In this document: piece after piece, positions 1 through 64,000 of the stretch
Layout: every line of letters starts with the position of its first letter
How positions within the stretch are numbered: position 1 is the first letter of the stretch
Source of the DNA: Saccharomycopsis phalli
Lineage: Eukaryota > Ascomycota > Saccharomycetes > Ascoideales > Saccharomycopsidaceae
Assembly (NCBI GenBank): GCA_020342235.1
Contig: CP073215.1
Location: 1,488,001-1,552,000, forward strand
DNA length: 64,000 nucleotides
Reading direction: 5' to 3'
Notes under the pieces: generated by a model
What the model was told of the DNA's origin: nothing
What the model saw: only the letters and a program-made list of their open reading frames with translations
Databases searched by the model: none
Position numbers and translations under genes: made by a program

Positions 1-359
1 TCTGAAGTTACCAGACAACAAAATCAAGACAGTTCCTGGAACCAAAGATGATCTCAACTTTTGTGGTTGAGCACTCTTTCTTGATTGCTTTGGGACTGGA
101 ATGTCTTCAGCTGGATACCACTTTGGAGCCTATAAGTTGTTAGTATGTTTCACGAATATTGAAGAATAACAGAAGTTTAGAAATAATCACAATATCACTC
201 TATTCCATGAACGATTCTATTTCTCGATGTTCGAATTTCTATGAGTCTACCGTGATTTCCGGACTCAACAACACATTATAGCGTGTATTTCATTATTATT
301 TTATAATTCTAACCCTTCCTTTCTTACTCTTAGTTTCTACTTACAACTTGAGTAGCCAT
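1..359 (-). CDS. RPL6: Ribosomal protein eL6 (RPL6), 5' part, with intron
   Basis: Protein of the large cytosolic ribosomal subunit. Exon 1 is 359-345 and encodes M-A-T-Q-V. It is followed by a GTAAGT donor (344-339), a perfect TACTAAC branch site (145-139) and a TATAG acceptor ending at 130, so the intron is 130-344 (215 nt). Exon 2 starts at 129 with APKWYPAED and runs off the window at position 1 through [16 protein letters not shown]. Both blocks match the start of yeast Rpl6 (there MSAQKAPKWYP...). The exon is too short for an ORF search and was found by reading the splice signals. Only about 48 residues are inside the window. Early introns are typical of yeast ribosomal protein genes. 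Confidence 0.93.
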
Positions 360-720
360 TTTGATGTTTTCTATCTGTTAAGTTTTAAAAGATATCCAAA
401 TAAAACAATCTAGTAGATACAGTCTAACCGATGTAATATAAAATTCAATGTTCAGTGCGACGCAAAACCAACGATGGTGTAAGGATGCATAATAGTCACC
501 AGAACATATGATTTGAAATCATGGCCCATTGCTGTCACAAAGAAACCCTATATACAAACACGTGATAAACACACGGAAGACTAATACGCGTTTTTTTTGG
601 CGGGACGCATTGGTCATTGCGCCAGCTTACAGTAGATTAAGATTAATTCCATTTGCAGATGAATACATTTGTAATTAAGCATAAATTGATCTTCTCTATG
701 CATTTGCATTTGGAATACGC
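360..720 (-). promoter_or_regulatory. RPL6 promoter with Tbf1-like and Cbf1-like sites
   Basis: This 361 bp gap separates the RPL6 start from the 3' end of the BDH1-like gene, so it serves only RPL6. AAACCCTA at 543-550 resembles the Tbf1 (telomeric-repeat-like) site, and CACGTG at 559-564 is a Cbf1-type E-box 8 bp further on. This pairing is described for ribosomal protein promoters of Candida albicans, where Rap1 does not have that role. A T-run with GGCGGGACGC follows at about 591-608. No gene was seen. Confidence 0.55.
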
Positions 721-1866
721 CTAATCAAGCTTATTGCCTGGCGAGACCAATATCTTAATGTGTTTATCTTTATTATTAATCAACTCTTCAAAGCCGTCTT
801 TCACTCCATTTTCTAATGTAGTCTTGCCAGTGATCAAGTGCTTGCACTTATTAACGTCAATTAATCCTGACTCAATAGCAGCAATTACTTGCTCAAAGTC
901 CTTAGGATCATAGCACATGGAGCCCATGTAAGACTTTTCTTCCAAAGTGACATCCATTGGCTTAAAGTCAACAAATTTATCTGGCCAAACCGCAATATTT
1001 ACACATTTTCCCCCGGCACCGAGCGCATGTATACCAGTTTTCAATGTTGCCCCAACTCCAGATGCATCAAATGAGTACTGGAATCCTCCTTCAACGGAAT
1101 TACGTAACGCCTCGATTCCTTCATCTAACGACGAGTATGCAGCTGGATTAAACACCTTTGCGCCTAATTTCTCGGCTTCAACACGACGCTTTTCTGCAAG
1201 CTCTGTAGCGACAATTGTTCCTGCCTGATGACCTTGCAAGGCAAGGATCGTCGCTAAACCAATAGGGCCAGCACCCAAGACCAACGCACTGTCTCCTGGT
1301 TTCAAACCGGAAATTCTAACAGCATGCCAAGCAACACTCAATGGCTCAATTAAGGCTCCCACATCGAGGGGAATAGACTTTGGCAATAGTATAGCATGGT
1401 CTTCGCTAGTAACCACCCTTTCACTAAGTGCACCATCAGTGAATCCTAACCCCGTAAAGTTAAGATAGTGACAAGCATTCGTTAAGCCTTTTTTGCATGC
1501 ACTACATTCAGGTGTTGATTTCCGTGCACATTTCTGATAACGACGTCTGTCGGAACAATGAGCTGTGGCTTCAACCACTACCCAGTCACCTGGTTTAACC
1601 TTCTTTACGGCACTACCAACCTCCTTAACAACACCAGAAAACTCATGACCAAGACAAAGTGGCAATTTCTCGTCTGACAATTCATCGCCGTCTTTTGAAG
1701 CTTTAGCGAAGAAGATTGGTCCGTCAAGGTATTCGTGTAGATCAGAGCCACATATTCCGCAGTAAGCCACATCCACAATTAATTCATCATCTGTTTTGAT
1801 TACAGGCTCCTTGACTTCTGTCGAGTATCTAATATCCTTGTTCCCGTAGTATAATAATCCTTTCAT
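721..1866 (-). CDS. BDH1: (R,R)-butanediol dehydrogenase-like Zn alcohol dehydrogenase
   Basis: Medium-chain, zinc-dependent NAD(H) alcohol dehydrogenase that probably interconverts acetoin and 2,3-butanediol in the cytosol. It has 381 residues, against 382 for yeast Bdh1. The catalytic-zinc motif GICGSDLHEYLDGP is near residue 37, GHEFSGVV near 72, and a Cys-rich structural-zinc loop lies near residues 100-135. The Rossmann motif VLGAGPIGL is near 197, and the C-terminal half has the family block PMDVTLEEK. The start is the only in-frame ATG at the expected distance from the first motif. It shares a 712 bp divergent promoter with the VTC5-like gene. BDH1 and its paralog BDH2 cannot be separated by reading alone, so the symbol stands for the family. 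Confidence 0.85.
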   Translation of the reverse strand: MKGLLYYGNKDIRYSTEVKEPVIKTDDELIVDVAYCGICGSDLHEYLDGPIFFAKASKDGDELSDEKLPLCLGHEFSGVVKEVGSAVKKVKPGDWVVVEATAHCSDRRRYQKCARKSTPECSACKKGLTNACHYLNFTGLGFTDGALSERVVTSEDHAILLPKSIPLDVGALIEPLSVAWHAVRISGLKPGDSALVLGAGPIGLATILALQGHQAGTIVATELAEKRRVEAEKLGAKVFNPAAYSSLDEGIEALRNSVEGGFQYSFDASGVGATLKTGIHALGAGGKCVNIAVWPDKFVDFKPMDVTLEEKSYMGSMCYDPKDFEQVIAAIESGLIDVNKCKHLITGKTTLENGVKDGFEELINNKDKHIKILVSPGNKLD

Positions 1867-2578
1867 AATTAGTTATACCAATCAATAATTTTAGGGTTCA
1901 TCTGTGCCTTATGTACCTCTGTATAGTTGCTCTTGGATAGTGGCGAGACATTGTTATCACGTGGAAAAATGTATGCAAGATGACCTGTATTCTTTTACTG
2001 GAATAAAGTACACATATCTCTTGGTATTCTAATGTGTTGTCTATCAAGGTGTACTGAAATACCTATAAGTATTTGTATAGCCTCATGTGATAATTTAACT
2101 CAACACAAATTTAAAGGATTTTGGCTAATTATAGTTAATTCATATTCAAATTCCAAATTAGGTATCGATGCACGTGTGCATTTTCCACTTTCATATCTGC
2201 AGTTAGTCGCCCTATAAATTTGGAAAATTAATGATTAATTTAGGCAGTTAAAGACGTTTAAGTATCCTGCATTTCTGCAAGGTTCTTAAATTACAACTAA
2301 TATTTACAAACTCAAAATTTTTCAGTATAGGATGCCGTTCGGTTACCGCCTGCCATTCTGTACATAAATGCAGATTGTTAATCACGTGATATACTAATTT
2401 ATTTCATCTGTACTATTGTGTCCGACCTCATGCAAGTCTACTAAGATTTACAGAGGCTCTATTTGATTGTTTTTTATCAAATTGGTCCCTTTTTATTTAT
2501 AATATCCGGTTGTTGCCCCTTTAGTTGTTTTTTATCCTTACATACACACAATTCGGAAAACATTTTTAACTCACTTCA
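1867..2578. promoter_or_regulatory. Divergent BDH1/VTC5 promoter with three CACGTG E-boxes
   Basis: This is 712 bp between two divergent starts. CACGTG occurs at 1958-1963 (followed by G, the Pho4-preferred CACGTGG), at 2171-2176, and at 2383-2388 (ATCACGTGAT, the Cbf1-like form). VTC genes belong to the PHO regulon in Saccharomyces, so Pho4 control of VTC5 is plausible. A short ORF at 2032-2217 has no recognisable content. Nothing else was seen. Confidence 0.45.
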
Positions 2579-5380
2579 ATGGCAATCAAGTCTCATCAAT
2601 TTCAGTCTAACCAAGTTGAAGAATGGAAGAATTACGACATTGACTATAAAGAAACGAGAAGTGAGATCAGAAAGCTTGTTCGCAAATTGAACCAATTAAA
2701 GCTGCGATACTGCTCCAATATTGCACAGAGTCCTGACTCGGAGTTTACAACAAGCAATGATTCCTACTCCTCTGCGGATGGGGCAAAAGATCAAAATGCT
2801 GCTGTCGAGGAGGATAACAAGCTAAAGTTCTCACAGGAGAACTTAAATAACCAACTTCATGATAAGAAGTTGTCGCTTCTAAAAAAGTTTTTGGGCAAGT
2901 TCATTGGGAAACTAAATGCTGTGGACCTCTACATTAATTTGAAGAACTTCCAAGTACTCAAAACGTTACAATCAAACAGTAACAACTTTCGAAAAAACCA
3001 CAAAACAATTATAAATGAGATTTGTCTGGTCAATAGTAAATTGACAAGTTACCATGAGATTTTATTCACGGAGTTGACATCCAACAATCAATTTTTAGAC
3101 GAGATGAACCTGATTACTGCTCCTCCTCCTAGCCAAGACGCTCTCCCGAAGCTTAATGGTGATATTAAGATATTGAAGCTTGAAAGCGTTTCAAAAAATT
3201 TAAGCAGTTTAAACAATAATAATGTAAAGTTAAATGCAAAGCTACAGGATTTCAAGCAGGATGTGTTTTTGAATTTGAAGAACTTTATTCTATTTCAAAA
3301 GCAATTGGTATATTACTTGATTCACTTTTTCAACAAGACAATAATTAAAAGTTATAATCAAGGGGAGTACGTTGATAAGCTATATAAAGTTAAGGGTAAT
3401 GGAATTTTGAGTTCTGATATCGAGAAGGGCTATTTTGAAAAGGCCGATAAAGAGTTGTTGTTGAGCTTTAGTGAGAGATTAGAGTTATACACAGCTATAT
3501 TCGAGACTGTCCTTGATTCCAAATTTGACTATGTGGCAATCAAGGAAACTTTCGGCAATACTATCTATGAAAGAGAGTTTATATACTATGGCGTCTATAG
3601 TGGTGGTCATTTCCAACCTGTCGAAGAGAAAGAACTTAGCATTCCAAAAACAGAAATTTCACTGTTGATTCAAACCAAGGACAAGCTTCAATTCTGGAAT
3701 TTGAAATTCAAGGACAATTTTCAGGTATTGAAAATGTGTTTGAGTAATATTAATAATAATTTTATTCGATACCACAAACTCAATAGTATAATTGAAAAGC
3801 TTAACGAGCAACGTTCGATAATATATAATCTGACTCAGCTCAATTACTTGTTTCAATCAAAAAACTTGTTAAAGTATATCATGCTGAGTAATGAATTACA
3901 AAAGCTCCAGCTTTTTAACAAAAAGGAATCAGATCAATCTTTTGATGCTAACGCCATCCGCTCGTCAAATTCCAGCTGGTTTTTGGTACCAAATAATTAT
4001 ATCTATGAAGTGAAACTCTTGTTCAATGAAACTGCCATCAAGGAAAGCGAAATTAGTGAATACATCCAATCAATAAAAACATCGCTGACAAAAGAAGATG
4101 CGCGATATGGAATTTCATATTTTGACGATGATTCTGGCCAAAAATGCGCCGAAGCGCTATCAGGATATGGCGACCGCTCCATATTATTAGGACAATCAGG
4201 GCTATCGAGAACTTCAGAATTACAAGTTCCGAATAGCATTATTCACAATATTAATAACACTAAGCAAGTCAAGTCTATTCTTGATCCAATGGAATACAAA
4301 CTATTCCGAAGAATCACCAGGGGATCGCAATTAAACATGACCAGTCATTGTAACTTTGAACAGTTCCGTTACTTGACTCCTGATTACCGAATGTCGCTCT
4401 TCCATAACTTGAACTTTGTTCATGAAGATTCTCAATTTCAATTTCCATTCTCATTAGTACGCTTAACCTGGGACAATGTGTCTAAGGTGGATTTTAGCTC
4501 CTTTTTGAATTCAAAATACTTCTACTCCTGTTCAGAATTTGACTTATATGAGTTAGGCAAAACTATATTTACCCCAGCTGAACGCCCTGAGTGGGCTTCT
4601 AAATTACTTAGCAACAAGTTTGATTTGAAGCTCATTATTGATAATCGTATTTTAAGAGACCAACAGAAACTTGAGCTTACTTCAAAACTTGTCCGGCAAC
4701 CATATGCGAAAGAAAATGTTCGCAAAGAAATCAAGCAAAGATATTGGAATGAGTTTGATGATAATCCAGAGGAATGGGGTAATGGTGATGGAAATGGCTT
4801 TTATGTGGAACTGAACAACCATACTGATGTCGTTTCTGAAGCCACTATCAACTTTCTTCTCAATTTATCAAGCTTTATTACTTTAACTATAAACAAATTT
4901 TTTCCTTCTTCTTCTAATCAACTACATGATACTTCTTCACCGGTTAATAGCACCTATGGTTATGACACTTCAGATGATGATCGTTCCCCAATAAATGAGC
5001 GTTTTCTGGACAGTTGCCACTATGGTGCGGCCAATTCCGGATATAATGTTGATCCGGAATTCCAAAGAGTACAGAATCACGACATTGTCGCCACATTCTT
5101 ATATTCTGTCTTACCAACAATATCGGCTATCATAACCGGTAGTTCCATTGCCATAATCTATTTTGTTATTCTTGACCCCCAGTTAGACTCTTCTATGCTT
5201 CTTATCATTATTCTTGCATGCAGCTTAATATTGTCATTTGTGATGTCAACATTGTCAATAATTTTTTTGTTAGGGCGTATAAGTCCGGCGCCCACACATC
5301 ATTATATTTACGTTTGGTCAGTGTTCATAATTATTCTAATGTCCATAGCCATCATTCTAACGGAATTGATTGAGATATGA
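2579..5380 (+). CDS. VTC5: SPX-domain VTC complex subunit, Vtc5-like
   Basis: Probable regulatory subunit of the vacuolar transporter chaperone complex, which makes polyphosphate from ATP and moves it into the vacuole. It has 933 residues. An N-terminal SPX domain opens with VEEWKNYDIDYKE and a basic helix near residues 12-45, followed by helical segments to about residue 270. The middle (about 300-760) resembles a diverged VTC central domain. The C-terminus has three hydrophobic segments near 836-867, 872-900 and 908-930, typical of the VTC/DUF202 membrane domain. Yeast Vtc5 (YDR089W) has this same SPX plus C-terminal membrane layout and similar size. Its promoter carries Pho4-like sites. 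It is convergent with SMC4, with 106 bp between them. Vtc2/Vtc3-type subunits are the alternative but are shorter and have clearer catalytic-domain motifs. Confidence 0.72.
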   Translation: MAIKSHQFQSNQVEEWKNYDIDYKETRSEIRKLVRKLNQLKLRYCSNIAQSPDSEFTTSNDSYSSADGAKDQNAAVEEDNKLKFSQENLNNQLHDKKLSLLKKFLGKFIGKLNAVDLYINLKNFQVLKTLQSNSNNFRKNHKTIINEICLVNSKLTSYHEILFTELTSNNQFLDEMNLITAPPPSQDALPKLNGDIKILKLESVSKNLSSLNNNNVKLNAKLQDFKQDVFLNLKNFILFQKQLVYYLIHFFNKTIIKSYNQGEYVDKLYKVKGNGILSSDIEKGYFEKADKELLLSFSERLELYTAIFETVLDSKFDYVAIKETFGNTIYEREFIYYGVYSGGHFQPVEEKELSIPKTEISLLIQTKDKLQFWNLKFKDNFQVLKMCLSNINNNFIRYHKLNSIIEKLNEQRSIIYNLTQLNYLFQSKNLLKYIMLSNELQKLQLFNKKESDQSFDANAIRSSNSSWFLVPNNYIYEVKLLFNETAIKESEISEYIQSIKTSLTKEDARYGISYFDDDSGQKCAEALSGYGDRSILLGQSGLSRTSELQVPNSIIHNINNTKQVKSILDPMEYKLFRRITRGSQLNMTSHCNFEQFRYLTPDYRMSLFHNLNFVHEDSQFQFPFSLVRLTWDNVSKVDFSSFLNSKYFYSCSEFDLYELGKTIFTPAERPEWASKLLSNKFDLKLIIDNRILRDQQKLELTSKLVRQPYAKENVRKEIKQRYWNEFDDNPEEWGNGDGNGFYVELNNHTDVVSEATINFLLNLSSFITLTINKFFPSSSNQLHDTSSPVNSTYGYDTSDDDRSPINERFLDSCHYGAANSGYNVDPEFQRVQNHDIVATFLYSVLPTISAIITGSSIAIIYFVILDPQLDSSMLLIIILACSLILSFVMSTLSIIFLLGRISPAPTHHYIYVWSVFIIILMSIAIILTELIEI

Positions 5381-5486
5381 CATTTCTCATGTTTACGAAA
5401 GATTCATTAATAAATTAAAACAGGTATTATTTGTAAACAAACAAAAGCAATTGCGGTGCCATACAATTTAAACAATTTATATATGA

Positions 5487-8400
5487 CTAGTGTATCATAT
5501 CATTGTTTGATAATGTGACACTTCTGGTCATATTATCGACTTTGTAAATTCCAACTAATTGTTGCGACAACTCAAACATGTTATTTCTCAACGAAATGAC
5601 AATAAATTGAGCATTCTTGGTTCTTTCCTTAATGTAATTTGCTACAATAGAAACATTTCGGAAATCTAAGGCAGCATCAATCTCATCCATCACGTACAAT
5701 GGCGTTGGCTTATATCTGTGGAGAGCAAACACCAACGCCAAGGAACTAAGAGTTTTCTCACCACCCGATAAGTTGGAGATATTCTTCCAACTTTTCTTGG
5801 GAGGCATCACACTGAACAATATACCTTCTGAAAATGGATCCAAACTATCAACCAATTCTAATTCTGCATTGCCTCCCATTGTAATCATTTGGTACATTTC
5901 TTTTAGCGTCATGGAGATGGCAGAAAAACCCTTCATAAATTCATTTAACCGCTTCTTTTTTAGCTCTTCAACATGGTCTCGGAGTTCTTCTCTTCTAGCC
6001 ACAGCCTCATTAAGATCTAGCTTTCTACTCTGATACTCATTGGCTCTTTTTCCGTACTCCTCCAATATATCAACATCCACCCTAATATTGTCCAATTCAT
6101 CCTCCAAAGCATCTATTTCATCTCTCAAAGTATCCGTATCAATAGCCTTTATATCATCTTCTTCCAATTGCGGAATATCATTGTTTTGGAATAGCTTTTT
6201 AAATTCTTCCAATTCATCCTCATTATACACATCTTCACTATGATTATTTCCTTCAGAATGTGTCGCTTCAGCATCCCCATATACTTCAGCCTCCTCGATC
6301 TCAATACTTTCATTTTGGTCGTCTTGATCATTCTCATTATCTTCTTCATCCTCTCTAGGCAGCTCATAATCCTCGTCATTAGCTTCAAAGTCATCATTCT
6401 CCTCAACAGGCTTGGATTTTCTCTTTCTCTTCTTTTTACCTGACTTCATGTCCACTTTGCCTTTCTTCACAGGCAACCCCAAATCAAGCCATCCAACCAA
6501 ATTACTCACATCACGCAACTTCAATGAGGCCAATTCATCAGTTAGTAGCTTAATCGCCTTTTTATCATGTTTGACTAAATTCTCATATTTCTCGATCTTA
6601 TTCTCAAGTTCAATTTCAACAGATTTCAACTTATTGATTTGTTCGTGCATTTCTTCCAATTCAAGCTTGAGTGAATCTCGCTTCTCGGAAATCAAATCCT
6701 TTTCATTTAATAATTCGTTTAATTGCTGTTCCAACTCACCCGAGTTCTTGCCTGAACCTTTGTGTTCTAATTTTTCCAATTCACTCTTCGACATATCTAA
6801 ACTTTTTTCATTATCAGTCAATGTCTTTTCACTTCTTTTAATCTCATTTTGAAGCCTCTTTAGAGTATGTAATTCCCCTGAAGCTTTTTCATTCAAGATA
6901 TCTATTCTTTGACTGATGCCATCAACCTTTGACTTTTGCATTCTTAATTCAACTCCTCCAACTTCGGAAATCTTTTCCTCCAACTCAGATAATTGATTCT
7001 CTAATGAGGACATCTCGTTCCTTAATTCAGAGTATTCATTTTGATACAGTTTCACTAAGTTCTCGGACCTTATTATGTCTTGCTGTAATTTTTCTTTAGA
7101 AGTTTCAATATTGGCATTGAGCTCATTAACCGTATTCACCACTGAGTCTAATTCAACTTTTAGTGACTTCATCTCCAATTCAATCTTGGATACTTGAATA
7201 TCAATTTCGGGACTTCTAGCCTGTAGCTTCTTGATAGCTTCTTCCATTTGACGTAATGTATCTTGCGCTGTTATAAAATGTTCCTCTTTCGCACTAAGTT
7301 CATCTCGCATTTTCAATACATCTTCTTCTGAATACAACTCATCGGAGGTTGAATTAGACGTAGTTCTCATTTTCCCTTTTGCCACATAATTACCTCCCCC
7401 ACTCATGGTACCTGACTTATCAATCAATTTTCCATCCAATGTTACCACTCTATATCTTTGCCTAGAACCGTAAGCAGCCTTGTTTGCGTTTTGTAAATTG
7501 TCTGCCACTAGGGTGTCTCTTAAAGCACTATAAAAAGCAGGCAAGAATTTCTCATCATTTGGCTTAATCAAATCATACAATCTAGGGATATTATTTGGTG
7601 TCTCTATTTTTCCGGTGCTAGGACTTAGCTTATTCAAGCAGAGAAACCTGGAATATCCTAATTGTTTGCTCCGTAAGAACTCAATACATTGTTGTCCTAT
7701 ATCAACAGAGTCGACAACCATATCATCTAGTTGACCACTTGCAGTTGATATTGCAATGTCATACTTATCATCAATCACACCTAAATCACCCAACCGACCA
7801 TGAAATCCCGAAATTCTGCCTGATTTTTGAAGTCTTAATAACCCCTGTAAAACTGTGGATTTGTTCTTGGAATTGCTTAAAGAATTATTTGCTTCCGTTG
7901 CCTTCTGTCTTAAGTTTGATAAACTCTCTCTCATCTGTTCCAACTTTTGCTCTGCTTGAGTGATGCTTGTAGAGCCTCTTTCTATTTGTTCTTCAACATC
8001 AACCTTTTCTTGCTTCAAAGACTGCAACTGTTGCTGCTTGTCTTTTCCTTGGTTAACAATTTCCTCTACCTTATCTTGTTTTAATTTTAATTCTTTGTCA
8101 AGATTCAATATTTCTTCCTTGATTAGTTTCACGTTAGATTCTGCCACAGTGATCTGTGATTTCTTCGCTGATAGCTTTTCATTCCAAGGCTCCAATTCTC
8201 GTTGAATCTTAGACATTGAATCAGTGTAAGGTTTCGTTTTGCTTGAAAGTGCGAGTCTTAATCTCTCAAGTTCAGCATTTTCCACAGAATAGTTTTCTCG
8301 CAACTCGCTCAAATCTTTTTCGTACTGACTTTGACTTGTTTTCAATTCATCCAACGTAGAGTTATTAGATACTAAATTATTTTTTATCGTTGCAATAGCC

Positions 8401-9647
8401 TTTTCAGACTTGTTAATTTTATTAGACAAGTTTTTCCTCTGCTCGTCAAATTTCACGTTCTCCTTATCTAACAATCGCTGCTTTTTTTGAATCTGATTAA
8501 TTTTCTCCTTCTTTGCCTGAAGCTCAACGTTATACTTTTTATGTTCAGCCTCAAGTTTTTTGGTTTCCTCATTCAAACTAGAATTATTCCTTTTCTCTTC
8601 CTCTAATTTACGACTAAAATCAGTGAATACGTCTAAGTTGGCTTTAGCCTTTTTATTTTTGTTGTAAAGTTCGGATTGAAGATACTTGCCTCTTTTGAGT
8701 CCTAACTGGCGCTCGACTTTTAAAAATAATAAGGCCTTATCTTTATCACCTTCAAGGTTATCTTTTTCTTTCTCCACAATTTCAAATCTATTTTCCTTTT
8801 CTAAGCAAATATCATTGAGTTCTGTTACTTCTTCTAAAGACGTTTCAATTTGACCCTTGTATGTGGCAGTGCCAATAATGTCTTCCAAATATTCGAGTAA
8901 CCCATCGTCGTTCTCCTTTTCTGCTTTAGGTTTCATTTGGGCGATCGACTCAACTTCTCCTTGTAGAATTAAAAATCTCTTGTGATCTAAATCAATGCCC
9001 TTATCCTTCAATAAAGTAGTAACCTCACCATAGTTGCTCTCCCTTCCGTTTATAAAATATTTCGAAGAATTATTCTTGAATGCTTTTCTGGTGACAACCA
9101 TATCTTCCTCGGGAAGTACTTCGACAGAACTTTCACCTTGAGAATTGGTAATATCCTTAACATACTTAAAGTGGACATCAACAGAACAAAACTGCAAGTC
9201 CTGGTGTTTTGCTGATGTATGAATCAACTCGGAAAGCTTTGACTGTCGCATTTTACTTGCCCTAAAACCAAAAACAAACAACATAGAGTCAATCACATTG
9301 GACTTTCCTGATCCATTTGGTCCGACAACCGCAGAGAAGGACGCGTGAAACGGACCTACTTCTTGCACACCTACATAAGACTTAAAGTTTGTGAGAACTA
9401 ATTTGTCAATAATGAGTCTGCTTGACCTTTCTTTAGATTGCCCCTCCTCCTCCTCTCTCTGTCTATTATAGCTGGCCTTTGTAGGAGAAAGCGCAACAAG
9501 CTGAAGAGGTTGGATGTCATTTAAAGCGGCTGATGGGGGCGGCAAGTCAAGTTTTTCATCAGCAATGAATCTCTTCCTTGACGGAGAAACCACCTCAACA
9601 TTATTATTTAACGATTTCAAAGGAGATCGTAACTGGTTGAGCGGCAT
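5487..9647 (-). CDS. SMC4: Condensin ATPase subunit Smc4
   Basis: SMC ATPase that pairs with Smc2 in condensin to compact mitotic chromosomes. It has 1386 residues. Walker A GPNGSGKS is near residue 109, followed by NVIDSMLFVFGFRASKMRQ. Two long coiled coils flank a hinge near 600-760 (SGFHGRLGDLGVID...GTMSGGGN). The ABC signature NLSGGEKTLSSLALVFALH is near 1290 and Walker B PLYVMDEIDAALDF near 1318. The C-terminal block from ISMTLKEMYQMITMGG on is nearly identical to yeast Smc4, which separates it from Smc1-3. A highly charged stretch near residues 1055-1150 (Lys/Arg cluster, then Asp/Glu-rich) sits in the C-terminal coil just before the head. A forkhead-like GTAAACA lies at 9693-9699, about 46 bp before the start. 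Confidence 0.97.
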   Translation of the reverse strand: MPLNQLRSPLKSLNNNVEVVSPSRKRFIADEKLDLPPPSAALNDIQPLQLVALSPTKASYNRQREEEEGQSKERSSRLIIDKLVLTNFKSYVGVQEVGPFHASFSAVVGPNGSGKSNVIDSMLFVFGFRASKMRQSKLSELIHTSAKHQDLQFCSVDVHFKYVKDITNSQGESSVEVLPEEDMVVTRKAFKNNSSKYFINGRESNYGEVTTLLKDKGIDLDHKRFLILQGEVESIAQMKPKAEKENDDGLLEYLEDIIGTATYKGQIETSLEEVTELNDICLEKENRFEIVEKEKDNLEGDKDKALLFLKVERQLGLKRGKYLQSELYNKNKKAKANLDVFTDFSRKLEEEKRNNSSLNEETKKLEAEHKKYNVELQAKKEKINQIQKKQRLLDKENVKFDEQRKNLSNKINKSEKAIATIKNNLVSNNSTLDELKTSQSQYEKDLSELRENYSVENAELERLRLALSSKTKPYTDSMSKIQRELEPWNEKLSAKKSQITVAESNVKLIKEEILNLDKELKLKQDKVEEIVNQGKDKQQQLQSLKQEKVDVEEQIERGSTSITQAEQKLEQMRESLSNLRQKATEANNSLSNSKNKSTVLQGLLRLQKSGRISGFHGRLGDLGVIDDKYDIAISTASGQLDDMVVDSVDIGQQCIEFLRSKQLGYSRFLCLNKLSPSTGKIETPNNIPRLYDLIKPNDEKFLPAFYSALRDTLVADNLQNANKAAYGSRQRYRVVTLDGKLIDKSGTMSGGGNYVAKGKMRTTSNSTSDELYSEEDVLKMRDELSAKEEHFITAQDTLRQMEEAIKKLQARSPEIDIQVSKIELEMKSLKVELDSVVNTVNELNANIETSKEKLQQDIIRSENLVKLYQNEYSELRNEMSSLENQLSELEEKISEVGGVELRMQKSKVDGISQRIDILNEKASGELHTLKRLQNEIKRSEKTLTDNEKSLDMSKSELEKLEHKGSGKNSGELEQQLNELLNEKDLISEKRDSLKLELEEMHEQINKLKSVEIELENKIEKYENLVKHDKKAIKLLTDELASLKLRDVSNLVGWLDLGLPVKKGKVDMKSGKKKRKRKSKPVEENDDFEANDEDYELPREDEEDNENDQDDQNESIEIEEAEVYGDAEATHSEGNNHSEDVYNEDELEEFKKLFQNNDIPQLEEDDIKAIDTDTLRDEIDALEDELDNIRVDVDILEEYGKRANEYQSRKLDLNEAVARREELRDHVEELKKKRLNEFMKGFSAISMTLKEMYQMITMGGNAELELVDSLDPFSEGILFSVMPPKKSWKNISNLSGGEKTLSSLALVFALHRYKPTPLYVMDEIDAALDFRNVSIVANYIKERTKNAQFIVISLRNNMFELSQQLVGIYKVDNMTRSVTLSNNDMIH

Positions 9648-9779
9648 GCTACCAAAGACTGATTTATGTTTTGATGTTGGAAACTATTGTTTGTAAACAT
9701 GCATCTTAATCGAGGAGGGTAACACAATAGTGAGTTGAGGCATAACAAGGCGAGGGCTACAAACTACAGGCAAGGGTCT

Positions 9780-12221
9780 TTAGAAATACTTGTTACTGCT
9801 GCGAAAAGCATCCAATTGATATTGGGTTGGCCATGGCCAGTTTGCAACAGAATATGGCATTCCCTTTGGAATATAGATATCTGATTCTTTGCATTCAGGC
9901 GAGTTGGTTGACTTTAATGTATTATAGCCATATTCCCTGAATTTATTGCTGGCATCAACTGGTAAATAATTTAGTAAGTGTAAAAGTAGTGTCTTGCTAG
10001 GAATGTAGCGTAACTGCTCCCACCAAGAAGGCAATTCACTCAACTCATCGAAATAATTATATTGGTGCAAATTATTTAGATAAATCGACCATAGCATGAA
10101 ATTGGGCTTGATCAGAACCTGGCTAGACTTTGTCCTTGGCAAGCACCATTTCTTAAATTCGGTGATACTAATTTGCACAGCATATATTCCTTCCCAAACA
10201 AGGTCAGGAGATGATAGTGAAGCGTTTAGAAGTGAAAAAAGACAGCTCACATCAGGATTAAATCTGTATCGACCATTTTCAGTAAGTAGTTTGTTGTATA
10301 AACTGAGCGCTTCCTTAGGGTTTATATTAGACTCAAATTTTAATACCTGTCCAATTAGGGACACTTTAGGCTCCGAGATAGAATTGAAAAGAGCTCTGGT
10401 GTAATCTAGCACGGAACTGTACCCTGAGCAGATAGTTTCAAAGTTCTTGTAGTCAGAAGATGCTGCTGCTCTGTAAAGAGTGACAATGAGGTTCTGAATA
10501 ATACTTAGATTCATCAACCTGCGTTCATTAACAAAATTAATTAATTTCATGATTGTTTTGAAGTCTCGTAGGCTTCGGATAATAAGGTTGACTATCTTGC
10601 TATTGACATAGTTCAATACAAACTCTCTCTCGAGAATCTTTTTTGCAAGTAGCTCGCTTCTTTCTGGAGTTAATAGATCGAATTGTTCTAACTTGTCCAC
10701 GAAACCTCTCCATACCAAAGATGACTGGTTTATTTGAAGAATCAAATAAAGCGCATTTGATGAAAACCGACTTGAAAAATTAAATGCTTCATCTAAATAA
10801 TCTACTAGATGATATTTGTCTGGGGCAGAGAGAACCTTGACATAGTAAAATTTAGAAATAAGTGACATGACCTTCTTATCAGTGATGTTATTGGCTTTAA
10901 AAAGGGCAGAGACTGCACTCTGATCGTCTACCGCCAGGTGATTAATAAAAGGCACAAAATAGTTTTCTTCAATTGCTTTCATATAGGCCATCACATTTGG
11001 GTTTCCTATGGATTGTAAGGAGTTGACAACCGCTAAATTTCCAAGCAAGCCAAGATAATCCAGAGTATTATTACCTATCTTCAGTTTAAGGAAGTTCAAT
11101 AGTAAATTTTGACATCTAATTATTGTATGCCGATATTCTATAGGTCTGTGTATCAGTAGCTTATCAGTAAGGCTCCATAGTAACCAGTTGAGCCGATATA
11201 TAGGCATATTGCCTTCTTTATAACCACGATTGACTTCTTGGCCCTCTTTGTACTTGTTGAAGTTATACAATATTTTCTGAACAGCGGTCAGAACCCTTTC
11301 AGTCTTATTGTAGCTTGTATCAATGTCATCAAAATTTGATAAATAGAACAGAATAAGATCCTCAAGACTTTCATAACTATAAATTTGACATTGGTCTATT
11401 AGATGAAATATCATATAGTGCTTGTCACTGGTGCTTAGTAGATGAAAGCATGATTTAAATATTCGTAGCAACTCCTGCGCTTCATAGATTGAATTCGCGG
11501 TTCTGTATAGTATATCCACCAAAGAAAAATCAGGAATATATTTTTGATTTTCCAAATACCCAACTGCATTGGTGATATCTATTGAAGCCACCGATTTAAT
11601 CAAAGCATCAGGGTCATCAATCTCGCTAATGGTAGTAAACGTCTTGACGGCGCTGAAAACGTACTTTGAAAGCAGCATATTAATACCAACAGTTCCTCCA
11701 TAAGACTCAACTAGACTTTTCGACTTTTCAATAACGTTATGGGATATTTTAGTGATTTTAGAGTTTGTTTTAAAGTATCTCCAGTACACTGCGTCATTTT
11801 GAATTAATTGGTCAATACTTTTCATGGCAGTAAATATATCCAACTTTCCCGAGGTCACCATCATATTATAATATAGTATGTGAAATAGAACACTGAGAGA
11901 CGTCTCAGGTAGACTCTTATGCCGACCAGATGATACTAATCTTCCACTGGCTACTGTCTGTTTGAAAGGCGTTTCAATGTTTACCCTTTGTAGAACACCA
12001 GGGATCTTATATTGAAAGACGGCCAAATTTTCATTACACTTCTTTATCTTGGTTATAATTCTCCTGGCTTGAGTTTGTCTTGAGCGGATTGTCAATCTTT
12101 CATGTATTGTCGAAGAATAGAATCTTTGTTTGAAGCATAGCACCAATAGCAGTCCAATATTTAGACTACCTCCAAGTCTCGGGAAATTAGTTTTCGAGAT
12201 ATGGCTTTTTACTATTAGCAT
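9780..12221 (-). CDS. Putative mitochondrial RNA/translation factor (Atp22- or PPR-like)
   Basis: This 813-residue protein starts with a basic, hydroxylated and hydrophobic N-terminus (IGLLLVLCFKQRFYSS) that looks like a mitochondrial presequence. The remainder is leucine-rich helical sequence with no catalytic motif, similar in style to the fast-evolving PPR-like mRNA-specific factors of yeast mitochondria such as Atp22, Cbp1, Aep1/2 and Pet309. A compact Trp/Pro-rich tail (MPYSVANWPWPTQYQLDAF) may be a useful family signature. I favour an Atp22-like translation factor for mitochondrial ATP6 mRNA, but only weakly. It is divergent from RAD4 with a 75 bp shared promoter, and its 3' end lies 132 bp upstream of SMC4. 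Confidence 0.5.
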   Translation of the reverse strand: MLIVKSHISKTNFPRLGGSLNIGLLLVLCFKQRFYSSTIHERLTIRSRQTQARRIITKIKKCNENLAVFQYKIPGVLQRVNIETPFKQTVASGRLVSSGRHKSLPETSLSVLFHILYYNMMVTSGKLDIFTAMKSIDQLIQNDAVYWRYFKTNSKITKISHNVIEKSKSLVESYGGTVGINMLLSKYVFSAVKTFTTISEIDDPDALIKSVASIDITNAVGYLENQKYIPDFSLVDILYRTANSIYEAQELLRIFKSCFHLLSTSDKHYMIFHLIDQCQIYSYESLEDLILFYLSNFDDIDTSYNKTERVLTAVQKILYNFNKYKEGQEVNRGYKEGNMPIYRLNWLLWSLTDKLLIHRPIEYRHTIIRCQNLLLNFLKLKIGNNTLDYLGLLGNLAVVNSLQSIGNPNVMAYMKAIEENYFVPFINHLAVDDQSAVSALFKANNITDKKVMSLISKFYYVKVLSAPDKYHLVDYLDEAFNFSSRFSSNALYLILQINQSSLVWRGFVDKLEQFDLLTPERSELLAKKILEREFVLNYVNSKIVNLIIRSLRDFKTIMKLINFVNERRLMNLSIIQNLIVTLYRAAASSDYKNFETICSGYSSVLDYTRALFNSISEPKVSLIGQVLKFESNINPKEALSLYNKLLTENGRYRFNPDVSCLFSLLNASLSSPDLVWEGIYAVQISITEFKKWCLPRTKSSQVLIKPNFMLWSIYLNNLHQYNYFDELSELPSWWEQLRYIPSKTLLLHLLNYLPVDASNKFREYGYNTLKSTNSPECKESDIYIPKGMPYSVANWPWPTQYQLDAFRSSNKYF

Positions 12222-12296
12222 TGCAATTCTGTCATATTCCCATTCACCTTTGGGTAAATGTCGGTGATTTTTTTCTAATGAAAAACCTAGAGGTAT

Positions 12297-15200
12297 ATGG
12301 CTAAAAGGAAAAGCAGCGACACACTTGAGGGTAGAAAAGTCGGTAATTTAGAATATTATAAGTTAGTCAATAACTATTTAAGTAATGGCACCAAGGATGA
12401 CAATAAGAGGTTGAAGAGGCCTCATCGGTCCCGAAGAGGACCTGGTGATGATCATACGGAGGCGATGCCCATCTCTATATCAAACAACAAAAGTACAGAG
12501 CCTACTGATCACACACAGCACAAGGAGGAAGAGAATATAACTTTGCCGACGGTTCTATCTGAAAGTGAGGAAGACTACAGCGATGCTGACTTTGAGGATA
12601 TTGTGCCCACATCAGGAAGCGTACCTGACAAGAACGAAGTAATAACTATTCAAATCAAAAAGAGAAGAACTCAGAAACCACGAAAGGTGGTAGTCAGTAA
12701 AGAGGATAGGGCTCGGCGACTTGTAGTTCATAAAATGCATCTACTAGTAATGCTTGTTTTTGGCAAGGTGTTGAATTCCTGGATTAATGATTTACAGATT
12801 AAACAAAAGTACACGCACGAAGTACCAGGAAAAATATTTGCGAGTCTTCATCCTAAAACTCGTGAAAAGGACATAAGCAATAATGTCAAGTCCAGACAAT
12901 TCTTGGATGGCTTACGCCATCTTATGCAGTGGTGGATCAGCAAGTTCAGGTTGACGTCTGCTTCAGGGTTATTTATGTTACACTGGCGAGAGATTGAATC
13001 TAAAGACAAGTTCTCATACGGTGAGCGACTAGATTTTAACAAATTAAAGTATGGATTATCCCACTTTGTGGGTAACCGTGATCTTGGGGCACAAGGTTTC
13101 GTGGCCTTGCTACGAAGTCAAAAAGTAAGAGCACGGCTAATTTTCAGTATTCAACCACCTGATTTCACTGATGCTGCACCGAGTAATGATTTGGAAGAAG
13201 AATTGCTGTCAGACGAAGAAGTCGAGAAGAAGCCAAAACCAAAACCAAAAAAGACACGCTCAAACCTCACTGGAATACCAAAATTAAATCATTCAAAGCC
13301 ACAGACAACTTTGCAGAAAATCATTGCCAGTAATAGTAAAAAAGTTAACGTCGCTAATAACCATCACTTGGAAAGGTTATTAAAGAAGAATAGCTACCTT
13401 TCGGCATATCCGGTATTCTGGGCTGAGGCATGGAACCCCTTTACAAAAAGATGGATAACTATTGATCCAGTGAACTTGCGAATCATTGAAGATATTCAAA
13501 GAGTTTCTAAGCTTGAACCCCCGCTTAATGATGAAAGAAATTGCATGAGATACGTTATTTCTTACGACGGTGCCAACCGTGTTAAGGATGTCACTAGAAG
13601 ATATGCATCTAAACTTAACTCCAAGACCAGAAAAAAAAGGATAACAAGAGAAGATTCTAATTTAAAATGGTTTAATAGTCTTTTCACGTTTCTTAATAAA
13701 CAAGCTTCTGCAAGCTCCATTGATTTGCTAGAGGATGAATATTTCCTTGAGAGACACAAAAAGGAAGGTATGCCCACTGGAATTGGAGATTTCAGAAGTC
13801 ATCCTGTTTACGTATTAGAATCTACATTGAGGGCCAATGAGGTGCTTTCTCCTAAGGAAGTCATTGGGTATATCAAGCAAAAATCAGGAGTATCTTTGCC
13901 AGTGTACTTGAGAGAGAATGTGCATGAATTGAAAACTGCAAATGGTTGGTTCCACAATGGACGGGTTCTTAAAGCGGGAGCACGATCACTAGGGCTTAAA
14001 AAGAAGCATTCAAGCAAAAGACTAAGACGGGACCAAGATAGTGAAATAGAAGACTTTGATGATGAAAATGAGCGCATGTATGCCGAGTTCCAAACAGAAG
14101 TATACAAACCAGAGCCTATAAGTAATGGACTTGTTACTAAAAATGCATATGGAAACATCGATATATATTGCCAATCCATGATTCCAGAAGGAGGTTCATT
14201 AGTGAGCCATCACTATGGAAAAAGGGCAGCCGAACTTATAGGAGTAGATTATGCGCCTGCCGTTACTGGATTTTCATTTGGGCGCCGAAATATTTCTAAA
14301 CCAAAGATAACAGGCGTGGTTGTTGCAAGTGAGTTTGAAGAAGCGATACAGTTGGTATGTGACTATCTAGAGGAAGAGAACTATGATAAGCAGCAAAGAG
14401 TGATCCGTTCCAACGCCTTAAAAGCTTGGCGAATGGTTTTCGCAAAAATTCGAATAGTCGAAAGACTTGAACAAACACACGGAAAAGTTGAGGAAGAAGT
14501 CTCGAATTTGGAACTGGATGAGGAGGTGGAGAAGAATAGTGAGACGGATTCAATTATGGATGAGTTATCCGAGGTTTACGGAGGTGGTGGATTCTTGCCT
14601 ACTGATTTAGATCAGACTGATTTAAAAGATCGGTATAAACAGAGAGATGCAAATACTATTGCAAGTAAATATGATAGTGGCGACGATGATTCAATGGTTC
14701 CCCCTCCTGAAAATAGAGATGATAGAATTATTGAGGGCGGGGGATTCATTATCCCGGATAATGCGTCTGATTCCCACTATGAGAACGATACAGAAGACAA
14801 TCATGCAGTGGCTGGTGGAGGATTTTTCCTAGACCAAGACCCGAAAGAGCAAACGGGTCCCGATAAACGATTTGAATTAGATCTGGATAGCGATGACATG
14901 GCTGTTTCTGACCAGTATGCGCATGAAGTTAACAGGGAGATTCACTATCCTTTGATTATTGAAAATAGGCACAAGATCTCACATAATAAAACCATTAGCC
15001 CTCCTGCTGATGATTCAAAATCAAATGCAGATAGTAAAGAGAGTGATAACACCGAACAGTCACCAGCAGGAGAAAATATATTAGATGTTGCCGAGCAATT
15101 TGAGAACTTCTTGGAGGAAAACTATCCCGTCAAGGAAAGGCCGCCTCAAAATAAGAATCTTCTGAAAGACATTATAGGAGTACTGCGATCACGAGAACAA

Positions 15201-15326
15201 GAAATACCTATGGAAGATGCTTCCAGTCAAAATTCTCTACAGAGTTCATTGAGCAGGTCTTATGTTTCTCATAACAACTCAGAAGATAACGACGAATACG
15301 ATTTTGAGTACAGTGACTCTGAGTGA
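12297..15326 (+). CDS. RAD4: Rad4/XPC nucleotide-excision repair damage sensor
   Basis: DNA-damage recognition protein that works with Rad23 and opens helix-distorting lesions for global-genome nucleotide excision repair. It has 1009 residues. The N-terminus is charged with basic clusters. The transglutaminase-like fold spans about residues 150-420, including GFVALLRSQKVRARLIFS and YPVFWAEAWNPFTKRWITID. Beta-hairpin domains follow from about 495 (SHPVYVLESTLRANEVL) to about 690 (PAVTGFSFGRRNISKPKITG). The long acidic C-terminal tail carries repeated GGGF motifs near residues 762-765, 817-820 and 840-843. S. cerevisiae has a second paralog, Rad34; the long tail and full BHD region favour Rad4 but do not prove it. 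Its stop codon lies 4 bp from the SPT2 stop on the other strand. Confidence 0.88.
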   Translation: MAKRKSSDTLEGRKVGNLEYYKLVNNYLSNGTKDDNKRLKRPHRSRRGPGDDHTEAMPISISNNKSTEPTDHTQHKEEENITLPTVLSESEEDYSDADFEDIVPTSGSVPDKNEVITIQIKKRRTQKPRKVVVSKEDRARRLVVHKMHLLVMLVFGKVLNSWINDLQIKQKYTHEVPGKIFASLHPKTREKDISNNVKSRQFLDGLRHLMQWWISKFRLTSASGLFMLHWREIESKDKFSYGERLDFNKLKYGLSHFVGNRDLGAQGFVALLRSQKVRARLIFSIQPPDFTDAAPSNDLEEELLSDEEVEKKPKPKPKKTRSNLTGIPKLNHSKPQTTLQKIIASNSKKVNVANNHHLERLLKKNSYLSAYPVFWAEAWNPFTKRWITIDPVNLRIIEDIQRVSKLEPPLNDERNCMRYVISYDGANRVKDVTRRYASKLNSKTRKKRITREDSNLKWFNSLFTFLNKQASASSIDLLEDEYFLERHKKEGMPTGIGDFRSHPVYVLESTLRANEVLSPKEVIGYIKQKSGVSLPVYLRENVHELKTANGWFHNGRVLKAGARSLGLKKKHSSKRLRRDQDSEIEDFDDENERMYAEFQTEVYKPEPISNGLVTKNAYGNIDIYCQSMIPEGGSLVSHHYGKRAAELIGVDYAPAVTGFSFGRRNISKPKITGVVVASEFEEAIQLVCDYLEEENYDKQQRVIRSNALKAWRMVFAKIRIVERLEQTHGKVEEEVSNLELDEEVEKNSETDSIMDELSEVYGGGGFLPTDLDQTDLKDRYKQRDANTIASKYDSGDDDSMVPPPENRDDRIIEGGGFIIPDNASDSHYENDTEDNHAVAGGGFFLDQDPKEQTGPDKRFELDLDSDDMAVSDQYAHEVNREIHYPLIIENRHKISHNKTISPPADDSKSNADSKESDNTEQSPAGENILDVAEQFENFLEENYPVKERPPQNKNLLKDIIGVLRSREQEIPMEDASSQNSLQSSLSRSYVSHNNSEDNDEYDFEYSDSE

Positions 15327-15330
15327 AGCA

Positions 15331-16356
15331 CTACCTAGTTCTTTGCTTTTTCAACCTTTGCTGCTTCTCCAACTGTAATTGTCTTTCAATTCTTTTTTCT
15401 CGCTTTTCTTCTATTTCAGCAAACCGCCTGGATTCCTCTTCCTCTTCCAACACATCAGCTCCAGTGGCTTCCATGTCACTCAAATCATCATAGTCGTCAT
15501 AATTTCGTTTCTTTCCCTTGTTGAACATAGCCCATATTTCGTCCTTATCATACCCGCTTTCTTCGTAATGATCCTCGTCTTCCACAACAAAGTCATCATC
15601 ATCATCATAGTCATCATCATCGCGTCTATCCCGTGAACTACGCTCAATTTTTTTCCGAAGCTTTTCTGAAGGTCGCGCAATTGGTGCCGCAGAATACATT
15701 CTTGGAGCTGTCTTGACACTAGACTTTGGTGGCCTCTTGCCTGCCACATTAGAAATAAATCGTTGATTTGCTGGCGGCTTTGGTGGCGGCTTCCGTATCT
15801 GCTGCTTCACCGGTTGGCGCTTATGCATTTCAGGCGTTGCACTTCTTTTTCTTCTTGTGCTCTCTTCTTTTGGAGCTTCTGGTTTCTTAGCCTGTATCTT
15901 TATAGTCAAGTCCTTACCATCTACCTTTGCGGCTTGCTTCATTAAATCTTTGAAGTTCAACTTCTTTGTTGGAGCCTGGTTGTTTACCTCTTCGTTGTAC
16001 GTAGGCTGCCGTTGCCCTTTAGCCTTGGAATTGACAACCCTTTTCTTTGGTGCAGACTTTGGTATAGAAGGTTTGCGAGGCTCCTTGACTTGTTTTCCCA
16101 TACTAATCAACCTCTCGCGTCGCGCCTCTCTCCTTTTTGACTCGACTTCTTCCTTCTCTGCTCGTCTAGCAGCCTTGAGTCTTTGCACTGCTGGATCGAT
16201 AGAACTAGTTACTTGGTTCTGAGAATTACCAATAGCAGAGCTTTTCTTCTTTTGAACGGTCTTGACAGGTATCATTTGCCTTCTTGACGGTTTTACATTT
16301 TTACCGGGCTGGTTTTCTCCTCCTGATTTAATCAGTGCTAGTAACGAAGAGAACAT
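15331..16356 (-). CDS. SPT2: Spt2 histone H3-H4 chaperone
   Basis: HMG-like chromatin protein that binds H3-H4 during transcription elongation and helps rebuild nucleosomes. It has 341 residues and starts at the ATG at 16356 (MFSSLLALIKSGG); the in-frame TTG at 16362 is not a likely start. The N-terminal two thirds are basic and Pro/Lys-rich. A poly-Asp stretch (DDDDYDDDDDF) follows. The conserved C-terminal Spt2 domain reads YDKDEIWAMFNKGKKRNYDD, then SDMEATGADVLEEEEES and an Arg/Lys-rich tail. That domain is the H3-H4 binding part and is diagnostic. The convergent RAD4 stop is only 4 bp away, so the transcripts must overlap. Confidence 0.93.
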   Translation of the reverse strand: MFSSLLALIKSGGENQPGKNVKPSRRQMIPVKTVQKKKSSAIGNSQNQVTSSIDPAVQRLKAARRAEKEEVESKRREARRERLISMGKQVKEPRKPSIPKSAPKKRVVNSKAKGQRQPTYNEEVNNQAPTKKLNFKDLMKQAAKVDGKDLTIKIQAKKPEAPKEESTRRKRSATPEMHKRQPVKQQIRKPPPKPPANQRFISNVAGKRPPKSSVKTAPRMYSAAPIARPSEKLRKKIERSSRDRRDDDDYDDDDDFVVEDEDHYEESGYDKDEIWAMFNKGKKRNYDDYDDLSDMEATGADVLEEEEESRRFAEIEEKREKRIERQLQLEKQQRLKKQRTR

Positions 16357-16465
16357 TGGCAAATTGATACGATTACACTAAAGTGACTTGTTCTAGTAAA
16401 CTGCGTGCGATTAGCAATCACATGTGCATTAGTACTACTACGCCAAGATTATTTGCATTTATTGG

Positions 16466-17227
16466 TTACTGGAAATATTCATCCTCCACCTCTTTATCAG
16501 AGTCACTTTCCGCTTCCTTTATCACGCCCCAGGTCTTCAATCTGTCGTCCTCAAATAAGTCTTCTTGTATTTTTTTTTTCAACACTTTGATCTCAGTGTC
16601 AATATCTTTAAACACTTGTAGCAATTCATCCACAGGAACCTCGGCCACTATTTCCTGCTTCTTCTCTCGTAACAACTCTTCGTTTTCTTCATCCTCATCT
16701 AATTCCTCAAATAGTACTTTTTCCAACTCGTCCAAATAGACATCTATTACATGTGCAGGCAATGACAATGGCACTTTTACATCGCCCCTAAGAACACCTT
16801 CGCTCAATACTTTATTATATTTTTGAATAAATTGAAGGTCCCAATTCTCCAATTTTACTCTATTCAAGCAGAATCCCACCACTCGTCGTAGCAATAAGTA
16901 AAACTTATCTATTCTGTGGTGATCGATTCCTGGCCACTCTCTAATTATTATGCTCCAAAAGGCTTCAAGGAATAATGGAAATTGCTCCTTAGGAATAGTC
17001 TGATCGAATAAGTGGCCCAATGTATTGGCTAACCTCTGCTGAGGTCTAGGTCTATCAGAGAACCACATTGCGTAGAACAATCCCTTCCATAACTTTTGGT
17101 ATCTGGCCAAAGTGGAAGTATCTGACTTCTTTCCACCTCTAGAAAGATACGACTGGAGCGCTTCGATAGCGCTTTCTCTTACAGGTCGCTCATTCGACGC
17201 AAGTTTCTTGACAAATGCACTCTCCAT
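16466..17227 (-). CDS. RRP1: Rrp1/Nop52 ribosomal RNA processing protein
   Basis: Nucleolar protein needed for 27S pre-rRNA processing and 60S subunit maturation. It has 253 residues (yeast Rrp1: 278). The whole N-terminal region matches the Nop52 family: FVKKLASNERPVRESAIEAL at the start, then YQKLWKGLFYAMWFSDRP near residue 43 and WPGIDHHRIDKFYLLLRRVV near 98. The C-terminal third is an acidic coiled coil. It shares an 86 bp divergent promoter with SLU7 that contains ribosome-biogenesis motifs. Its stop lies about 110 bp upstream of the SPT2 start on the same strand. Confidence 0.95.
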   Translation of the reverse strand: MESAFVKKLASNERPVRESAIEALQSYLSRGGKKSDTSTLARYQKLWKGLFYAMWFSDRPRPQQRLANTLGHLFDQTIPKEQFPLFLEAFWSIIIREWPGIDHHRIDKFYLLLRRVVGFCLNRVKLENWDLQFIQKYNKVLSEGVLRGDVKVPLSLPAHVIDVYLDELEKVLFEELDEDEENEELLREKKQEIVAEVPVDELLQVFKDIDTEIKVLKKKIQEDLFEDDRLKTWGVIKEAESDSDKEVEDEYFQ

Positions 17228-17313
17228 TTTGTCTGGTTGGTTAGAAAAATTTTTAGAATAGAGATGAGATCACGTGTCTAATTTGGTGAAGATGCAAATC
17301 TCGTGCAATAGAG
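17228..17313. promoter_or_regulatory. RRP1/SLU7 divergent promoter: RRPE, PAC and E-box
   Basis: In 86 bp there is AAAAATTTTT (17245-17254, the RRPE core), GATGAG (17263-17268, the PAC core) and CACGTG (17271-17276). RRPE plus PAC is the standard pair bound by Stb3 and Dot6/Tod6 before ribosome-biogenesis genes, which fits RRP1. SLU7 would share the control region. Confidence 0.65.
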
Positions 17314-18222
17314 ATGCACTGTCAAAGTATGGTAGAAGATAAGGATAGCGAATTTATTCCCAAATTTATAAAGTCTGCCCCCTGGTACAAAAAGCAGGAA
17401 GGTAAAGAGGAGACCTTGGCAGACCCATTAGCGCACCAGAGAGCTAACCCAAATGAACAACCTAGAGATTTTTCGATTGCTGTCCGAGGCCAAGGCACGA
17501 ATGATATCTTCACAAAAGTAAACACAGGTAATTTTAAGAGCCAATCGACTAAAAATAAGTTGCAGTGTAGTAATTGTGGCTCTGCTCTGCACAAGAAGTC
17601 AGAGTGCTTAGAGAAGCCTCGAAAAGCCAAGTGGAAGGATTCCGGAGCCCAGAAGGTAGTAGAGTTTGAAATTAGAGATGAGGGGATAGTGGACAGTTAC
17701 GATGCCAAGCGGGACAATTATTATGGATATGATGTAAAGTCCTGGGATGCCAGTGTGACCCGATACAGGGAGATAAAGAAAGTAAAGCAAGCCAATGCCC
17801 AGGGAGAGGAGAAGTCGGAAAGTGCAGAAGGATTTTCTGATGGCGAATCTTTTGAATTATTTGAGTTGGGCTTGCATGGCAAAATAAAAGTAAAGCATAG
17901 AAATAATTTGGCGCGAGATGGGGCAAGTTATTTAAACGGGGTAAGCCTAGAAGATGCTTCATCGGAGGAGAACCTACGGCTATCCTCGACACATCACAAT
18001 ACAGAGATCAATGATGTTGATTTTGTGCCAGAACTAAGCGGGGAGGTTGCAGAAGCTGGTAAATTTAGGGAAGTCAGTTGGGGAATTTCAGCTGCTGAAC
18101 ACAAGCAAGCATCAGATATGCATACCATTCCCACTACAGTCCCGCTCAAGACAAACGAAAAGGAAAAAGAAGTGCAAATAGACAAAACCAAAAAGGAAAG
18201 CCTTATAAAACGATATGGATAA
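17314..18222 (+). CDS. SLU7: Second-step splicing factor Slu7
   Basis: Spliceosome protein that helps choose the 3' splice site in the second catalytic step. It has 302 residues from the first ATG; a second ATG at 17329 (MVEDKDSEFIPKFIKSAPWY) may be the real start because conserved sequence begins there. The CCHC zinc knuckle C-x2-C-x4-H-x4-C spans residues 85-98, followed by the family block LEKPRKAKWKDSG and YDAKRDNYYGYDVKSWD. It is shorter than yeast Slu7 (382) with a diverged C-terminus. Residue 92, just before the knuckle His, is encoded by CTG (17587-17589). Relatives have Gly, Ser or Thr there, so Ser fits much better than Leu. Confidence 0.92.
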   Translation: MHCQSMVEDKDSEFIPKFIKSAPWYKKQEGKEETLADPLAHQRANPNEQPRDFSIAVRGQGTNDIFTKVNTGNFKSQSTKNKLQCSNCGSALHKKSECLEKPRKAKWKDSGAQKVVEFEIRDEGIVDSYDAKRDNYYGYDVKSWDASVTRYREIKKVKQANAQGEEKSESAEGFSDGESFELFELGLHGKIKVKHRNNLARDGASYLNGVSLEDASSEENLRLSSTHHNTEINDVDFVPELSGEVAEAGKFREVSWGISAAEHKQASDMHTIPTTVPLKTNEKEKEVQIDKTKKESLIKRYG

Positions 18223-18428
18223 CGGAATGAGATTTCCGAAAAGCTAGTCGAAATGTCGGATCGATCCAAAATAAGGTTCAGTATATATGCAAACAAGAAG
18301 ATTTGCAATGCTGACTTACCCACTTATAGACGGAATCGAATGAAACTTGGTGATCCCTCCCTGTGCATACATATATATTTAATGATGACGGCAATGGTGA
18401 CCTAATTTTCTGATTTTCAATTCAGAGT

Positions 18429-20546
18429 ATGGAAGGCCTAAATTTGAACAGTCCATCAGATATTAATGTATATTTGAAGAAAATCATTGAGAAGAATGAA
18501 AAAGTCTCTGAGGATGTTGGCGTTGGTTTAGTTCTGGCTCTAAAGAAACTTATACTCAAGGATATCGAGATCAATAACTGTATTACCGTTTTGTCGGATT
18601 TGGTGGGATATCTTCCGCGTTCAATCAAGTTTAATCTTTTGTTCAATGATGAATTTTTTCTAGATAAAATCTTTACTTACAGCGTGAGTCAGCCATTCGA
18701 TGATGGCCCTTATATTATTATGAATAGTTATCTCCGTGGAGATTTCTTGTCTAGCAAATCCACAAGCACTAATAATAATAACAGCTACTACGGTTTGTGG
18801 TGCAAAGTCTATAAGCGGCATAAGAAATTCCTTAAGCATGGGACCTCTAGAATGCTTTCTAGGAGTCCTAGCAGCGTCAAGTCCACTTGTGAATTCGCAA
18901 TGCTTTTGGTAATGATTAGCTGTTATGTGCCAAACACGAATTTAGGACTTGACTTTTTTTTGACTTCAAGGGAAACAGGACTTGCTGCCAGTGTTGCAGT
19001 AGTTGTGTTTAACGAAGGGGTACTTCCTTCAGACGTGTATTTACCCATCATGCAAGAGCACATGAGAAATGTGGGTCAGTTTAGAAAAATTCTAGAAGGA
19101 ACTGCTTATGATCCCATTAATAACCCTGTTCACAAGAAAATAATTGATGAAGCTTTGAAGAGTATAAAATCTTTTACCCATATTAACACCAAGGGAATGT
19201 CTGATGCTGATATCTATGAAAAGTCGGGCTTTACAAGGAACCCAGTTGATTACTTCCGACAAAACCATATTATATACTCTACTATCCACTTTGTCCTGTT
19301 CTTCAAATCACCTGTCTTTGAGGAATTCCTACAAAGTTATTCGCTGCGTTCTCGATTAATTAAATCAGAGAACCTCAGATTTCCACTTTTGAAGTTTTTA
19401 TTCCACATTTCAGAAGTCGTCGAAAAATATGTTTTTAGAGATATATTTCCTTTTGAGGAAGTCTTCAGAAAATTTGTGGTGAATGTGGATTACTTCTTTT
19501 TGACTATAATGGCCAAGCTTCATGAATTTTGGCAGGTCTCAGGAGCTACTAATGATAATGAAGAAGATTTCCAGGCACATACTAATTTGATGAAAATTGT
19601 TATAAAGAAGTTAAATGACGCTCTTAATATGGACGATGGGTTTGAGGCTGCTAGAGATGAAGTAAATGCTTTAACTTATCACCAGGCCAAGCAGATTCAA
19701 TTAGAGTTTTTTAAGTCGAATCAATATCGAGGGTTTCTTAATCATTATGAGCTTAAAAGCTATGATCATTTCATTTTTGAGAGTATTAAGCTATTCATTA
19801 TTAATGAGCGGTTAGTGGAATTAGCTAGGGGTCACTTTGGTTACTTATCGAACCCAACACAATTGACTGGTTTAGACAAGGAGAAAAAGAAAATATTTTT
19901 AACCATTAGCCCCAACAATACTGCTATCTTTTATAAAGAGTTTCCTATGAACTATACACAGCAAGAGCCAATTATTCTAGACCAAAAAAATTCCAACCAG
20001 ATTGTAATAAAAGATATCAAACATATTTCTGTTGAAGAAGTGAAGAATAATATACAAGGAAAATTTAGAATTTCTTTGGCGATACCTTCAAAGGTTAAAA
20101 TCACTAAGATATCGCTATTTGGCCGTGAAAGTACCCCGTTTTTTTCTTTCTTCTTGGATACTGAGAAGAACGCAATGTTATGGATTGATGTGCTTAATTT
20201 ACTTATTTCAAAATTTAAGTTTGACAATGTATCAAGGGAAACTAAAGTACAGATGGAGCAATTATTTCAGATAAAAAAGACCAGACAGTTTTCGCCTTTG
20301 GGTTATCTTTATACTAACAATTCCATTGCTTTAATGACAAATGGGAATTTCTTGCAGATTGAAGACACAGATCTTCAATTCAATAAAAAAAGGGACAGAT
20401 CAAATTCCTACGATCAATTTTATGATAGTTTGGAATCTTTCAAGATAGGAGAAGTTGAAGAAGATTCCAATCCCATCAAAGGAGACAAGATTTACAATTA
20501 TGATGCTTTAATTTCCATTTCTGATAACTTTTATTATTCTAGATAA
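18429..20546 (+). CDS. ELMO/CED-12 family protein, paralog A (Lmo1-like)
   Basis: Lmo1/ELMO proteins partner a DOCK-type exchange factor (Dck1) to activate a Rac/Rho5 GTPase. This 705-residue protein shows an N-terminal armadillo-like helical region and a weak ELMO-domain segment near residues 250-400 (KSGFTRNPVDYFRQNH). A C-terminal PH domain starts near 455 with NERLVELARG and ends with the PH helix NAMLWIDVLNLLI near 578, then MEQLFQIKKTRQFSPL. The PH helix and spacing parallel mammalian ELMO1 (YCIWTDGLNALLG). The tail ends in YDALISISDNFYYSR. The frame is intact. It is one of three same-strand paralogs here (24688 and 27549) and has the most diverged ELMO segment. Which copy is the ancestral LMO1 cannot be told. 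Confidence 0.8.
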   Translation: MEGLNLNSPSDINVYLKKIIEKNEKVSEDVGVGLVLALKKLILKDIEINNCITVLSDLVGYLPRSIKFNLLFNDEFFLDKIFTYSVSQPFDDGPYIIMNSYLRGDFLSSKSTSTNNNNSYYGLWCKVYKRHKKFLKHGTSRMLSRSPSSVKSTCEFAMLLVMISCYVPNTNLGLDFFLTSRETGLAASVAVVVFNEGVLPSDVYLPIMQEHMRNVGQFRKILEGTAYDPINNPVHKKIIDEALKSIKSFTHINTKGMSDADIYEKSGFTRNPVDYFRQNHIIYSTIHFVLFFKSPVFEEFLQSYSLRSRLIKSENLRFPLLKFLFHISEVVEKYVFRDIFPFEEVFRKFVVNVDYFFLTIMAKLHEFWQVSGATNDNEEDFQAHTNLMKIVIKKLNDALNMDDGFEAARDEVNALTYHQAKQIQLEFFKSNQYRGFLNHYELKSYDHFIFESIKLFIINERLVELARGHFGYLSNPTQLTGLDKEKKKIFLTISPNNTAIFYKEFPMNYTQQEPIILDQKNSNQIVIKDIKHISVEEVKNNIQGKFRISLAIPSKVKITKISLFGRESTPFFSFFLDTEKNAMLWIDVLNLLISKFKFDNVSRETKVQMEQLFQIKKTRQFSPLGYLYTNNSIALMTNGNFLQIEDTDLQFNKKRDRSNSYDQFYDSLESFKIGEVEEDSNPIKGDKIYNYDALISISDNFYYSR

Positions 20547-22019
20547 ATATCTAATGACTGGCAGCTTTCTGGTATAGCTTATAAGTGGCTAATAAGTAGT
20601 GGCGCTGTCTTTAGTCGTTGATAGTGAAATATCGATCACTCCTGTGGACTTAGTATAGCTATAGCCTTAAATAAATATCAGTGTAATAAAGAGGATGAAA
20701 GGGTTACCCTAAAAAAGTTTATCTACCGTCTGTTTGGTTCCTAGGAAATGGTCTAGCCAGATCCATTCACTCTACACAACAACACTGCATCCTTTCCATG
20801 ACCTCTGAGCAGTTCCAAGACATTCATTCCTCTCTTTGAAACATTTCTTTCTTTGTTCTTCCATTTCTGTTTCTGTTATGCTTGCTTTTTGACCCAGTCT
20901 CCTAGTCAGAGGTAATGGTCTCGCCAAGTCCATTCCCTTAGACCAAAGAATGTGTCTTACTTTCTCCAGATATAAATAGTTAGACTATTCCCTGAATAGT
21001 CAAGCGAATATATTTTAGCTATTTTACCAACTTCATATCCTAGTTATTATATTACAATCAGTATAATGAATCATTGAACGCAGACTGTACAAACGAATGC
21101 ATACTCTGCATATCCCTATACCGAACAATGTATATATCGTAATTTGGTCGGTGATTTATCAAATAAAATTAATAAATGAATATAGTAAAATAATACACGT
21201 ATTCATTCATGTACGATAGCTGAGGCGGTTAGTCATCATGGAAATACTCTCACTAAGAGTGCTGAGCAGAATAGTTGCTTAGAATTAAATGATTGATTCT
21301 AGCGCGCAGCTGAGAAGGTAATATATTTAGCTTTTATACATTCGATTATTTAAATTTAAAAATCTATATCGTTTTACAATTGATCATTTGTAGTTACCCA
21401 ATCGTTCCGACTGGGTCATTCATACATCTGTGATTATTAGTGGAAATCCGATTATTCCGATAGAAATTTGTAATAATTTCCTGAGAGATGTACAAATTTA
21501 TAATCATTCATGACGGCTAGGTTGTACACAAGGTAAACAACTTAAGTATTATATAAACTAGCTACACATAAGCGCGTGTTAATGTTTTCAAAGTATAGAG
21601 AATGACCATAAGAAACTAGTATCACAGGTTTTCTGGTATCTGATGATAAGATGACAAGTAGGCCAAAACAAGATATCATCGGTATTATAGGAATTCTATA
21701 TGTGAATTATAGTTATTGTAAAGATTTTGAACTTTTCAGTGACTGTTTATTGTTCGTATAGTTGTTTTGTTTCAAAGCCACCTTTTGACATGATGTATGG
21801 TTTATATACGATTTAAGTGCATCTATTTATCCGTGGCGATTGCTGAAAGGTAGATCATCGACTAAAATAAATTTCAGTGACTAGCATGTAATTATGGAGA
21901 TAGTACCAAATCTAATATATTCTTTCTAAAAGTCATTATGCGTGCTTTAACATTTATGCTTAATGTATATCGTGCCATACAAAGTACAACAGTCAAATTG
22001 TCTATTCCAAAGAGACAGC

Positions 22020-22153
22020 AAATTACATGATAGTAACATATATTAGTAATGAAATACATCGGGAATAGCGGCATACATAGTAATAGCAAATTACATGACA
22101 CTGGAATACCTTACTAATAACATACATTAGTAATGACATACATTAGGAATAAC
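22020..22153. repeat. Imperfect direct repeat pair
   Basis: The unit starts AAATTACATGA at 22020 and again at 22088. Both copies continue with ACATAYATTAGTAATGA and end in GGAATARC. The second copy carries about 15 extra bases and a further echo of ACATACATTAG. Its function is unknown. Confidence 0.6.
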
Positions 22154-22545
22154 AAAATACTTAATAACAACAAGTTATGGTAATAATAGCGAAAATAAAC
22201 CGTAATTATCTGATCAAGTATTTCCCAATTCAACCATTTTATTGGTACCATTTCTGAATATGATATCAATTATTTAGATTTAATCGCCTGTTCTGCTACT
22301 CCACCATCACCATATCGGACCCGCTACATAATTATTACAAGGGTGGAGGGCGCAAAAATTTTCAGGCGAGGTCACCAGTGCCACACTCCAAATACAATAC
22401 AACAAATAGCATCATCTAAATAATCTAATAGAACCAATCCTTATACCCAATGTTCACAATGCGATTTGGGCCATTAATCGGGGAAATCGAGACATGGTAT
22501 GATCCTATTAAATAAGCTTTTTGTTTATGCATATTCTTACTTATG

Positions 22546-22593
22546 GCCCATGAGCCCCATGGGCTGCGGGGCAAGAAAAACCGGGTTTATAAA
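22546..22593 (+). promoter_or_regulatory. Operator-like inverted repeat and TATA box before the MFS gene
   Basis: GCCCATG (22546-22552) and CATGGGC (22558-22564) form a perfect 7 bp inverted repeat around AGCCC. A TATA-like TTTATAAA lies at 22586-22593, about 50 bp before the ATG at 22644. The G+C-rich palindrome stands out in AT-rich surroundings and looks like a dimeric transcription factor site. Further upstream, CGGACCCGC near 22316 may be a zinc-cluster factor half-site pair. Confidence 0.5.
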
Positions 22594-22643
22594 TTCGTAT
22601 TTTCACCGTCCTTCATCGGAGAGAGTTTAGTCAAAATTTCAAT

Positions 22644-24305
22644 ATGCCGTCTAATACTGAGGAAGGCAAAGTACATTATCCGAATGAGGATAACAACGAA
22701 TGCCATTTACTCCACAGGTCTAATTCTACTACGTCAAAGCCTGCTTTTTCTCTTGCTCCTTTGGGTGATACTGATCAGACATTTTTCCCCATTCCTGAGT
22801 CTCTTCCAACCTCACCGGGATACGAGTTGAAAGAAAGTGAAATGTTCCATGTAGACTCTCTGGCTCAACTATTTCCCGAACAGGAAGGCTCATATAATAT
22901 GTCCAAGGAGGTACATAAGACCTTCAAAAGGTCTCAGGCTGTAACTAAATCTGCAGGTGAAGAGACGATTAGTATTAACAATAGGCACCCCAAACAAATG
23001 TCGCTAAATGCACCGGCAAAAAATATTTATCGATTGATTTCTGGCTGCTGCTGGGGATTTATGTGTGGGTTTGCTGATGGTGCAGTTGGTTCTTTGCTTC
23101 CATCCATCGAAGAGTATTATCACATCTCATATTCCATAGTCTCATTGATCTGGCTAGGAAATTCTGCAGGATTCATTCTCGTGGCTCTTGGGTCCTCATT
23201 GATAGCAAAGCACCTTACAATATACTCATCGGTGACTTTATGCACGTTGTTTCAGGCGATTCAATACGGGATCGTGACCTCAGGGACCAAATTTCCCGTA
23301 ATTGTCCTTGGATTCTTCATTGGCGGCATTGGAAATGCCCTCGGATTATCTCAGCATAATATGTATTTGTCGCGTTTTGACAGGGCCACTGTTTACTTGG
23401 GGATACTTCATGGTAGCTATGGTATTGGTGCTACTGTGGGCCCGCTCATAGCCACGGCTATGCTATCGCAAAACATTAAATGGCATTATTTCTACGGCGT
23501 ATTAACTGGGTTAGCGCTCTTTAATTCTGTTTTCGTTTCCTGGTCCTATTTGGGCGTAGTACAGGACTTGAAGGTTTGGGATATCGACAATGAAAGTATT
23601 GAGTTGGATGATATGTCCCAACATAAGGGATCAGCCCTAGAACAAACTACAAGTACCAAGACTCCAGAGCAAACCACAGGCTCCAAGGAATTTTTGCTTG
23701 CAGTAAAGCAGATCCGAACCTGGCTTTTGTCATTTTTTGTATTTTTCTACCAAGGCGCAGAAGTTGGCTTTGGGTCATGGATGGTAACTTTTTTACTCGA
23801 TTATAGGCACAGCGATCCAATCTCTACAGGGTACGTCACATCGGGATTCTGGGCAGGTGTGACGCTCAGTAGAATTGTTTTAACACCAATATGTGTTAAA
23901 TATATTGGTAATCGCCGATCCATCATTATACTTTCATTTGCTACGGTGATTTTCGATATTCTTTCTTGGCAGCTCAAGAATGTAATTGGCGCAGCAGTTT
24001 TTGCATCGTTAGTCGGGGTTTCTGTCGGACCTTCGTATCCACTAATGGTGGGAATGATTACAAATGTGTTGCCTAGAAAAGTGCAGGTTATTGCCATGAC
24101 AATTATGACTGCATTTGGATCGTCTGGAGGTGCCTTGTTCCCTTTTATGATTGGCTTGGTGCTGCAATTCCGAGGAACATATGTGATGCATCCCATATTT
24201 ATTGCTTTAATTGCATCTATGCTAATTACTTGGATATGCTTACCAAATGTGGAAAGGATCTCCAAACAGGGCCCTCCGAAAAGTGTGTGGCAACATGTTT
24301 GGTGA
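22644..24305 (+). CDS. MFS transporter, BSC6-like
   Basis: Major facilitator with about 12 membrane segments and a hydrophilic N-terminal tail of about 125 residues, 553 residues in all. The first segment reads CCWGFMCGFADGAVGSLLPS near residue 134. The block ALGLSQHNMYLSRF then LGILHGSYGIGATVGPLIAT near 235-275 is characteristic of the fungal BSC6/YOL137W-type group, which is distantly related to FucP sugar permeases. A charged central loop at about 320-350 separates the two halves. The substrate is unknown. A TATA box lies 50 bp upstream. The gene stands between ELMO-like paralogs A and B on the same strand, and nothing in its sequence links it to them. Confidence 0.8.
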   Translation: MPSNTEEGKVHYPNEDNNECHLLHRSNSTTSKPAFSLAPLGDTDQTFFPIPESLPTSPGYELKESEMFHVDSLAQLFPEQEGSYNMSKEVHKTFKRSQAVTKSAGEETISINNRHPKQMSLNAPAKNIYRLISGCCWGFMCGFADGAVGSLLPSIEEYYHISYSIVSLIWLGNSAGFILVALGSSLIAKHLTIYSSVTLCTLFQAIQYGIVTSGTKFPVIVLGFFIGGIGNALGLSQHNMYLSRFDRATVYLGILHGSYGIGATVGPLIATAMLSQNIKWHYFYGVLTGLALFNSVFVSWSYLGVVQDLKVWDIDNESIELDDMSQHKGSALEQTTSTKTPEQTTGSKEFLLAVKQIRTWLLSFFVFFYQGAEVGFGSWMVTFLLDYRHSDPISTGYVTSGFWAGVTLSRIVLTPICVKYIGNRRSIIILSFATVIFDILSWQLKNVIGAAVFASLVGVSVGPSYPLMVGMITNVLPRKVQVIAMTIMTAFGSSGGALFPFMIGLVLQFRGTYVMHPIFIALIASMLITWICLPNVERISKQGPPKSVWQHVW

Positions 24306-24687
24306 TTTTGTTAGTGGTTAATCCCACGCAAAGTGATGTGCGGAACTAAGTTTTAAATGGGCTTTTTCCGCTGCTTGTTAACGCACGCTTATAGCCAATG
24401 AGAATAGGAGTACCGATTATTTTGCCTACATTGGTAAATTTGAAATAGCATTTACGCTTAACAACAATATGGGAGCCGACAAACAATCTGCTAATAATAA
24501 ATAGATTTATTATTGTGTGTTTCAGCTTGTACTACTGTAGCCTTCATGCATACTACTTGAATATAAGTATTGACCTACAGACATCAGGCTAAAATCTGGT
24601 TAACGTTTTAGCGCAAAATCCAACAGTCGTAGGCATCTAGGAAAAGTAGATAAATACAATGGTCGCCTGTTTGAAAATATCCAAAAC
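24306..24687. other. Intergenic, promoter of paralog B
   Basis: 382 bp of AT-rich DNA between the MFS stop and the next ELMO-like start. TA-rich runs occur near 24490-24515. No gene or clear operator was seen. Confidence 0.4.
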
Positions 24688-26826
24688 ATGGATTTCAAAG
24701 ATTCCTTGGCAATAGATAGATACCTTCACGAGGTCCTCACCGAGACTTCTCTCCCCATCAATCAGGGTATTCGTTTTGTGGAAACGTTGCAGGACAACTT
24801 TCGCACCAAAGATAAAAAAGCAGCTATTAATACCTTGGCACACTTGGTTCCATACTTGAAGCCTTCCTCGGAGTTTAATCGTTTATTCAACGACTACTAC
24901 TTCTTGCAGTCACTAGCCATCTATGCGATTGAGAACCCATTGGAAAATTCCCCTTACATAGTAATAAACTCGTATCTCAAAGGCGACTTTCTCGAAGAAA
25001 CAACAGTCAATAACCCGCATAATAATGATGGCTTCAAGAGCTTTTTCTCGGTGTTCAATAAGCATTCAGAATTATTGGAAAATGTTCCAAAGCGTATCCT
25101 CACGAAAAACCCACAGACAGCTAAAGCTTCTGTCGATTTTGTTATTGCCTTGGTTGCAGTAGCAGCATACCCTCCTAACATAAATTATGCATTGAAGGTA
25201 TTTATTTTGCTAAGAAAGTTGGAATTCACTCAGTTGTTTGAGGGAGTTATCTTGAAGAACAAATTGATTCCACCTGACCTTGTGAAATTAATAATAACAT
25301 ACCATCTAAAAAACATCATCAAGATTATTCATTTGCTATCAAACACCAAGTTTGACCCCAAATCAAACTATTTACATCATGGAATATTGCAGAAGGTGTG
25401 CGAAGGCATTAAAAACATAGCACCACAGCATCTAATCAAAGGCTTATCAGAAGAGAAATGCTTTGAGGTTTTGGGTTTCACCAGTTCTCCCATTAATTAT
25501 ATTGTCCAAAATTATAACATCGCTATGACTCTTTCATGTCTACAATTTATGAACAGTACTTCAATTGAAGCCCTTCGTTCACAAATCAACAGACAGCATA
25601 TGTTATGCAAAGATACAAACAAATTGTTTCCTGTTCAACGATTCATCTTTGAAATTTCGTACTTGATGAATAGGAATCTTTTCCAAAAGACCAACCCAAA
25701 CTTTGAGTACTTGTCGAAATTCATTCTTTTTGGCGACAGTTTAAGTTCCATGTTGCTTGGCAAGACTTTGCATTACTGGGAATCCAGCGAGGGGTCTGGT
25801 GAGGAGGATATCAAAACAGTTGTAGATTTGATAAAACTTGACATGCGCTATGTCAATGCATTGGTTTCGAAGGCAACCGATTTCCTGTTGGTGATGGAAA
25901 AATCATTAGGGCTCCAGTATCCAGATATTAAAAAGATTCAGTTGGAGTTCTTCAAGAACAATCAGTACTCAAACTATTTGGATACCAAAGATATTAGGGG
26001 GTTTGATAGCGACATTATGGGGAATCTCAAGTTCTTTATTGCAAATGAACGGTTATCTGAGTTAACTGTCGGGACAGTTTGCTTTTTAACCAATCCAATG
26101 CATATGAGTGTCAGGGAGAAAGCTGAGAGGTCATATAAGATGACGATAAGCACGAACAGAAGCACTATTTTGTACAAACCTTTTAATGGCTCAGACTCGT
26201 TCGAAGAAATTGAGATGAATAGCACGAGTAGTAAAAGCTTAAAAGTTCAAAACATCAAGTCCATTCATGTTGAAGATACAAGCCATGGGATACTCAAAAG
26301 TTTTGCCGCTCAAACCAACTTGGTTAGTAAAAGTGAAATTTTGATCGGCAGTAGGAACAAGACCACTAGAATAACATTAGTATTGAAGACAGACGAAGAG
26401 CCGTTTGTTTTTTATACAGATAACCAGCACAATGCCATCCTATGGACAGATTCTCTTAGTTTGCTCATTAATAAGTTCAATTTTAGAAAGATCACAGAGG
26501 AAACCAAGCATCACATGGAACAATTATTTGACATAAAAAGAACCATGCAGTTTTCTCCTTTGAGTGATATGTACAACAATAAGAATATCAGCCACTATAG
26601 AGGTAAAGGTGACTTCTTGCAGATTGACAACATTGAGTTTGATGTGACTGATAATACACTCTCAAATGAGTTTCTGGACTTATTAAGAAGCCACCAACTC
26701 AGATCTGACGGAATTATTGAAGAGAGGGACGAAGAAGAAAACGACGATGATAATGACAGTGGTAATGGTTTCGAATATGGGTATAGAGAGTTGGTTGAGG
26801 TTTCCAAAAACTTTTACTACCTCTAG
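24688..26826 (+). CDS. ELMO/CED-12 family protein, paralog B (Lmo1-like)
   Basis: It has 712 residues and the same architecture as the copies at 18429 and 27549. The N-terminal helical repeats include FNRLFNDYYFLQSLAIYAIE near residue 57 and IVINSYLKGDF near 91. The ELMO segment has EVLGFTSSPINYIVQNYN near 260, and LEFFKNNQYSNYL is near 416. The PH domain begins at NERLSELTVG near 452 and closes with the helix HNAILWTDSLSLLI near 577, then MEQLFDIKRTMQFSPL. The tail holds FLQIDNIEFD, an acidic run (EERDEEENDDDND) and ends with YRELVEVSKNFYYL. The expected role is binding a DOCK GEF for a Rac-like GTPase. The reading frame is open throughout, so it is probably functional. Confidence 0.8.
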   Translation: MDFKDSLAIDRYLHEVLTETSLPINQGIRFVETLQDNFRTKDKKAAINTLAHLVPYLKPSSEFNRLFNDYYFLQSLAIYAIENPLENSPYIVINSYLKGDFLEETTVNNPHNNDGFKSFFSVFNKHSELLENVPKRILTKNPQTAKASVDFVIALVAVAAYPPNINYALKVFILLRKLEFTQLFEGVILKNKLIPPDLVKLIITYHLKNIIKIIHLLSNTKFDPKSNYLHHGILQKVCEGIKNIAPQHLIKGLSEEKCFEVLGFTSSPINYIVQNYNIAMTLSCLQFMNSTSIEALRSQINRQHMLCKDTNKLFPVQRFIFEISYLMNRNLFQKTNPNFEYLSKFILFGDSLSSMLLGKTLHYWESSEGSGEEDIKTVVDLIKLDMRYVNALVSKATDFLLVMEKSLGLQYPDIKKIQLEFFKNNQYSNYLDTKDIRGFDSDIMGNLKFFIANERLSELTVGTVCFLTNPMHMSVREKAERSYKMTISTNRSTILYKPFNGSDSFEEIEMNSTSSKSLKVQNIKSIHVEDTSHGILKSFAAQTNLVSKSEILIGSRNKTTRITLVLKTDEEPFVFYTDNQHNAILWTDSLSLLINKFNFRKITEETKHHMEQLFDIKRTMQFSPLSDMYNNKNISHYRGKGDFLQIDNIEFDVTDNTLSNEFLDLLRSHQLRSDGIIEERDEEENDDDNDSGNGFEYGYRELVEVSKNFYYL

Positions 26827-27548
26827 GGATGAGGGCTTTTACAATGCACGTGGCGTATCTGAGCATTTTTAAATAGGAGTGATGTCAATAGACGTACTTA
26901 CTACAACAGTTGTTCCAACTTTAACATTATGGAATTAGCAAGCAAATACATTCTTACCGAACTTAAATTCCGTTTTGTCTGTACCTTGTAAGGCGCGTTG
27001 ACACAATATTTTTTACCGGTAGTTCACGCTCCGTAACCGTGTTCCTGCCATAACCAGCAGTTTGGCACAACCTCCTTGAGACGCGAAGTATCTGTCAACA
27101 TATTAAGGTACAATAGACAGTTTGTACGTATAATAAACATAATTAATATGTTTTCTGGAAATAGGATAAATTGCTTCTAAGACAAACTAGCGCACTATTT
27201 ATGCAGATAAAAATATGAGTTCATACTTGTATACACATATTTCTTCTATCTTTTCTTAGACATATCCTGACAAGTAAGACAAAATATCAAAGCCAAGTAA
27301 GATCAATGGAAATCAGCAAACAACGCCCAAATGATAGTTGCACATAGCCAGAATTGCTGAGAAATTTGAAAATTTATTAAAATAGGCTAGCTGATAATGG
27401 CTAGTATCTTTTTAAGTAGATTTCTTAGCTGTAGAGTGACGCATAACCGTTCTCTCGCTTAACAAGCCAATTACGTGGCATTCACCTATAAAATAGTGTA
27501 AATTCCCCCATTTTTGGCACTATAGAGTCATTTCGACATTACCTCACT
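26827..27548. other. Intergenic, promoter of paralog C
   Basis: 722 bp without a supported gene. It contains CACGTG at 26847-26852 and a TATA-like TATAAAAT at 27487-27494, 55-62 bp before the ATG of paralog C. No sequence shared with the promoters of paralogs A or B was noticed, which suggests the three have separate regulation. Confidence 0.45.
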
Positions 27549-29762
27549 ATGGACCTTCACAATTCCAGTGCTATCAATAAGTATCTTAAAGATACAATAT
27601 CCGCAAAGGGCACACTTGATTTTGACACGTCCCTTCATTTCCTCAATGTTTTGACCAATAATATTAAAACTCTTGGTAGTTCAGAGAAGGAGAAAATCAA
27701 TTCGGTTATTACCCTTAGTAATCTTGTCAATTTTATGCCTAGATCTGATAATTATCAAAAGTATTTTAATGATGAGATGTTTTTAACCTCCTTGCTTGTT
27801 TATGCCGTGAAGCATAAGTTTGAGGACCCAAGTTATATTATTCTTACTACATACTTGAGGGGCGACTTCTTTGAGCACATCACGACCGTTGAAAATAAAA
27901 ATAACGATTGCTACTCCGCTTTTTTTAATATCGTTATTAACTATCCGAAAGTATTAGAGCATTGCAAGGAGAGACTTCTCACACTGAGTGCAAGTACAGT
28001 GAGATCGACTTGTGAATTTGTTATTTCGCTATTGGTTCCTTGTGTCTATCCAGCAAATCTGAATAATGGCTTGCTGATTTATATTTTGTTCAGACAACTT
28101 GAAATTACCTATGTGATTCAGAACCATGTTATCAAAAACAACATTTTACCAAGCAAATTGTCGCAAAAGTTATTCCCTCAGTTGTCGACAATTGTCATGA
28201 CATGTATTCAAGTATTCTCCTTATTGAAATTTGACACTAAGGTCCCAGTTCATCTTAGCGTTATTCGCCAGATTCTTTACTTAATTAAAAGCTTTACTCA
28301 CTTTAACCCAGAAGGCATGACTGAAAAGGAAATTTTTGCGATGTCTGGTTTCACTGAACTGCCAATTACTTACATTATAAAGAACTTTGATATTCCGTCT
28401 TCTGTGGGTGCGCTTGCTTTTGCCAACCATCAGGGTAATAACGAATTTAGAAGAAAGTGCAAGATTCATTATTCTTTAACGGAACTTAGTCGAAGATATC
28501 CTATTCATAAATTCAAGTTTCATTTGAAGAAAGTTATCAATGAGAATTTATTGGATATTTCCAATCCGAACTATGAGGTTTTAAAATCCTCGTTATTGTC
28601 TATCGATGAAATTTTTGTTTTATTGATGGAGAAGACCCTTAGTTACTGGATAAAATCTAATGCCAGCAACATTGGGGAAGAAGATTTCTCTGTGATATTG
28701 AATTTAATTAAATTGGATCTTAAGTACATTAACAGTGCCTTGAAAAACATTAATGACTTTGAAAAGGTTAAATTACACATTAGTGATTTATCATACCAAA
28801 AGGTTAAGTCTATTGAAACCAATTTCTTTAAGAACAATCAGTTTGTTAGTTTCATTGAAGAGTCTGACTTAACTGAGTTTGATAAAGTTATTGTTGATAG
28901 TATCAAGGACTTTATATTCAATGAAAGAATTATGGAACTCAACAAGGGACAGCTTGTATACTCGCATAATCCCCTTTCTAATGGAAATCCAAATACCCAA
29001 AAGATATACATGTCCATTATGCCAAGCAAGAATTTGATTTTATATGAGAAGTTTGCCATTGACGCGAAAATACCGGACAATTTCGATTTCAATACATCGT
29101 CTCACCACTCTATCAATATCAGAGATATTAAGAAGATTGTAATTGTGAGTGATAGTAAGGACTCGCGATTGAAGAATTTGTTTCCGTTGGCCAATGCTCC
29201 TGAAAACTTGTTGACATTAGACAATATTCCAAAGTTGGCTGCGCAAGCCAATGAACATGTTCTGATTTCTTCTAGAAATAAGGTAACTAAGATTTCGTTG
29301 CTTGACTCATTAGGAGCCAGCTTGCTTTCTTTTTATGCTGACAGTGACCGTAATGCAATGCTTTGGATTGATACATTAAACTTGTTGGTAAACAATGGGG
29401 AGTTTGACTCGATCACTCAGGAGACAAAAGGCCACATGGAGCAGTTATTCAACATTAAGAAGACAATGCAGTTTTCTCCATTAAGTCAAGTTTTCAAATC
29501 GGAAGCCATTGGGTTGTATACAGGTGCGTCGAGAAAAGATGGTAACTTTTTGCAAATTGACAACATTCAGTTTGATGATAACAACAATTTGGTTCAAATG
29601 GATTTCCAGCGTATTTTAAATGACAATGGAAAATCCAATTACTACAAAAAGGAGAAGAAGAATATTGCCTCAAAAGGGCGTACCGAAGAAGTTAAAAACT
29701 CTCTGTTTGATTATTCGTACGATGAGTTAGTTTCTGCTACTCACGACTTTTATTATGCTTAA
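27549..29762 (+). CDS. ELMO/CED-12 family protein, paralog C (Lmo1-like)
   Basis: The longest of the three paralogs, with 737 residues. It shares the N-terminal block YFNDEMFLTSLLVYAVK, YIILTTYLRGDF near residue 95 and the ELMO segment SGFTELPITYIIKNFD near 267. FFKNNQFVSFIEESD is near 430, NERIMELNKGQLVYSHNP near 457, the PH helix NAMLWIDTLNLLV near 597, then MEQLFNIKKTMQFSPL. It ends in YDELVSATHDFYYA. The PH domain carries an insertion of about 30 residues (near 535-565) that copies A and B lack. The Leu/Ser position in GFTE-x-P is a CTG codon (28359-28361), where paralog B has Ser and A has Asn, so Ser fits. A TATA box lies about 60 bp upstream. Confidence 0.8.
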   Translation: MDLHNSSAINKYLKDTISAKGTLDFDTSLHFLNVLTNNIKTLGSSEKEKINSVITLSNLVNFMPRSDNYQKYFNDEMFLTSLLVYAVKHKFEDPSYIILTTYLRGDFFEHITTVENKNNDCYSAFFNIVINYPKVLEHCKERLLTLSASTVRSTCEFVISLLVPCVYPANLNNGLLIYILFRQLEITYVIQNHVIKNNILPSKLSQKLFPQLSTIVMTCIQVFSLLKFDTKVPVHLSVIRQILYLIKSFTHFNPEGMTEKEIFAMSGFTELPITYIIKNFDIPSSVGALAFANHQGNNEFRRKCKIHYSLTELSRRYPIHKFKFHLKKVINENLLDISNPNYEVLKSSLLSIDEIFVLLMEKTLSYWIKSNASNIGEEDFSVILNLIKLDLKYINSALKNINDFEKVKLHISDLSYQKVKSIETNFFKNNQFVSFIEESDLTEFDKVIVDSIKDFIFNERIMELNKGQLVYSHNPLSNGNPNTQKIYMSIMPSKNLILYEKFAIDAKIPDNFDFNTSSHHSINIRDIKKIVIVSDSKDSRLKNLFPLANAPENLLTLDNIPKLAAQANEHVLISSRNKVTKISLLDSLGASLLSFYADSDRNAMLWIDTLNLLVNNGEFDSITQETKGHMEQLFNIKKTMQFSPLSQVFKSEAIGLYTGASRKDGNFLQIDNIQFDDNNNLVQMDFQRILNDNGKSNYYKKEKKNIASKGRTEEVKNSLFDYSYDELVSATHDFYYA

Positions 29763-29925
29763 ACAGATATTTATAGTTACCTAATGGGGTCTAAAAATTT
29801 GATAGATGAAATTATTGTAAGCTAAAGAATTGGCTTTGTCTTGCCACTCAACCCCGCAATGCACGTGATAATATTACGATAGCTATTGTTGTTCGTCTAT
29901 TGTTTCACCGAGAAGTGTACCTGAA

Positions 29926-31974
29926 ATGTCAATCTACAACAGCGGAAAGGATACACACTGGAGGCCTAGTACTCATAAAATATCTAGAAATAACAATGGT
30001 GTACTACCTTTGTATTACAAGGACAAGCCACAAACCTCTCCGATAATGAGTTTATGGGGCGATCGACGAAAACGAGGCAAGGCTGTAAAATGGGTGATTA
30101 GTTTTATACTAATATACTTACTATACTCTTACTCGGGCGGAATATCAGGTAAAATATCTGGGAATAGTGTCTCTTCCGTTAAAGCGAAGCAAAATCAGAT
30201 CCGAAAGGCGTTTCAGGAATCTTACAAGGCATATGAACTCCAAGCGTGGGGCAAGGATCAATATTTTCCTATTAGCCAGACAGGGAAAAACCATGGTTTG
30301 AATCCTTTGGGGTCTATTATTGTGGATTCGTTAGATACTTTATATATCATGAAGTTGAATAATGAGATAGAATTGGCGCGTTCATGGATTGAGAGTCATC
30401 TTTCATTTGATATTGATTTTGAAGTGCCTACATTTGACGTAACTACAAAAATTTTGGGTGGGCTATTATCAGCATACTTCTTATCTGACGATGATTTATA
30501 TCTCAACAAGGCAACTGATTTGGGAAATCGAATTTTGAGTGCTTTTGAGACTTCTACTGGAATTCCAGAGCCGTGGGTCAATTTGGCAAAGCCGGGGCTG
30601 GAGAAAAAGTTGAATACGACAGCTGGGTCTGCTGGGCTACAATTAGAGTTTAAGTATTTAGCACAGTTGACAGGCGAGTCCTTGTACTGGGAGAAAGTAG
30701 AGAAGTCAATGCAGGTGCTATTCAACGAAAACGAGGGGCAAGATGGCTTGGTTCCTGTAAATGTCGATACTAGAACGGGTCATTTTTATGGAAACGAAAT
30801 AAAATTGGGGAACAGAGGCGACACTTATTATGAGTTTGCACTTAAGCAGTATTTACAAACCAATGAACCTGTTTATCTTCGAATTTACAATGAGTTTTCC
30901 CGGGGGGTAAAGGCTCACTTAATAGAAAAGTCACGGCCAAGCAAACTCATGTATGTGGGCGAGCGGAATCAAGGTCTAGTTGGGCCTCTAAATAATACCA
31001 TGAGACACTCGTCTTGCTATCTTGGTGGACTACTTGCCTTGGGACTCACAAAGGGAAAAACTTTGACAGAATATCAGGAGCAGGAAAAATGGATTGATGC
31101 GAAAAGATATGAGCTACAGGTAGCGGAGAATTTGACCACTACTTGCTACTACTTGTACAATTCTGGTCTAGCACCAAGAGCGGTGACTTTTGACTCTAGC
31201 AATACTAACAAAGGCGATATACATGTAAGCCACGAGGACAAGAGCAATGACCAGCTGCCTGAAACAGTTGAAAGTTTGTTTGTGCTATACAGAATTACCA
31301 AGGACCCAATATATCGACTACGCGGCTGGAGTATTTTTGAGAACTTTATAAAATATTCAAAGGTGCCTGGCAAGGATGCTTATGCTTCTGTGATTGAGAA
31401 AGATGGCGAGGTCAGTCTAATGGATAAAATGGAGGCCCAGTGGTTATCGGAGACATTAAAGTATTTGTACTTGTTGTTTGAGGATGATGAGGATGTGTTA
31501 CCGTTAGAGAAGGTGGTGTTTAGTACTGCCGGCCATCCTTTCCCAAGATTAAAGCCAAAGTTTCAGACCGGCTGGTCTCCGATAGAGGTGGTTGACGACA
31601 ATGATGACTACGTGACGATATTTAATGCGATGGTCAAGGATGATGCGAAGTTTCAGGAAAGCACCAGGTTTGCAGATCACCAGGCGTTTGATGAGACTAT
31701 GAAAAAATTGGAAAAAGAACTGACAGCACAAGAGGCCAAGAGCAACAGCAAGGCGGATACTGTGGCTGAAAGTGCCGCGGAACAAGTCTTGGAGGAGCAA
31801 GGTGCTGCGTCGAAGAAAGAATACGTGAAAAAACAGATGGAAATACATAGAGACATAAGTGAAGCGCCGGCGGCAGTCCCACCGGCAAAGCCGCTTGACG
31901 AGCAGGTGGAACAGGAGTTGAAACTCAGTCAGGACCATGCCCTTATAAAGGAAGGTGTAGATAAATATGCATAG
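29926..31974 (+). CDS. MNS1: Class I alpha-1,2-mannosidase (GH47), Mns1-like
   Basis: Type II membrane glycosidase that trims alpha-1,2-mannose from N-glycans in the ER or early Golgi and so helps mark glycoproteins. It has 682 residues. A short cytosolic tail is followed by a membrane anchor near residues 54-70 (WVISFILIYLLYSYSG). The GH47 domain spans about 88-540: AFQESYKAYELQAWGKDQ, IIVDSLDTLYIMKL, TAGSAGLQLEFKYLAQLTGE, MRHSSCYLGGLLALG, PETVESLFVLYRITKDPIYR and the terminal TAGHPFPRL. About 140 residues of Ala/Glu/Lys-rich, low-complexity sequence follow; S. cerevisiae Mns1 (549 residues) lacks this. Candida species have several GH47 paralogs, so MNS1 is the family call and a Golgi paralog is possible. 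Confidence 0.82.
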   Translation: MSIYNSGKDTHWRPSTHKISRNNNGVLPLYYKDKPQTSPIMSLWGDRRKRGKAVKWVISFILIYLLYSYSGGISGKISGNSVSSVKAKQNQIRKAFQESYKAYELQAWGKDQYFPISQTGKNHGLNPLGSIIVDSLDTLYIMKLNNEIELARSWIESHLSFDIDFEVPTFDVTTKILGGLLSAYFLSDDDLYLNKATDLGNRILSAFETSTGIPEPWVNLAKPGLEKKLNTTAGSAGLQLEFKYLAQLTGESLYWEKVEKSMQVLFNENEGQDGLVPVNVDTRTGHFYGNEIKLGNRGDTYYEFALKQYLQTNEPVYLRIYNEFSRGVKAHLIEKSRPSKLMYVGERNQGLVGPLNNTMRHSSCYLGGLLALGLTKGKTLTEYQEQEKWIDAKRYELQVAENLTTTCYYLYNSGLAPRAVTFDSSNTNKGDIHVSHEDKSNDQLPETVESLFVLYRITKDPIYRLRGWSIFENFIKYSKVPGKDAYASVIEKDGEVSLMDKMEAQWLSETLKYLYLLFEDDEDVLPLEKVVFSTAGHPFPRLKPKFQTGWSPIEVVDDNDDYVTIFNAMVKDDAKFQESTRFADHQAFDETMKKLEKELTAQEAKSNSKADTVAESAAEQVLEEQGAASKKEYVKKQMEIHRDISEAPAAVPPAKPLDEQVEQELKLSQDHALIKEGVDKYA

Positions 31975-32068
31975 GGTATGAGCCCCCGCAGAGGGAGATT
32001 ATGCACTGTCCGGTGCCCCGATTAAGTACTGGTATATAAGATAGGTGAGTGAAATAGGTAGGTTGATA

Positions 32069-33120
32069 ATGGTTAAATCTTTAATCGAGCAAGAATTTGT
32101 AGCTGAAATAGCGAGCAAGTATACCGGTACGTATTAATTACTGCGACTAGTCTTGTGTTAACAGCAGATGTCATTGGTAAGAAAGTAGGAGGTCGTGTGC
32201 TTAGTTTCTCTGATGAGTGGTTTGCGGACGCTACCAACTTGATCGAACCAACGGCGCCAGTTCGAATTGCAAACAAGTTCACGCCAAAAGGCGCATGGTA
32301 CGACGGATGGGAAACTAGAAGACACAACACTGCCGAAGCTGACTGGGTGATTTTCCGACTTGGAGTAGCCTCGGCCAGGTTGATTGGAGCTGAAGTAGAT
32401 ACCGCGTTCTTTAACGGAAACCATGCCCCACACATTTCAGTAGAGGCCGCATACTTGTCACAGGATAGTGACCCGTCACAGGCCCACTGGGAGGAGGTTT
32501 TACCCAAATTGGAGTGCGGCCCGTCGGCCAAGTTCTTCTTTGCCAGATCAGCACTCACCGAGAAGTCATACACCCATGCCCGCTTGAGAATGTATCCTGA
32601 TGGCGGAATTGCACGGTTCCGGTTGTACGGTGAGGTCATCCCGGTATTCCCAAAGAATCCTGACGAGCAATTGGACTATGCTGCTGTGCAAAATGGAGGC
32701 GTGGTAGTAGCATGGTCCGACCAGCACTTTGGTTCGGCTGACAATTTGCTTTTGCCTGGAAGAGGCCATGACATGAGCGATGGCTGGGAAACCAAACGGT
32801 CTAGAACCGCTGGTCATATTGACTGGGTGATAGTCAAGTTGGGTAAAGCTACCAATGTCAGCGAGGTTATCGTAGATACTGCGGACTTTAAGGGAAACTT
32901 CCCACAAAAGATTGTCGTGAGAGGTATTGGCAGCAAGGAAGTTAAGCCGTCGTACGACGATCCGAACTGGGAAGTCATCGTGCCTGAGACGAAATGTGGT
33001 CCACATCAGGAGCACCCATACAAGGTCCTGTCCAGCTCTCATGCTTATACCCATGTGTGCCTTACGATCATCCCCGATGGAGGAGTCAAGCGGATTAGAG
33101 TGTTTGGTACTAGGGCTTAG
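32069..33120 (+). CDS. DAL2: Allantoicase (DAL2), two exons
   Basis: Hydrolyses allantoate to ureidoglycolate and urea in purine-nitrogen use. Exon 1 (32069-32126) encodes MVKSLIEQEFVAEIASKYT; a 38 nt intron with GTACGT donor joins exon 2 (32165-33120), giving 337 residues (yeast Dal2: 343). The join restores SKYT-ADVIGKKVGGRVLSFS, matching the Dal2 block SKNKAVDVIG. Both allantoicase repeats are present: SFSDEWFADATNLIEPTAP with GAWYDGWETRRH, and SDQHFGSADNLLLPGRGHDM with SDGWETKRSRTAGH. The C-terminal IIPDGGVKRIRVFG is typical. The promoter is short (94 bp after MNS1) with TATATAAGATAG, where GATA-factor control would be expected. No other DAL gene is in the window, so it is not in a DAL cluster here. 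Confidence 0.92.
32127..32164 (+). other. Very short DAL2 intron with a CAGCAG acceptor
   Basis: The donor is GTACGT at 32127. The acceptor reads AACAGCAG, so splicing after 32164 (38 nt intron) or after 32167 (41 nt) both keep the frame and differ by one Ala codon. No good TACTAAC branch site is visible inside. Confidence 0.75.
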
Positions 33121-33233
33121 ATTAGATAGTTTCAATATAGAAAATCGTTATATTAAACAAGCAAAAATAAAAATTTTCAATATCAGGTCTATATATAAGG
33201 CAAAAAGAGAGAATTACAATATTTATGCAGCAG

Positions 33234-35588
33234 CTAGGACTTTCCTCCAAACAATTTCTTCAAGCGTCCCCCAAGCTTCTTCTTCTTTGGCTCTTCCGGA
33301 ACTGGCTCCATGGAAAACTGGCCCATTTCAGAGTGTTTCTTCTTTTTTCGGCTCTCAAATTGTGTAAATAAGAAGTTCTTTTTAGATTCCTTCAAGTGTT
33401 TCTCAAACACCTGGTCTGAAATCACACTTGAGGAAGGAGTCTTTAAGGCCTCATTCTCTTCCAATGGAACACTGAGAGAAGTGATTCCCATCTTCTTGAC
33501 TGGCGGCGTATTATGTGGTTGGTGTCTGGCAAACCCATATCTCGTTCGGTCTTCGCGGATCTCGGTCGGCGAATCATAGCGTTTGTCCAAAATTTTAGAT
33601 TGTCTCATAGAATGACGCCCAAATTTATGACCAGCTCCACCAGATCGCCCATCGTACCCATCTTCATCATCTGAATCGTCGAATCTCGATTTAAAAATCC
33701 CAAATGACCTGCCTCCACTAGACGATGGCGACGAAACAACTTCTGTGTGTGTTTGCGCAGAAGGACCCACAGTATCTCTCATTGAAAGTCGTCTAAAGGC
33801 CGAATTGTTTTCTTTTGGCCTGATCTTCTCGAAACTTGACTTGGTCTCCAACAGATGAACTATTTGCGGGGCAACAGCAAGTGAAGATGCTCCATTGCTT
33901 AAAGTATGGTTCGCTGTTGTGTTTTTAGAGCCGGGACGGCCCATCAGTTGCCGTGACAGTGGGCTTCCTACTTGCTCCTGTCCGGTTCTTAGAGACATAT
34001 TTCTCATCATTGGCGTCTGTTTGTTTGGACCATTTCCTCGTAAACTGCCATTGGTGAATGGTGTAGATCTTTGAGGCTGTTGTGAGTGCCTCTTAGAGTG
34101 TCTCTCAGTCTTGTATGCTAAGAGACTGTCGGACTTCTCTAATGCATGTGCCAGAGGAATCAGACTGGAAACTGAGTGTCTCTTATTCTTGATTCTAGCG
34201 GTGCTTCTAGCTGGCACATGATTAGGTTGCTGGTGTGTGATATTTTTGGTTGGTGTAGTTGAGATATGTTTAGGGATATGCTTCTGTTTAGGAACAGCGT
34301 GTCGCTCGCTGGTCTGAGGCGAAACAGAAGTCTCAGGTGTATTGACGACAGATGACAGTTTACTGTTATCCTCGGTATGAACTCCGTTTCTTACCGCAAC
34401 CTCATCTCCCGGAAGTTCAGGAGTAGGTGATTTTATAACTGTCTCTGGTTCTTCAGGCTTTATCTTAGGATCTGCACTAGAAACAGGTGTCAGCAGTTCA
34501 TGGTTAACATCGGACAGTGCCAATGATAACTCCTCCATCTTAATTTCTGGTAGAGAAACAGGTACTTTCTCGTCCTTTATTTCATGGGGAACAGCGTCTT
34601 TCTTCTCGTCTATAAACTTAAGAGCAGCCAGACCCACGTGGGATTCCTCATCTTGTTCCTCAATATGTTCCTCGATAGGTGGCTCAGTCGCACTGTTATG
34701 CAACGGTGATTTTTCTAATGGAACAGCATTTTGGCTAATACCAGGAGACGAGCCAGCTTTGTTCGACAATGGTGAACTATAGTTTTCTTGGTTTTCCTCT
34801 TCTTGTTCTGGCATTTCTATAATGGAACTTTCCATCACAGAATTATTAGGACTATCCTCGGTAAAACTCACTCTCTTACGGTGTTTACCTTGTGGCGTGT
34901 GAGGAGCTAATAAGTTAGAATGTGAGCTATGTGGGATACTCAAGTCATCAAGTGATCGGTTACCATATTTTTTCTGAAATTTATTCTTCTCATTTATCGA
35001 GCCAACAGTAAACGAGGAGTGTTTTTGCGGATAGCTTCGGTTTCCTAGTAGAGAAGACGTACGCGATGCTGATGGCGTCACAGAGTCAGCAGGCACCTCA
35101 ATTGTCTTCAACCCATGTGCCGTAGGAACTGTCTTCTTTATCATCTTTGGTTTGGTAGCTATTTCATTTAGCTTGGTATTCACTGAAGCTAAGTCGCTGT
35201 TCAGTCTTCTAGGCCCTTGTAAACTGCTGTGTCGGTTTCTTGTGTCCAAAGGCAGCGAGGTCCGAAAACCCAATCCACCTCCCAAGTGACCAGCTGGCCG
35301 GCTTTGAAGCGAATTTCTTCTAATGACACGCTTCTTCTGTTCAGGCAGGGGAGCCTGTATAAATCTCGAATGCGACTGCAAAGAAGAAGATCTGGAAACC
35401 AGCACACGACCAGTAGGAACCTTTTTCACCTCTTTTTGCTCCACATTCTTGTCGGAAAATAACTTCCCAATAGTAGAGGCTGCTGCCAAAGCATTCTCAT
35501 TTGGCATATCATCTACCGTAGGTCTTCTATTAACCCCTGTATATGCCTCAGGAAGCGAGCTCTTTCTTCTGTCGGAAAATAAACCCAT
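33234..35588 (-). CDS. Low-complexity cortical protein, possibly Seg1-like (eisosome)
   Basis: 784 residues, largely disordered and rich in Ser, Pro, Lys and Arg, with no enzyme motif. The N-terminus MGLFSDRRKSSLPEAYTG leads to ENALAAASTIGKLF near residue 30, and a conserved-looking motif KKTVPTAHGLKTIEVP lies near 150. Many RRxS/RSSS sites suggest heavy phosphorylation. The C-terminus ends in a basic amphipathic stretch (KKKKLGGRLKKLFGGKS) that could bind acidic membrane. This layout recalls the Seg1/Seg2 eisosome proteins, which organise plasma-membrane furrows, but it rests on composition and two short motifs. It is convergent with DAL2 across 113 bp. Confidence 0.4.
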   Translation of the reverse strand: MGLFSDRRKSSLPEAYTGVNRRPTVDDMPNENALAAASTIGKLFSDKNVEQKEVKKVPTGRVLVSRSSSLQSHSRFIQAPLPEQKKRVIRRNSLQSRPAGHLGGGLGFRTSLPLDTRNRHSSLQGPRRLNSDLASVNTKLNEIATKPKMIKKTVPTAHGLKTIEVPADSVTPSASRTSSLLGNRSYPQKHSSFTVGSINEKNKFQKKYGNRSLDDLSIPHSSHSNLLAPHTPQGKHRKRVSFTEDSPNNSVMESSIIEMPEQEEENQENYSSPLSNKAGSSPGISQNAVPLEKSPLHNSATEPPIEEHIEEQDEESHVGLAALKFIDEKKDAVPHEIKDEKVPVSLPEIKMEELSLALSDVNHELLTPVSSADPKIKPEEPETVIKSPTPELPGDEVAVRNGVHTEDNSKLSSVVNTPETSVSPQTSERHAVPKQKHIPKHISTTPTKNITHQQPNHVPARSTARIKNKRHSVSSLIPLAHALEKSDSLLAYKTERHSKRHSQQPQRSTPFTNGSLRGNGPNKQTPMMRNMSLRTGQEQVGSPLSRQLMGRPGSKNTTANHTLSNGASSLAVAPQIVHLLETKSSFEKIRPKENNSAFRRLSMRDTVGPSAQTHTEVVSSPSSSGGRSFGIFKSRFDDSDDEDGYDGRSGGAGHKFGRHSMRQSKILDKRYDSPTEIREDRTRYGFARHQPHNTPPVKKMGITSLSVPLEENEALKTPSSSVISDQVFEKHLKESKKNFLFTQFESRKKKKHSEMGQFSMEPVPEEPKKKKLGGRLKKLFGGKS

Positions 35589-35878
35589 ATTTCGTGATTC
35601 GCCTGGGTTGTCTTAGCTTAATTCATCAATTGGCTGATGAATAAACAAAATAGCAATGATGTATTAACACCACTGGCCTGTTTTTCCTAAAACTGCAGGA
35701 ACCAGCAACAACCATGTAACAAACCGGGTAACTCTCAATCGCTAGACAGGCTTGGGTTACAATTCAATTTACCCGCATAATACCATTTAAGCAATTTCAT
35801 CTCCCTTTTTGGCAAGTTACGTGCAAACAAAACAACTTAATATACATTTACTGTACAACTAGATATTAATATGTAAAC

Positions 35879-38800
35879 CTAGTACCTGATACTATTGGAC
35901 CTTTTAAAAATACTGAACCGACTTTTCTGCTCGGAATGAGACCGAAAACGCTCAGTGATCCTAGTATGTTGGTCTAGATCATCATTGTGGCCTGACTCAG
36001 TAGCCAGTAGTTTTTTGTCATGCTTAAAAAACAGTAGGCTAAATGTAGACTGTCTTTTTCTTAGCTTTCTCTGTTTAACAGGGCTTTCCACAGCCACACC
36101 GGACACGCTCTCGGAAATAGGCAATATTTCATTTGAACCCGTTTCTACTTCCTTCTGCTGATTTTCATCGATTGTCTCGGGAATATATGCCATTAATTTC
36201 TCTTCTGGAACCGTACTTGTAGCAGAAATGGCCGGACTTTGGGATTGTTTGAGAAACGAGGGAGTACCGCTGTCGTGAGTATTAGAAACTGGGGAAGATA
36301 CCGCTAACGATTCATTTTGCGCTGCCAGTTGCGTAAACAAAACATCTTCCTGTCCTTGAGCCATAGGTCCATTTTTTTCTGGAACAGAAGTTATCTCCTT
36401 TTGTGGAACCATAACTTCTACCTTCTCTGGAACAGTAGCATCCTTCAGTAAAACAGTAGCCTCTATCTTCTCTGCAAGAGCAATGTCTTTCTTGTCTGGA
36501 ACAGCCGTATCCTTCTTGGTTGGAACAGCAGCCTCTATCTTCTCTGGAATAGCAGCTTCTTTCTTATCTGGAACAGTAGTATCTTTCTCCTCTGGTACAG
36601 AAATCTTGTCTTTCCCCGAGGCTCTAGTTACTTCTCTTTCTTCAGTTGTGAGGAAATTCCCATGTGAGCCTCCTTCAACTCTGGGCTGCACATCCAAGGA
36701 GCTTTGTATAGATGTTACATCATCCTGCTCCAATTTCTTCTGCGATTTTTCATCTATTATAATAGTAGAACTATGCTGGCTAGTTACAGACATATCCATA
36801 GAGTTCTCCTTGATTTGTTCCAAAGGAATACTAGTCATAGGTGTAACATTCAGCTCATCACTTGTATTTTCAATATGAATCTTAGGCGGAGGGGATGGCG
36901 TGCCTTTATGAGTAGAAGGGGCTTCATTTGTCGGCACCTTCAACAAAACTTTCGGCTGATCTGTCTCTGGGAATGATTTCAATTTTCGACCAGTAGACTC
37001 ATCTTCCACGGGTTTTCCAGTAATATTCAGTTCATGCTGACCACTTGTGGCTAGAGATGGCGAAAATTCTACTCCGGCATATGATGACACGTCTAATGGG
37101 CTGCAATCCTCATCGAGGGGCTCATCAGCAGTAGCAGCCGGTAAATTTGATGATTTTCCATTCTCGATTTCTTCCGAGTCATGAGCAAACACACTTTCAG
37201 GTGAGTTAGCAATCTTAGCTTTGTGCTTGTCCTTTTTATCTTGTTTCTTATCCTTTTTACTCATATGCAAGAATGCCAAAATTGTCAGGAGCTTCTTCTT
37301 TTTTAAAGGCTTCTTTTTTAGAGATTTCTTGTCTGAGGTAGCCGTTTCTCTATGTTTCAGGTCATTGGCAGCATCATTAAGAGCATCGTAAGACGCAGTA
37401 CGCTCAGTAGAGATCTTAGAATCAGTCGCCTTTGAGTTAACCTTTATAACAGTCGGGATAATTTGTAGCTGATCTAACGTGCTGCTACTTTCCGTTACTT
37501 TTCTGTTAATCGCAGTAACATTTTCGCCCTTCTCAATATTATTTGTGGCTAACGGAGGCTCTTCATTGAAGAGAGATTGGTGATCACCAGCCTCAGATAA
37601 ATACTTGACCAACTTAGACAAGAAAAAGTCAAAGTTATCAATGAGGATTTTTAGTATCAATTGGTGGACATTGTAGTCCACATTAATGGAGTTAAAACTC
37701 TCCAACGAAAAATTGTGATGCCCAGGGTTTTGGTTTTGATTATTGAAGTTGACAGAAGAAGAAGTAGCGCAATTACCATACATTTTCGAGCTCAATCCGC
37801 TTTGAGCTGAGTTACTGCTGATAACACTACCTCTTGTGAATGTAGGAGATAATCTATTATTAGGCTCGTTTCCACCAGGAATATTGTATGTGTTGTTTGT
37901 GTTGATAGAAACGCTGAGCCTGTTGGTAATAGTATTAGTGGTGGTGTTGGAGTTAGACTTTCTCAACTGATTGCTATTAAGAATTTCAATACCTGTTGTT
38001 CCCGTCAAACCAGAAGAACTAAATTGATTATTTAGAAAAAAAGATGTTTGAAATATTTTGGACAAATTAAACGAATTCATTTTTGTCTTATCATAGTTAT
38101 CTGCCCTGGAAAGACATGATAAGAACATAGTGATGTAAATTATAATGTCTAGATTGGCAGACTGCAAATTAGGCACGACAGTGTTGCTCATAAATTCCAA
38201 AAAGTGGACGACAGTCATTTTAATCGGCTGTGGAAGTACTTTCAAAGACTCTACTGAGTTTTGCTTGCCTTCACCCTCTAATGCCGAATCAATGGATAAA
38301 ACCGACAAAAGCGAGTGCTTCCTTGGGTTCAGAGGCGGGATTGGACGAATTAATGGAACCTTGATTGGAGTCTCGAGTTTTTTCTTTTCATCCGTCATGT
38401 CTGTATCTTTAGGATGGCTCACAGGCTCAGTATCAGGGTTCACATCGACAATTAATACAGGTGTCTTTTCTGCATCGCTCTCATTAGTAATTCGAGTATC
38501 CAACTTAGAATTACCATCCTCTGTATATTCTGGCGACTTCATCACATCTGGAAATTTTGGAGGAGTGTCCAGAACGCTAAAAGATAGCAGTTCATCAGCA
38601 TTCTGTGATAATGCCAAAAAATCTCTGTACTCAGACTTTTCAAGTTCCAGTTTAATTTGCTTAACACTTTCTGGGGGGAAAAGAGAGTCAGGTAAGCTAT
38701 TTAAATAGCGCTTTAACAAAGTAGCCACCTCATAAACAGTCACGTCATGTTTCATATCATTAATCTGATATTCAGGATCAGAGTTGAAGCTTTCTTCAAG

Positions 38801-39286
38801 TTTTGATATCTTTTTCAATGACCCGCCAATTCGAAACAAACCTTCCTTATTATAACAGTGTTGCTCGACTAGAAAGTTGACACAGCTCTTCACAATATAT
38901 GGCATTGTTAAAGAAAGAGAAATTTCGCTGTTTGAAGGCTTAGAGCCGTTTTCTGGTTTATTGTGTTCTGGTTTATTGTTTTCTGGCTTATTGTTTTCTG
39001 GCTTATTGTTTTCTGGCTTAATGCTTTCTGGCTCATTGTTTTCTAGTTTATTGCTTCCTGACTTAAAGTCATCCAGTAAATGGGTTTCATATTTCATGTG
39101 AACAGTAGCACTACCAAGTTTGATTGCATCAGTCAAAGCTGCCCCGAAGGTTTGAGTTACCGAATGACTGTTTTGTTTTCCTTGGTCATTCTCAGCAAGC
39201 CTCATTTTGTTAGCACTATTTCTCAAAGATCGAGTGTCTTTATAGCTTGAGAAGAAGCTAGACCTCTTTGCGTTGACTCTTGACAT
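35879..39286 (-). CDS. Rho GTPase-activating protein, Sac7/Bag7-like
   Basis: It probably stimulates GTP hydrolysis by Rho1 at the cell cortex. It has 1135 residues from the ATG at 39286 (MSRVNAKRSS); the upstream in-frame TTG is not a likely start. TFGAALTDAIKLGSATV near residue 46 corresponds to the segment before the GAP domain in Sac7/Bag7. The RhoGAP domain starts near 128 and has the arginine finger at R152 (GLFRIGGS). Its halves are separated by an insertion of about 125 residues before TVVHFLEFMSNTVVPNLQ near 355-372. The long C-terminal region is Ser/Thr/Glu-rich with a Lys-rich patch (LKKKPLKKKKLL) and an octapeptide repeat. A second repeat, PENNK, precedes the GAP domain. Confidence 0.75.
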   Translation of the reverse strand: MSRVNAKRSSFFSSYKDTRSLRNSANKMRLAENDQGKQNSHSVTQTFGAALTDAIKLGSATVHMKYETHLLDDFKSGSNKLENNEPESIKPENNKPENNKPENNKPEHNKPENGSKPSNSEISLSLTMPYIVKSCVNFLVEQHCYNKEGLFRIGGSLKKISKLEESFNSDPEYQINDMKHDVTVYEVATLLKRYLNSLPDSLFPPESVKQIKLELEKSEYRDFLALSQNADELLSFSVLDTPPKFPDVMKSPEYTEDGNSKLDTRITNESDAEKTPVLIVDVNPDTEPVSHPKDTDMTDEKKKLETPIKVPLIRPIPPLNPRKHSLLSVLSIDSALEGEGKQNSVESLKVLPQPIKMTVVHFLEFMSNTVVPNLQSANLDIIIYITMFLSCLSRADNYDKTKMNSFNLSKIFQTSFFLNNQFSSSGLTGTTGIEILNSNQLRKSNSNTTTNTITNRLSVSINTNNTYNIPGGNEPNNRLSPTFTRGSVISSNSAQSGLSSKMYGNCATSSSVNFNNQNQNPGHHNFSLESFNSINVDYNVHQLILKILIDNFDFFLSKLVKYLSEAGDHQSLFNEEPPLATNNIEKGENVTAINRKVTESSSTLDQLQIIPTVIKVNSKATDSKISTERTASYDALNDAANDLKHRETATSDKKSLKKKPLKKKKLLTILAFLHMSKKDKKQDKKDKHKAKIANSPESVFAHDSEEIENGKSSNLPAATADEPLDEDCSPLDVSSYAGVEFSPSLATSGQHELNITGKPVEDESTGRKLKSFPETDQPKVLLKVPTNEAPSTHKGTPSPPPKIHIENTSDELNVTPMTSIPLEQIKENSMDMSVTSQHSSTIIIDEKSQKKLEQDDVTSIQSSLDVQPRVEGGSHGNFLTTEEREVTRASGKDKISVPEEKDTTVPDKKEAAIPEKIEAAVPTKKDTAVPDKKDIALAEKIEATVLLKDATVPEKVEVMVPQKEITSVPEKNGPMAQGQEDVLFTQLAAQNESLAVSSPVSNTHDSGTPSFLKQSQSPAISATSTVPEEKLMAYIPETIDENQQKEVETGSNEILPISESVSGVAVESPVKQRKLRKRQSTFSLLFFKHDKKLLATESGHNDDLDQHTRITERFRSHSEQKSRFSIFKRSNSIRY
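36364..36599 (-). repeat. Degenerate 24 bp coding repeat (VPxKKExA octapeptide)
   Basis: About ten units of eight residues lie near residues 895-974 of the RhoGAP protein, for example VPDKKEAA, IPEKIEAA, VPTKKDTA, VPDKKDIA, VPEKVEVM and VPQKEITS. One unit is a residue short. The array is in frame and so likely varies in length without breaking the gene. Confidence 0.8.
38951..39055 (-). repeat. 15 bp coding minisatellite (PENNK), seven copies
   Basis: Seven consecutive 15-mers of the form TTCTGGYTTATTGTT on the plus strand encode PENNK-type pentapeptides at about residues 78-112 of the RhoGAP protein. The middle copies (38981-39010) are identical, which suggests recent slippage. Confidence 0.9.
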
Positions 39287-40155
39287 AATTTTCAATTATG
39301 TCAAACAAAGTAGAAACCAATTATTATAATAATTAAAATAATGCAGTGATACGAATTATATTTTATTCGCCAAAGTTCGAGTCAATTTCCAAGCGAGTGA
39401 ATAGGTAATTTTCTTTCAAAGAGGACGCAAAGTCAACTAGGTGCAGTTAGAGAAGCAAAGAGTATGGAAACACCAATAATTTCTTCAATTGTGGTTGCGT
39501 GTATGGAGGGTAATTTTTGATATTATTAGGAGGCACTGGTTAGGATACCAAGGGCCCTGCATTATGAGCCCTGTAACATAACAGGTGATTTTTCGGTTGT
39601 ATGACACTCAAGAGTGATAATGAGTGTTCGACACATGCTAACAAGCAATATCGTAAAGAGTATAATAAATAGTACAATATTTTCAAGTTCTAGTAATTGG
39701 TATACTTCCGTGAATGTATGGCGGTAAACAAAGCTAAACGGAATTTGGATATAGCCTAAGGTAATGTGAACGACAATAGCACTAGTTACGTCTAATCGGA
39801 GTGCATAACTTGATCCCGCTCAAAAGATTACGAATTGGTGTAACCGTCTGAGTACATCGCCTACAAGAATTGGACTTTTGCGATCACCGGAGTAAAATTT
39901 TTGCTTGCTCCGGTTCAGGATAACTGTATTAGGCAGTGACCTACTTCGGCTGACCGAGCATGTTTATCTTCAGCCAATCAGATTGTGCAATCACACATAC
40001 GCAATCTGAAAACATCATGCGGCTTGGTGCGCTTTGGAGATGCCAATAAAGCTCACCCTCATAGAGCCTCGGGGAATTAAAGTTTCTGTTGAATGAAATT
40101 CTATATAAGAATGATATCGCCTACCTTTTAACTATTCAATTTAATAAAATATCCA
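39287..40155. promoter_or_regulatory. RhoGAP/GDH1 divergent promoter region
   Basis: 869 bp without a gene. Near GDH1 there is a CCAAT box (39974-39978, CCAATCA, Hap-type), an AAGATAA GATA-like site on the minus strand just upstream (about 39964-39970) and the palindrome TCGGCTGACCGA (39946-39957, CGG-N4-CCG), a possible zinc-cluster factor site. A TATA box TATATAAG lies at 40103-40110, about 50 bp before the GDH1 ATG. Hap, GATA and Leu3-type control of GDH1 is known in S. cerevisiae; here it is inferred from motifs only. Confidence 0.5.
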
Positions 40156-41523
40156 ATGGTCCAACCACACGAACCTGAATTCGAGCAAGCATACAATGAG
40201 ATCGCCTCTACTTTGAAGGCATCTACTTTGTTCCAGAAGCATCCTGAGTTTGAAAAGGCTCTTGAAGTGGTATCTATCCCGGAGAGAGTTATTCAGTTCA
40301 GAGTTGTATGGGAGAACGACAAGGGTGAATTGCAAGTTAACCGTGGTTACAGAGTTCAATTCAACTCTGTTCTCGGGCCATACAAGGGTGGTTTGAGATT
40401 CCATCCATCCGTCAACTTGTCGATCTTGAAGTTCTTGGGTTTCGAGCAGATATTCAAGAATGCCTTGACTGGTGAGATGATCGGCGGTGGTAAGGGTGGT
40501 TCCGACTTTAACCCAAAAGGAAAGTCTGACGCTGAAATTAGAAGATTCTGTGTGGCTTTCATGACAGGCTTATCCAGACACATTGGCCCAGACACTGATG
40601 TTCCAGCTGGTGATATTGGTGTTGGTGGCAGAGAGATTGGTTTCTTATTCGGTGCTTACAGAAGAATTAGAAACTCGTTTCAAGGTGTTCTTACTGGTAA
40701 GGGACTCTCATGGGGTGGATCTTTGATCCGTCCAGAAGCCACCGGTTACGGCTTGGTGTATTATGTTGATGAGATGATCAAATATGCCACTGAAGGTAAG
40801 GAATCTTTTAAAGATAAGAAGGTTGCCATCTCTGGTGCTGGTAACGTTGCCCAATATGCAGCTCTTAAGGCCATCGAGCTCGGTGCTACTGTTGTGTCTC
40901 TTTCCGACTCCAAGGGATGTATCTTGGTCCCACAAGGTGTCACTCCAAAGCAGATCGAGGAGGTTGCCGAGGGAAAACTCCAATTCAAGTCCTTGGAGGA
41001 GATCTCAACCAGCAGCAAGACTTTCACTACTGCTGAAGTCAAATATATTCCAAATGATAGACCATGGGTACATGTTGGAAAGGTCGACATTGCCTTGCCA
41101 TGTGCCACCCAAAACGAAGTCTCTGGTGACGAAGCCAAGACGTTGATCGCCAACGGATGTAAATATGTCGCTGAAGGATCCAACATGGGATCCACCCAAG
41201 ATGCCATTGATATTTTCGAGGAGGCAAGAGCTTCTAGTGAGAAGTCTGTCTGGTATGCTCCTGGAAAGGCTGCGAATGCTGGTGGTGTTGCTGTGTCTGC
41301 TATTGAGATGGCACAGAACTCGCAAAGAGTGAGCTACACTTCTGAGCAGGTTGACGAGCAATTGAAGAAAATCATGGTCACTTGTTTTGAGAACTGTGTC
41401 AAGACTGCTCAAGAGTACACTACTGTGGGCGAGAAGAGCTACCCATCTTTGGTAGCTGGTGCTAATATTGCTGGCTTTGTTAAGGTAGCAAAGGCTATGT
41501 TTAGCCAAGGTGACGTTTTTTAG
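40156..41523 (+). CDS. GDH1: NADP-dependent glutamate dehydrogenase
   Basis: Makes glutamate from 2-oxoglutarate and ammonium with NADPH; the main route of ammonium assimilation in yeast. It has 455 residues, the family's usual length. The substrate-binding block [19 protein letters not shown] is near residue 76, [16 protein letters not shown] near 110 and [19 protein letters not shown] near 149. The Rossmann motif [13 protein letters not shown] lies near 223 and [12 protein letters not shown] near 342. Codon use is strongly biased to preferred yeast codons and no in-frame CTG was seen, as expected for a highly expressed gene. It could equally be called GDH3 in species with two copies. Confidence 0.97.
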
Positions 41524-41796
41524 TTGGATAAAATTTCCGTGTACGTTTAATAGAGTTTCTAAGTTTACAAAATAACCGATACCAATGTAGTCTTGCAGAG
41601 AGTTAATTTCCTAATGTTAGGCTTTCAGAAAACCTATTGTGAAGGTGTTTCGTTAAAACTGATTACACATTCTTTGGCCGAATTTGGAAGCATTGTTTTT
41701 GTTGCCCTTAGTTTGTGCATGGACATCGCTCACAACCATGTCGCGAGTTTTTCATTTTAATAACATCAATTGTTAGGCGCCGCCTGAGTGAGAACT

Positions 41797-43443
41797 ATGG
41801 TTAATATTGAATTTGATAAGATATACTTCAATCAGTCGAAGCGACTGGGATTTTTGCGTATAGCCGATCAAGGTCTCGGATGGAAAGAGGCCGCTTCGAA
41901 GGATGGGAACAAGAAGAAGCCGTTTTTGCTTCCGTTTCATTCTATCATTAGTGCACAATGGAGTAGAGCATCCAGGGGCTACGAGATGCGACTTCAGACT
42001 AGAGAGAACAAAGTTATAATGTTGGATGGATTTGAGCAGAATAGTTTTAATCAATTGAAGAATGAGTTGAAGAGACACTTTGATCTCAACTTGGAGCAGA
42101 AGGACCATAATCTTAGAGGGTGGAATTGGGGAACGACGACAATGGCTAGAAGTGAATTGGTGTTCAATGTCAATAGTGCTCCTGATTTTGAGTTGCCATA
42201 TCAGGGTATTAGCAATATAAACTTAACTGGTAAGAATGAGGTTGCCATTGAGTTTAAGAACGACGAGGAAGGAGACCGTCAGGGAGACGAATTGGTAGAA
42301 ATGCGGTTCTATATTCCAGGAACTGTGGAGGTTGAGGTTGGTAGCGAAGATCCTAAGGAGCTGTCAGTGAAGGATAAGAAGGATGATAAGGAAGCAGACG
42401 GCGAGAATGAGCAGAAAGACGAGGAAAGTAGTGACGAGCTGGAGAAAGTAGAGCACCAATCTGCGGCGTCTTATTTCTATGAGCAGTTGAAGGATAAGGC
42501 TAGCATTGGCCAGGTAACTGGTGATGCTATTGTATCGTTTTCAGATGTATTTTTTGTCACGCCAAGAGGTAGGTACGACCTTGACATGTATTCCAGTTCG
42601 TTAAGACTCCGTGGTAAGACCTATGACAACAAGATCCAGTACAGACAGATTGAGAGAATATTTTCCTTGCCAAAGCCCGACGACGTGCACCATTTGGTGG
42701 TTGTTCAGATTGATCCTCCTTTGACACAGGGTCAAACCAGATACTCATTTTTGACCATGCAGTTTCCAAAGGAGGAGATCATTGATGTGGAGTTGAACAT
42801 GGAGGATGAGGAATACGAGCAGAAATACAAGGACAAGCTAAAGAAGCTGTACGTGGATCAGTCTTCTCACTCTGTGATTAGCCACTGTTTCAAGGGATTG
42901 ACAGATCGACGTGTCACAATTCCAGGGATGTTCAAATCCAAGAACGGACATCCTGCAGTATCATGTTCTTTGAAGGCTTCTGAGGGGTACTTGTATTTCT
43001 TGGACAAGAGCTTCTTATTTGTGATCAAGCCTACGGTGTACATTCCTTTCAGTGAGGTGACAGCAGTGCAAATGTCTCGATTGGGCCAGACGGCTACTGT
43101 TTCAAAAACATTTGACTTGGAAGTTCAGTTGAGAAACGGAAGCAAGCAGAACTTTGCTAACATTGCTAGAGACGAACAGCGGTATATTGAGAACTACTTG
43201 CAGGAAAAGGGAATTAGAGTAAAGAACGAGGATGAGGAGGGTAAAGCGTTGTTGAATAGCGCACTCGGTGACGATGATGACGATGATGATGTCATGGGAG
43301 ATGGAAGTGAGAGCGAGGATGAGAGTTTTGATGAGAATGATGCCTCGGAGGACGACGATGTACCAGAGGAATTTGACTCTGAGCACGAAGATTCGGATGA
43401 CGGCTCAGATCAGGAGCCAGCCAAGAAGAAGGCAAAGAAATAG
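41797..43443 (+). CDS. POB3: FACT complex subunit Pob3
   Basis: SSRP1-like subunit of the FACT histone chaperone, which with Spt16 reorganises nucleosomes during transcription and replication. It has 548 residues (yeast: 552). The start is the ATG at 41797 (MVNIEFDKIYFNQSK), not the in-frame GTG at 41788. QWSRASRGYEMRLQTRENKV and DHNLRGWNWGTTTMARSE lie in the N-terminal PH-like domain. NEVAIEF...GDELVEMRFYIPG follows, then the middle tandem PH domain from about residue 225. The tail is the usual acidic run ending KKKAKK. Codon 17 (QSKR-x-G) is CTG where yeast has Ser in QSKFSG. It is convergent with BET5, 76 bp apart. Confidence 0.96.
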   Translation: MVNIEFDKIYFNQSKRLGFLRIADQGLGWKEAASKDGNKKKPFLLPFHSIISAQWSRASRGYEMRLQTRENKVIMLDGFEQNSFNQLKNELKRHFDLNLEQKDHNLRGWNWGTTTMARSELVFNVNSAPDFELPYQGISNINLTGKNEVAIEFKNDEEGDRQGDELVEMRFYIPGTVEVEVGSEDPKELSVKDKKDDKEADGENEQKDEESSDELEKVEHQSAASYFYEQLKDKASIGQVTGDAIVSFSDVFFVTPRGRYDLDMYSSSLRLRGKTYDNKIQYRQIERIFSLPKPDDVHHLVVVQIDPPLTQGQTRYSFLTMQFPKEEIIDVELNMEDEEYEQKYKDKLKKLYVDQSSHSVISHCFKGLTDRRVTIPGMFKSKNGHPAVSCSLKASEGYLYFLDKSFLFVIKPTVYIPFSEVTAVQMSRLGQTATVSKTFDLEVQLRNGSKQNFANIARDEQRYIENYLQEKGIRVKNEDEEGKALLNSALGDDDDDDDVMGDGSESEDESFDENDASEDDDVPEEFDSEHEDSDDGSDQEPAKKKAKK

Positions 43444-43519
43444 CCTACAATTTTATACGTTTAGTTGAATTATGGCAAGAAAAATTATATGGTGATTTCA
43501 TTAGCATTAAGTAGTACCG

Positions 43520-44068
43520 TCAACTGGCAAAGCTCGGCAACGAAGTTATGTACTTATCCACTGCGGTTATAAACGCTTGGTTATTGATGTATTGGCCCTC
43601 TGCAAAATTAACCGGACTAAGTGCGTTGCAAACCACATGCTCTATAAACAAGTTCTGGTAGACATACTGCAAGATATGCTGAAGGTTTTCAAGTTTAGGG
43701 TCGGACATTAGCGCAAACTTCCAGTTTGTAGCAGTCTCGAAATAATGAACGCGATAATTGTTGGTGGAAAATGATTTCAAGTAGTTGTTTATAGCATTTG
43801 GACTGGAATCCTGATCCAAGTCGCCGGGGTATAATTTCGACGCAATATTTCGCAACGAGAAAATGGCACCAAATAATAATTTTGCATTGTCGTTGGCGTT
43901 ACTGACATTCACCAGCCCGTTTGAGTGCTGGTTAGAAGAAGAACTGGTACCCGTAAGAGCAGAGTAATTAAACAACTTATTCGATCCGCTCGTCACTTTA
44001 GGATCCCATTCTCGACTATACACGCAGTTACAATGACGGTCAAAGACCCAGAATGAATATATCGCCAT
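43520..44068 (-). CDS. BET5: TRAPP complex subunit Bet5
   Basis: Small longin-fold subunit of the TRAPP tethering complexes that act as Ypt1 exchange factor in ER-to-Golgi traffic. It has 182 residues, starting at the ATG at 44068 with MAIYSFWVFDRHCNCVYSRE, almost the same as yeast Bet5 (MGIYSFWIFDRHCNCI). AKLLFGAIFSLRNIASKL, YRVHYFETATNWKFALMSD and LQYVYQNLFIEHVV follow. An in-frame extension to 44212 is upstream of this conserved start and is not needed. A Ser/Asn-rich insertion of about 25 residues near 35-60 makes it longer than the 159-residue yeast protein. Confidence 0.95.
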   Translation of the reverse strand: MAIYSFWVFDRHCNCVYSREWDPKVTSGSNKLFNYSALTGTSSSSNQHSNGLVNVSNANDNAKLLFGAIFSLRNIASKLYPGDLDQDSSPNAINNYLKSFSTNNYRVHYFETATNWKFALMSDPKLENLQHILQYVYQNLFIEHVVCNALSPVNFAEGQYINNQAFITAVDKYITSLPSFAS

Positions 44069-44148
44069 TGATGTATGGTACCAAGGTGGGTTTCCCACTC
44101 CACGTATACCACATACGATAGGGTAAGTCAGACCATTAGAGATGTGGC

Positions 44149-44409
44149 ATGCCAATGATTTACAACATGAGCAATTATGACTGGTTGACTGAGCTTCGTG
44201 GATTGCCATCATTATATTCCTACAATTTTATGAGTGAGTGCAAGACCAAGTATAAGAATAATGACTACATGAACGAGAAGGTGATTGATAAATTGGCCGA
44301 GCAGACGAATCAATTCAGAGCCAATTCAGAAGCAGCAGCACAAGGCTTGAATGGTGACAAACTAGATGAATCCATCCAAAATTTGGATTGGCTATCTAGA
44401 ATTAAGTAG
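44149..44409 (+). CDS. Small hypothetical protein (86 aa)
   Basis: An open frame of 86 residues divergent from BET5, with 80 bp between the starts. Three in-frame ATGs (44149, 44155, 44167) could start it; the last gives MSNYDWLTELRGLPSLYSYN. The protein is hydrophilic and probably helical, without signal peptide, membrane segment or cysteines in pairs. The composition looks protein-like (NFMSECKTKYKNN, SEAAAQGLNGDKLDESIQNL), and a gene here would fill a normal gap. No family is recognised. Confidence 0.5.
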   Translation: MPMIYNMSNYDWLTELRGLPSLYSYNFMSECKTKYKNNDYMNEKVIDKLAEQTNQFRANSEAAAQGLNGDKLDESIQNLDWLSRIK

Positions 44410-44945
44410 CCTGAAACAATGTTCAATCCGCCAGGTCGATGGTGATCTTTGTATGATTACGGTTTGTGGTATCCCATTTAATGTTGTTGCGGCCTAATAT
44501 TTGAAATACCATCGTCAGTGGAAATATGTGGGGCTTCGTGGGCTTTTTTGACTTGTCTCAAAAAGGACATGTTCTCGGGGTACTTTTGTAATATTGTCTT
44601 GTGACTATAGACTGTCTATTGGAAAGTCTATTGATTTATTTTGCAAGCCACCATTGTGTGATCGCACCTAATACACGCATTTATCCCACGTTCATTTGAT
44701 CATGCTAGTAAGTATTTTGTTACTAGCTTCTTAACATACTATATAGCGAATACATATAGTTATTATATTGGCTGAATGCACGTTGTATACAAGTCCCAGT
44801 TTAGCTGAATCTTATATTGCAGCAGGTTTCTTTAAAACCTTTCAAAATTGGAATTAAACCCTTGAACGTAACCCGTTAACATGTTACTAAATTGACTATG
44901 CTGATTGCGGCTTTTCCTCGTGACAATTGAATTATTTTGCCGACC
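44410..44945. other. Intergenic, no gene seen
   Basis: 536 bp of AT-rich DNA between the 3' ends of the small ORF and CTF8 (convergent). A short inexact repeat around TAGACTGTCTATTGGAAAGTC lies near 44607-44632. No tRNA-like box A/box B pair was seen. Confidence 0.4.
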
Positions 44946-45389
44946 TCAGGATTCATTACCCAGCAAAGGTATTGGTCTTTGAGTAAAAAGTAGCTTGTAC
45001 CTCACGACATCAATCAATTGTATAGGATTATTAGACAAGGCATGAGAATCATTAAATGCATTGTTTTCTTTCAACTTGGGGAATTTAAATATCCCAATAG
45101 GCTTATCCAACTTGCTTAGTTTACCCACAAGCTTCTGATTCAGTCCCACAAATATTTCCAAAGTATCACCATTAGACTGTTCTACTAGTTTTCCTATTTT
45201 AACCGCCAATTCACCATTATCGTCAATAAATAAACCTTGGTCATTTTGGTAGTGTTCTGGCATGGACTCAGGTTTGTTGATTGTTCCTTGAATTTCTAGT
45301 AAGACCAACCCACTGGGTACTCGAATATATTTCGGCAAGTTCGGTTGCTCCTTTCCAAACTCCTGGATATTTATCTGAATGGATGGCAT
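44946..45389 (-). CDS. CTF8: Ctf8, subunit of the Ctf18-RFC clamp loader
   Basis: Works with Ctf18 and Dcc1 in the alternative RFC complex that loads PCNA for sister-chromatid cohesion. It has 147 residues (yeast: 133). It begins MPSIQINIQEFGK, then VPSGLVLLEIQGTINKPE, FIDDNGELAVKIGKL, IFVGLNQKLVGKLSKLDKPI and ends LIDVVRYKLLFTQRPIPLL, in the same order as yeast Ctf8 (VDVMKYKVIFKDRPLPI). An insert of about 12 residues (NNAFNDSHALSNN) lies before the last block. The divergent promoter shared with MBP1 carries tandem MCB elements, fitting S-phase expression. Confidence 0.93.
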   Translation of the reverse strand: MPSIQINIQEFGKEQPNLPKYIRVPSGLVLLEIQGTINKPESMPEHYQNDQGLFIDDNGELAVKIGKLVEQSNGDTLEIFVGLNQKLVGKLSKLDKPIGIFKFPKLKENNAFNDSHALSNNPIQLIDVVRYKLLFTQRPIPLLGNES

Positions 45390-45717
45390 AACCTGGTTTG
45401 TAAAAAATTATTCTGATTCAGTAGAACGTTGAGTAACTACGCGAACGCGTCACGGGCAAAGGATCTTTTTCGTTTGGTTACAACAATAACGGCCTTGTCA
45501 TCACACTGGAGGATAAGCTATTCAATATCTAAGCAGCTCATAGATTGGGTATTGCGAATACTGCCACATAGAATATTTTTGAAGTTTATACTGTGTTATT
45601 ATTCGTGAACCTTAGTTAAATACGAAACTTGCTTAGCATTGGTTGTCAAGATTTTATTTTTTTGTTTATGTCGAGTAGACCACGGATTCACCAATACAAC
45701 GAAGCAACAAATATAAG
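45390..45717. promoter_or_regulatory. CTF8/MBP1 divergent promoter with tandem MCB elements
   Basis: ACGCGA at 45439-45444 directly abuts ACGCGT at 45445-45450, about 50 bp before the CTF8 start and 270 bp before MBP1. ACGCGT is the MluI cell-cycle box bound by MBF, whose DNA-binding subunit is Mbp1 itself. The rest is AT-rich with T-runs near 45655-45670 before MBP1. Confidence 0.7.
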
Positions 45718-48264
45718 ATGACCAAGCCGGGGAATCAATTATTCTCGGCTACTTATTCCAATGTGCCAGTGTATGAGTTCCTTGTCAATGGAGGGTCGGT
45801 GATGCGAAGGAAAAAAGACAGCTGGGTAAATGCCACTCATGTCCTCAAAGCTGCCAATTTCGCCAAAGCCAAGAGAACTAGGATATTGGAAAAGGATGTC
45901 CAGACCGGCGAACATGAAAAAGTCCAAGGTGGGTATGGTAAGTACCAAGGTACTTGGGTACCATTGGTAGATGCCAAGAATATTGCCAGACGATTCAATG
46001 TGTATGATATTCTACAAGAGTTGTTGGAGTACGAGAAAGCTGAGGGAGATCCAGATCCGCCACCAGCGCCCAAACATCAGCATGCCAAAAGTAGTCATAG
46101 TATGAATGGCTCAAGGGAAATGACTCCTCTGTTGGCGGGAAGAAGTGCTAGCGTGCCCCTAAAAAGGGGCAAAAATGGCTTTGATGAACCTCCAAAAAAG
46201 AGAGGGCGGCCAAAACGTAGCGCAACTGTCTCCGAGGATGCCACGATATTGCAAAGTGGTAATTTTGACATCATGTCCACTTTTGAAGACAAGCCAGAGC
46301 TTACAAAGAATGGGTTGCCAAAGAAGAAAAGAGGTAGAAAGCCAAAACCAAAACCAGGAAATCTATCGTCCATAAATGACTCTTTGTTGTCGGCCGATGT
46401 ATTGTACGATACGCCATTAAAGGGAGCCTTGGCTGACAGTCAGTTAGTCAAGAGTTTTGTCGAAGAAAAATCTAGTCCATTGAATGAGCAGGACTTGAAT
46501 ACTTATTTCGACGCTGATGACGCACGAGGTAGCCATATTCCTTCTAGTGATCTTGATGAGCCACAGATGAATCGGATATTCGAAGACGCAACCTCTTCGC
46601 CAAACGAATTCATTTCTGATTCCGAGTTTGCCAATGTCTTGAATTCTCCAAGACTTGGAGGTTTGGGAATCAGAACTAAAGGTATAGATCACCGAGCGTT
46701 AATTAATAATGGCCATAATAGGAAACTACGTCAACTGAATAATGAGACAAAAAAGTCACCATTTAACATGCCAGAAATGAGAAGTCATATAGTTCGACAC
46801 GACCCAAAATGGTATGATGATAGCAACGAATTTACAAAAAAGTTGGTCAATTACTTTATGAAGCCAGAAGAGGAAATGGGTGATTCTGAGACTGTGCCCG
46901 AATTCTTACTAAATCCACCAAGCTCATTTAAAGTTAACGACACCATTGATGGAGATGGAAACACTGCGTTACATTGGGCATGTGCCATGGGTGATTTAGT
47001 AGTAATTGAGGTACTATTGAAGTCTGGTGCCAACTACAGATCAAGAAATCGTAAGCAAGAGATCCCATTAATGAGAACCGTGAGGTTCAATAATTCATAT
47101 ACAAAGAGAACTTTTGCTAAAATACTAGACTTGCTACGGGATACGCTATTTGAGTTTGACATGAAAAATCGAACGCTATTACATCACATTTCACTTGCGT
47201 CTACTTCAAATGCTAAACACAATTCTGCTCGATACTACTTGGAAATTTTGCTTGCAAAGGTGAGTGAAATGTACGAGTCTGAGAGGTTACAGGAATACTT
47301 GAATTTGACAGACAGAAAAGGTAATACCCCACTATACTATGCCTTAAGCAATAATTCAAGAAAATGCGTAAAGGTGCTTCTAAGCTACAACGCACGAACC
47401 GATATTAAAAATCTCAAAGGAAATTCTGCTGATGATTTGATGTTATTAAACTATCCTCCAACTCCAAAGCTAATCAACAACTATCAAAGTAACACCAGGT
47501 ATCTAAGCAAATTGATTCTGCCTGTAGTAAAGAAAAGGCATTCTAGCGGAGAGCAAAATAAGATCAATACTGTGGAAAAAATGCTGCAAGTGCCCAGATA
47601 TTCGGAGGTAATTATTAATTCTAGTGAGAAGGCGGCGTCAGGCTTGATTGAGAAATTGAATGATTTTGCGGAGCTTTACGATGAAGAAATTCAAAAAAAG
47701 CAATTGCTAATTTATGACTTGAGCAAGTATCACAATGAACTAAAGCATGAGATCTCGACGATTGAAAGGAATATCATACACTCATCAATGTATGCCAACC
47801 AGTTGGTGTCCTCATCCATTGTTGAGGATGATCATTCACAGGAGTCCAAGAGCGAGAATGCCAAAAATATAATAGAAGAAAACCTCAAGAAATTAGAGCG
47901 CAAAATAAATAAGCAGAATAAAAAGTTGGGGGAAAAATTGAAGTCTTTGGAGTTTCTTTTGAACAAGATTCAAATTACCAAATTAGCAAAGGTAATGGAG
48001 AAGGAACAACATACTTCAGACACATTTTTAAATAATACTCTGGAAGACAAGTCTCAATCTGCAAGTCTAAGCATGGAATTGACAACATTACAAATAAGGA
48101 GACAGGCGCAAGTGGAGCGAATATTGTCTCACTTCAAGTCTGACGGAGATGCAGGCAAAAAGCAAATTAATCTTTATAGAAGATTAGTAGCAGCTTGCTG
48201 CAATATTGGCATTGATGAAGTTGATGAATTAATTGATATAATATTGGAAAATTTGCAAAAGTGA
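45718..48264 (+). CDS. MBP1: Mbp1-type APSES cell-cycle transcription factor
   Basis: DNA-binding subunit of the MBF/SBF type that drives G1/S transcription with Swi6. It has 848 residues (yeast Mbp1: 833). The KilA-N/APSES domain is at about residues 10-105, with SWVNATHVLKAANFAKAKRT, the recognition part, and HEKVQGGYGKYQGTWVPL. AT-hook-like patches KKRGRPKRS (about 160) and KKRGRKPKPKPG (about 203) follow. Ankyrin repeats span about 412-590 (GNTALHWACAMGDLVVIEVL, GNTPLYYALSNNSRKCVKVL). A C-terminal coiled coil near 640-770 and a conserved end (NLYRRLVAACCNIGIDEVDE) would bind Swi6. The close match of the DNA-binding helix favours Mbp1 over Swi4. Confidence 0.93.
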   Translation: MTKPGNQLFSATYSNVPVYEFLVNGGSVMRRKKDSWVNATHVLKAANFAKAKRTRILEKDVQTGEHEKVQGGYGKYQGTWVPLVDAKNIARRFNVYDILQELLEYEKAEGDPDPPPAPKHQHAKSSHSMNGSREMTPLLAGRSASVPLKRGKNGFDEPPKKRGRPKRSATVSEDATILQSGNFDIMSTFEDKPELTKNGLPKKKRGRKPKPKPGNLSSINDSLLSADVLYDTPLKGALADSQLVKSFVEEKSSPLNEQDLNTYFDADDARGSHIPSSDLDEPQMNRIFEDATSSPNEFISDSEFANVLNSPRLGGLGIRTKGIDHRALINNGHNRKLRQLNNETKKSPFNMPEMRSHIVRHDPKWYDDSNEFTKKLVNYFMKPEEEMGDSETVPEFLLNPPSSFKVNDTIDGDGNTALHWACAMGDLVVIEVLLKSGANYRSRNRKQEIPLMRTVRFNNSYTKRTFAKILDLLRDTLFEFDMKNRTLLHHISLASTSNAKHNSARYYLEILLAKVSEMYESERLQEYLNLTDRKGNTPLYYALSNNSRKCVKVLLSYNARTDIKNLKGNSADDLMLLNYPPTPKLINNYQSNTRYLSKLILPVVKKRHSSGEQNKINTVEKMLQVPRYSEVIINSSEKAASGLIEKLNDFAELYDEEIQKKQLLIYDLSKYHNELKHEISTIERNIIHSSMYANQLVSSSIVEDDHSQESKSENAKNIIEENLKKLERKINKQNKKLGEKLKSLEFLLNKIQITKLAKVMEKEQHTSDTFLNNTLEDKSQSASLSMELTTLQIRRQAQVERILSHFKSDGDAGKKQINLYRRLVAACCNIGIDEVDELIDIILENLQK

Positions 48265-48614
48265 ATTGTGGCTTGGTGTTATTAGTCAGTATGTACAGGT
48301 TATAGGAATATAGTGCTACTTTACATACATATTGTGCAATCCGGTGTGGTAAAGCCTAAGCTTATTGAAGATCTTAATCGACCGCGGACCATTTCGTGGA
48401 AATTTTATGAGGTATCTAATATGGACTTGTGTATAATAGAAATCTATAGAACAGTGAATAATTATCCTTTTTCATTCCCCATTTTTTGAGACTTGTGTGG
48501 AGCTAGAATATTGGCTGTAATCGAGGACATGGGATCGCTGATTACTAATGAGGAAACTAATATTTAAGATGCCTACAGCCCTGCGTAAATTGCTCTATAC
48601 AAAACCAATTTGCA
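48265..48614 (+). promoter_or_regulatory. Oxidoreductase promoter with Yap1/Cap1-like sites
   Basis: 350 bp upstream of the reductase gene. TTAGTCA occurs at 48282-48288 and TTACTAA at 48542-48548, the latter 67 bp before the ATG. Both fit the AP-1-type site used by Yap1/Cap1 in oxidative stress. GACCGCGGACC near 48379-48389 is a palindromic CCGCGG that could bind a zinc-cluster factor. Confidence 0.4.
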
Positions 48615-49685
48615 ATGACTTTAGACAATATCCATTGGGTGATTAAAAATGTTCCACACGAAAAGTTTGTGTTGGATAATTCAGACAAAGCCACATTTGA
48701 GCTAAAGAGAGACAGTCTAGATGAAACATTGAAGGCAGATGAGATCCTCCTCAAGACCCTATATATTTCGAACGATCCAGCACAGAGATTCTGGATTCAT
48801 AATCCTACAGCAGGTGGATATGGTGGACAATTGAATCCTGGTGATGAGGTTACTGCACGGGGAATTGCCGAAGTTCTCGAGTCGAATAGTGACCAATACA
48901 AAAAAGGAGACATTGTACAAACTGTTGTTGGTTGGAGCAAATATTCAAAGGTCAATGTCAAGAAGGCTGTTCACTACAAAATTGACACAGACTATTTCAA
49001 GGTCCCATTGGAGTTCCAGCTTAGTGGCTTAGGGTCTACAAGTCTTACGGCATATGTCGGCTATTTTGATGTGGCTAAATTGGATCCGGCCAAAGATGCT
49101 GGAAAGAATTACTTGATCACTGGAGCGGCTGGAGCGGTTGGTTCCGTTGCCGTTCAACTCGCCAGTAAAGTTTTAAATGCCAAGAATGTCTATGCTGTTG
49201 CTGGTGGTCCGGGAAAAGTCAAATATGTTGAGTCACTTGGACCAAACGTAAAGGCGATTGATTATAAGGACGCCAATTTCAAATCAAAGTTCAAGGAGGT
49301 AGTTGGTGATGAGAAAATTGATATTTTTTTTGACAATGTTGGTGGGGAGATTTTGGACTACGCAGTAGACTTTGTCAAGTTGTATGGACTCGTAATTTCT
49401 TGTGGTGCTATTTCTACATATGTTGAAGAAAAGCCAACCATCAGCAATTTACATAAAAAGATCATTTTTAATAGATTGACTGTTTCAGGATTTGTTGTTG
49501 GTGATTTCTTTGACAAGTTCGACAAGTATAGAAAAGAACTATACAAGTACATTCAAGAGGGAAAACTCAAAATCGAGCAGACTGTTATAGATGACTTGGA
49601 CTTTGAGAAGGTGCCTGAAATCTGGTACAAGTTGTTTTCTGGATTTAATACTGGTAAATTGATTACCCATGTAGGTAATCAGTGA
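48615..49685 (+). CDS. NADP-dependent double-bond reductase (YML131W/LTB4DH-like)
   Basis: Zinc-free medium-chain dehydrogenase of the leukotriene-B4/prostaglandin reductase group, which reduces alpha,beta-unsaturated aldehydes and ketones with NADPH. It has 356 residues. Family marks: ILLKTLYISNDPAQRFWI near residue 43, LSGLGSTSLTAYVGYFDVAK near 135, the cofactor motif YLITGAAGAVGSVAVQLAS near 161, IDIFFDNVGGEILDYAVDFV near 234 and the C-terminal GFNTGKLITHVG. There is no catalytic-zinc motif. Yap1-like sites upstream suggest induction by electrophile or oxidative stress. S. cerevisiae YML131W is the likely counterpart; its physiological substrate is uncertain. Confidence 0.85.
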   Translation: MTLDNIHWVIKNVPHEKFVLDNSDKATFELKRDSLDETLKADEILLKTLYISNDPAQRFWIHNPTAGGYGGQLNPGDEVTARGIAEVLESNSDQYKKGDIVQTVVGWSKYSKVNVKKAVHYKIDTDYFKVPLEFQLSGLGSTSLTAYVGYFDVAKLDPAKDAGKNYLITGAAGAVGSVAVQLASKVLNAKNVYAVAGGPGKVKYVESLGPNVKAIDYKDANFKSKFKEVVGDEKIDIFFDNVGGEILDYAVDFVKLYGLVISCGAISTYVEEKPTISNLHKKIIFNRLTVSGFVVGDFFDKFDKYRKELYKYIQEGKLKIEQTVIDDLDFEKVPEIWYKLFSGFNTGKLITHVGNQ

Positions 49686-49968
49686 CTGCATACAGTAAAG
49701 CGATGAATAAAATTTCTCTTATATCATGTAGGTTTCAGGGTTTAACGAAATTAAGTCTATTTGATAGAAGTCTTCCGACTATTTTAGCCAATAGTGATAC
49801 TCGTAACTACTCAATTACCGGTATGCTCCTATATTTTCTGGGGCTGCATAAAACTAATTCATATATGAGTATCCCAAAACAATGGGTACATCAGCCAAGT
49901 GTTTACTTATTGCATGATCTGATATCCGTGACACCGGAAATAAACATACATAAATAGCGCATCAAATA

Positions 49969-51912
49969 ATGGAGGGCGGTGATATAAGGCCAATTTTACC
50001 ACTTTCAGTTAACACTAACATATCTAACATTCCCATGAAATACAGCTTCAAGAGTCTCCGAAAGCAGAAGCAGTTGGAACTGCCTGAGGAAGCAAAGGCA
50101 TTGACCTTGGCCACAAACCAGCTACAGAATGACTACAGCGATTTGCAACGACTATATAAGCAAGAACTAGTCAAGTCATCCCAGTTAAATAGTGACAGGG
50201 TATTTCTAGAATCAAATCTATTAAACAAGGAGAAGATCATAGCTAGTCAAGCTGCACATATCAAGTCGGTACAAAACCTCCTCGAGAATTACAAAAAGAA
50301 TTTTAATGATGAGTTGAATTTTTACGAAAGAGATTATAACCAGTGGTTAGATGAGAAGTTGAATTACGAGTCTAAAATAAGTTCTATGAAAATGATAATA
50401 GAAAAGAATGATCTAAATGACCAAGTGAGCAACGTTAGCTTCACAGGAAATGACTTACTACTAGAAGAAAACAACAAATTAAATCTGCAAGTTGAATCTT
50501 TGAAAATGGAAGTTTCTACTCTAGTTAAGAAACATTGTTTAGAAACTCTGCTGAAGGATGCTTTGTTAGCTGATATTAACAAGTTAAGCGACGAGAACCA
50601 CAAATATGCAAAACAGATTGAGGATTTGAAGAATGAAATAGAATCTATCAATAATAGCACTAATAACGAAGCTAATTATGAGAATACGACGAACCCTTCT
50701 ATTAAGGTGGATGATGAAGAGCTTGTGACAGATGACGGTTCGAGTGAAATCAAGTACTCCCCCGACACAATGCCATTAAACTCCGTTGAAGCCATTAATG
50801 ATAAGTCACTGTTGACTACTTTAGAATCCGAATTAAATCAGTTTTCTGGTCGACTTTCGATATCAGTGGAAGAGCTTAGTGGTTTAAAGGGCTCTGTGGG
50901 AAGTTTGAAGCAAGAGAATCAACAATTATTATTCTATGTCAACCAACTACTATTAGACAATGAATTGCTCAAATCAAAGCAATATAACCATATTAACAAA
51001 GATGTGAAGCATGAATTACAGGATCACGTTGTGGCGATTAATGCCTATATTGGTAATCAATCTGATTCAATTAAAAAGCCTCAAAATGATGGCGTAAAAA
51101 CCGTTTCAAATAAGAACCATGGCAGTATAATGCAAGCATTTCTGAAGAGGTCTCGGTCCGCATCAATGTCCGAGGGAGCAGCACATTCAAAGAGCAAGGG
51201 TTCAAATTTCAAATATTTCACCAAGAATAATCGCATTAGTCGGATTATTTCCAACAATATTGATACAAACTTTTCTATATCCAGCTCGAAGGCTGAAAAG
51301 AAACTGAAACGTCACACGATAATCAGCACTGTGCCATCTGAAATTGTGCCAACCGATCATGACGATGAGATGGATTTTTCATTGAAACCACTAAAAATAC
51401 AACGAAAATCAGAAGATATACAAGAGAAGGACGATGCACTTATATCTGAAGATGCTGGGAATGTAAGTCTAAGAGCTGTTATTGATATGAAATCCTTCCA
51501 AGATGGATTCCACAAGAAGGTGATGATCCACAGAGGAGATCTCACTGACCAGCCAATAGACGAAGAGTCTGATGTAGAAAGTGCATGCAGCGAAATCTCT
51601 TACACACATCAAGAGGATTCTGTTATTTACAAGAAAGCCACAAATTCACTACAAGGGTTGTCATTTGAAGATATCGTATTGGAAGAAAGCAGTTTCACCG
51701 AACATAGCAATGACATTATCTTTCCGGATGATAGTCTAGCATCTGGAAATAGCCAATTTTTGCATATGGATTCAATTAAAAAGTTCGGTCCCCTTATTGA
51801 TTACTACAAATTAACAAATAATCCTCTTTTGAATTTATTGACCTTTGGCGATAGTGTGCAAGAGAATGGACAAAAGCTTCTTACACAGCCTATAGATACG
51901 GGTGTAGACTAG
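49969..51912 (+). CDS. Coiled-coil protein of unknown function
   Basis: 647 residues with no recognised family. After about 30 residues, a coiled coil runs from about 35 to 225 (LRKQKQLELPEEAKALTLA, then NSDRVFLESNLLNKEKIIAS). A second short coil lies near 275-330 (ESELNQFSGRLSISVEELSG, LLFYVNQLLLDNELLKSK). The remaining half is Ser/Lys/Asp-rich and probably disordered, with possible kinase sites (KRSRSASMS near 394), and a more ordered end (IKKFGPLIDYYKLTNNPLLNL) near residue 604. There is no membrane segment. It could be a cytoskeletal, spindle-pole or septation adaptor; I cannot choose. Confidence 0.75.
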   Translation: MEGGDIRPILPLSVNTNISNIPMKYSFKSLRKQKQLELPEEAKALTLATNQLQNDYSDLQRLYKQELVKSSQLNSDRVFLESNLLNKEKIIASQAAHIKSVQNLLENYKKNFNDELNFYERDYNQWLDEKLNYESKISSMKMIIEKNDLNDQVSNVSFTGNDLLLEENNKLNLQVESLKMEVSTLVKKHCLETLLKDALLADINKLSDENHKYAKQIEDLKNEIESINNSTNNEANYENTTNPSIKVDDEELVTDDGSSEIKYSPDTMPLNSVEAINDKSLLTTLESELNQFSGRLSISVEELSGLKGSVGSLKQENQQLLFYVNQLLLDNELLKSKQYNHINKDVKHELQDHVVAINAYIGNQSDSIKKPQNDGVKTVSNKNHGSIMQAFLKRSRSASMSEGAAHSKSKGSNFKYFTKNNRISRIISNNIDTNFSISSSKAEKKLKRHTIISTVPSEIVPTDHDDEMDFSLKPLKIQRKSEDIQEKDDALISEDAGNVSLRAVIDMKSFQDGFHKKVMIHRGDLTDQPIDEESDVESACSEISYTHQEDSVIYKKATNSLQGLSFEDIVLEESSFTEHSNDIIFPDDSLASGNSQFLHMDSIKKFGPLIDYYKLTNNPLLNLLTFGDSVQENGQKLLTQPIDTGVD

Positions 51913-52069
51913 TATGACCGTTTATTTATAGTAATATACACAATTTTTATAATTAGTAACTTATTATCCGTAACTTTCACAACATCCAATGTGCCAGTAT
52001 AACCGTAAATGCACAACGAAAAAAAAAATAAAATAAAACAAATAGCATTATAAAAACCGTTCAAAAACA

Positions 52070-55000
52070 TTAGACAGACTCCAGTGACTTCGGCGTTCCT
52101 TCATTTGACTTGGAAATAGCTAAAGATCGTGCTTTTAGAGCCTCAGCAAACAACATAGCAGCTGGCCAGATAGGTGCGTCTGCTAAAATTCGAATGCCGA
52201 TATAAAGACATTTGCATGATAATCTTGACGACTTTATAAGACTGCAAAGATGACTAAGTCCCACCTCTGGGTCCTCGCCTCTGATTTGATTAAACTCCTC
52301 ATCTAAATCCTGAAAGTCTAACCCGCCATCAAACAGAGCCTTTAAATCCTCTGATTGCAGATATGATTCAGCTTCATTCGATAGTGTAACACTAACCTTT
52401 TTCAATACATGAGAAACCTTGATAAAAATTGCAGAATCAACCGCGGTCACAACACTTCGAATACTTTTCTTGTTTTCAGTTTCCCAACCACTGTTGGCAG
52501 TTAGAAGCTCGATCGTGTAAAGATACTCGGACAAGCACAAGATAGCTGTGAAGGTGCATGTTAAGAAAAATATTGGAGTTCTCTTAGAGGTCTTTTGTGC
52601 ATCGTTAACAACTGAGATCAAGTCAATCCATAGCTCAATTATGCTCAAGCAGTATTTAGCTGTTTCTCTCAATGCTTCCGAGTCACTTTCCAATTTGACT
52701 AACTCATTATTCATACCATACCAGTCTTTAACCCATACACGTTCGAGAATAGGTGTAATACTTAGTCGAAGACGAATCTTAGCAAACGCTAATAAGGGAA
52801 GGATAAGCTTTAATATCGGACTCTTGTTGATCATATTGATATTGGAGGAATTCGGAATAAGTATGCCTTTATTGCGGATAAAGAGTAATTCCCAAAACTT
52901 AATGTAAGACTCAAGAACCGGTCTATAATTCATTCTCCACTTCATAGCTTTAACACTCGCGTTAGACTCGTTACTATTAAGCTCTAACCGCCTCTCATAC
53001 ACGAGTTGATGAATATTCATCAACAAGCTAAGTAAAGTTCGAAGGCCCAAGGGTTTATCCGATAATCCAACGTAATCATTGTTCTCTGTTGCTCTCAACA
53101 ACTCCACAAAGCTATCGCCATTAGAAATATGAATCAATGAGAATTTGGAGTCAATCACATATTTGTCTTCCATCAAAATTTTGAACCATTTCTTGTGGTT
53201 AGACGCTTTCCACAAATTTTCATTAATACATGGCGAGCCACATTCAATTTCCTCGGACTTAAGAACAATTGGTACGCCAATCAATGTATCAAATAACACA
53301 CTGATTAATAAAATTGTGTGAACAGTTCTAATTCTCGACTGGGCCAAAATAAAGTATTCAAATTCATTCTTCAAAACAGGAGAGTCAATATTACCATTGG
53401 ACGCAATAGTAGGTGGACTAATAAACTTTTCAAGGGTCAAATGCAATGAGCAGCGCTTAAGCAAATATATCAATGAATTCAACTGTCTTGATATTGATTT
53501 GTTAAGTGACTCGTCGTTATTGAATATCCCCAAGAACATATTCAAGGTCAAGCACTGAATTAACCAAAGGGGCACCTCATCATTGTTATAACACTTGTTA
53601 ACCTCCATGTATTGACAGATGTACTGCTTGGATACACCAAACAATAATAACGAATTCGACGAGTGAAAAGAATATAATGCCCCAATAGCAGCAACAGCTA
53701 ACAATAATGGAATGTTGTCAATGCTAGACTCAATAGACGATAAATGCACAAAAGGGAAGTATTTATCAAACTCCTTATGGTAGAGAAAGATATAAGAGTT
53801 TAATTCACCAATATTCGGAAACTGAGTTTCTTTGATTTTATTAGAAGAAATGATATGATTTCTAATCTCAATTGTGAACAAATCAAAGTGAAATTCCTCT
53901 GACATATCACCACTGCTCACATCGATGTCTCTAGAAAAATCATGAGTCATATTCGTATTGTCAGGATCGAAGCTTAATTCATTTGAAGATAATTTCAGGA
54001 ACAAATCAATCTGACGACTTCTAAACATAGAAGCAATATCAGTTTGGGCCATCTTTGATTTATTCTTCTTAATAAATTTACTAACTTTCCCAGCATTGGC
54101 CTTACCTGCAGTGACTTTACCCTCATCCTTAGGTTCAACAAACCCAATTCTGTTAATATCATATTCCATTCCCGTTGGAGTTTTAATAAATTCATTAATC
54201 CAGCTGTCCTGTATACTACCATTGAACCCAACTTCCTCTCTTTTAACAGTCCCTGATTCATTTTTTTTGTCGTCATAACTGTCAAATCCAGCACCCCCTC
54301 CTTGCCCTCCAATTGATAACAATTCTTGTAAGACAGGGAAGTCAAATCCATTATCGACTCCATCCTTTCTGTTTTCCATTTGCTGTAAAGAATAAATATA
54401 TGGCGTCAATCCTTCGCCGTTTGGTCCCTTGATTCCACTTCCTTCGCTAGAAAAATAATCAATCTCATCTGAGTCTTTGTTTTTCCCACTTAAAGAAAAA
54501 TTACCCAAAGACCAGTCGATTCCCAATGCTTCCGCATCAACATTAGCTATCAGGGCCTTGGTAGCAAGTTCAGCAGCAGATAATTGTGGCGTGGAGTAGC
54601 CAATCTGATGCGGTCCTTCTGGTATATCATGATTATGAATATCCTTAGCATCCTTCGGCAACGTATAAGAAGCTACTGAAGTAGCTGAAAATGAGTTATG
54701 GCGGTGGTGTTGGACATGTCTCTCTTCTTCATCTTTGGCGCCAGTACCTTTAGCGTTTGGTGTTTCAAACATATGGAATGTAGTTAATATATCATCCGCT
54801 TCATTGATGTCCTGACTAGCATCACCATTAAATTTTCCAAATTTCTTTGGCCCAGAACTAACGCGGTTCAATGTGTTGCTATCAACTTTAGACAAATTAC
54901 TGTTTGTGAGCGACATACAAACAGGCGGCACATCATTGGTCGCAGTTCTTGACATTGAGTTCAAAGTAGATGTTGGACTGAAAGCGTAGCTGTTATATAA

Positions 55001-55327
55001 TGAATCATTAGGTGATGTTGAGTCCGAATTAGATAGATGTGGCGAACAATCTTGACCCATCTGATGCGGCTGCTCTTGATTCGAAAATAAAACACACGGT
55101 GCTTGGTTAAAGGTTAAAGACGATTGATGATTCACATTTTGAGTTTGGCCAATTATGTTTCTAGACGGTTGCAAAGTCTGTTGATCTGCCTGTGATATAT
55201 TTAAGTGATTCTGATGCTGTAATTGTTCTTGATGCTGTTGTTGTTGCTGCTCCTGTTGTTGCTGTTGCTGCTGTTGCTGCTTCTGTTGTTGCTGCTTCTG
55301 TTTCGGTTTTGATTTCGGTTTCGGTTT

Positions 55328-55377
<50 letters not shown>

Positions 55378-56257
55378 TCTGCTGTTGCTGCTGCTGTTGC
55401 TGCTGTAATTGTTGCTGCTGTTGTTGTAGTGACCGAGAAAACTGGGTGAAAAAATGCGGTACGTAGTTCTGCATATTAGCTCCATTAGACGCCCCTTGTT
55501 TCTCAAGAAAACCCATATTACTTAATTCCTCCCCATCTATGGAACGTCTTCCTTGCGGTTTGCCTTTCTCAGAAGACTGGCTCTTTCCATTTGTCAGTGC
55601 CGCCAAGTCTTGTCCAGGAAGCGGCATTATTTTCTCTGTATTATTCTTATGTTCAATAATATTATTATTATGATTCTTTCCACGAGCCCGAACAGTTTTA
55701 GTCACAGAGCCCTGCTGGCTAGGGGGTTCATTTCCAACTTCCGGAACAGGGGTAGCTAAGTTTGCATGTAACTTTTGCTGATGCCTCAAGACTAAATCTC
55801 TTCTAGCAAAACATCTTCCGCAAGCAGCGCACTGAAAAGGTTTCTCATTCGTATGTGACCTTTCATGGCGCCGTAAATGCTCCAATCTTGCAAAGGCACG
55901 AGTACAAGTTAAGCAAACATGAGGTCTAGGTCTATCAGTCTTGATTATGGCTGACTTCTTTGGAATAGGCTGAATCCCCTTGGGTAAAATATTAGACTGG
56001 TTTTGTAATATTTGATGCCCTGCAATTGATATGTTACTTTGTTGCGCTGATCTGTCATACATTTGAGACACTGGCAACATATCTCCATCAGGAATAACAA
56101 GAAGCCCTGCCGAGTCCTCAAAGTGTTGAGAAGGTATCGGATATTGGCTATGATTTTGCGTTTGTTGCTGACTTAATTGATGTCGCTGTTGATTGACTGT
56201 GGCTGAATCATTGGGTATCATTACACAATTTGAATCACTGGAAACTGTGTACGGCAA
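52070..56257 (-). CDS. C2H2 zinc-finger transcription factor, Adr1/Mxr1-like
   Basis: 1395 residues. Two C2H2 fingers lie at residues 115-135 (CLTCTRAFARLEHLRRHERSH) and 143-164, joined by TNEKPFQ. This is the Adr1/Mxr1 arrangement (yeast: CTRAFARQEHLKRHYRSH). In yeasts such factors switch on genes for non-fermentable carbon (ethanol, glycerol, methanol, fatty acids). A very Gln-rich stretch spans about 275-350. Downstream there are acidic and Asn/Ser-rich parts, then a helical domain from about 800 to the end resembling the fungal transcription factor regulatory domain. C. albicans Adr1 is similarly long. Target specificity here is unknown. Confidence 0.8.
55212..55428 (-). repeat. CAG/CAA polyglutamine tract
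   Basis: In-frame CAG/CAA runs encode several Gln blocks of up to 16, broken by a basic KPKPKSKPKQK linker, in the Adr1-like protein (about residues 277-348). The opposite-strand reading is an artefact of the same repeat. Its length is expected to vary between strains. Confidence 0.95.
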
Positions 56258-57142
56258 AACACACTGGCTAAATTATGACTCCAGAAACGGATTTATAACA
56301 GGTATAATAAAAGGAATAATTTCTGATGGTGAAATATTTATCTTGCCACACTTGGAACTGAAAAGATATTTCGAAGGCAATACTAATGGAGTTGACCCGG
56401 GTAAATGAGCTCTGCAACTCAAGCTTTAAATCTATTTATAACAAATAGATAACCTAGTATTGGTATTATGGTTTCTTAATGCGTATCTATTATTGGATGG
56501 CACCTTCTTCCCAATGATTTTGCAATATTAATGGAATATATCCCTCACAAACCTTTTTATTTTAGTGAGTGCAGAAAAATAGAGCTATGTTTTTCCTTAT
56601 TATGTACCAGGGCTCTTGGTATTGAAGCGGATGACCTGCAAAACGACGTCATGTCATACAGAGTATTGAACTAAAGGAATATATGAAATTTTCGGATAGA
56701 GAGTAAAATGCGGCAACACAGACATGACTACTTCTATCCAATCCCCGCCGTAATATGGTACGCGCTATCTAGAAATTAAATTTGCACATATTGGGCGTTT
56801 ATTATTGTATATATAGCTTCGTAGACTAAAGTTAGCGAAGTGACCCCATACAGCCACAAATTAGATATTACCCGGATATCAGAAACTGTATTTAAAGGAG
56901 ATTTTGTCCTAGTAGTTTTTTTCTTTACCTTTGTCCAAAGGAATCCATCATTCTAGACAGTGCGAATACTAGTTTCAATATTAATTTTTTGTTTTAAAAG
57001 ATTGTATTAATACTCCAATCTAGTTATTACGCGATAATTGATGGAGAAATGAACTGATATACTTTAAGAACTCGTCTGGAAGTATTTATGAGAGATGAGT
57101 GTCAGTGTATGTCTACATTTTTTTCCAAGTATTTTTAGTTGT

Positions 57143-57430
57143 TTATAAAGTAATGTAAATTAGTAGAAAGTTTTTATTTTTTTGTGATCTTTTAATTAAG
57201 TTAGCAGAGTTTGTGCTAGCTGTTCCAATTTGGCTTTGTAAATTTTGGGTGGACGTGTTTGTCTGTGTAAGTGCACCAATTGTATGGGTTAATGAGATTT
57301 TAGAAACCAGTGTTGAAGCCGAATGTGGGTCAAGTTTGGAAGCCTGACATGGTATTTGAGGATGCTGCAAAGTACAGAATAAACTAACTTCACCAAGGAC
57401 GCCAGTATCGGGATTATGTATTGACTTCAT
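57143..57430 (-). CDS. Doubtful small ORF, 95 aa
   Basis: ATG start with TATATATA about 20-28 bp upstream. The product is Ser/Thr/Asn/Gln-rich (IGALTQTNTSTQNLQSQIG), with no signal peptide and no recognisable domain. The low-complexity character and AT-rich surroundings make chance likely. Confidence 0.2.
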   Translation of the reverse strand: MKSIHNPDTGVLGEVSLFCTLQHPQIPCQASKLDPHSASTLVSKISLTHTIGALTQTNTSTQNLQSQIGTASTNSANLIKRSQKNKNFLLIYITL

Positions 57431-57687
57431 TCTGGGCTTTGCCTCTACTATATATATGTATTCACTTCAATGTAACGATGAAATATACGATTGCATCTCC
57501 GGTATCCTATTCTTTCTCCACTATTATTCCCAGCAATCGCATATGCTGTTATGATTTTATTACAAGATTACGCGATACTAGATTAACAAGTTAGAAGTCA
57601 TTAAATTGAGAATAATAAAGTAGGTAAGCTGTATGAATGCTGTATCATAAGAATGTGTTCAGATTGTTTTCAGACAATCTATGAAAA

Positions 57688-57933
57688 CTATGCGTGGTGT
57701 TGGACAACAACAGGCTCGTCGATCTGATTATATATTTGATTTCCACTCAATAAAGCTGTTGAGTCATCGTTCGCATTTTGACTTGTCAGTTCTGTTGGTT
57801 CTGTTTCATTTTCAGTAGCACGATGTTTCGGGTCCGCTCGGTGGGCTATTTCAATGGTATTGAGGTTTGTTCCAGCGATCTTTTCGATGTGGCTATCCTT
57901 GTGTTTGAAGTATAGGTAGTTGTGAAGTGCCAT
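57688..57933 (-). CDS. Doubtful small ORF, 81 aa
   Basis: Starts at the ATG at 57933 (MALHNYLYFKHKDSHIEKIA) and ends DEPVVVQHHA. It is hydrophilic and acidic in the middle. The composition is somewhat more protein-like than its surroundings, but no family is recognised. It lies 198 bp downstream of the zinc-cluster gene's stop on the same strand. Confidence 0.28.
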   Translation of the reverse strand: MALHNYLYFKHKDSHIEKIAGTNLNTIEIAHRADPKHRATENETEPTELTSQNANDDSTALLSGNQIYNQIDEPVVVQHHA

Positions 57934-58130
57934 ATTCAATAGAAAGGTAAAGGGAAAACAAATAATTCAAAACTTAGTTGGATTTGACCTTTGTAACATT
58001 TGTAAATCCTTATTACTACAAAAATCATCCGATTTTTCCAAGAAAGCTGAGAGGGTATCACTGAATAGAAAAATCTGACTTCAACTAGGCATACGCAAGC
58101 ACAAAAAGCTTAATAGTGCGTGATGTTTGT

Positions 58131-60482
58131 TCATCCCAACTCCATTCCCATTAGCAATTCATTCCATACGTCGTCATTAAGAGCCCAATATGAAAAGTCT
58201 GAAGGCCGCCCTACTTCTCCTTGAAACCCATCCGAAGAAATGCCAACCAGTTGAGGTAATGCCAACTTGGAGTTTTCGCCAACTAATCCACTATTAAAGT
58301 TGACGTTGATACCTATTTCGGCTGGAGCTACGTGGTTTACTTCGCCACCACTTCCAACATTTTCGGTTATGTTATTGTTGGCTCTCAAGGTATCATTGGT
58401 ACAAGAGTTGTGGGTATTGTTTTTCCACGCATCTTCTACTATAGCCTTACCCTTGTTCACTGGTAATGATTGTCGACGTTTACTAAAAGGGTTAAACCGG
58501 CGCAAATACCTCGCATCTATATTGGAAATGCGCGGTGCAAAGGCAAACTCTTTAACAGGAGCCGCGGTAAATGGCTGTAATTCGCTTTCGCCAAATTTGC
58601 TCTCCAACATAGTTCTGATCTCGTTAGAATATGACTCAATAAACAAAACCATCACCAAACGCGATTTTGTTAGAAAATAGTTGTTGGGGAACTTCTTATT
58701 GACGGCTAAATTGGTGTCTAGAACGCCTTTCATGACGCTGAGTATGTTAGGAGGTAATATATCCAATTGTGAGAACTTTGGTACCTGAAGAGTTAGATAC
58801 CTTAGTCTCAAGAACATTCCGCACACATTGAACACCCTCGACTGTACAATAAGAGGCAATGAGGCTATTTTCTCGTAAGACAACTTATCAAAATATGAAA
58901 GGGCCTTCAAACAGCTGCTTGCACAGTTTCCAATTGCTGAAATCATATGTGCGGAGAAAAGTGGGTCCTCTTGGCCCTTGGATGCAGAGAATTCTTCCAA
59001 GTTTAGGATTCTATGTAGCGATGGCTCGAATAAATAAGCTTCAATTGAGTAGTAATACATGAGACCGGCGGTATCACACCTCTCATCTATATGCTTCTTA
59101 ACCTCCAAGCATTGATTATGCAAATCCTTAATGATGTACCTGGTTTTGAAGTCATTAATGTCCAATGATTCCAATGACTCGCTAGAGTATAGTGCTCGGT
59201 ATATTTTCTCCAGTATGTGGTTAAGTTTTGCAAAATGTGCCAAACGCTGGATTTTCTTGTTTGGATTTTTCATGAGTATTCTGTAAGACTCCTCCAAATA
59301 TTCGTCCCACCTTACAATCATGTGTGCCTTCAAAAAAAGAGTAAACGCCACACTTGTTAGATAAACCGCCAACGTCAATATCCGCGACTCGGTTTTCTGA
59401 GAAATGCTACTGACCGGGACTCTTTTCACAATATTTCGCTCCTCGCTAAAGTAAAACATTCCCCTTCCATTCAAGCCGAGATCCTGGATTAGAGGTATGC
59501 ACAATGAAGACATCAAATGATATCTGCGGTGCTGGAAAAGCTCTGTAGAGTCATACCACAAACTCATTAGTAATAAGCTTTTTAATAGCTCGACTGACTT
59601 ATTGCCCACTATTAGTACTTCATGAGTTATTAATTGCAAAGATTTAATCTGCAATCTTAAATCAGTTTGCAAGCCGTTGGTTCGCTTTACGGTTTTGGGA
59701 ATGACTGTCGTGGTGATTGCCAAAATGGTCATGAATAAAAATGGGTGCTTTCTTCTGAAATTATCGATATTCTCTATCAGAAGATACTCATTCAATCTTT
59801 TCATTTCTTCCTCCTCACTTTCGTTCTCAATCGGCTCTACTATCGAGACAACCGCGTATCGCGAGTATAATTGGTCACTGTATAGCTTCAACCTAAACAT
59901 TATCTCTTCCATAGTCAATATCCCCTGCTTCACCACGTTAGTTTCTTCCATATAGTCTACAGAGAGTAAACTTTCGCGCGCCTCACCAATCTCTGAGAAG
60001 TTTTGCGATGCGTCGTAGTACCGGGACAACTCTAGTCTGCTCAAATTTTCCAACTCTGTAGTTAGATCATTCTTTGTTTTGGATTGTTCCGACGATGGAA
60101 GAGTGACCGCTGGTGAACTGGTATCGAATGAGCCGTTAGATGCACCGGAATTTGGGGATGTAAATACCGAGCTCTCCGTTGCTTTCCCTCTCAAACTTTG
60201 GATCATAATGTTCTGGGTCTCCAACTCCTTAGTTAGAGCTCTCACTTTCAATTCTAGTTCATGTGCACGGTTTTGCTTCCGTTTTTTGAACACTCTCTTA
60301 GGGTCTACTTCGCATTCGCGATCAGTCTTGAGGCATCTTGCGCAACTTCGGCTCCCTTCACTTCTAATGCATCGCACCTTAAGTCTATGACAGTTCTGGC
60401 AAGCCACAAGAGCACGGGATATGGGGCTGTTGGACTGAATGTTATCGGGCGATTCTGTTTCACTAAATACTGCTTCAGGCAT
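58131..60482 (-). CDS. Zn2Cys6 fungal transcription factor
   Basis: 783 residues. The binuclear zinc cluster is C28-x2-C31-x6-C38-x8-C47-x2-C50-x6-C57 (ACQNCHRLKVRC, then CARCLKTDREC), followed by a basic linker PKRVFKKRKQNR and a short coiled coil (ELELKVRALTKELETQ) for dimerisation. The middle part (about 200-620) is helical, like the fungal-specific regulatory domain. The C-terminus is Asn/Gly-rich with an acidic-hydrophobic end (ALNDDVWNELLMGMELG) that looks like an activation domain. The linker and cluster resemble those of the Leu3/War1 style of factors, but the ortholog is not recognised. It is divergent from the MAPR gene with 113 bp between starts. Confidence 0.85.
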   Translation of the reverse strand: MPEAVFSETESPDNIQSNSPISRALVACQNCHRLKVRCIRSEGSRSCARCLKTDRECEVDPKRVFKKRKQNRAHELELKVRALTKELETQNIMIQSLRGKATESSVFTSPNSGASNGSFDTSSPAVTLPSSEQSKTKNDLTTELENLSRLELSRYYDASQNFSEIGEARESLLSVDYMEETNVVKQGILTMEEIMFRLKLYSDQLYSRYAVVSIVEPIENESEEEEMKRLNEYLLIENIDNFRRKHPFLFMTILAITTTVIPKTVKRTNGLQTDLRLQIKSLQLITHEVLIVGNKSVELLKSLLLMSLWYDSTELFQHRRYHLMSSLCIPLIQDLGLNGRGMFYFSEERNIVKRVPVSSISQKTESRILTLAVYLTSVAFTLFLKAHMIVRWDEYLEESYRILMKNPNKKIQRLAHFAKLNHILEKIYRALYSSESLESLDINDFKTRYIIKDLHNQCLEVKKHIDERCDTAGLMYYYSIEAYLFEPSLHRILNLEEFSASKGQEDPLFSAHMISAIGNCASSCLKALSYFDKLSYEKIASLPLIVQSRVFNVCGMFLRLRYLTLQVPKFSQLDILPPNILSVMKGVLDTNLAVNKKFPNNYFLTKSRLVMVLFIESYSNEIRTMLESKFGESELQPFTAAPVKEFAFAPRISNIDARYLRRFNPFSKRRQSLPVNKGKAIVEDAWKNNTHNSCTNDTLRANNNITENVGSGGEVNHVAPAEIGINVNFNSGLVGENSKLALPQLVGISSDGFQGEVGRPSDFSYWALNDDVWNELLMGMELG

Positions 60483-60595
60483 TATATAAATGGCAGACTA
60501 ATAGGCATGGTTCATAAGTTTGTTTTTTTTTATTACAATTATTATGCAACTCCGCGAAAAACACAATCTAGACATAACGGCTGAACGCAGCAACA

Positions 60596-61162
60596 ATGGA
60601 CCAGCCACAAGTTAGAACACATTTTTACTTGTTGGACATTCTTAGAATTTTAGGCGGACTACTTGTTCTTAATGCACTAGCATCTTATGCTATTACATCA
60701 TCTTCTACCTGGGGGTATGAGGGCAAATATATTGACCCAAGGTTTTATACCCACTTGCTTGCCACCAGAGGCCAACAAATTAATTTCACCGAGGCACAAT
60801 TGAGCCGATATGATGGATCCGACACTGGACGTCCGATTTACGTGTCCATCTACGGTAAAGTTTTCGATGTCACACGCAGCAGACATTTGTATGGCCCAAA
60901 GGGAAACTACGCATCAATGGCTGGAAAAGAATCCGCCAGAATGTTGGTGACTGGGTGTGTGAATAATCCTGACCAATACACTGCTGACTTGCGTGGTTTG
61001 GAAGAGGAGAAGTCCATGGCGGAAATCAGACAATGGCAGAGATACTTTGAGAATAAGGCAACATATTGGTTGGTTGGAAGTTACAACGAAGATATTGGCA
61101 ACAGACCTGTGCCTGAACTGTGTTGGAGTAAAAGTAAAGTTCCTTCTAATATCAGAAGCTGA
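60596..61162 (+). CDS. Cytochrome b5-like heme/steroid-binding (MAPR) protein
   Basis: 188 residues. An N-terminal membrane anchor spans about residues 10-30 (YLLDILRILGGLLVLNALAS). A MAPR-type cytochrome b5 fold spans about 58-150: LSRYDGSDTGRPIYVSIYGK, then VFDVTRSRHLYGPKGNYASM with the Tyr of the heme/steroid pocket (LYGPKGNY), and a terminal WQRYFENKATYWLVGSY. PGRMC/Dap1 proteins bind heme through Tyr and support cytochrome P450 enzymes of sterol synthesis. Yeast Dap1 has the similar GRQFYGPSGPYTNFAG. This protein differs by its anchor and longer tail, so it may be a Dap1 paralog or neudesin-like member instead of Dap1 itself. Confidence 0.82.
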   Translation: MDQPQVRTHFYLLDILRILGGLLVLNALASYAITSSSTWGYEGKYIDPRFYTHLLATRGQQINFTEAQLSRYDGSDTGRPIYVSIYGKVFDVTRSRHLYGPKGNYASMAGKESARMLVTGCVNNPDQYTADLRGLEEEKSMAEIRQWQRYFENKATYWLVGSYNEDIGNRPVPELCWSKSKVPSNIRS

Positions 61163-61975
61163 TGTTTGGTGAATTCATTGGATGGCCTACTCGGATTAGA
61201 AGAATTGGTCGGATTCTGCTGGCAACTGCGTTGTGATCGTGACACATAAATTTTATTGGAAGCTTATGTATGGTATGGGTGACTCTACTGCCCCTGCTGT
61301 ATATTTCTTGTGTCCTTCCAGCTCACATATTTGTACTGGACGTTGTCCTCTGTTGTAAGTTCTTCTTGAGTTTCTCTTGTCATAAACACACTAAGGCACA
61401 TTGCCATTTCACAATCGCCGCCTGTCTTTGTAGTAGTTTCCCAATTCTCTACATTTGATTGTGTGAAAGTAGATCACTTTCGTCTTGCCAGTGTCCTTTC
61501 GTCTTGCTAGTGTCCTTTCGTCTTGCCAGTGTCCTTTGGTGCTATTGAGTCACGCATGGAATTTACCTTAAACGCTCGTTAAAAACAAGTAAAATATATT
61601 AGTTTAAATAAATTGACTCAAATGGATGAATATAAACAATTATTTCGGGGCACGTCGTGTGGTCTTGATCAAGTTTGAATTATACAAATACAAAAGTCCA
61701 TGCTGGGCATAAAGAATAAATGAATCTACTATTAAAGTTTTCCATTATATAAGATGAATTTTAAAATAAATCCTTGATATATTGTTAACGTTAGAGATGA
61801 ATAAAGGTTTAGTGACGATGCAAAATGTTGGAAATTGTTCCAGTCCCAAACTAATGCCTGAATCTATCCTAAAATAAAGTCTATTCAAATAGAATATTGT
61901 CAGCCAGATATTAGCATAATTATAGCTACGTTCAGGTTAGTCCACGCATGCATTATATGATATTATTTACAGTAT
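61163..61975. other. Intergenic between convergent MAPR and RSM7 genes
   Basis: 813 bp, long for a convergent pair. It holds a 19 bp tandem repeat (61478-61534). An ORF at 61270-61458 encodes a hydrophobic Cys-rich peptide (VWVTLLPLLYISCVLPAHIF) and contains a GTAAGT; I regard it as unproven. The rest is AT-rich. Confidence 0.4.
61478..61534. repeat. 19 bp tandem repeat, three copies
   Basis: TTTCGTCTTGCCAGTGTCC at 61478-61496, one copy with a single C-to-T change at 61497-61515, and a third perfect copy at 61516-61534. Noncoding minisatellite. Confidence 0.95.
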
Positions 61976-62737
61976 TTACAACTTTATGTAGGCTCTGAAA
62001 GTCATGGCCTCCTTGTGCATACGTGATCTCTTTTCAAACCCAGAGGAATTTCCCTGATACGCAGCAATTAACTCTTCTCCAAGTCTGACCGAAAACTCTC
62101 TGGCCTGTCTCTTGGAAGCGGCTTCTAGTATCCAATTTAGCGCAATTCTTACTCCCTGGCGTCTATTTATTGTAATCGGAACAGTGTCCACTTTGGCAGT
62201 CTTGTTTTTGAATTTTTGAGTAGTTACCAATGGTGCCATCTTGTCTATCACCTCATGCAACACTTCCACTGGATCGGTACGCAACTGCAATCGCACAATA
62301 AACAAAGCTCTAGCAAGCGACTTTTCTGCTCTGGCCTTTTTTCCATGCTTCATAATAAGATTAACGCAGTTCTCCACCAACTCATCTTTAGGTAACGGTA
62401 CAGTTCGAGCAGTCAACAGTTTGACTTCATCCAACTGAGCTTCAGTAGGCACAAATACCCCATAATTGGCCAGTTTTTCTGTCTTCTGTTGACCAGGTGC
62501 AGCCAATGAAGTTTCTGGGTTAAATGGTGTTGCTGGGTTGCTGAACTGGGTTCTCAAGTTCTTAATTGCACTCAACCACTCATCTACATTTTTGTCTGGC
62601 GAACTTGGAGACGCTGAATTTGAAGCCGGCGAACTGGTTGCGTTTGAACGGCGAATGTTCATACTTGAAATCGAAGACCGGAAAAGCGCCCGTGACACTG
62701 AACTTCTGCCATTTGCCAACAACTTAACCCCATTCAT
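61976..62737 (-). CDS. RSM7: Mitochondrial ribosomal protein uS7m (Rsm7)
   Basis: Small-subunit protein of the mitochondrial ribosome, S7 family. It has 253 residues (yeast Rsm7: 247). The N-terminus is a typical mitochondrial presequence rich in Arg and Ser (ARSSV-type: NGRSSVSRALFRSSISSMNI). The S7 domain covers about 95-253: LVENCVNLIMKHGKKARAEK, DPVEVLHEVIDKMAPLVTTQ, VPITINRRQGVRIALNWIL and SSGFEKRSRMHKEAMTFRAY, which are the characteristic S7 motifs. It is divergent from PSY4 with 117 bp between starts. Confidence 0.93.
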   Translation of the reverse strand: MNGVKLLANGRSSVSRALFRSSISSMNIRRSNATSSPASNSASPSSPDKNVDEWLSAIKNLRTQFSNPATPFNPETSLAAPGQQKTEKLANYGVFVPTEAQLDEVKLLTARTVPLPKDELVENCVNLIMKHGKKARAEKSLARALFIVRLQLRTDPVEVLHEVIDKMAPLVTTQKFKNKTAKVDTVPITINRRQGVRIALNWILEAASKRQAREFSVRLGEELIAAYQGNSSGFEKRSRMHKEAMTFRAYIKL

Positions 62738-62854
62738 TGTATCAGTGTATATGCATTGGCATGACTTTCAACAATTTTTCACCAACCAGACTATATTACC
62801 CGGACACATAATCACTAAGCTGTCAGAGATGCTATCCAAGCTCCCCTCTTTAAT

Positions 62855-63552
62855 ATGGAGGACTACTCGATAGATTATGATAAATGTAAGTGAGAATCAT
62901 GCTGACCTTGCCGCATGACCCTTTTTCTGTAATACTTGTTCAGCAACAAATCACGCAATCATTTGGTACCATTTATTGACATTCAGACGAACCTGCCTTG
63001 GTAAGAATAGTTGAAGAGAAAACGTATAACCCTGACAGTAATTTGCCTTGGCCCATTCTAAGGAAATATATTATAAGGAGAATTTATGACATAATAAAAA
63101 CCCATTGTGAGAATCCAGCACATTACATAATACTGCATCCATTGGAACAGGTAGAAGTTACAGCTCTAGAATACACCAGCAAAGTATGCTATTACTTAAA
63201 TACTCAGTTTCAGGAATCACCACCGTTTACAATTCTTCGGCTTGCGGAGGTATTACTCGACGAATCATTGCATTCCAATACTGTTAGATACTTAAGGTGT
63301 CTCGAAACGTTGATATTCGTGCAGTCGTCGGTTGACGAGTTTAAATCAGTAAAAGAGGCAGATTGCATGGACTCAGATGAGTTAAGTAGTAAAATAGAAA
63401 CAGATTCAATACTGTGGATTACCGAAGAGCATATAAAAGAAATTACGGAACACGCTGCAGAAGATACGCTAGAGGATAATGCATTTTCTACTGAGCATGA
63501 CTTTAATGGGGTGCTTGACAAATCAAAAGAGAGTCCTACAGAACAAATATAA
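62855..63552 (+). CDS. PSY4: Protein phosphatase 4 regulatory subunit 2 (Psy4), two exons
   Basis: Regulatory subunit of the Pph3 (PP4) phosphatase that dephosphorylates gamma-H2A and helps end the DNA-damage checkpoint. Exon 1 (62855-62885) encodes MEDYSIDYDK plus one base. The intron is 62886-62986 (101 nt; GTAAGT donor, TTGAC just before ACATTCAG). Exon 2 is 62987-63552. The join reads DYDKYEPALVRIVEEKTYNP with no frame shift and gives 198 residues. The PPP4R2 core is recognisable: LPWPILRKYIIRRIYDII near residue 33 and PPFTILRLAEVLLDE near 86 (human: IPFTIQRLCELLTD). The acidic C-terminus is short; yeast Psy4 has 441 residues, so this is close to a minimal version. Confidence 0.85.
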
Positions 63553-63600
63553 CTTGGCCATTTAATTGTTTAGCTTATAGAAAAATTTTATACGCACTAT

Positions 63601-64000
63601 CTATTTGTAGCCCGAATCTTTCAACCATGTTGAAACTTCCTTTCTGTCGCGCTTCACCCAGTTGTACTTACTCTCCAAAGTGTCTAAACTTTGCTCCAAG
63701 TTCTTGTCAAATCCATCAAGGTTCTTATCAGCAAAGAAGGCCTTGATTTCGGCTTTTCCGCCATCTACCAAGTAACCAGAAGTAGAATAGGTGACAATGT
63801 TTCCCAACATGGACAAAGAAGGAGGAAATTGCTTGGTGATTGCAGCCCAGTTAGCTTGTAACCACTTCCACAAGCCTACAACACCGGCCTTGTGCAGTCT
63901 CAATCCAGTCATTGGGATGTGAATATCTTGTGGCTTGATCACTTCAGTGTCGAGTAAGTAACCCAAAGTTCTCTTGATGAGCTTCTCATCTTCGAATCTA
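63601..64000 (-). CDS. APE2: M1 zinc aminopeptidase Ape2/Aap1, C-terminal end only
   Basis: Only the last 132 residues or so lie in the window; the gene continues past 64000, so the ATG at 63966 is internal. From the edge it reads RFEDEKLIKRTLGYLLDTEVI, then QDIHIPMTGLRLHKAGVVGL, LWKWLQANW, LSMLGNIVTYSTSGYL and ends DRKEVSTWLKDSGYK. This is the helical C-terminal (ERAP1-like) domain of yeast Ape2/Aap1 (there QDIYIPLQGLRAHKEG and LSMLGSVVTICTSGF). The zinc site (HExxH) lies outside the window. The two yeast paralogs cannot be told apart here. It is convergent with PSY4 across 48 bp. Confidence 0.93.
   Translation of the reverse strand, partial: RFEDEKLIKRTLGYLLDTEVIKPQDIHIPMTGLRLHKAGVVGLWKWLQANWAAITKQFPPSLSMLGNIVTYSTSGYLVDGGKAEIKAFFADKNLDGFDKNLEQSLDTLESKYNWVKRDRKEVSTWLKDSGYK

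Follow-up and report, generated by a model that had tools for sequence, protein, structure and literature searches.

Three old and very divergent ELMO-type genes retained in one yeast gene cluster

This study identified a cluster of three same-strand genes in a 64,000-nucleotide stretch of yeast DNA (the window) whose products, on profile and predicted-fold evidence, are very divergent ELMO-type proteins. The cluster is a neat local expansion of the known ELMO-like (Lmo1-type) family, and the substitution patterns indicate that the duplications are old and that purifying selection holds all three copies. We give about an even chance to the explanation that an old Lmo1-type gene was duplicated twice in place, and that the retained products may serve as three alternative regulatory subunits for one Dck1.

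The three intact frames, referred to as E1, E2, and E3, were present exactly as the original prediction had claimed, on one strand and at the lengths given in Table 1. The accompanying claim of a local triplication held for the three intact paralogues under purifying selection and required one correction, namely, that a gene for an MFS transporter is interposed between E1 and E2. A tblastn search of the window with the MFS gene returned only the gene itself at E <= 10 and no remnants, and no further ELMO remnants were detected across five intergenic stretches (best E 0.64). In-frame stops were located within 300 nt upstream of the start codon in every copy, and GC3 was 0.36, 0.46, and 0.41 across the three copies.

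Table 1. Positions of the ELMO-type genes, their segments, and the interposed gene, numbered within the window.
Feature	Position	Strand	Length or residues	Basis and remarks
E1, ELMO-like copy 1	18429..20546	+	705 aa	ORF; PH_12 36.6 bits; homology to E2 and E3
PH_12 of E1	19809..20207	+	461-593	Pfam
MEQLF...QFSPL block of E1	20253..20300	+	609-624	Alignment
MFS transporter gene	22644..24305	+	553 aa	PF07690; separates E1 from E2
E2, ELMO-like copy 2	24688..26826	+	712 aa	ORF; PH_12 38.6 bits; ELMO1-matching model
Helix before the PH domain of E2	25984..26067	+	433-460	Model; positional equivalent of an ELMO1 DOCK-contact helix
PH_12 of E2	26041..26472	+	452-595	Pfam
C-terminal PH helix of E2 (580-594) and following stretch and helix	26425..26547	+	580-620	Model; conservation
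MEQLF...QFSPL block of E2	26515..26562	+	610-625	Alignment
E3, ELMO-like copy 3	27549..29762	+	737 aa	ORF; PH_12 34.7 bits; ELMO1-matching model
PH_12 of E3	28920..29393	+	458-615	Pfam; longest loop insertion of the three
MEQLF...QFSPL block of E3	29436..29483	+	630-645	Alignment

BLASTP comparisons revealed that E1, E2, and E3 are homologous across most or all of their length, with 32-33% identity (E 6e-117 for E1-E3, 6e-131 and 4e-129 for E2-E3, and 4e-110 and 6e-113 for E1-E2). The blocks that had been described as common to the three proteins were all found in the alignment of the three copies: GFT..P, NA(M/I)LW.D.L.LL, MEQLF.IK.T.QFSPL, and a terminal FYY. The length of the PH loops and the charge of the tails vary between the copies. 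A recent allelic or assembly duplication was ruled out because the copies are just 32% identical.

We used Pfam to compare the proteins with the ELMO_CED12 and ELMO PH families, a check suggested along with the original prediction, and the outcome was divided. PH_12 (PF16457) scored above the curated cut-off of 27 bits in all three proteins, with the same result under code 12; this family may not be exclusive to ELMO proteins. In 14 control genomes PH_12 gave no match, a scan whose silence carries no evidence of absence. None of the Pfam ELMO profiles, ELMO_CED12 included, matched the three whole proteins or three segments at E <= 10, a search in which the HMMER filters are able to hide weak ELMO profile matches. 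The weak ELMO segment that had been read from the letters was consequently backed by no such profile, and its support came indirectly, through the fold comparison described below. When a profile of the PH segment was searched against 177,635 PDB sequences, ELMO1 (3a98_B) ranked at the top of four matches at E <= 10, although the match was weak (E 0.13). The E2 sequence searched singly against the PDB returned no match, and neither did any of the three proteins in NCBIfam. Several other matches were rejected: a PCNA chain, the sole PDB match of the full-alignment profile, which was the same chance match three times, and, as under the Pfam cut-offs, gelsolin and TFCD_C in copy 3, PH in copy 2, and RAD51D_N in one segment. 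No relatives were confirmed in viral contigs (242 pattern matches) or GTDB prokaryote genomes (461), as expected for a fungal gene.

AlphaFold models were generated from one common alignment with E2 and E3 as the lead sequences. Confidence was modest, with a mean pLDDT of 52 for the best E2 model and 65 for the best E3 model; the other four E3 models reached 47-49. In Foldseek searches of the PDB, the top match of both models was ELMO1 from the DOCK2-ELMO1 complex (6tgb_B; E 1.5e-8 for E2 and 4.1e-9 for E3), aligned over 688 and 694 columns, and the next ranks were taken by ELMO2 and the ELMO1 PH domain, with a TM-score of 0.62-0.67 across the PH domain. The whole-chain TM-score to ELMO1 was low (0.23-0.27; rmsd 27-30). 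The match to ELMO2 (6idx_A) extended over 466 and 470 columns and spans the ELMO region solely in the case of a global alignment. A BFVD fold search with the E3 model yielded nothing at E <= 0.001. Because PH_12 was present in all three proteins and the models matched the folds of ELMO1 and ELMO2, we regard E1, E2, and E3 as very divergent ELMO-type proteins. The proposed ELMO/Lmo1-type identity was supported by PH_12, by these fold matches, and by the weak match to 3a98_B.

The order of parts in these proteins is that of animal ELMO1 and ELMO2 (6tgb, 6idx, 3a98, and 2vsz): a helical body is followed by a putative ELMO region and then by a PH domain that has a helix on either side. The second half of the E2 helix preceding the PH domain was aligned to ELMO1 (3a98_B) by the PH-segment profile. 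Animal ELMO1-3 possess an N-terminal ubiquitin-like RBD and a PxxP segment, whereas the RBD was absent from both models, in which the N-terminus was confidently helical from residue 6 and the first strand appeared at 463 or 468, and the PxxP motif was absent from all three proteins. The three copies are therefore not classed as animal-type ELMO. The stable DOCK2-ELMO1 interface consists of the two helices flanking the ELMO1 PH domain together with the PxxP segment, according to the available text of PMC7351999. With PxxP lacking, half of the contact that animal ELMO1 makes with DOCK is absent.

Conservation between the copies was highest in the helix that closes the PH domain and directly after it, near the DOCK contact of ELMO1. 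In the PH-flanking segments (E2 residues 433-460 and 580-620), 43% of the columns were invariant compared with 17% elsewhere, a value equalled in 14 of 712 circular shifts, the unshifted one included, for a mask that was picked after the identity profile had been seen and that runs to residue 620, past the first helix of 580-620, the only one with a known ELMO1 counterpart. The helix before the PH domain was unremarkable by itself (10 of 28 columns invariant, a level reached in 77 of 712 shifts). Between the copies, pN was 0.45-0.47 and pS was saturated at 0.77-0.83, with the frames intact. A dN/dS ratio, another of the suggested checks, was not obtainable because the synonymous sites are saturated; the same saturation indicates that the duplications are old. 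The copies differ by 1.7-2.0 amino-acid substitutions per site, and the branch lengths are broadly similar (0.78 for E3, 0.88 for E2, and 1.11 for E1). Strong divergence with intact frames had been taken as a sign of selection and specialisation; retention of every copy was borne out, and specialisation does not follow from it.

Accounts of C. albicans and S. cerevisiae, in their available text, describe Lmo1 as working with Dck1 on Rac1/Rho5; a single Lmo1 is spoken of in the former and a single Dck1/Lmo1 GEF in the latter, with no copy count across yeasts, and Dck1/Lmo1 is believed to be the sole dimeric GEF activating Rho5 in S. cerevisiae (PMC10969153). The present proteins resemble Lmo1 in being ELMO-type, a kinship suggested by fold and PH_12, and differ from these accounts in being encoded by three genes instead of one. 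Their retention in one yeast is at odds with the loss of ELMO1/2 genes from budding yeasts stated in the available part of a survey of 72 genomes (PMC6733946), and suggests that divergence may hide such ELMO-type genes from profile or cluster methods. No paper on several Lmo1/ELMO genes in one yeast was found among the matches listed, as judged from titles and the starts of abstracts, and the available portions of PMC10152721 and PMC12322030 contain no mention of a yeast ELMO. Tandem clusters, recorded in the Candida Gene Order Browser, are common in CTG-clade yeasts at 44-139 per genome, as stated in the accessible text of PMC2880306. These likewise comprise local duplicates under purifying selection, whereas in the present cluster the MFS gene intervenes and the synonymous sites are saturated.

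On the basis of these findings, we propose that an Lmo1-type ELMO gene underwent two in-place duplications long ago, in a CUG-reassigned yeast, and that purifying selection retains all three copies. By homology, each protein would serve a DOCK-family GEF as a subunit that is not itself catalytic. It combines a helical body with an ELMO-like region and, beyond these, a PH domain whose flanking helices may bind DOCK and support exchange on Rac1/Rho5. The three proteins would compete for a single Dck1 or join it under different conditions. This common partner would be held by the conserved segments, namely, the helices on either side of the PH domain and the block after it, and the parts that have diverged (the N-terminal body, the PH loops, and the C-terminal tails) could set the place and time of Rac/Rho5 activation. 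A fuller version is put forward tentatively, at rather less than even chances: one DOCK protein with three ELMO-type subunits would form three differently addressed or triggered Rac/Rho5 activators without RBD or PxxP, in which DOCK is held by the PH-flanking helices and the MEQLF-QFSPL block. The cluster would offer a naturally occurring example of a DOCK-ELMO GEF with a choice of subunits.

Other readings of the cluster were weighed against this proposal. One copy may be the working Lmo1, the other two having been neofunctionalised away from DOCK, for example as scaffolds of the membrane or cytoskeleton. The inter-copy identity of about 32% and the differing PH loops and tail charge agree with such a course, but conservation peaks in and just after the C-terminal PH helix, near the presumed DOCK contact, and branch lengths and PH_12 scores are broadly similar or nearly equal among the copies; we consider it unlikely. 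The same low identity, together with the differing GC3 values, departs from what would be expected of duplicates maintained for dosage. A purely redundant set, in which each Lmo1 protein could replace the others and no tasks are divided, is thus improbable, even though purifying selection acts on all three.

The cluster may also be an old, ordinary tandem family that extends across an entire yeast order, occurs in many sequenced genomes, and has merely gone undescribed, an account compatible with the preferred one. Saturated synonymous sites and the number of substitutions per site point to great age, and the frequency of CTG-clade tandem clusters is in keeping with it, whereas one Lmo1 is spoken of in C. 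albicans and S. cerevisiae; we regard this account as a serious possibility falling somewhat short of even chances. That the proteins belong to another helical-repeat and PH family, merely sharing the PH_12 profile, would accord with the absent ELMO_CED12 match and the low whole-chain TM-scores. Both models nevertheless align to ELMO1 and ELMO2 over long stretches, and the first non-ELMO matches were a formin at E 1.3e-2 (E2 model) and PLC gamma at E 6.0e-3 (E3 model), which renders a non-ELMO origin highly improbable.

We also examined how CUG is read in the three genes. The residues facing CTG codons were hydrophobic in 3 of 20 cases compared with 338 of 430 for the other Leu codons (p = 7e-9), in a test that covered 10 of 11 codons with two partners each, so that the cases are not independent. 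CTG codons thus fall at polar positions, with Ser and Ala not separated by the test. The DNA thus probably comes from a CUG-Ser or CUG-Ala yeast, in which case the standard-code translation behind the original prediction is wrong at 11 residues of the three copies.

The three neighboring Lmo1-type genes E1, E2, and E3 formed intact same-strand frames, as the original prediction had stated, and their proteins shared 32-33% identity in each pair with most or all of the length aligned (E 4e-110 to 6e-131), values that exclude a likeness by chance. The cluster was bordered by ordinary yeast genes, namely SMC4, RAD4, and SPT2-like, Nop52-like, and Slu7-like genes to the left and class I alpha-mannosidase, allantoicase, RhoGAP protein, NADP-glutamate dehydrogenase, and POB3 genes to the right. 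Five intergenic stretches of the window showed no remnant of another ELMO copy, and the window as a whole showed none of a second MFS gene.

Features of the ELMO-like gene cluster and its surroundings (window positions)
Feature	Position	Strand	Remark
E1 (705 aa)	18429-20546	+	Intact ATG-to-stop frame
Gap after E1	20547-22643		AT-rich, 2.1 kb, 34% GC, no ELMO remnant
16-base tandem repeat	22106-22154		Inside the gap downstream of E1
MFS transporter gene	22644-24305		Between E1 and E2
E2 (712 aa)	24688-26826	+	Intact ATG-to-stop frame
E3 (737 aa)	27549-29762	+	Intact ATG-to-stop frame
Allantoicase gene (PF03561)	about 32100-33120	+	Long frame without ATG near its start; possible first exon in a different frame (short intron or else frameshift)
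RhoGAP protein gene (PF00620)	35879-39286	-	Close to the cluster; only positions 1-81 of the 148-position profile match in the best stretch; an insertion may split the domain
Imperfect internal repeats	36372-36614		Within the RhoGAP protein gene (C-terminal part)
snR3 H/ACA snoRNA	56927-57120	+	Rfam RF01251, 59 bits

The ELMO-type PH domain PH_12 (PF16457) scored above the Pfam cut-off in all three copies under the standard code and code 12 (CTG read as serine), whereas neither ELMO_CED12 nor any other ELMO profile in Pfam matched them at E <= 10. A single-sequence PDB search with E2 returned no match. With a profile of the PH segment, ELMO1 of the DOCK2-ELMO1 crystal (3a98_B) ranked first among 177,635 PDB sequences, yet only at E 0.13; the alignment was colinear from the helix preceding the PH domain to just beyond the helix closing it. 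AlphaFold models, for which the three sequences were the sole alignment input, reached best mean pLDDT values of 52 for E2 (standard code) and 65 for E3 (code 12; the remaining four E3 models reached only 47-49). Foldseek comparison with 350,542 PDB chains placed ELMO1 of DOCK2-ELMO1 (6tgb_B) first for both E2 (E 1.5e-8, 688 columns) and E3 (E 4.1e-9, 694 columns), followed by ELMO2 and the ELMO1 PH domain, with top non-ELMO matches at E 1.3e-2 and 6.0e-3, respectively; the two models, led by E2 and E3, share one alignment and are not independent. Their overlay on ELMO1 was poor (whole-chain TM-scores 0.23-0.27; rmsd 30 for E2 and 27 for E3), presumably because relative domain placement was poorly predicted. 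The modeled fold and PH_12, and more weakly the other sequence evidence, support the predicted ELMO-type identity of these proteins, and we conclude that they are very divergent members of this type.

An assignment to animal-type ELMO1-3 was rejected because the RBD and PxxP motif are missing. In passages of one structural study, the ubiquitin-like RBD of ELMO1 is open to RhoG and, in the closed state, blocks the Rac1 site, and the PxxP motif binds the DOCK2 SH3 domain (PMC7351999). Animal ELMO1 carries this RBD at its N-terminus; by contrast, the E2 and E3 models were helical from residue 6 to about 460, and their confident N-terminal helical part (pLDDT 72-90 in blocks of ten; E2 1-100, E3 1-110 and 121-240) left it no room, much of the middle helical part being not confident. 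In-frame stops lay less than 300 nt upstream of each start codon. Unlike animal ELMO1, none of the three proteins contained a PxxP motif.

Columns invariant among the copies were counted within region borders taken from the E2 model. The invariant share was 16% (39/250) in the N-terminal helical part, 19% (35/182) in the ELMO-like part, 36% (10/28) in the helix preceding the PH domain, 16% (19/119) in the PH barrel, 53% (8/15) in the PH C-terminal helix, 44% (23/52) in the stretch following it, and 9% (6/66) in the C-terminal tail. The PH-flanking segments (E2 433-460 and 580-620) were 43% invariant compared with 17% elsewhere. In a circular-shift test, 14 of 712 shifts of this mask, the unshifted one included, were as good; the mask was picked after the identity profile was known and takes in a helix (to 620) without a known ELMO1 counterpart. 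The pre-PH helix by itself was unremarkable (77/712). For the animal complex, passages of PMC7351999 assign the stable interface to the two PH-flanking helices together with the PxxP segment. The simplest reading is that all three proteins would retain a common partner, by homology a DOCK protein, through the PH-flanking part and differ in the rest. We infer that the post-PH block MEQLF.IK.T.QFSPL may substitute for the PxxP segment.

Between copies, nonsynonymous differences amounted to 0.45-0.47 per site, synonymous differences were saturated (0.77-0.83 per site), and amino-acid distances reached 1.7-2.0 substitutions per site. E2 and E3 formed a somewhat closer pair; E1 had the longest branch, yet within range (E3 0.78, E2 0.88, E1 1.11). 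These sequence comparisons indicate that the duplications are old and that all three copies are under constraint. Constraint reflects retention and is by itself no evidence of the specialization suggested in the original prediction.

Excerpts of published work link Rac1, Dck1, and Lmo1 jointly to invasive filamentous growth of C. albicans, upstream of Cek1 (PMC8308684, PMC2965673). In S. cerevisiae, the Rho5 activator is described in part of one report as believed to be a single dimeric GEF, Dck1/Lmo1, each subunit being recruitable to mitochondria independently of the other (PMC10969153). Three alternative partners of one DOCK protein would be a plausible mechanism for the cluster. Tandem clusters are common in CTG-clade yeasts, most member genes being under strong purifying selection, according to a partial account (PMC2880306). 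Among the literature matches listed, none dealt with multiple ELMO genes in a single yeast. The novelty would lie in a lineage-specific or order-specific expansion of the family. A 72-genome survey, as excerpted, reports that budding yeasts lost ELMO1/2 genes and that DOCK was kept in fungi (PMC6733946). The invisibility of E1, E2, and E3 to ELMO_CED12 suggests that reported ELMO losses may be detection failures.

In the alignment of the three copies, partners facing CTG codons were hydrophobic in 3 of 20 comparisons (10 of the 11 CTG codons with two partners each, hence not independent), compared with 338/430 at the five other leucine codons and 62/366 at serine codons (Fisher test, p = 7e-9 against leucine and p = 1 against serine). 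CTG in these genes is therefore most likely not leucine. Log-likelihoods slightly favored serine (-61.3) over alanine (-63.0), which were not separated, with leucine at -74.7. Judged from 18429-29762, the DNA probably comes from a CUG-Ser or CUG-Ala yeast. The originally predicted proteins consequently change at 11 residues (3 in E1, 2 in E2, and 6 in E3). The conclusions on family, selection, and conservation are independent of the CTG reading, whereas any expression experiment would depend on it. CTG codons covered by alignments to solved structures were also read by eye in three flanking genes: the four in POB3 faced S, E, Q, and Q of 7nky_O, two in MNS1 faced A (adjoining a gap) and R, and one in SMC4 faced L.
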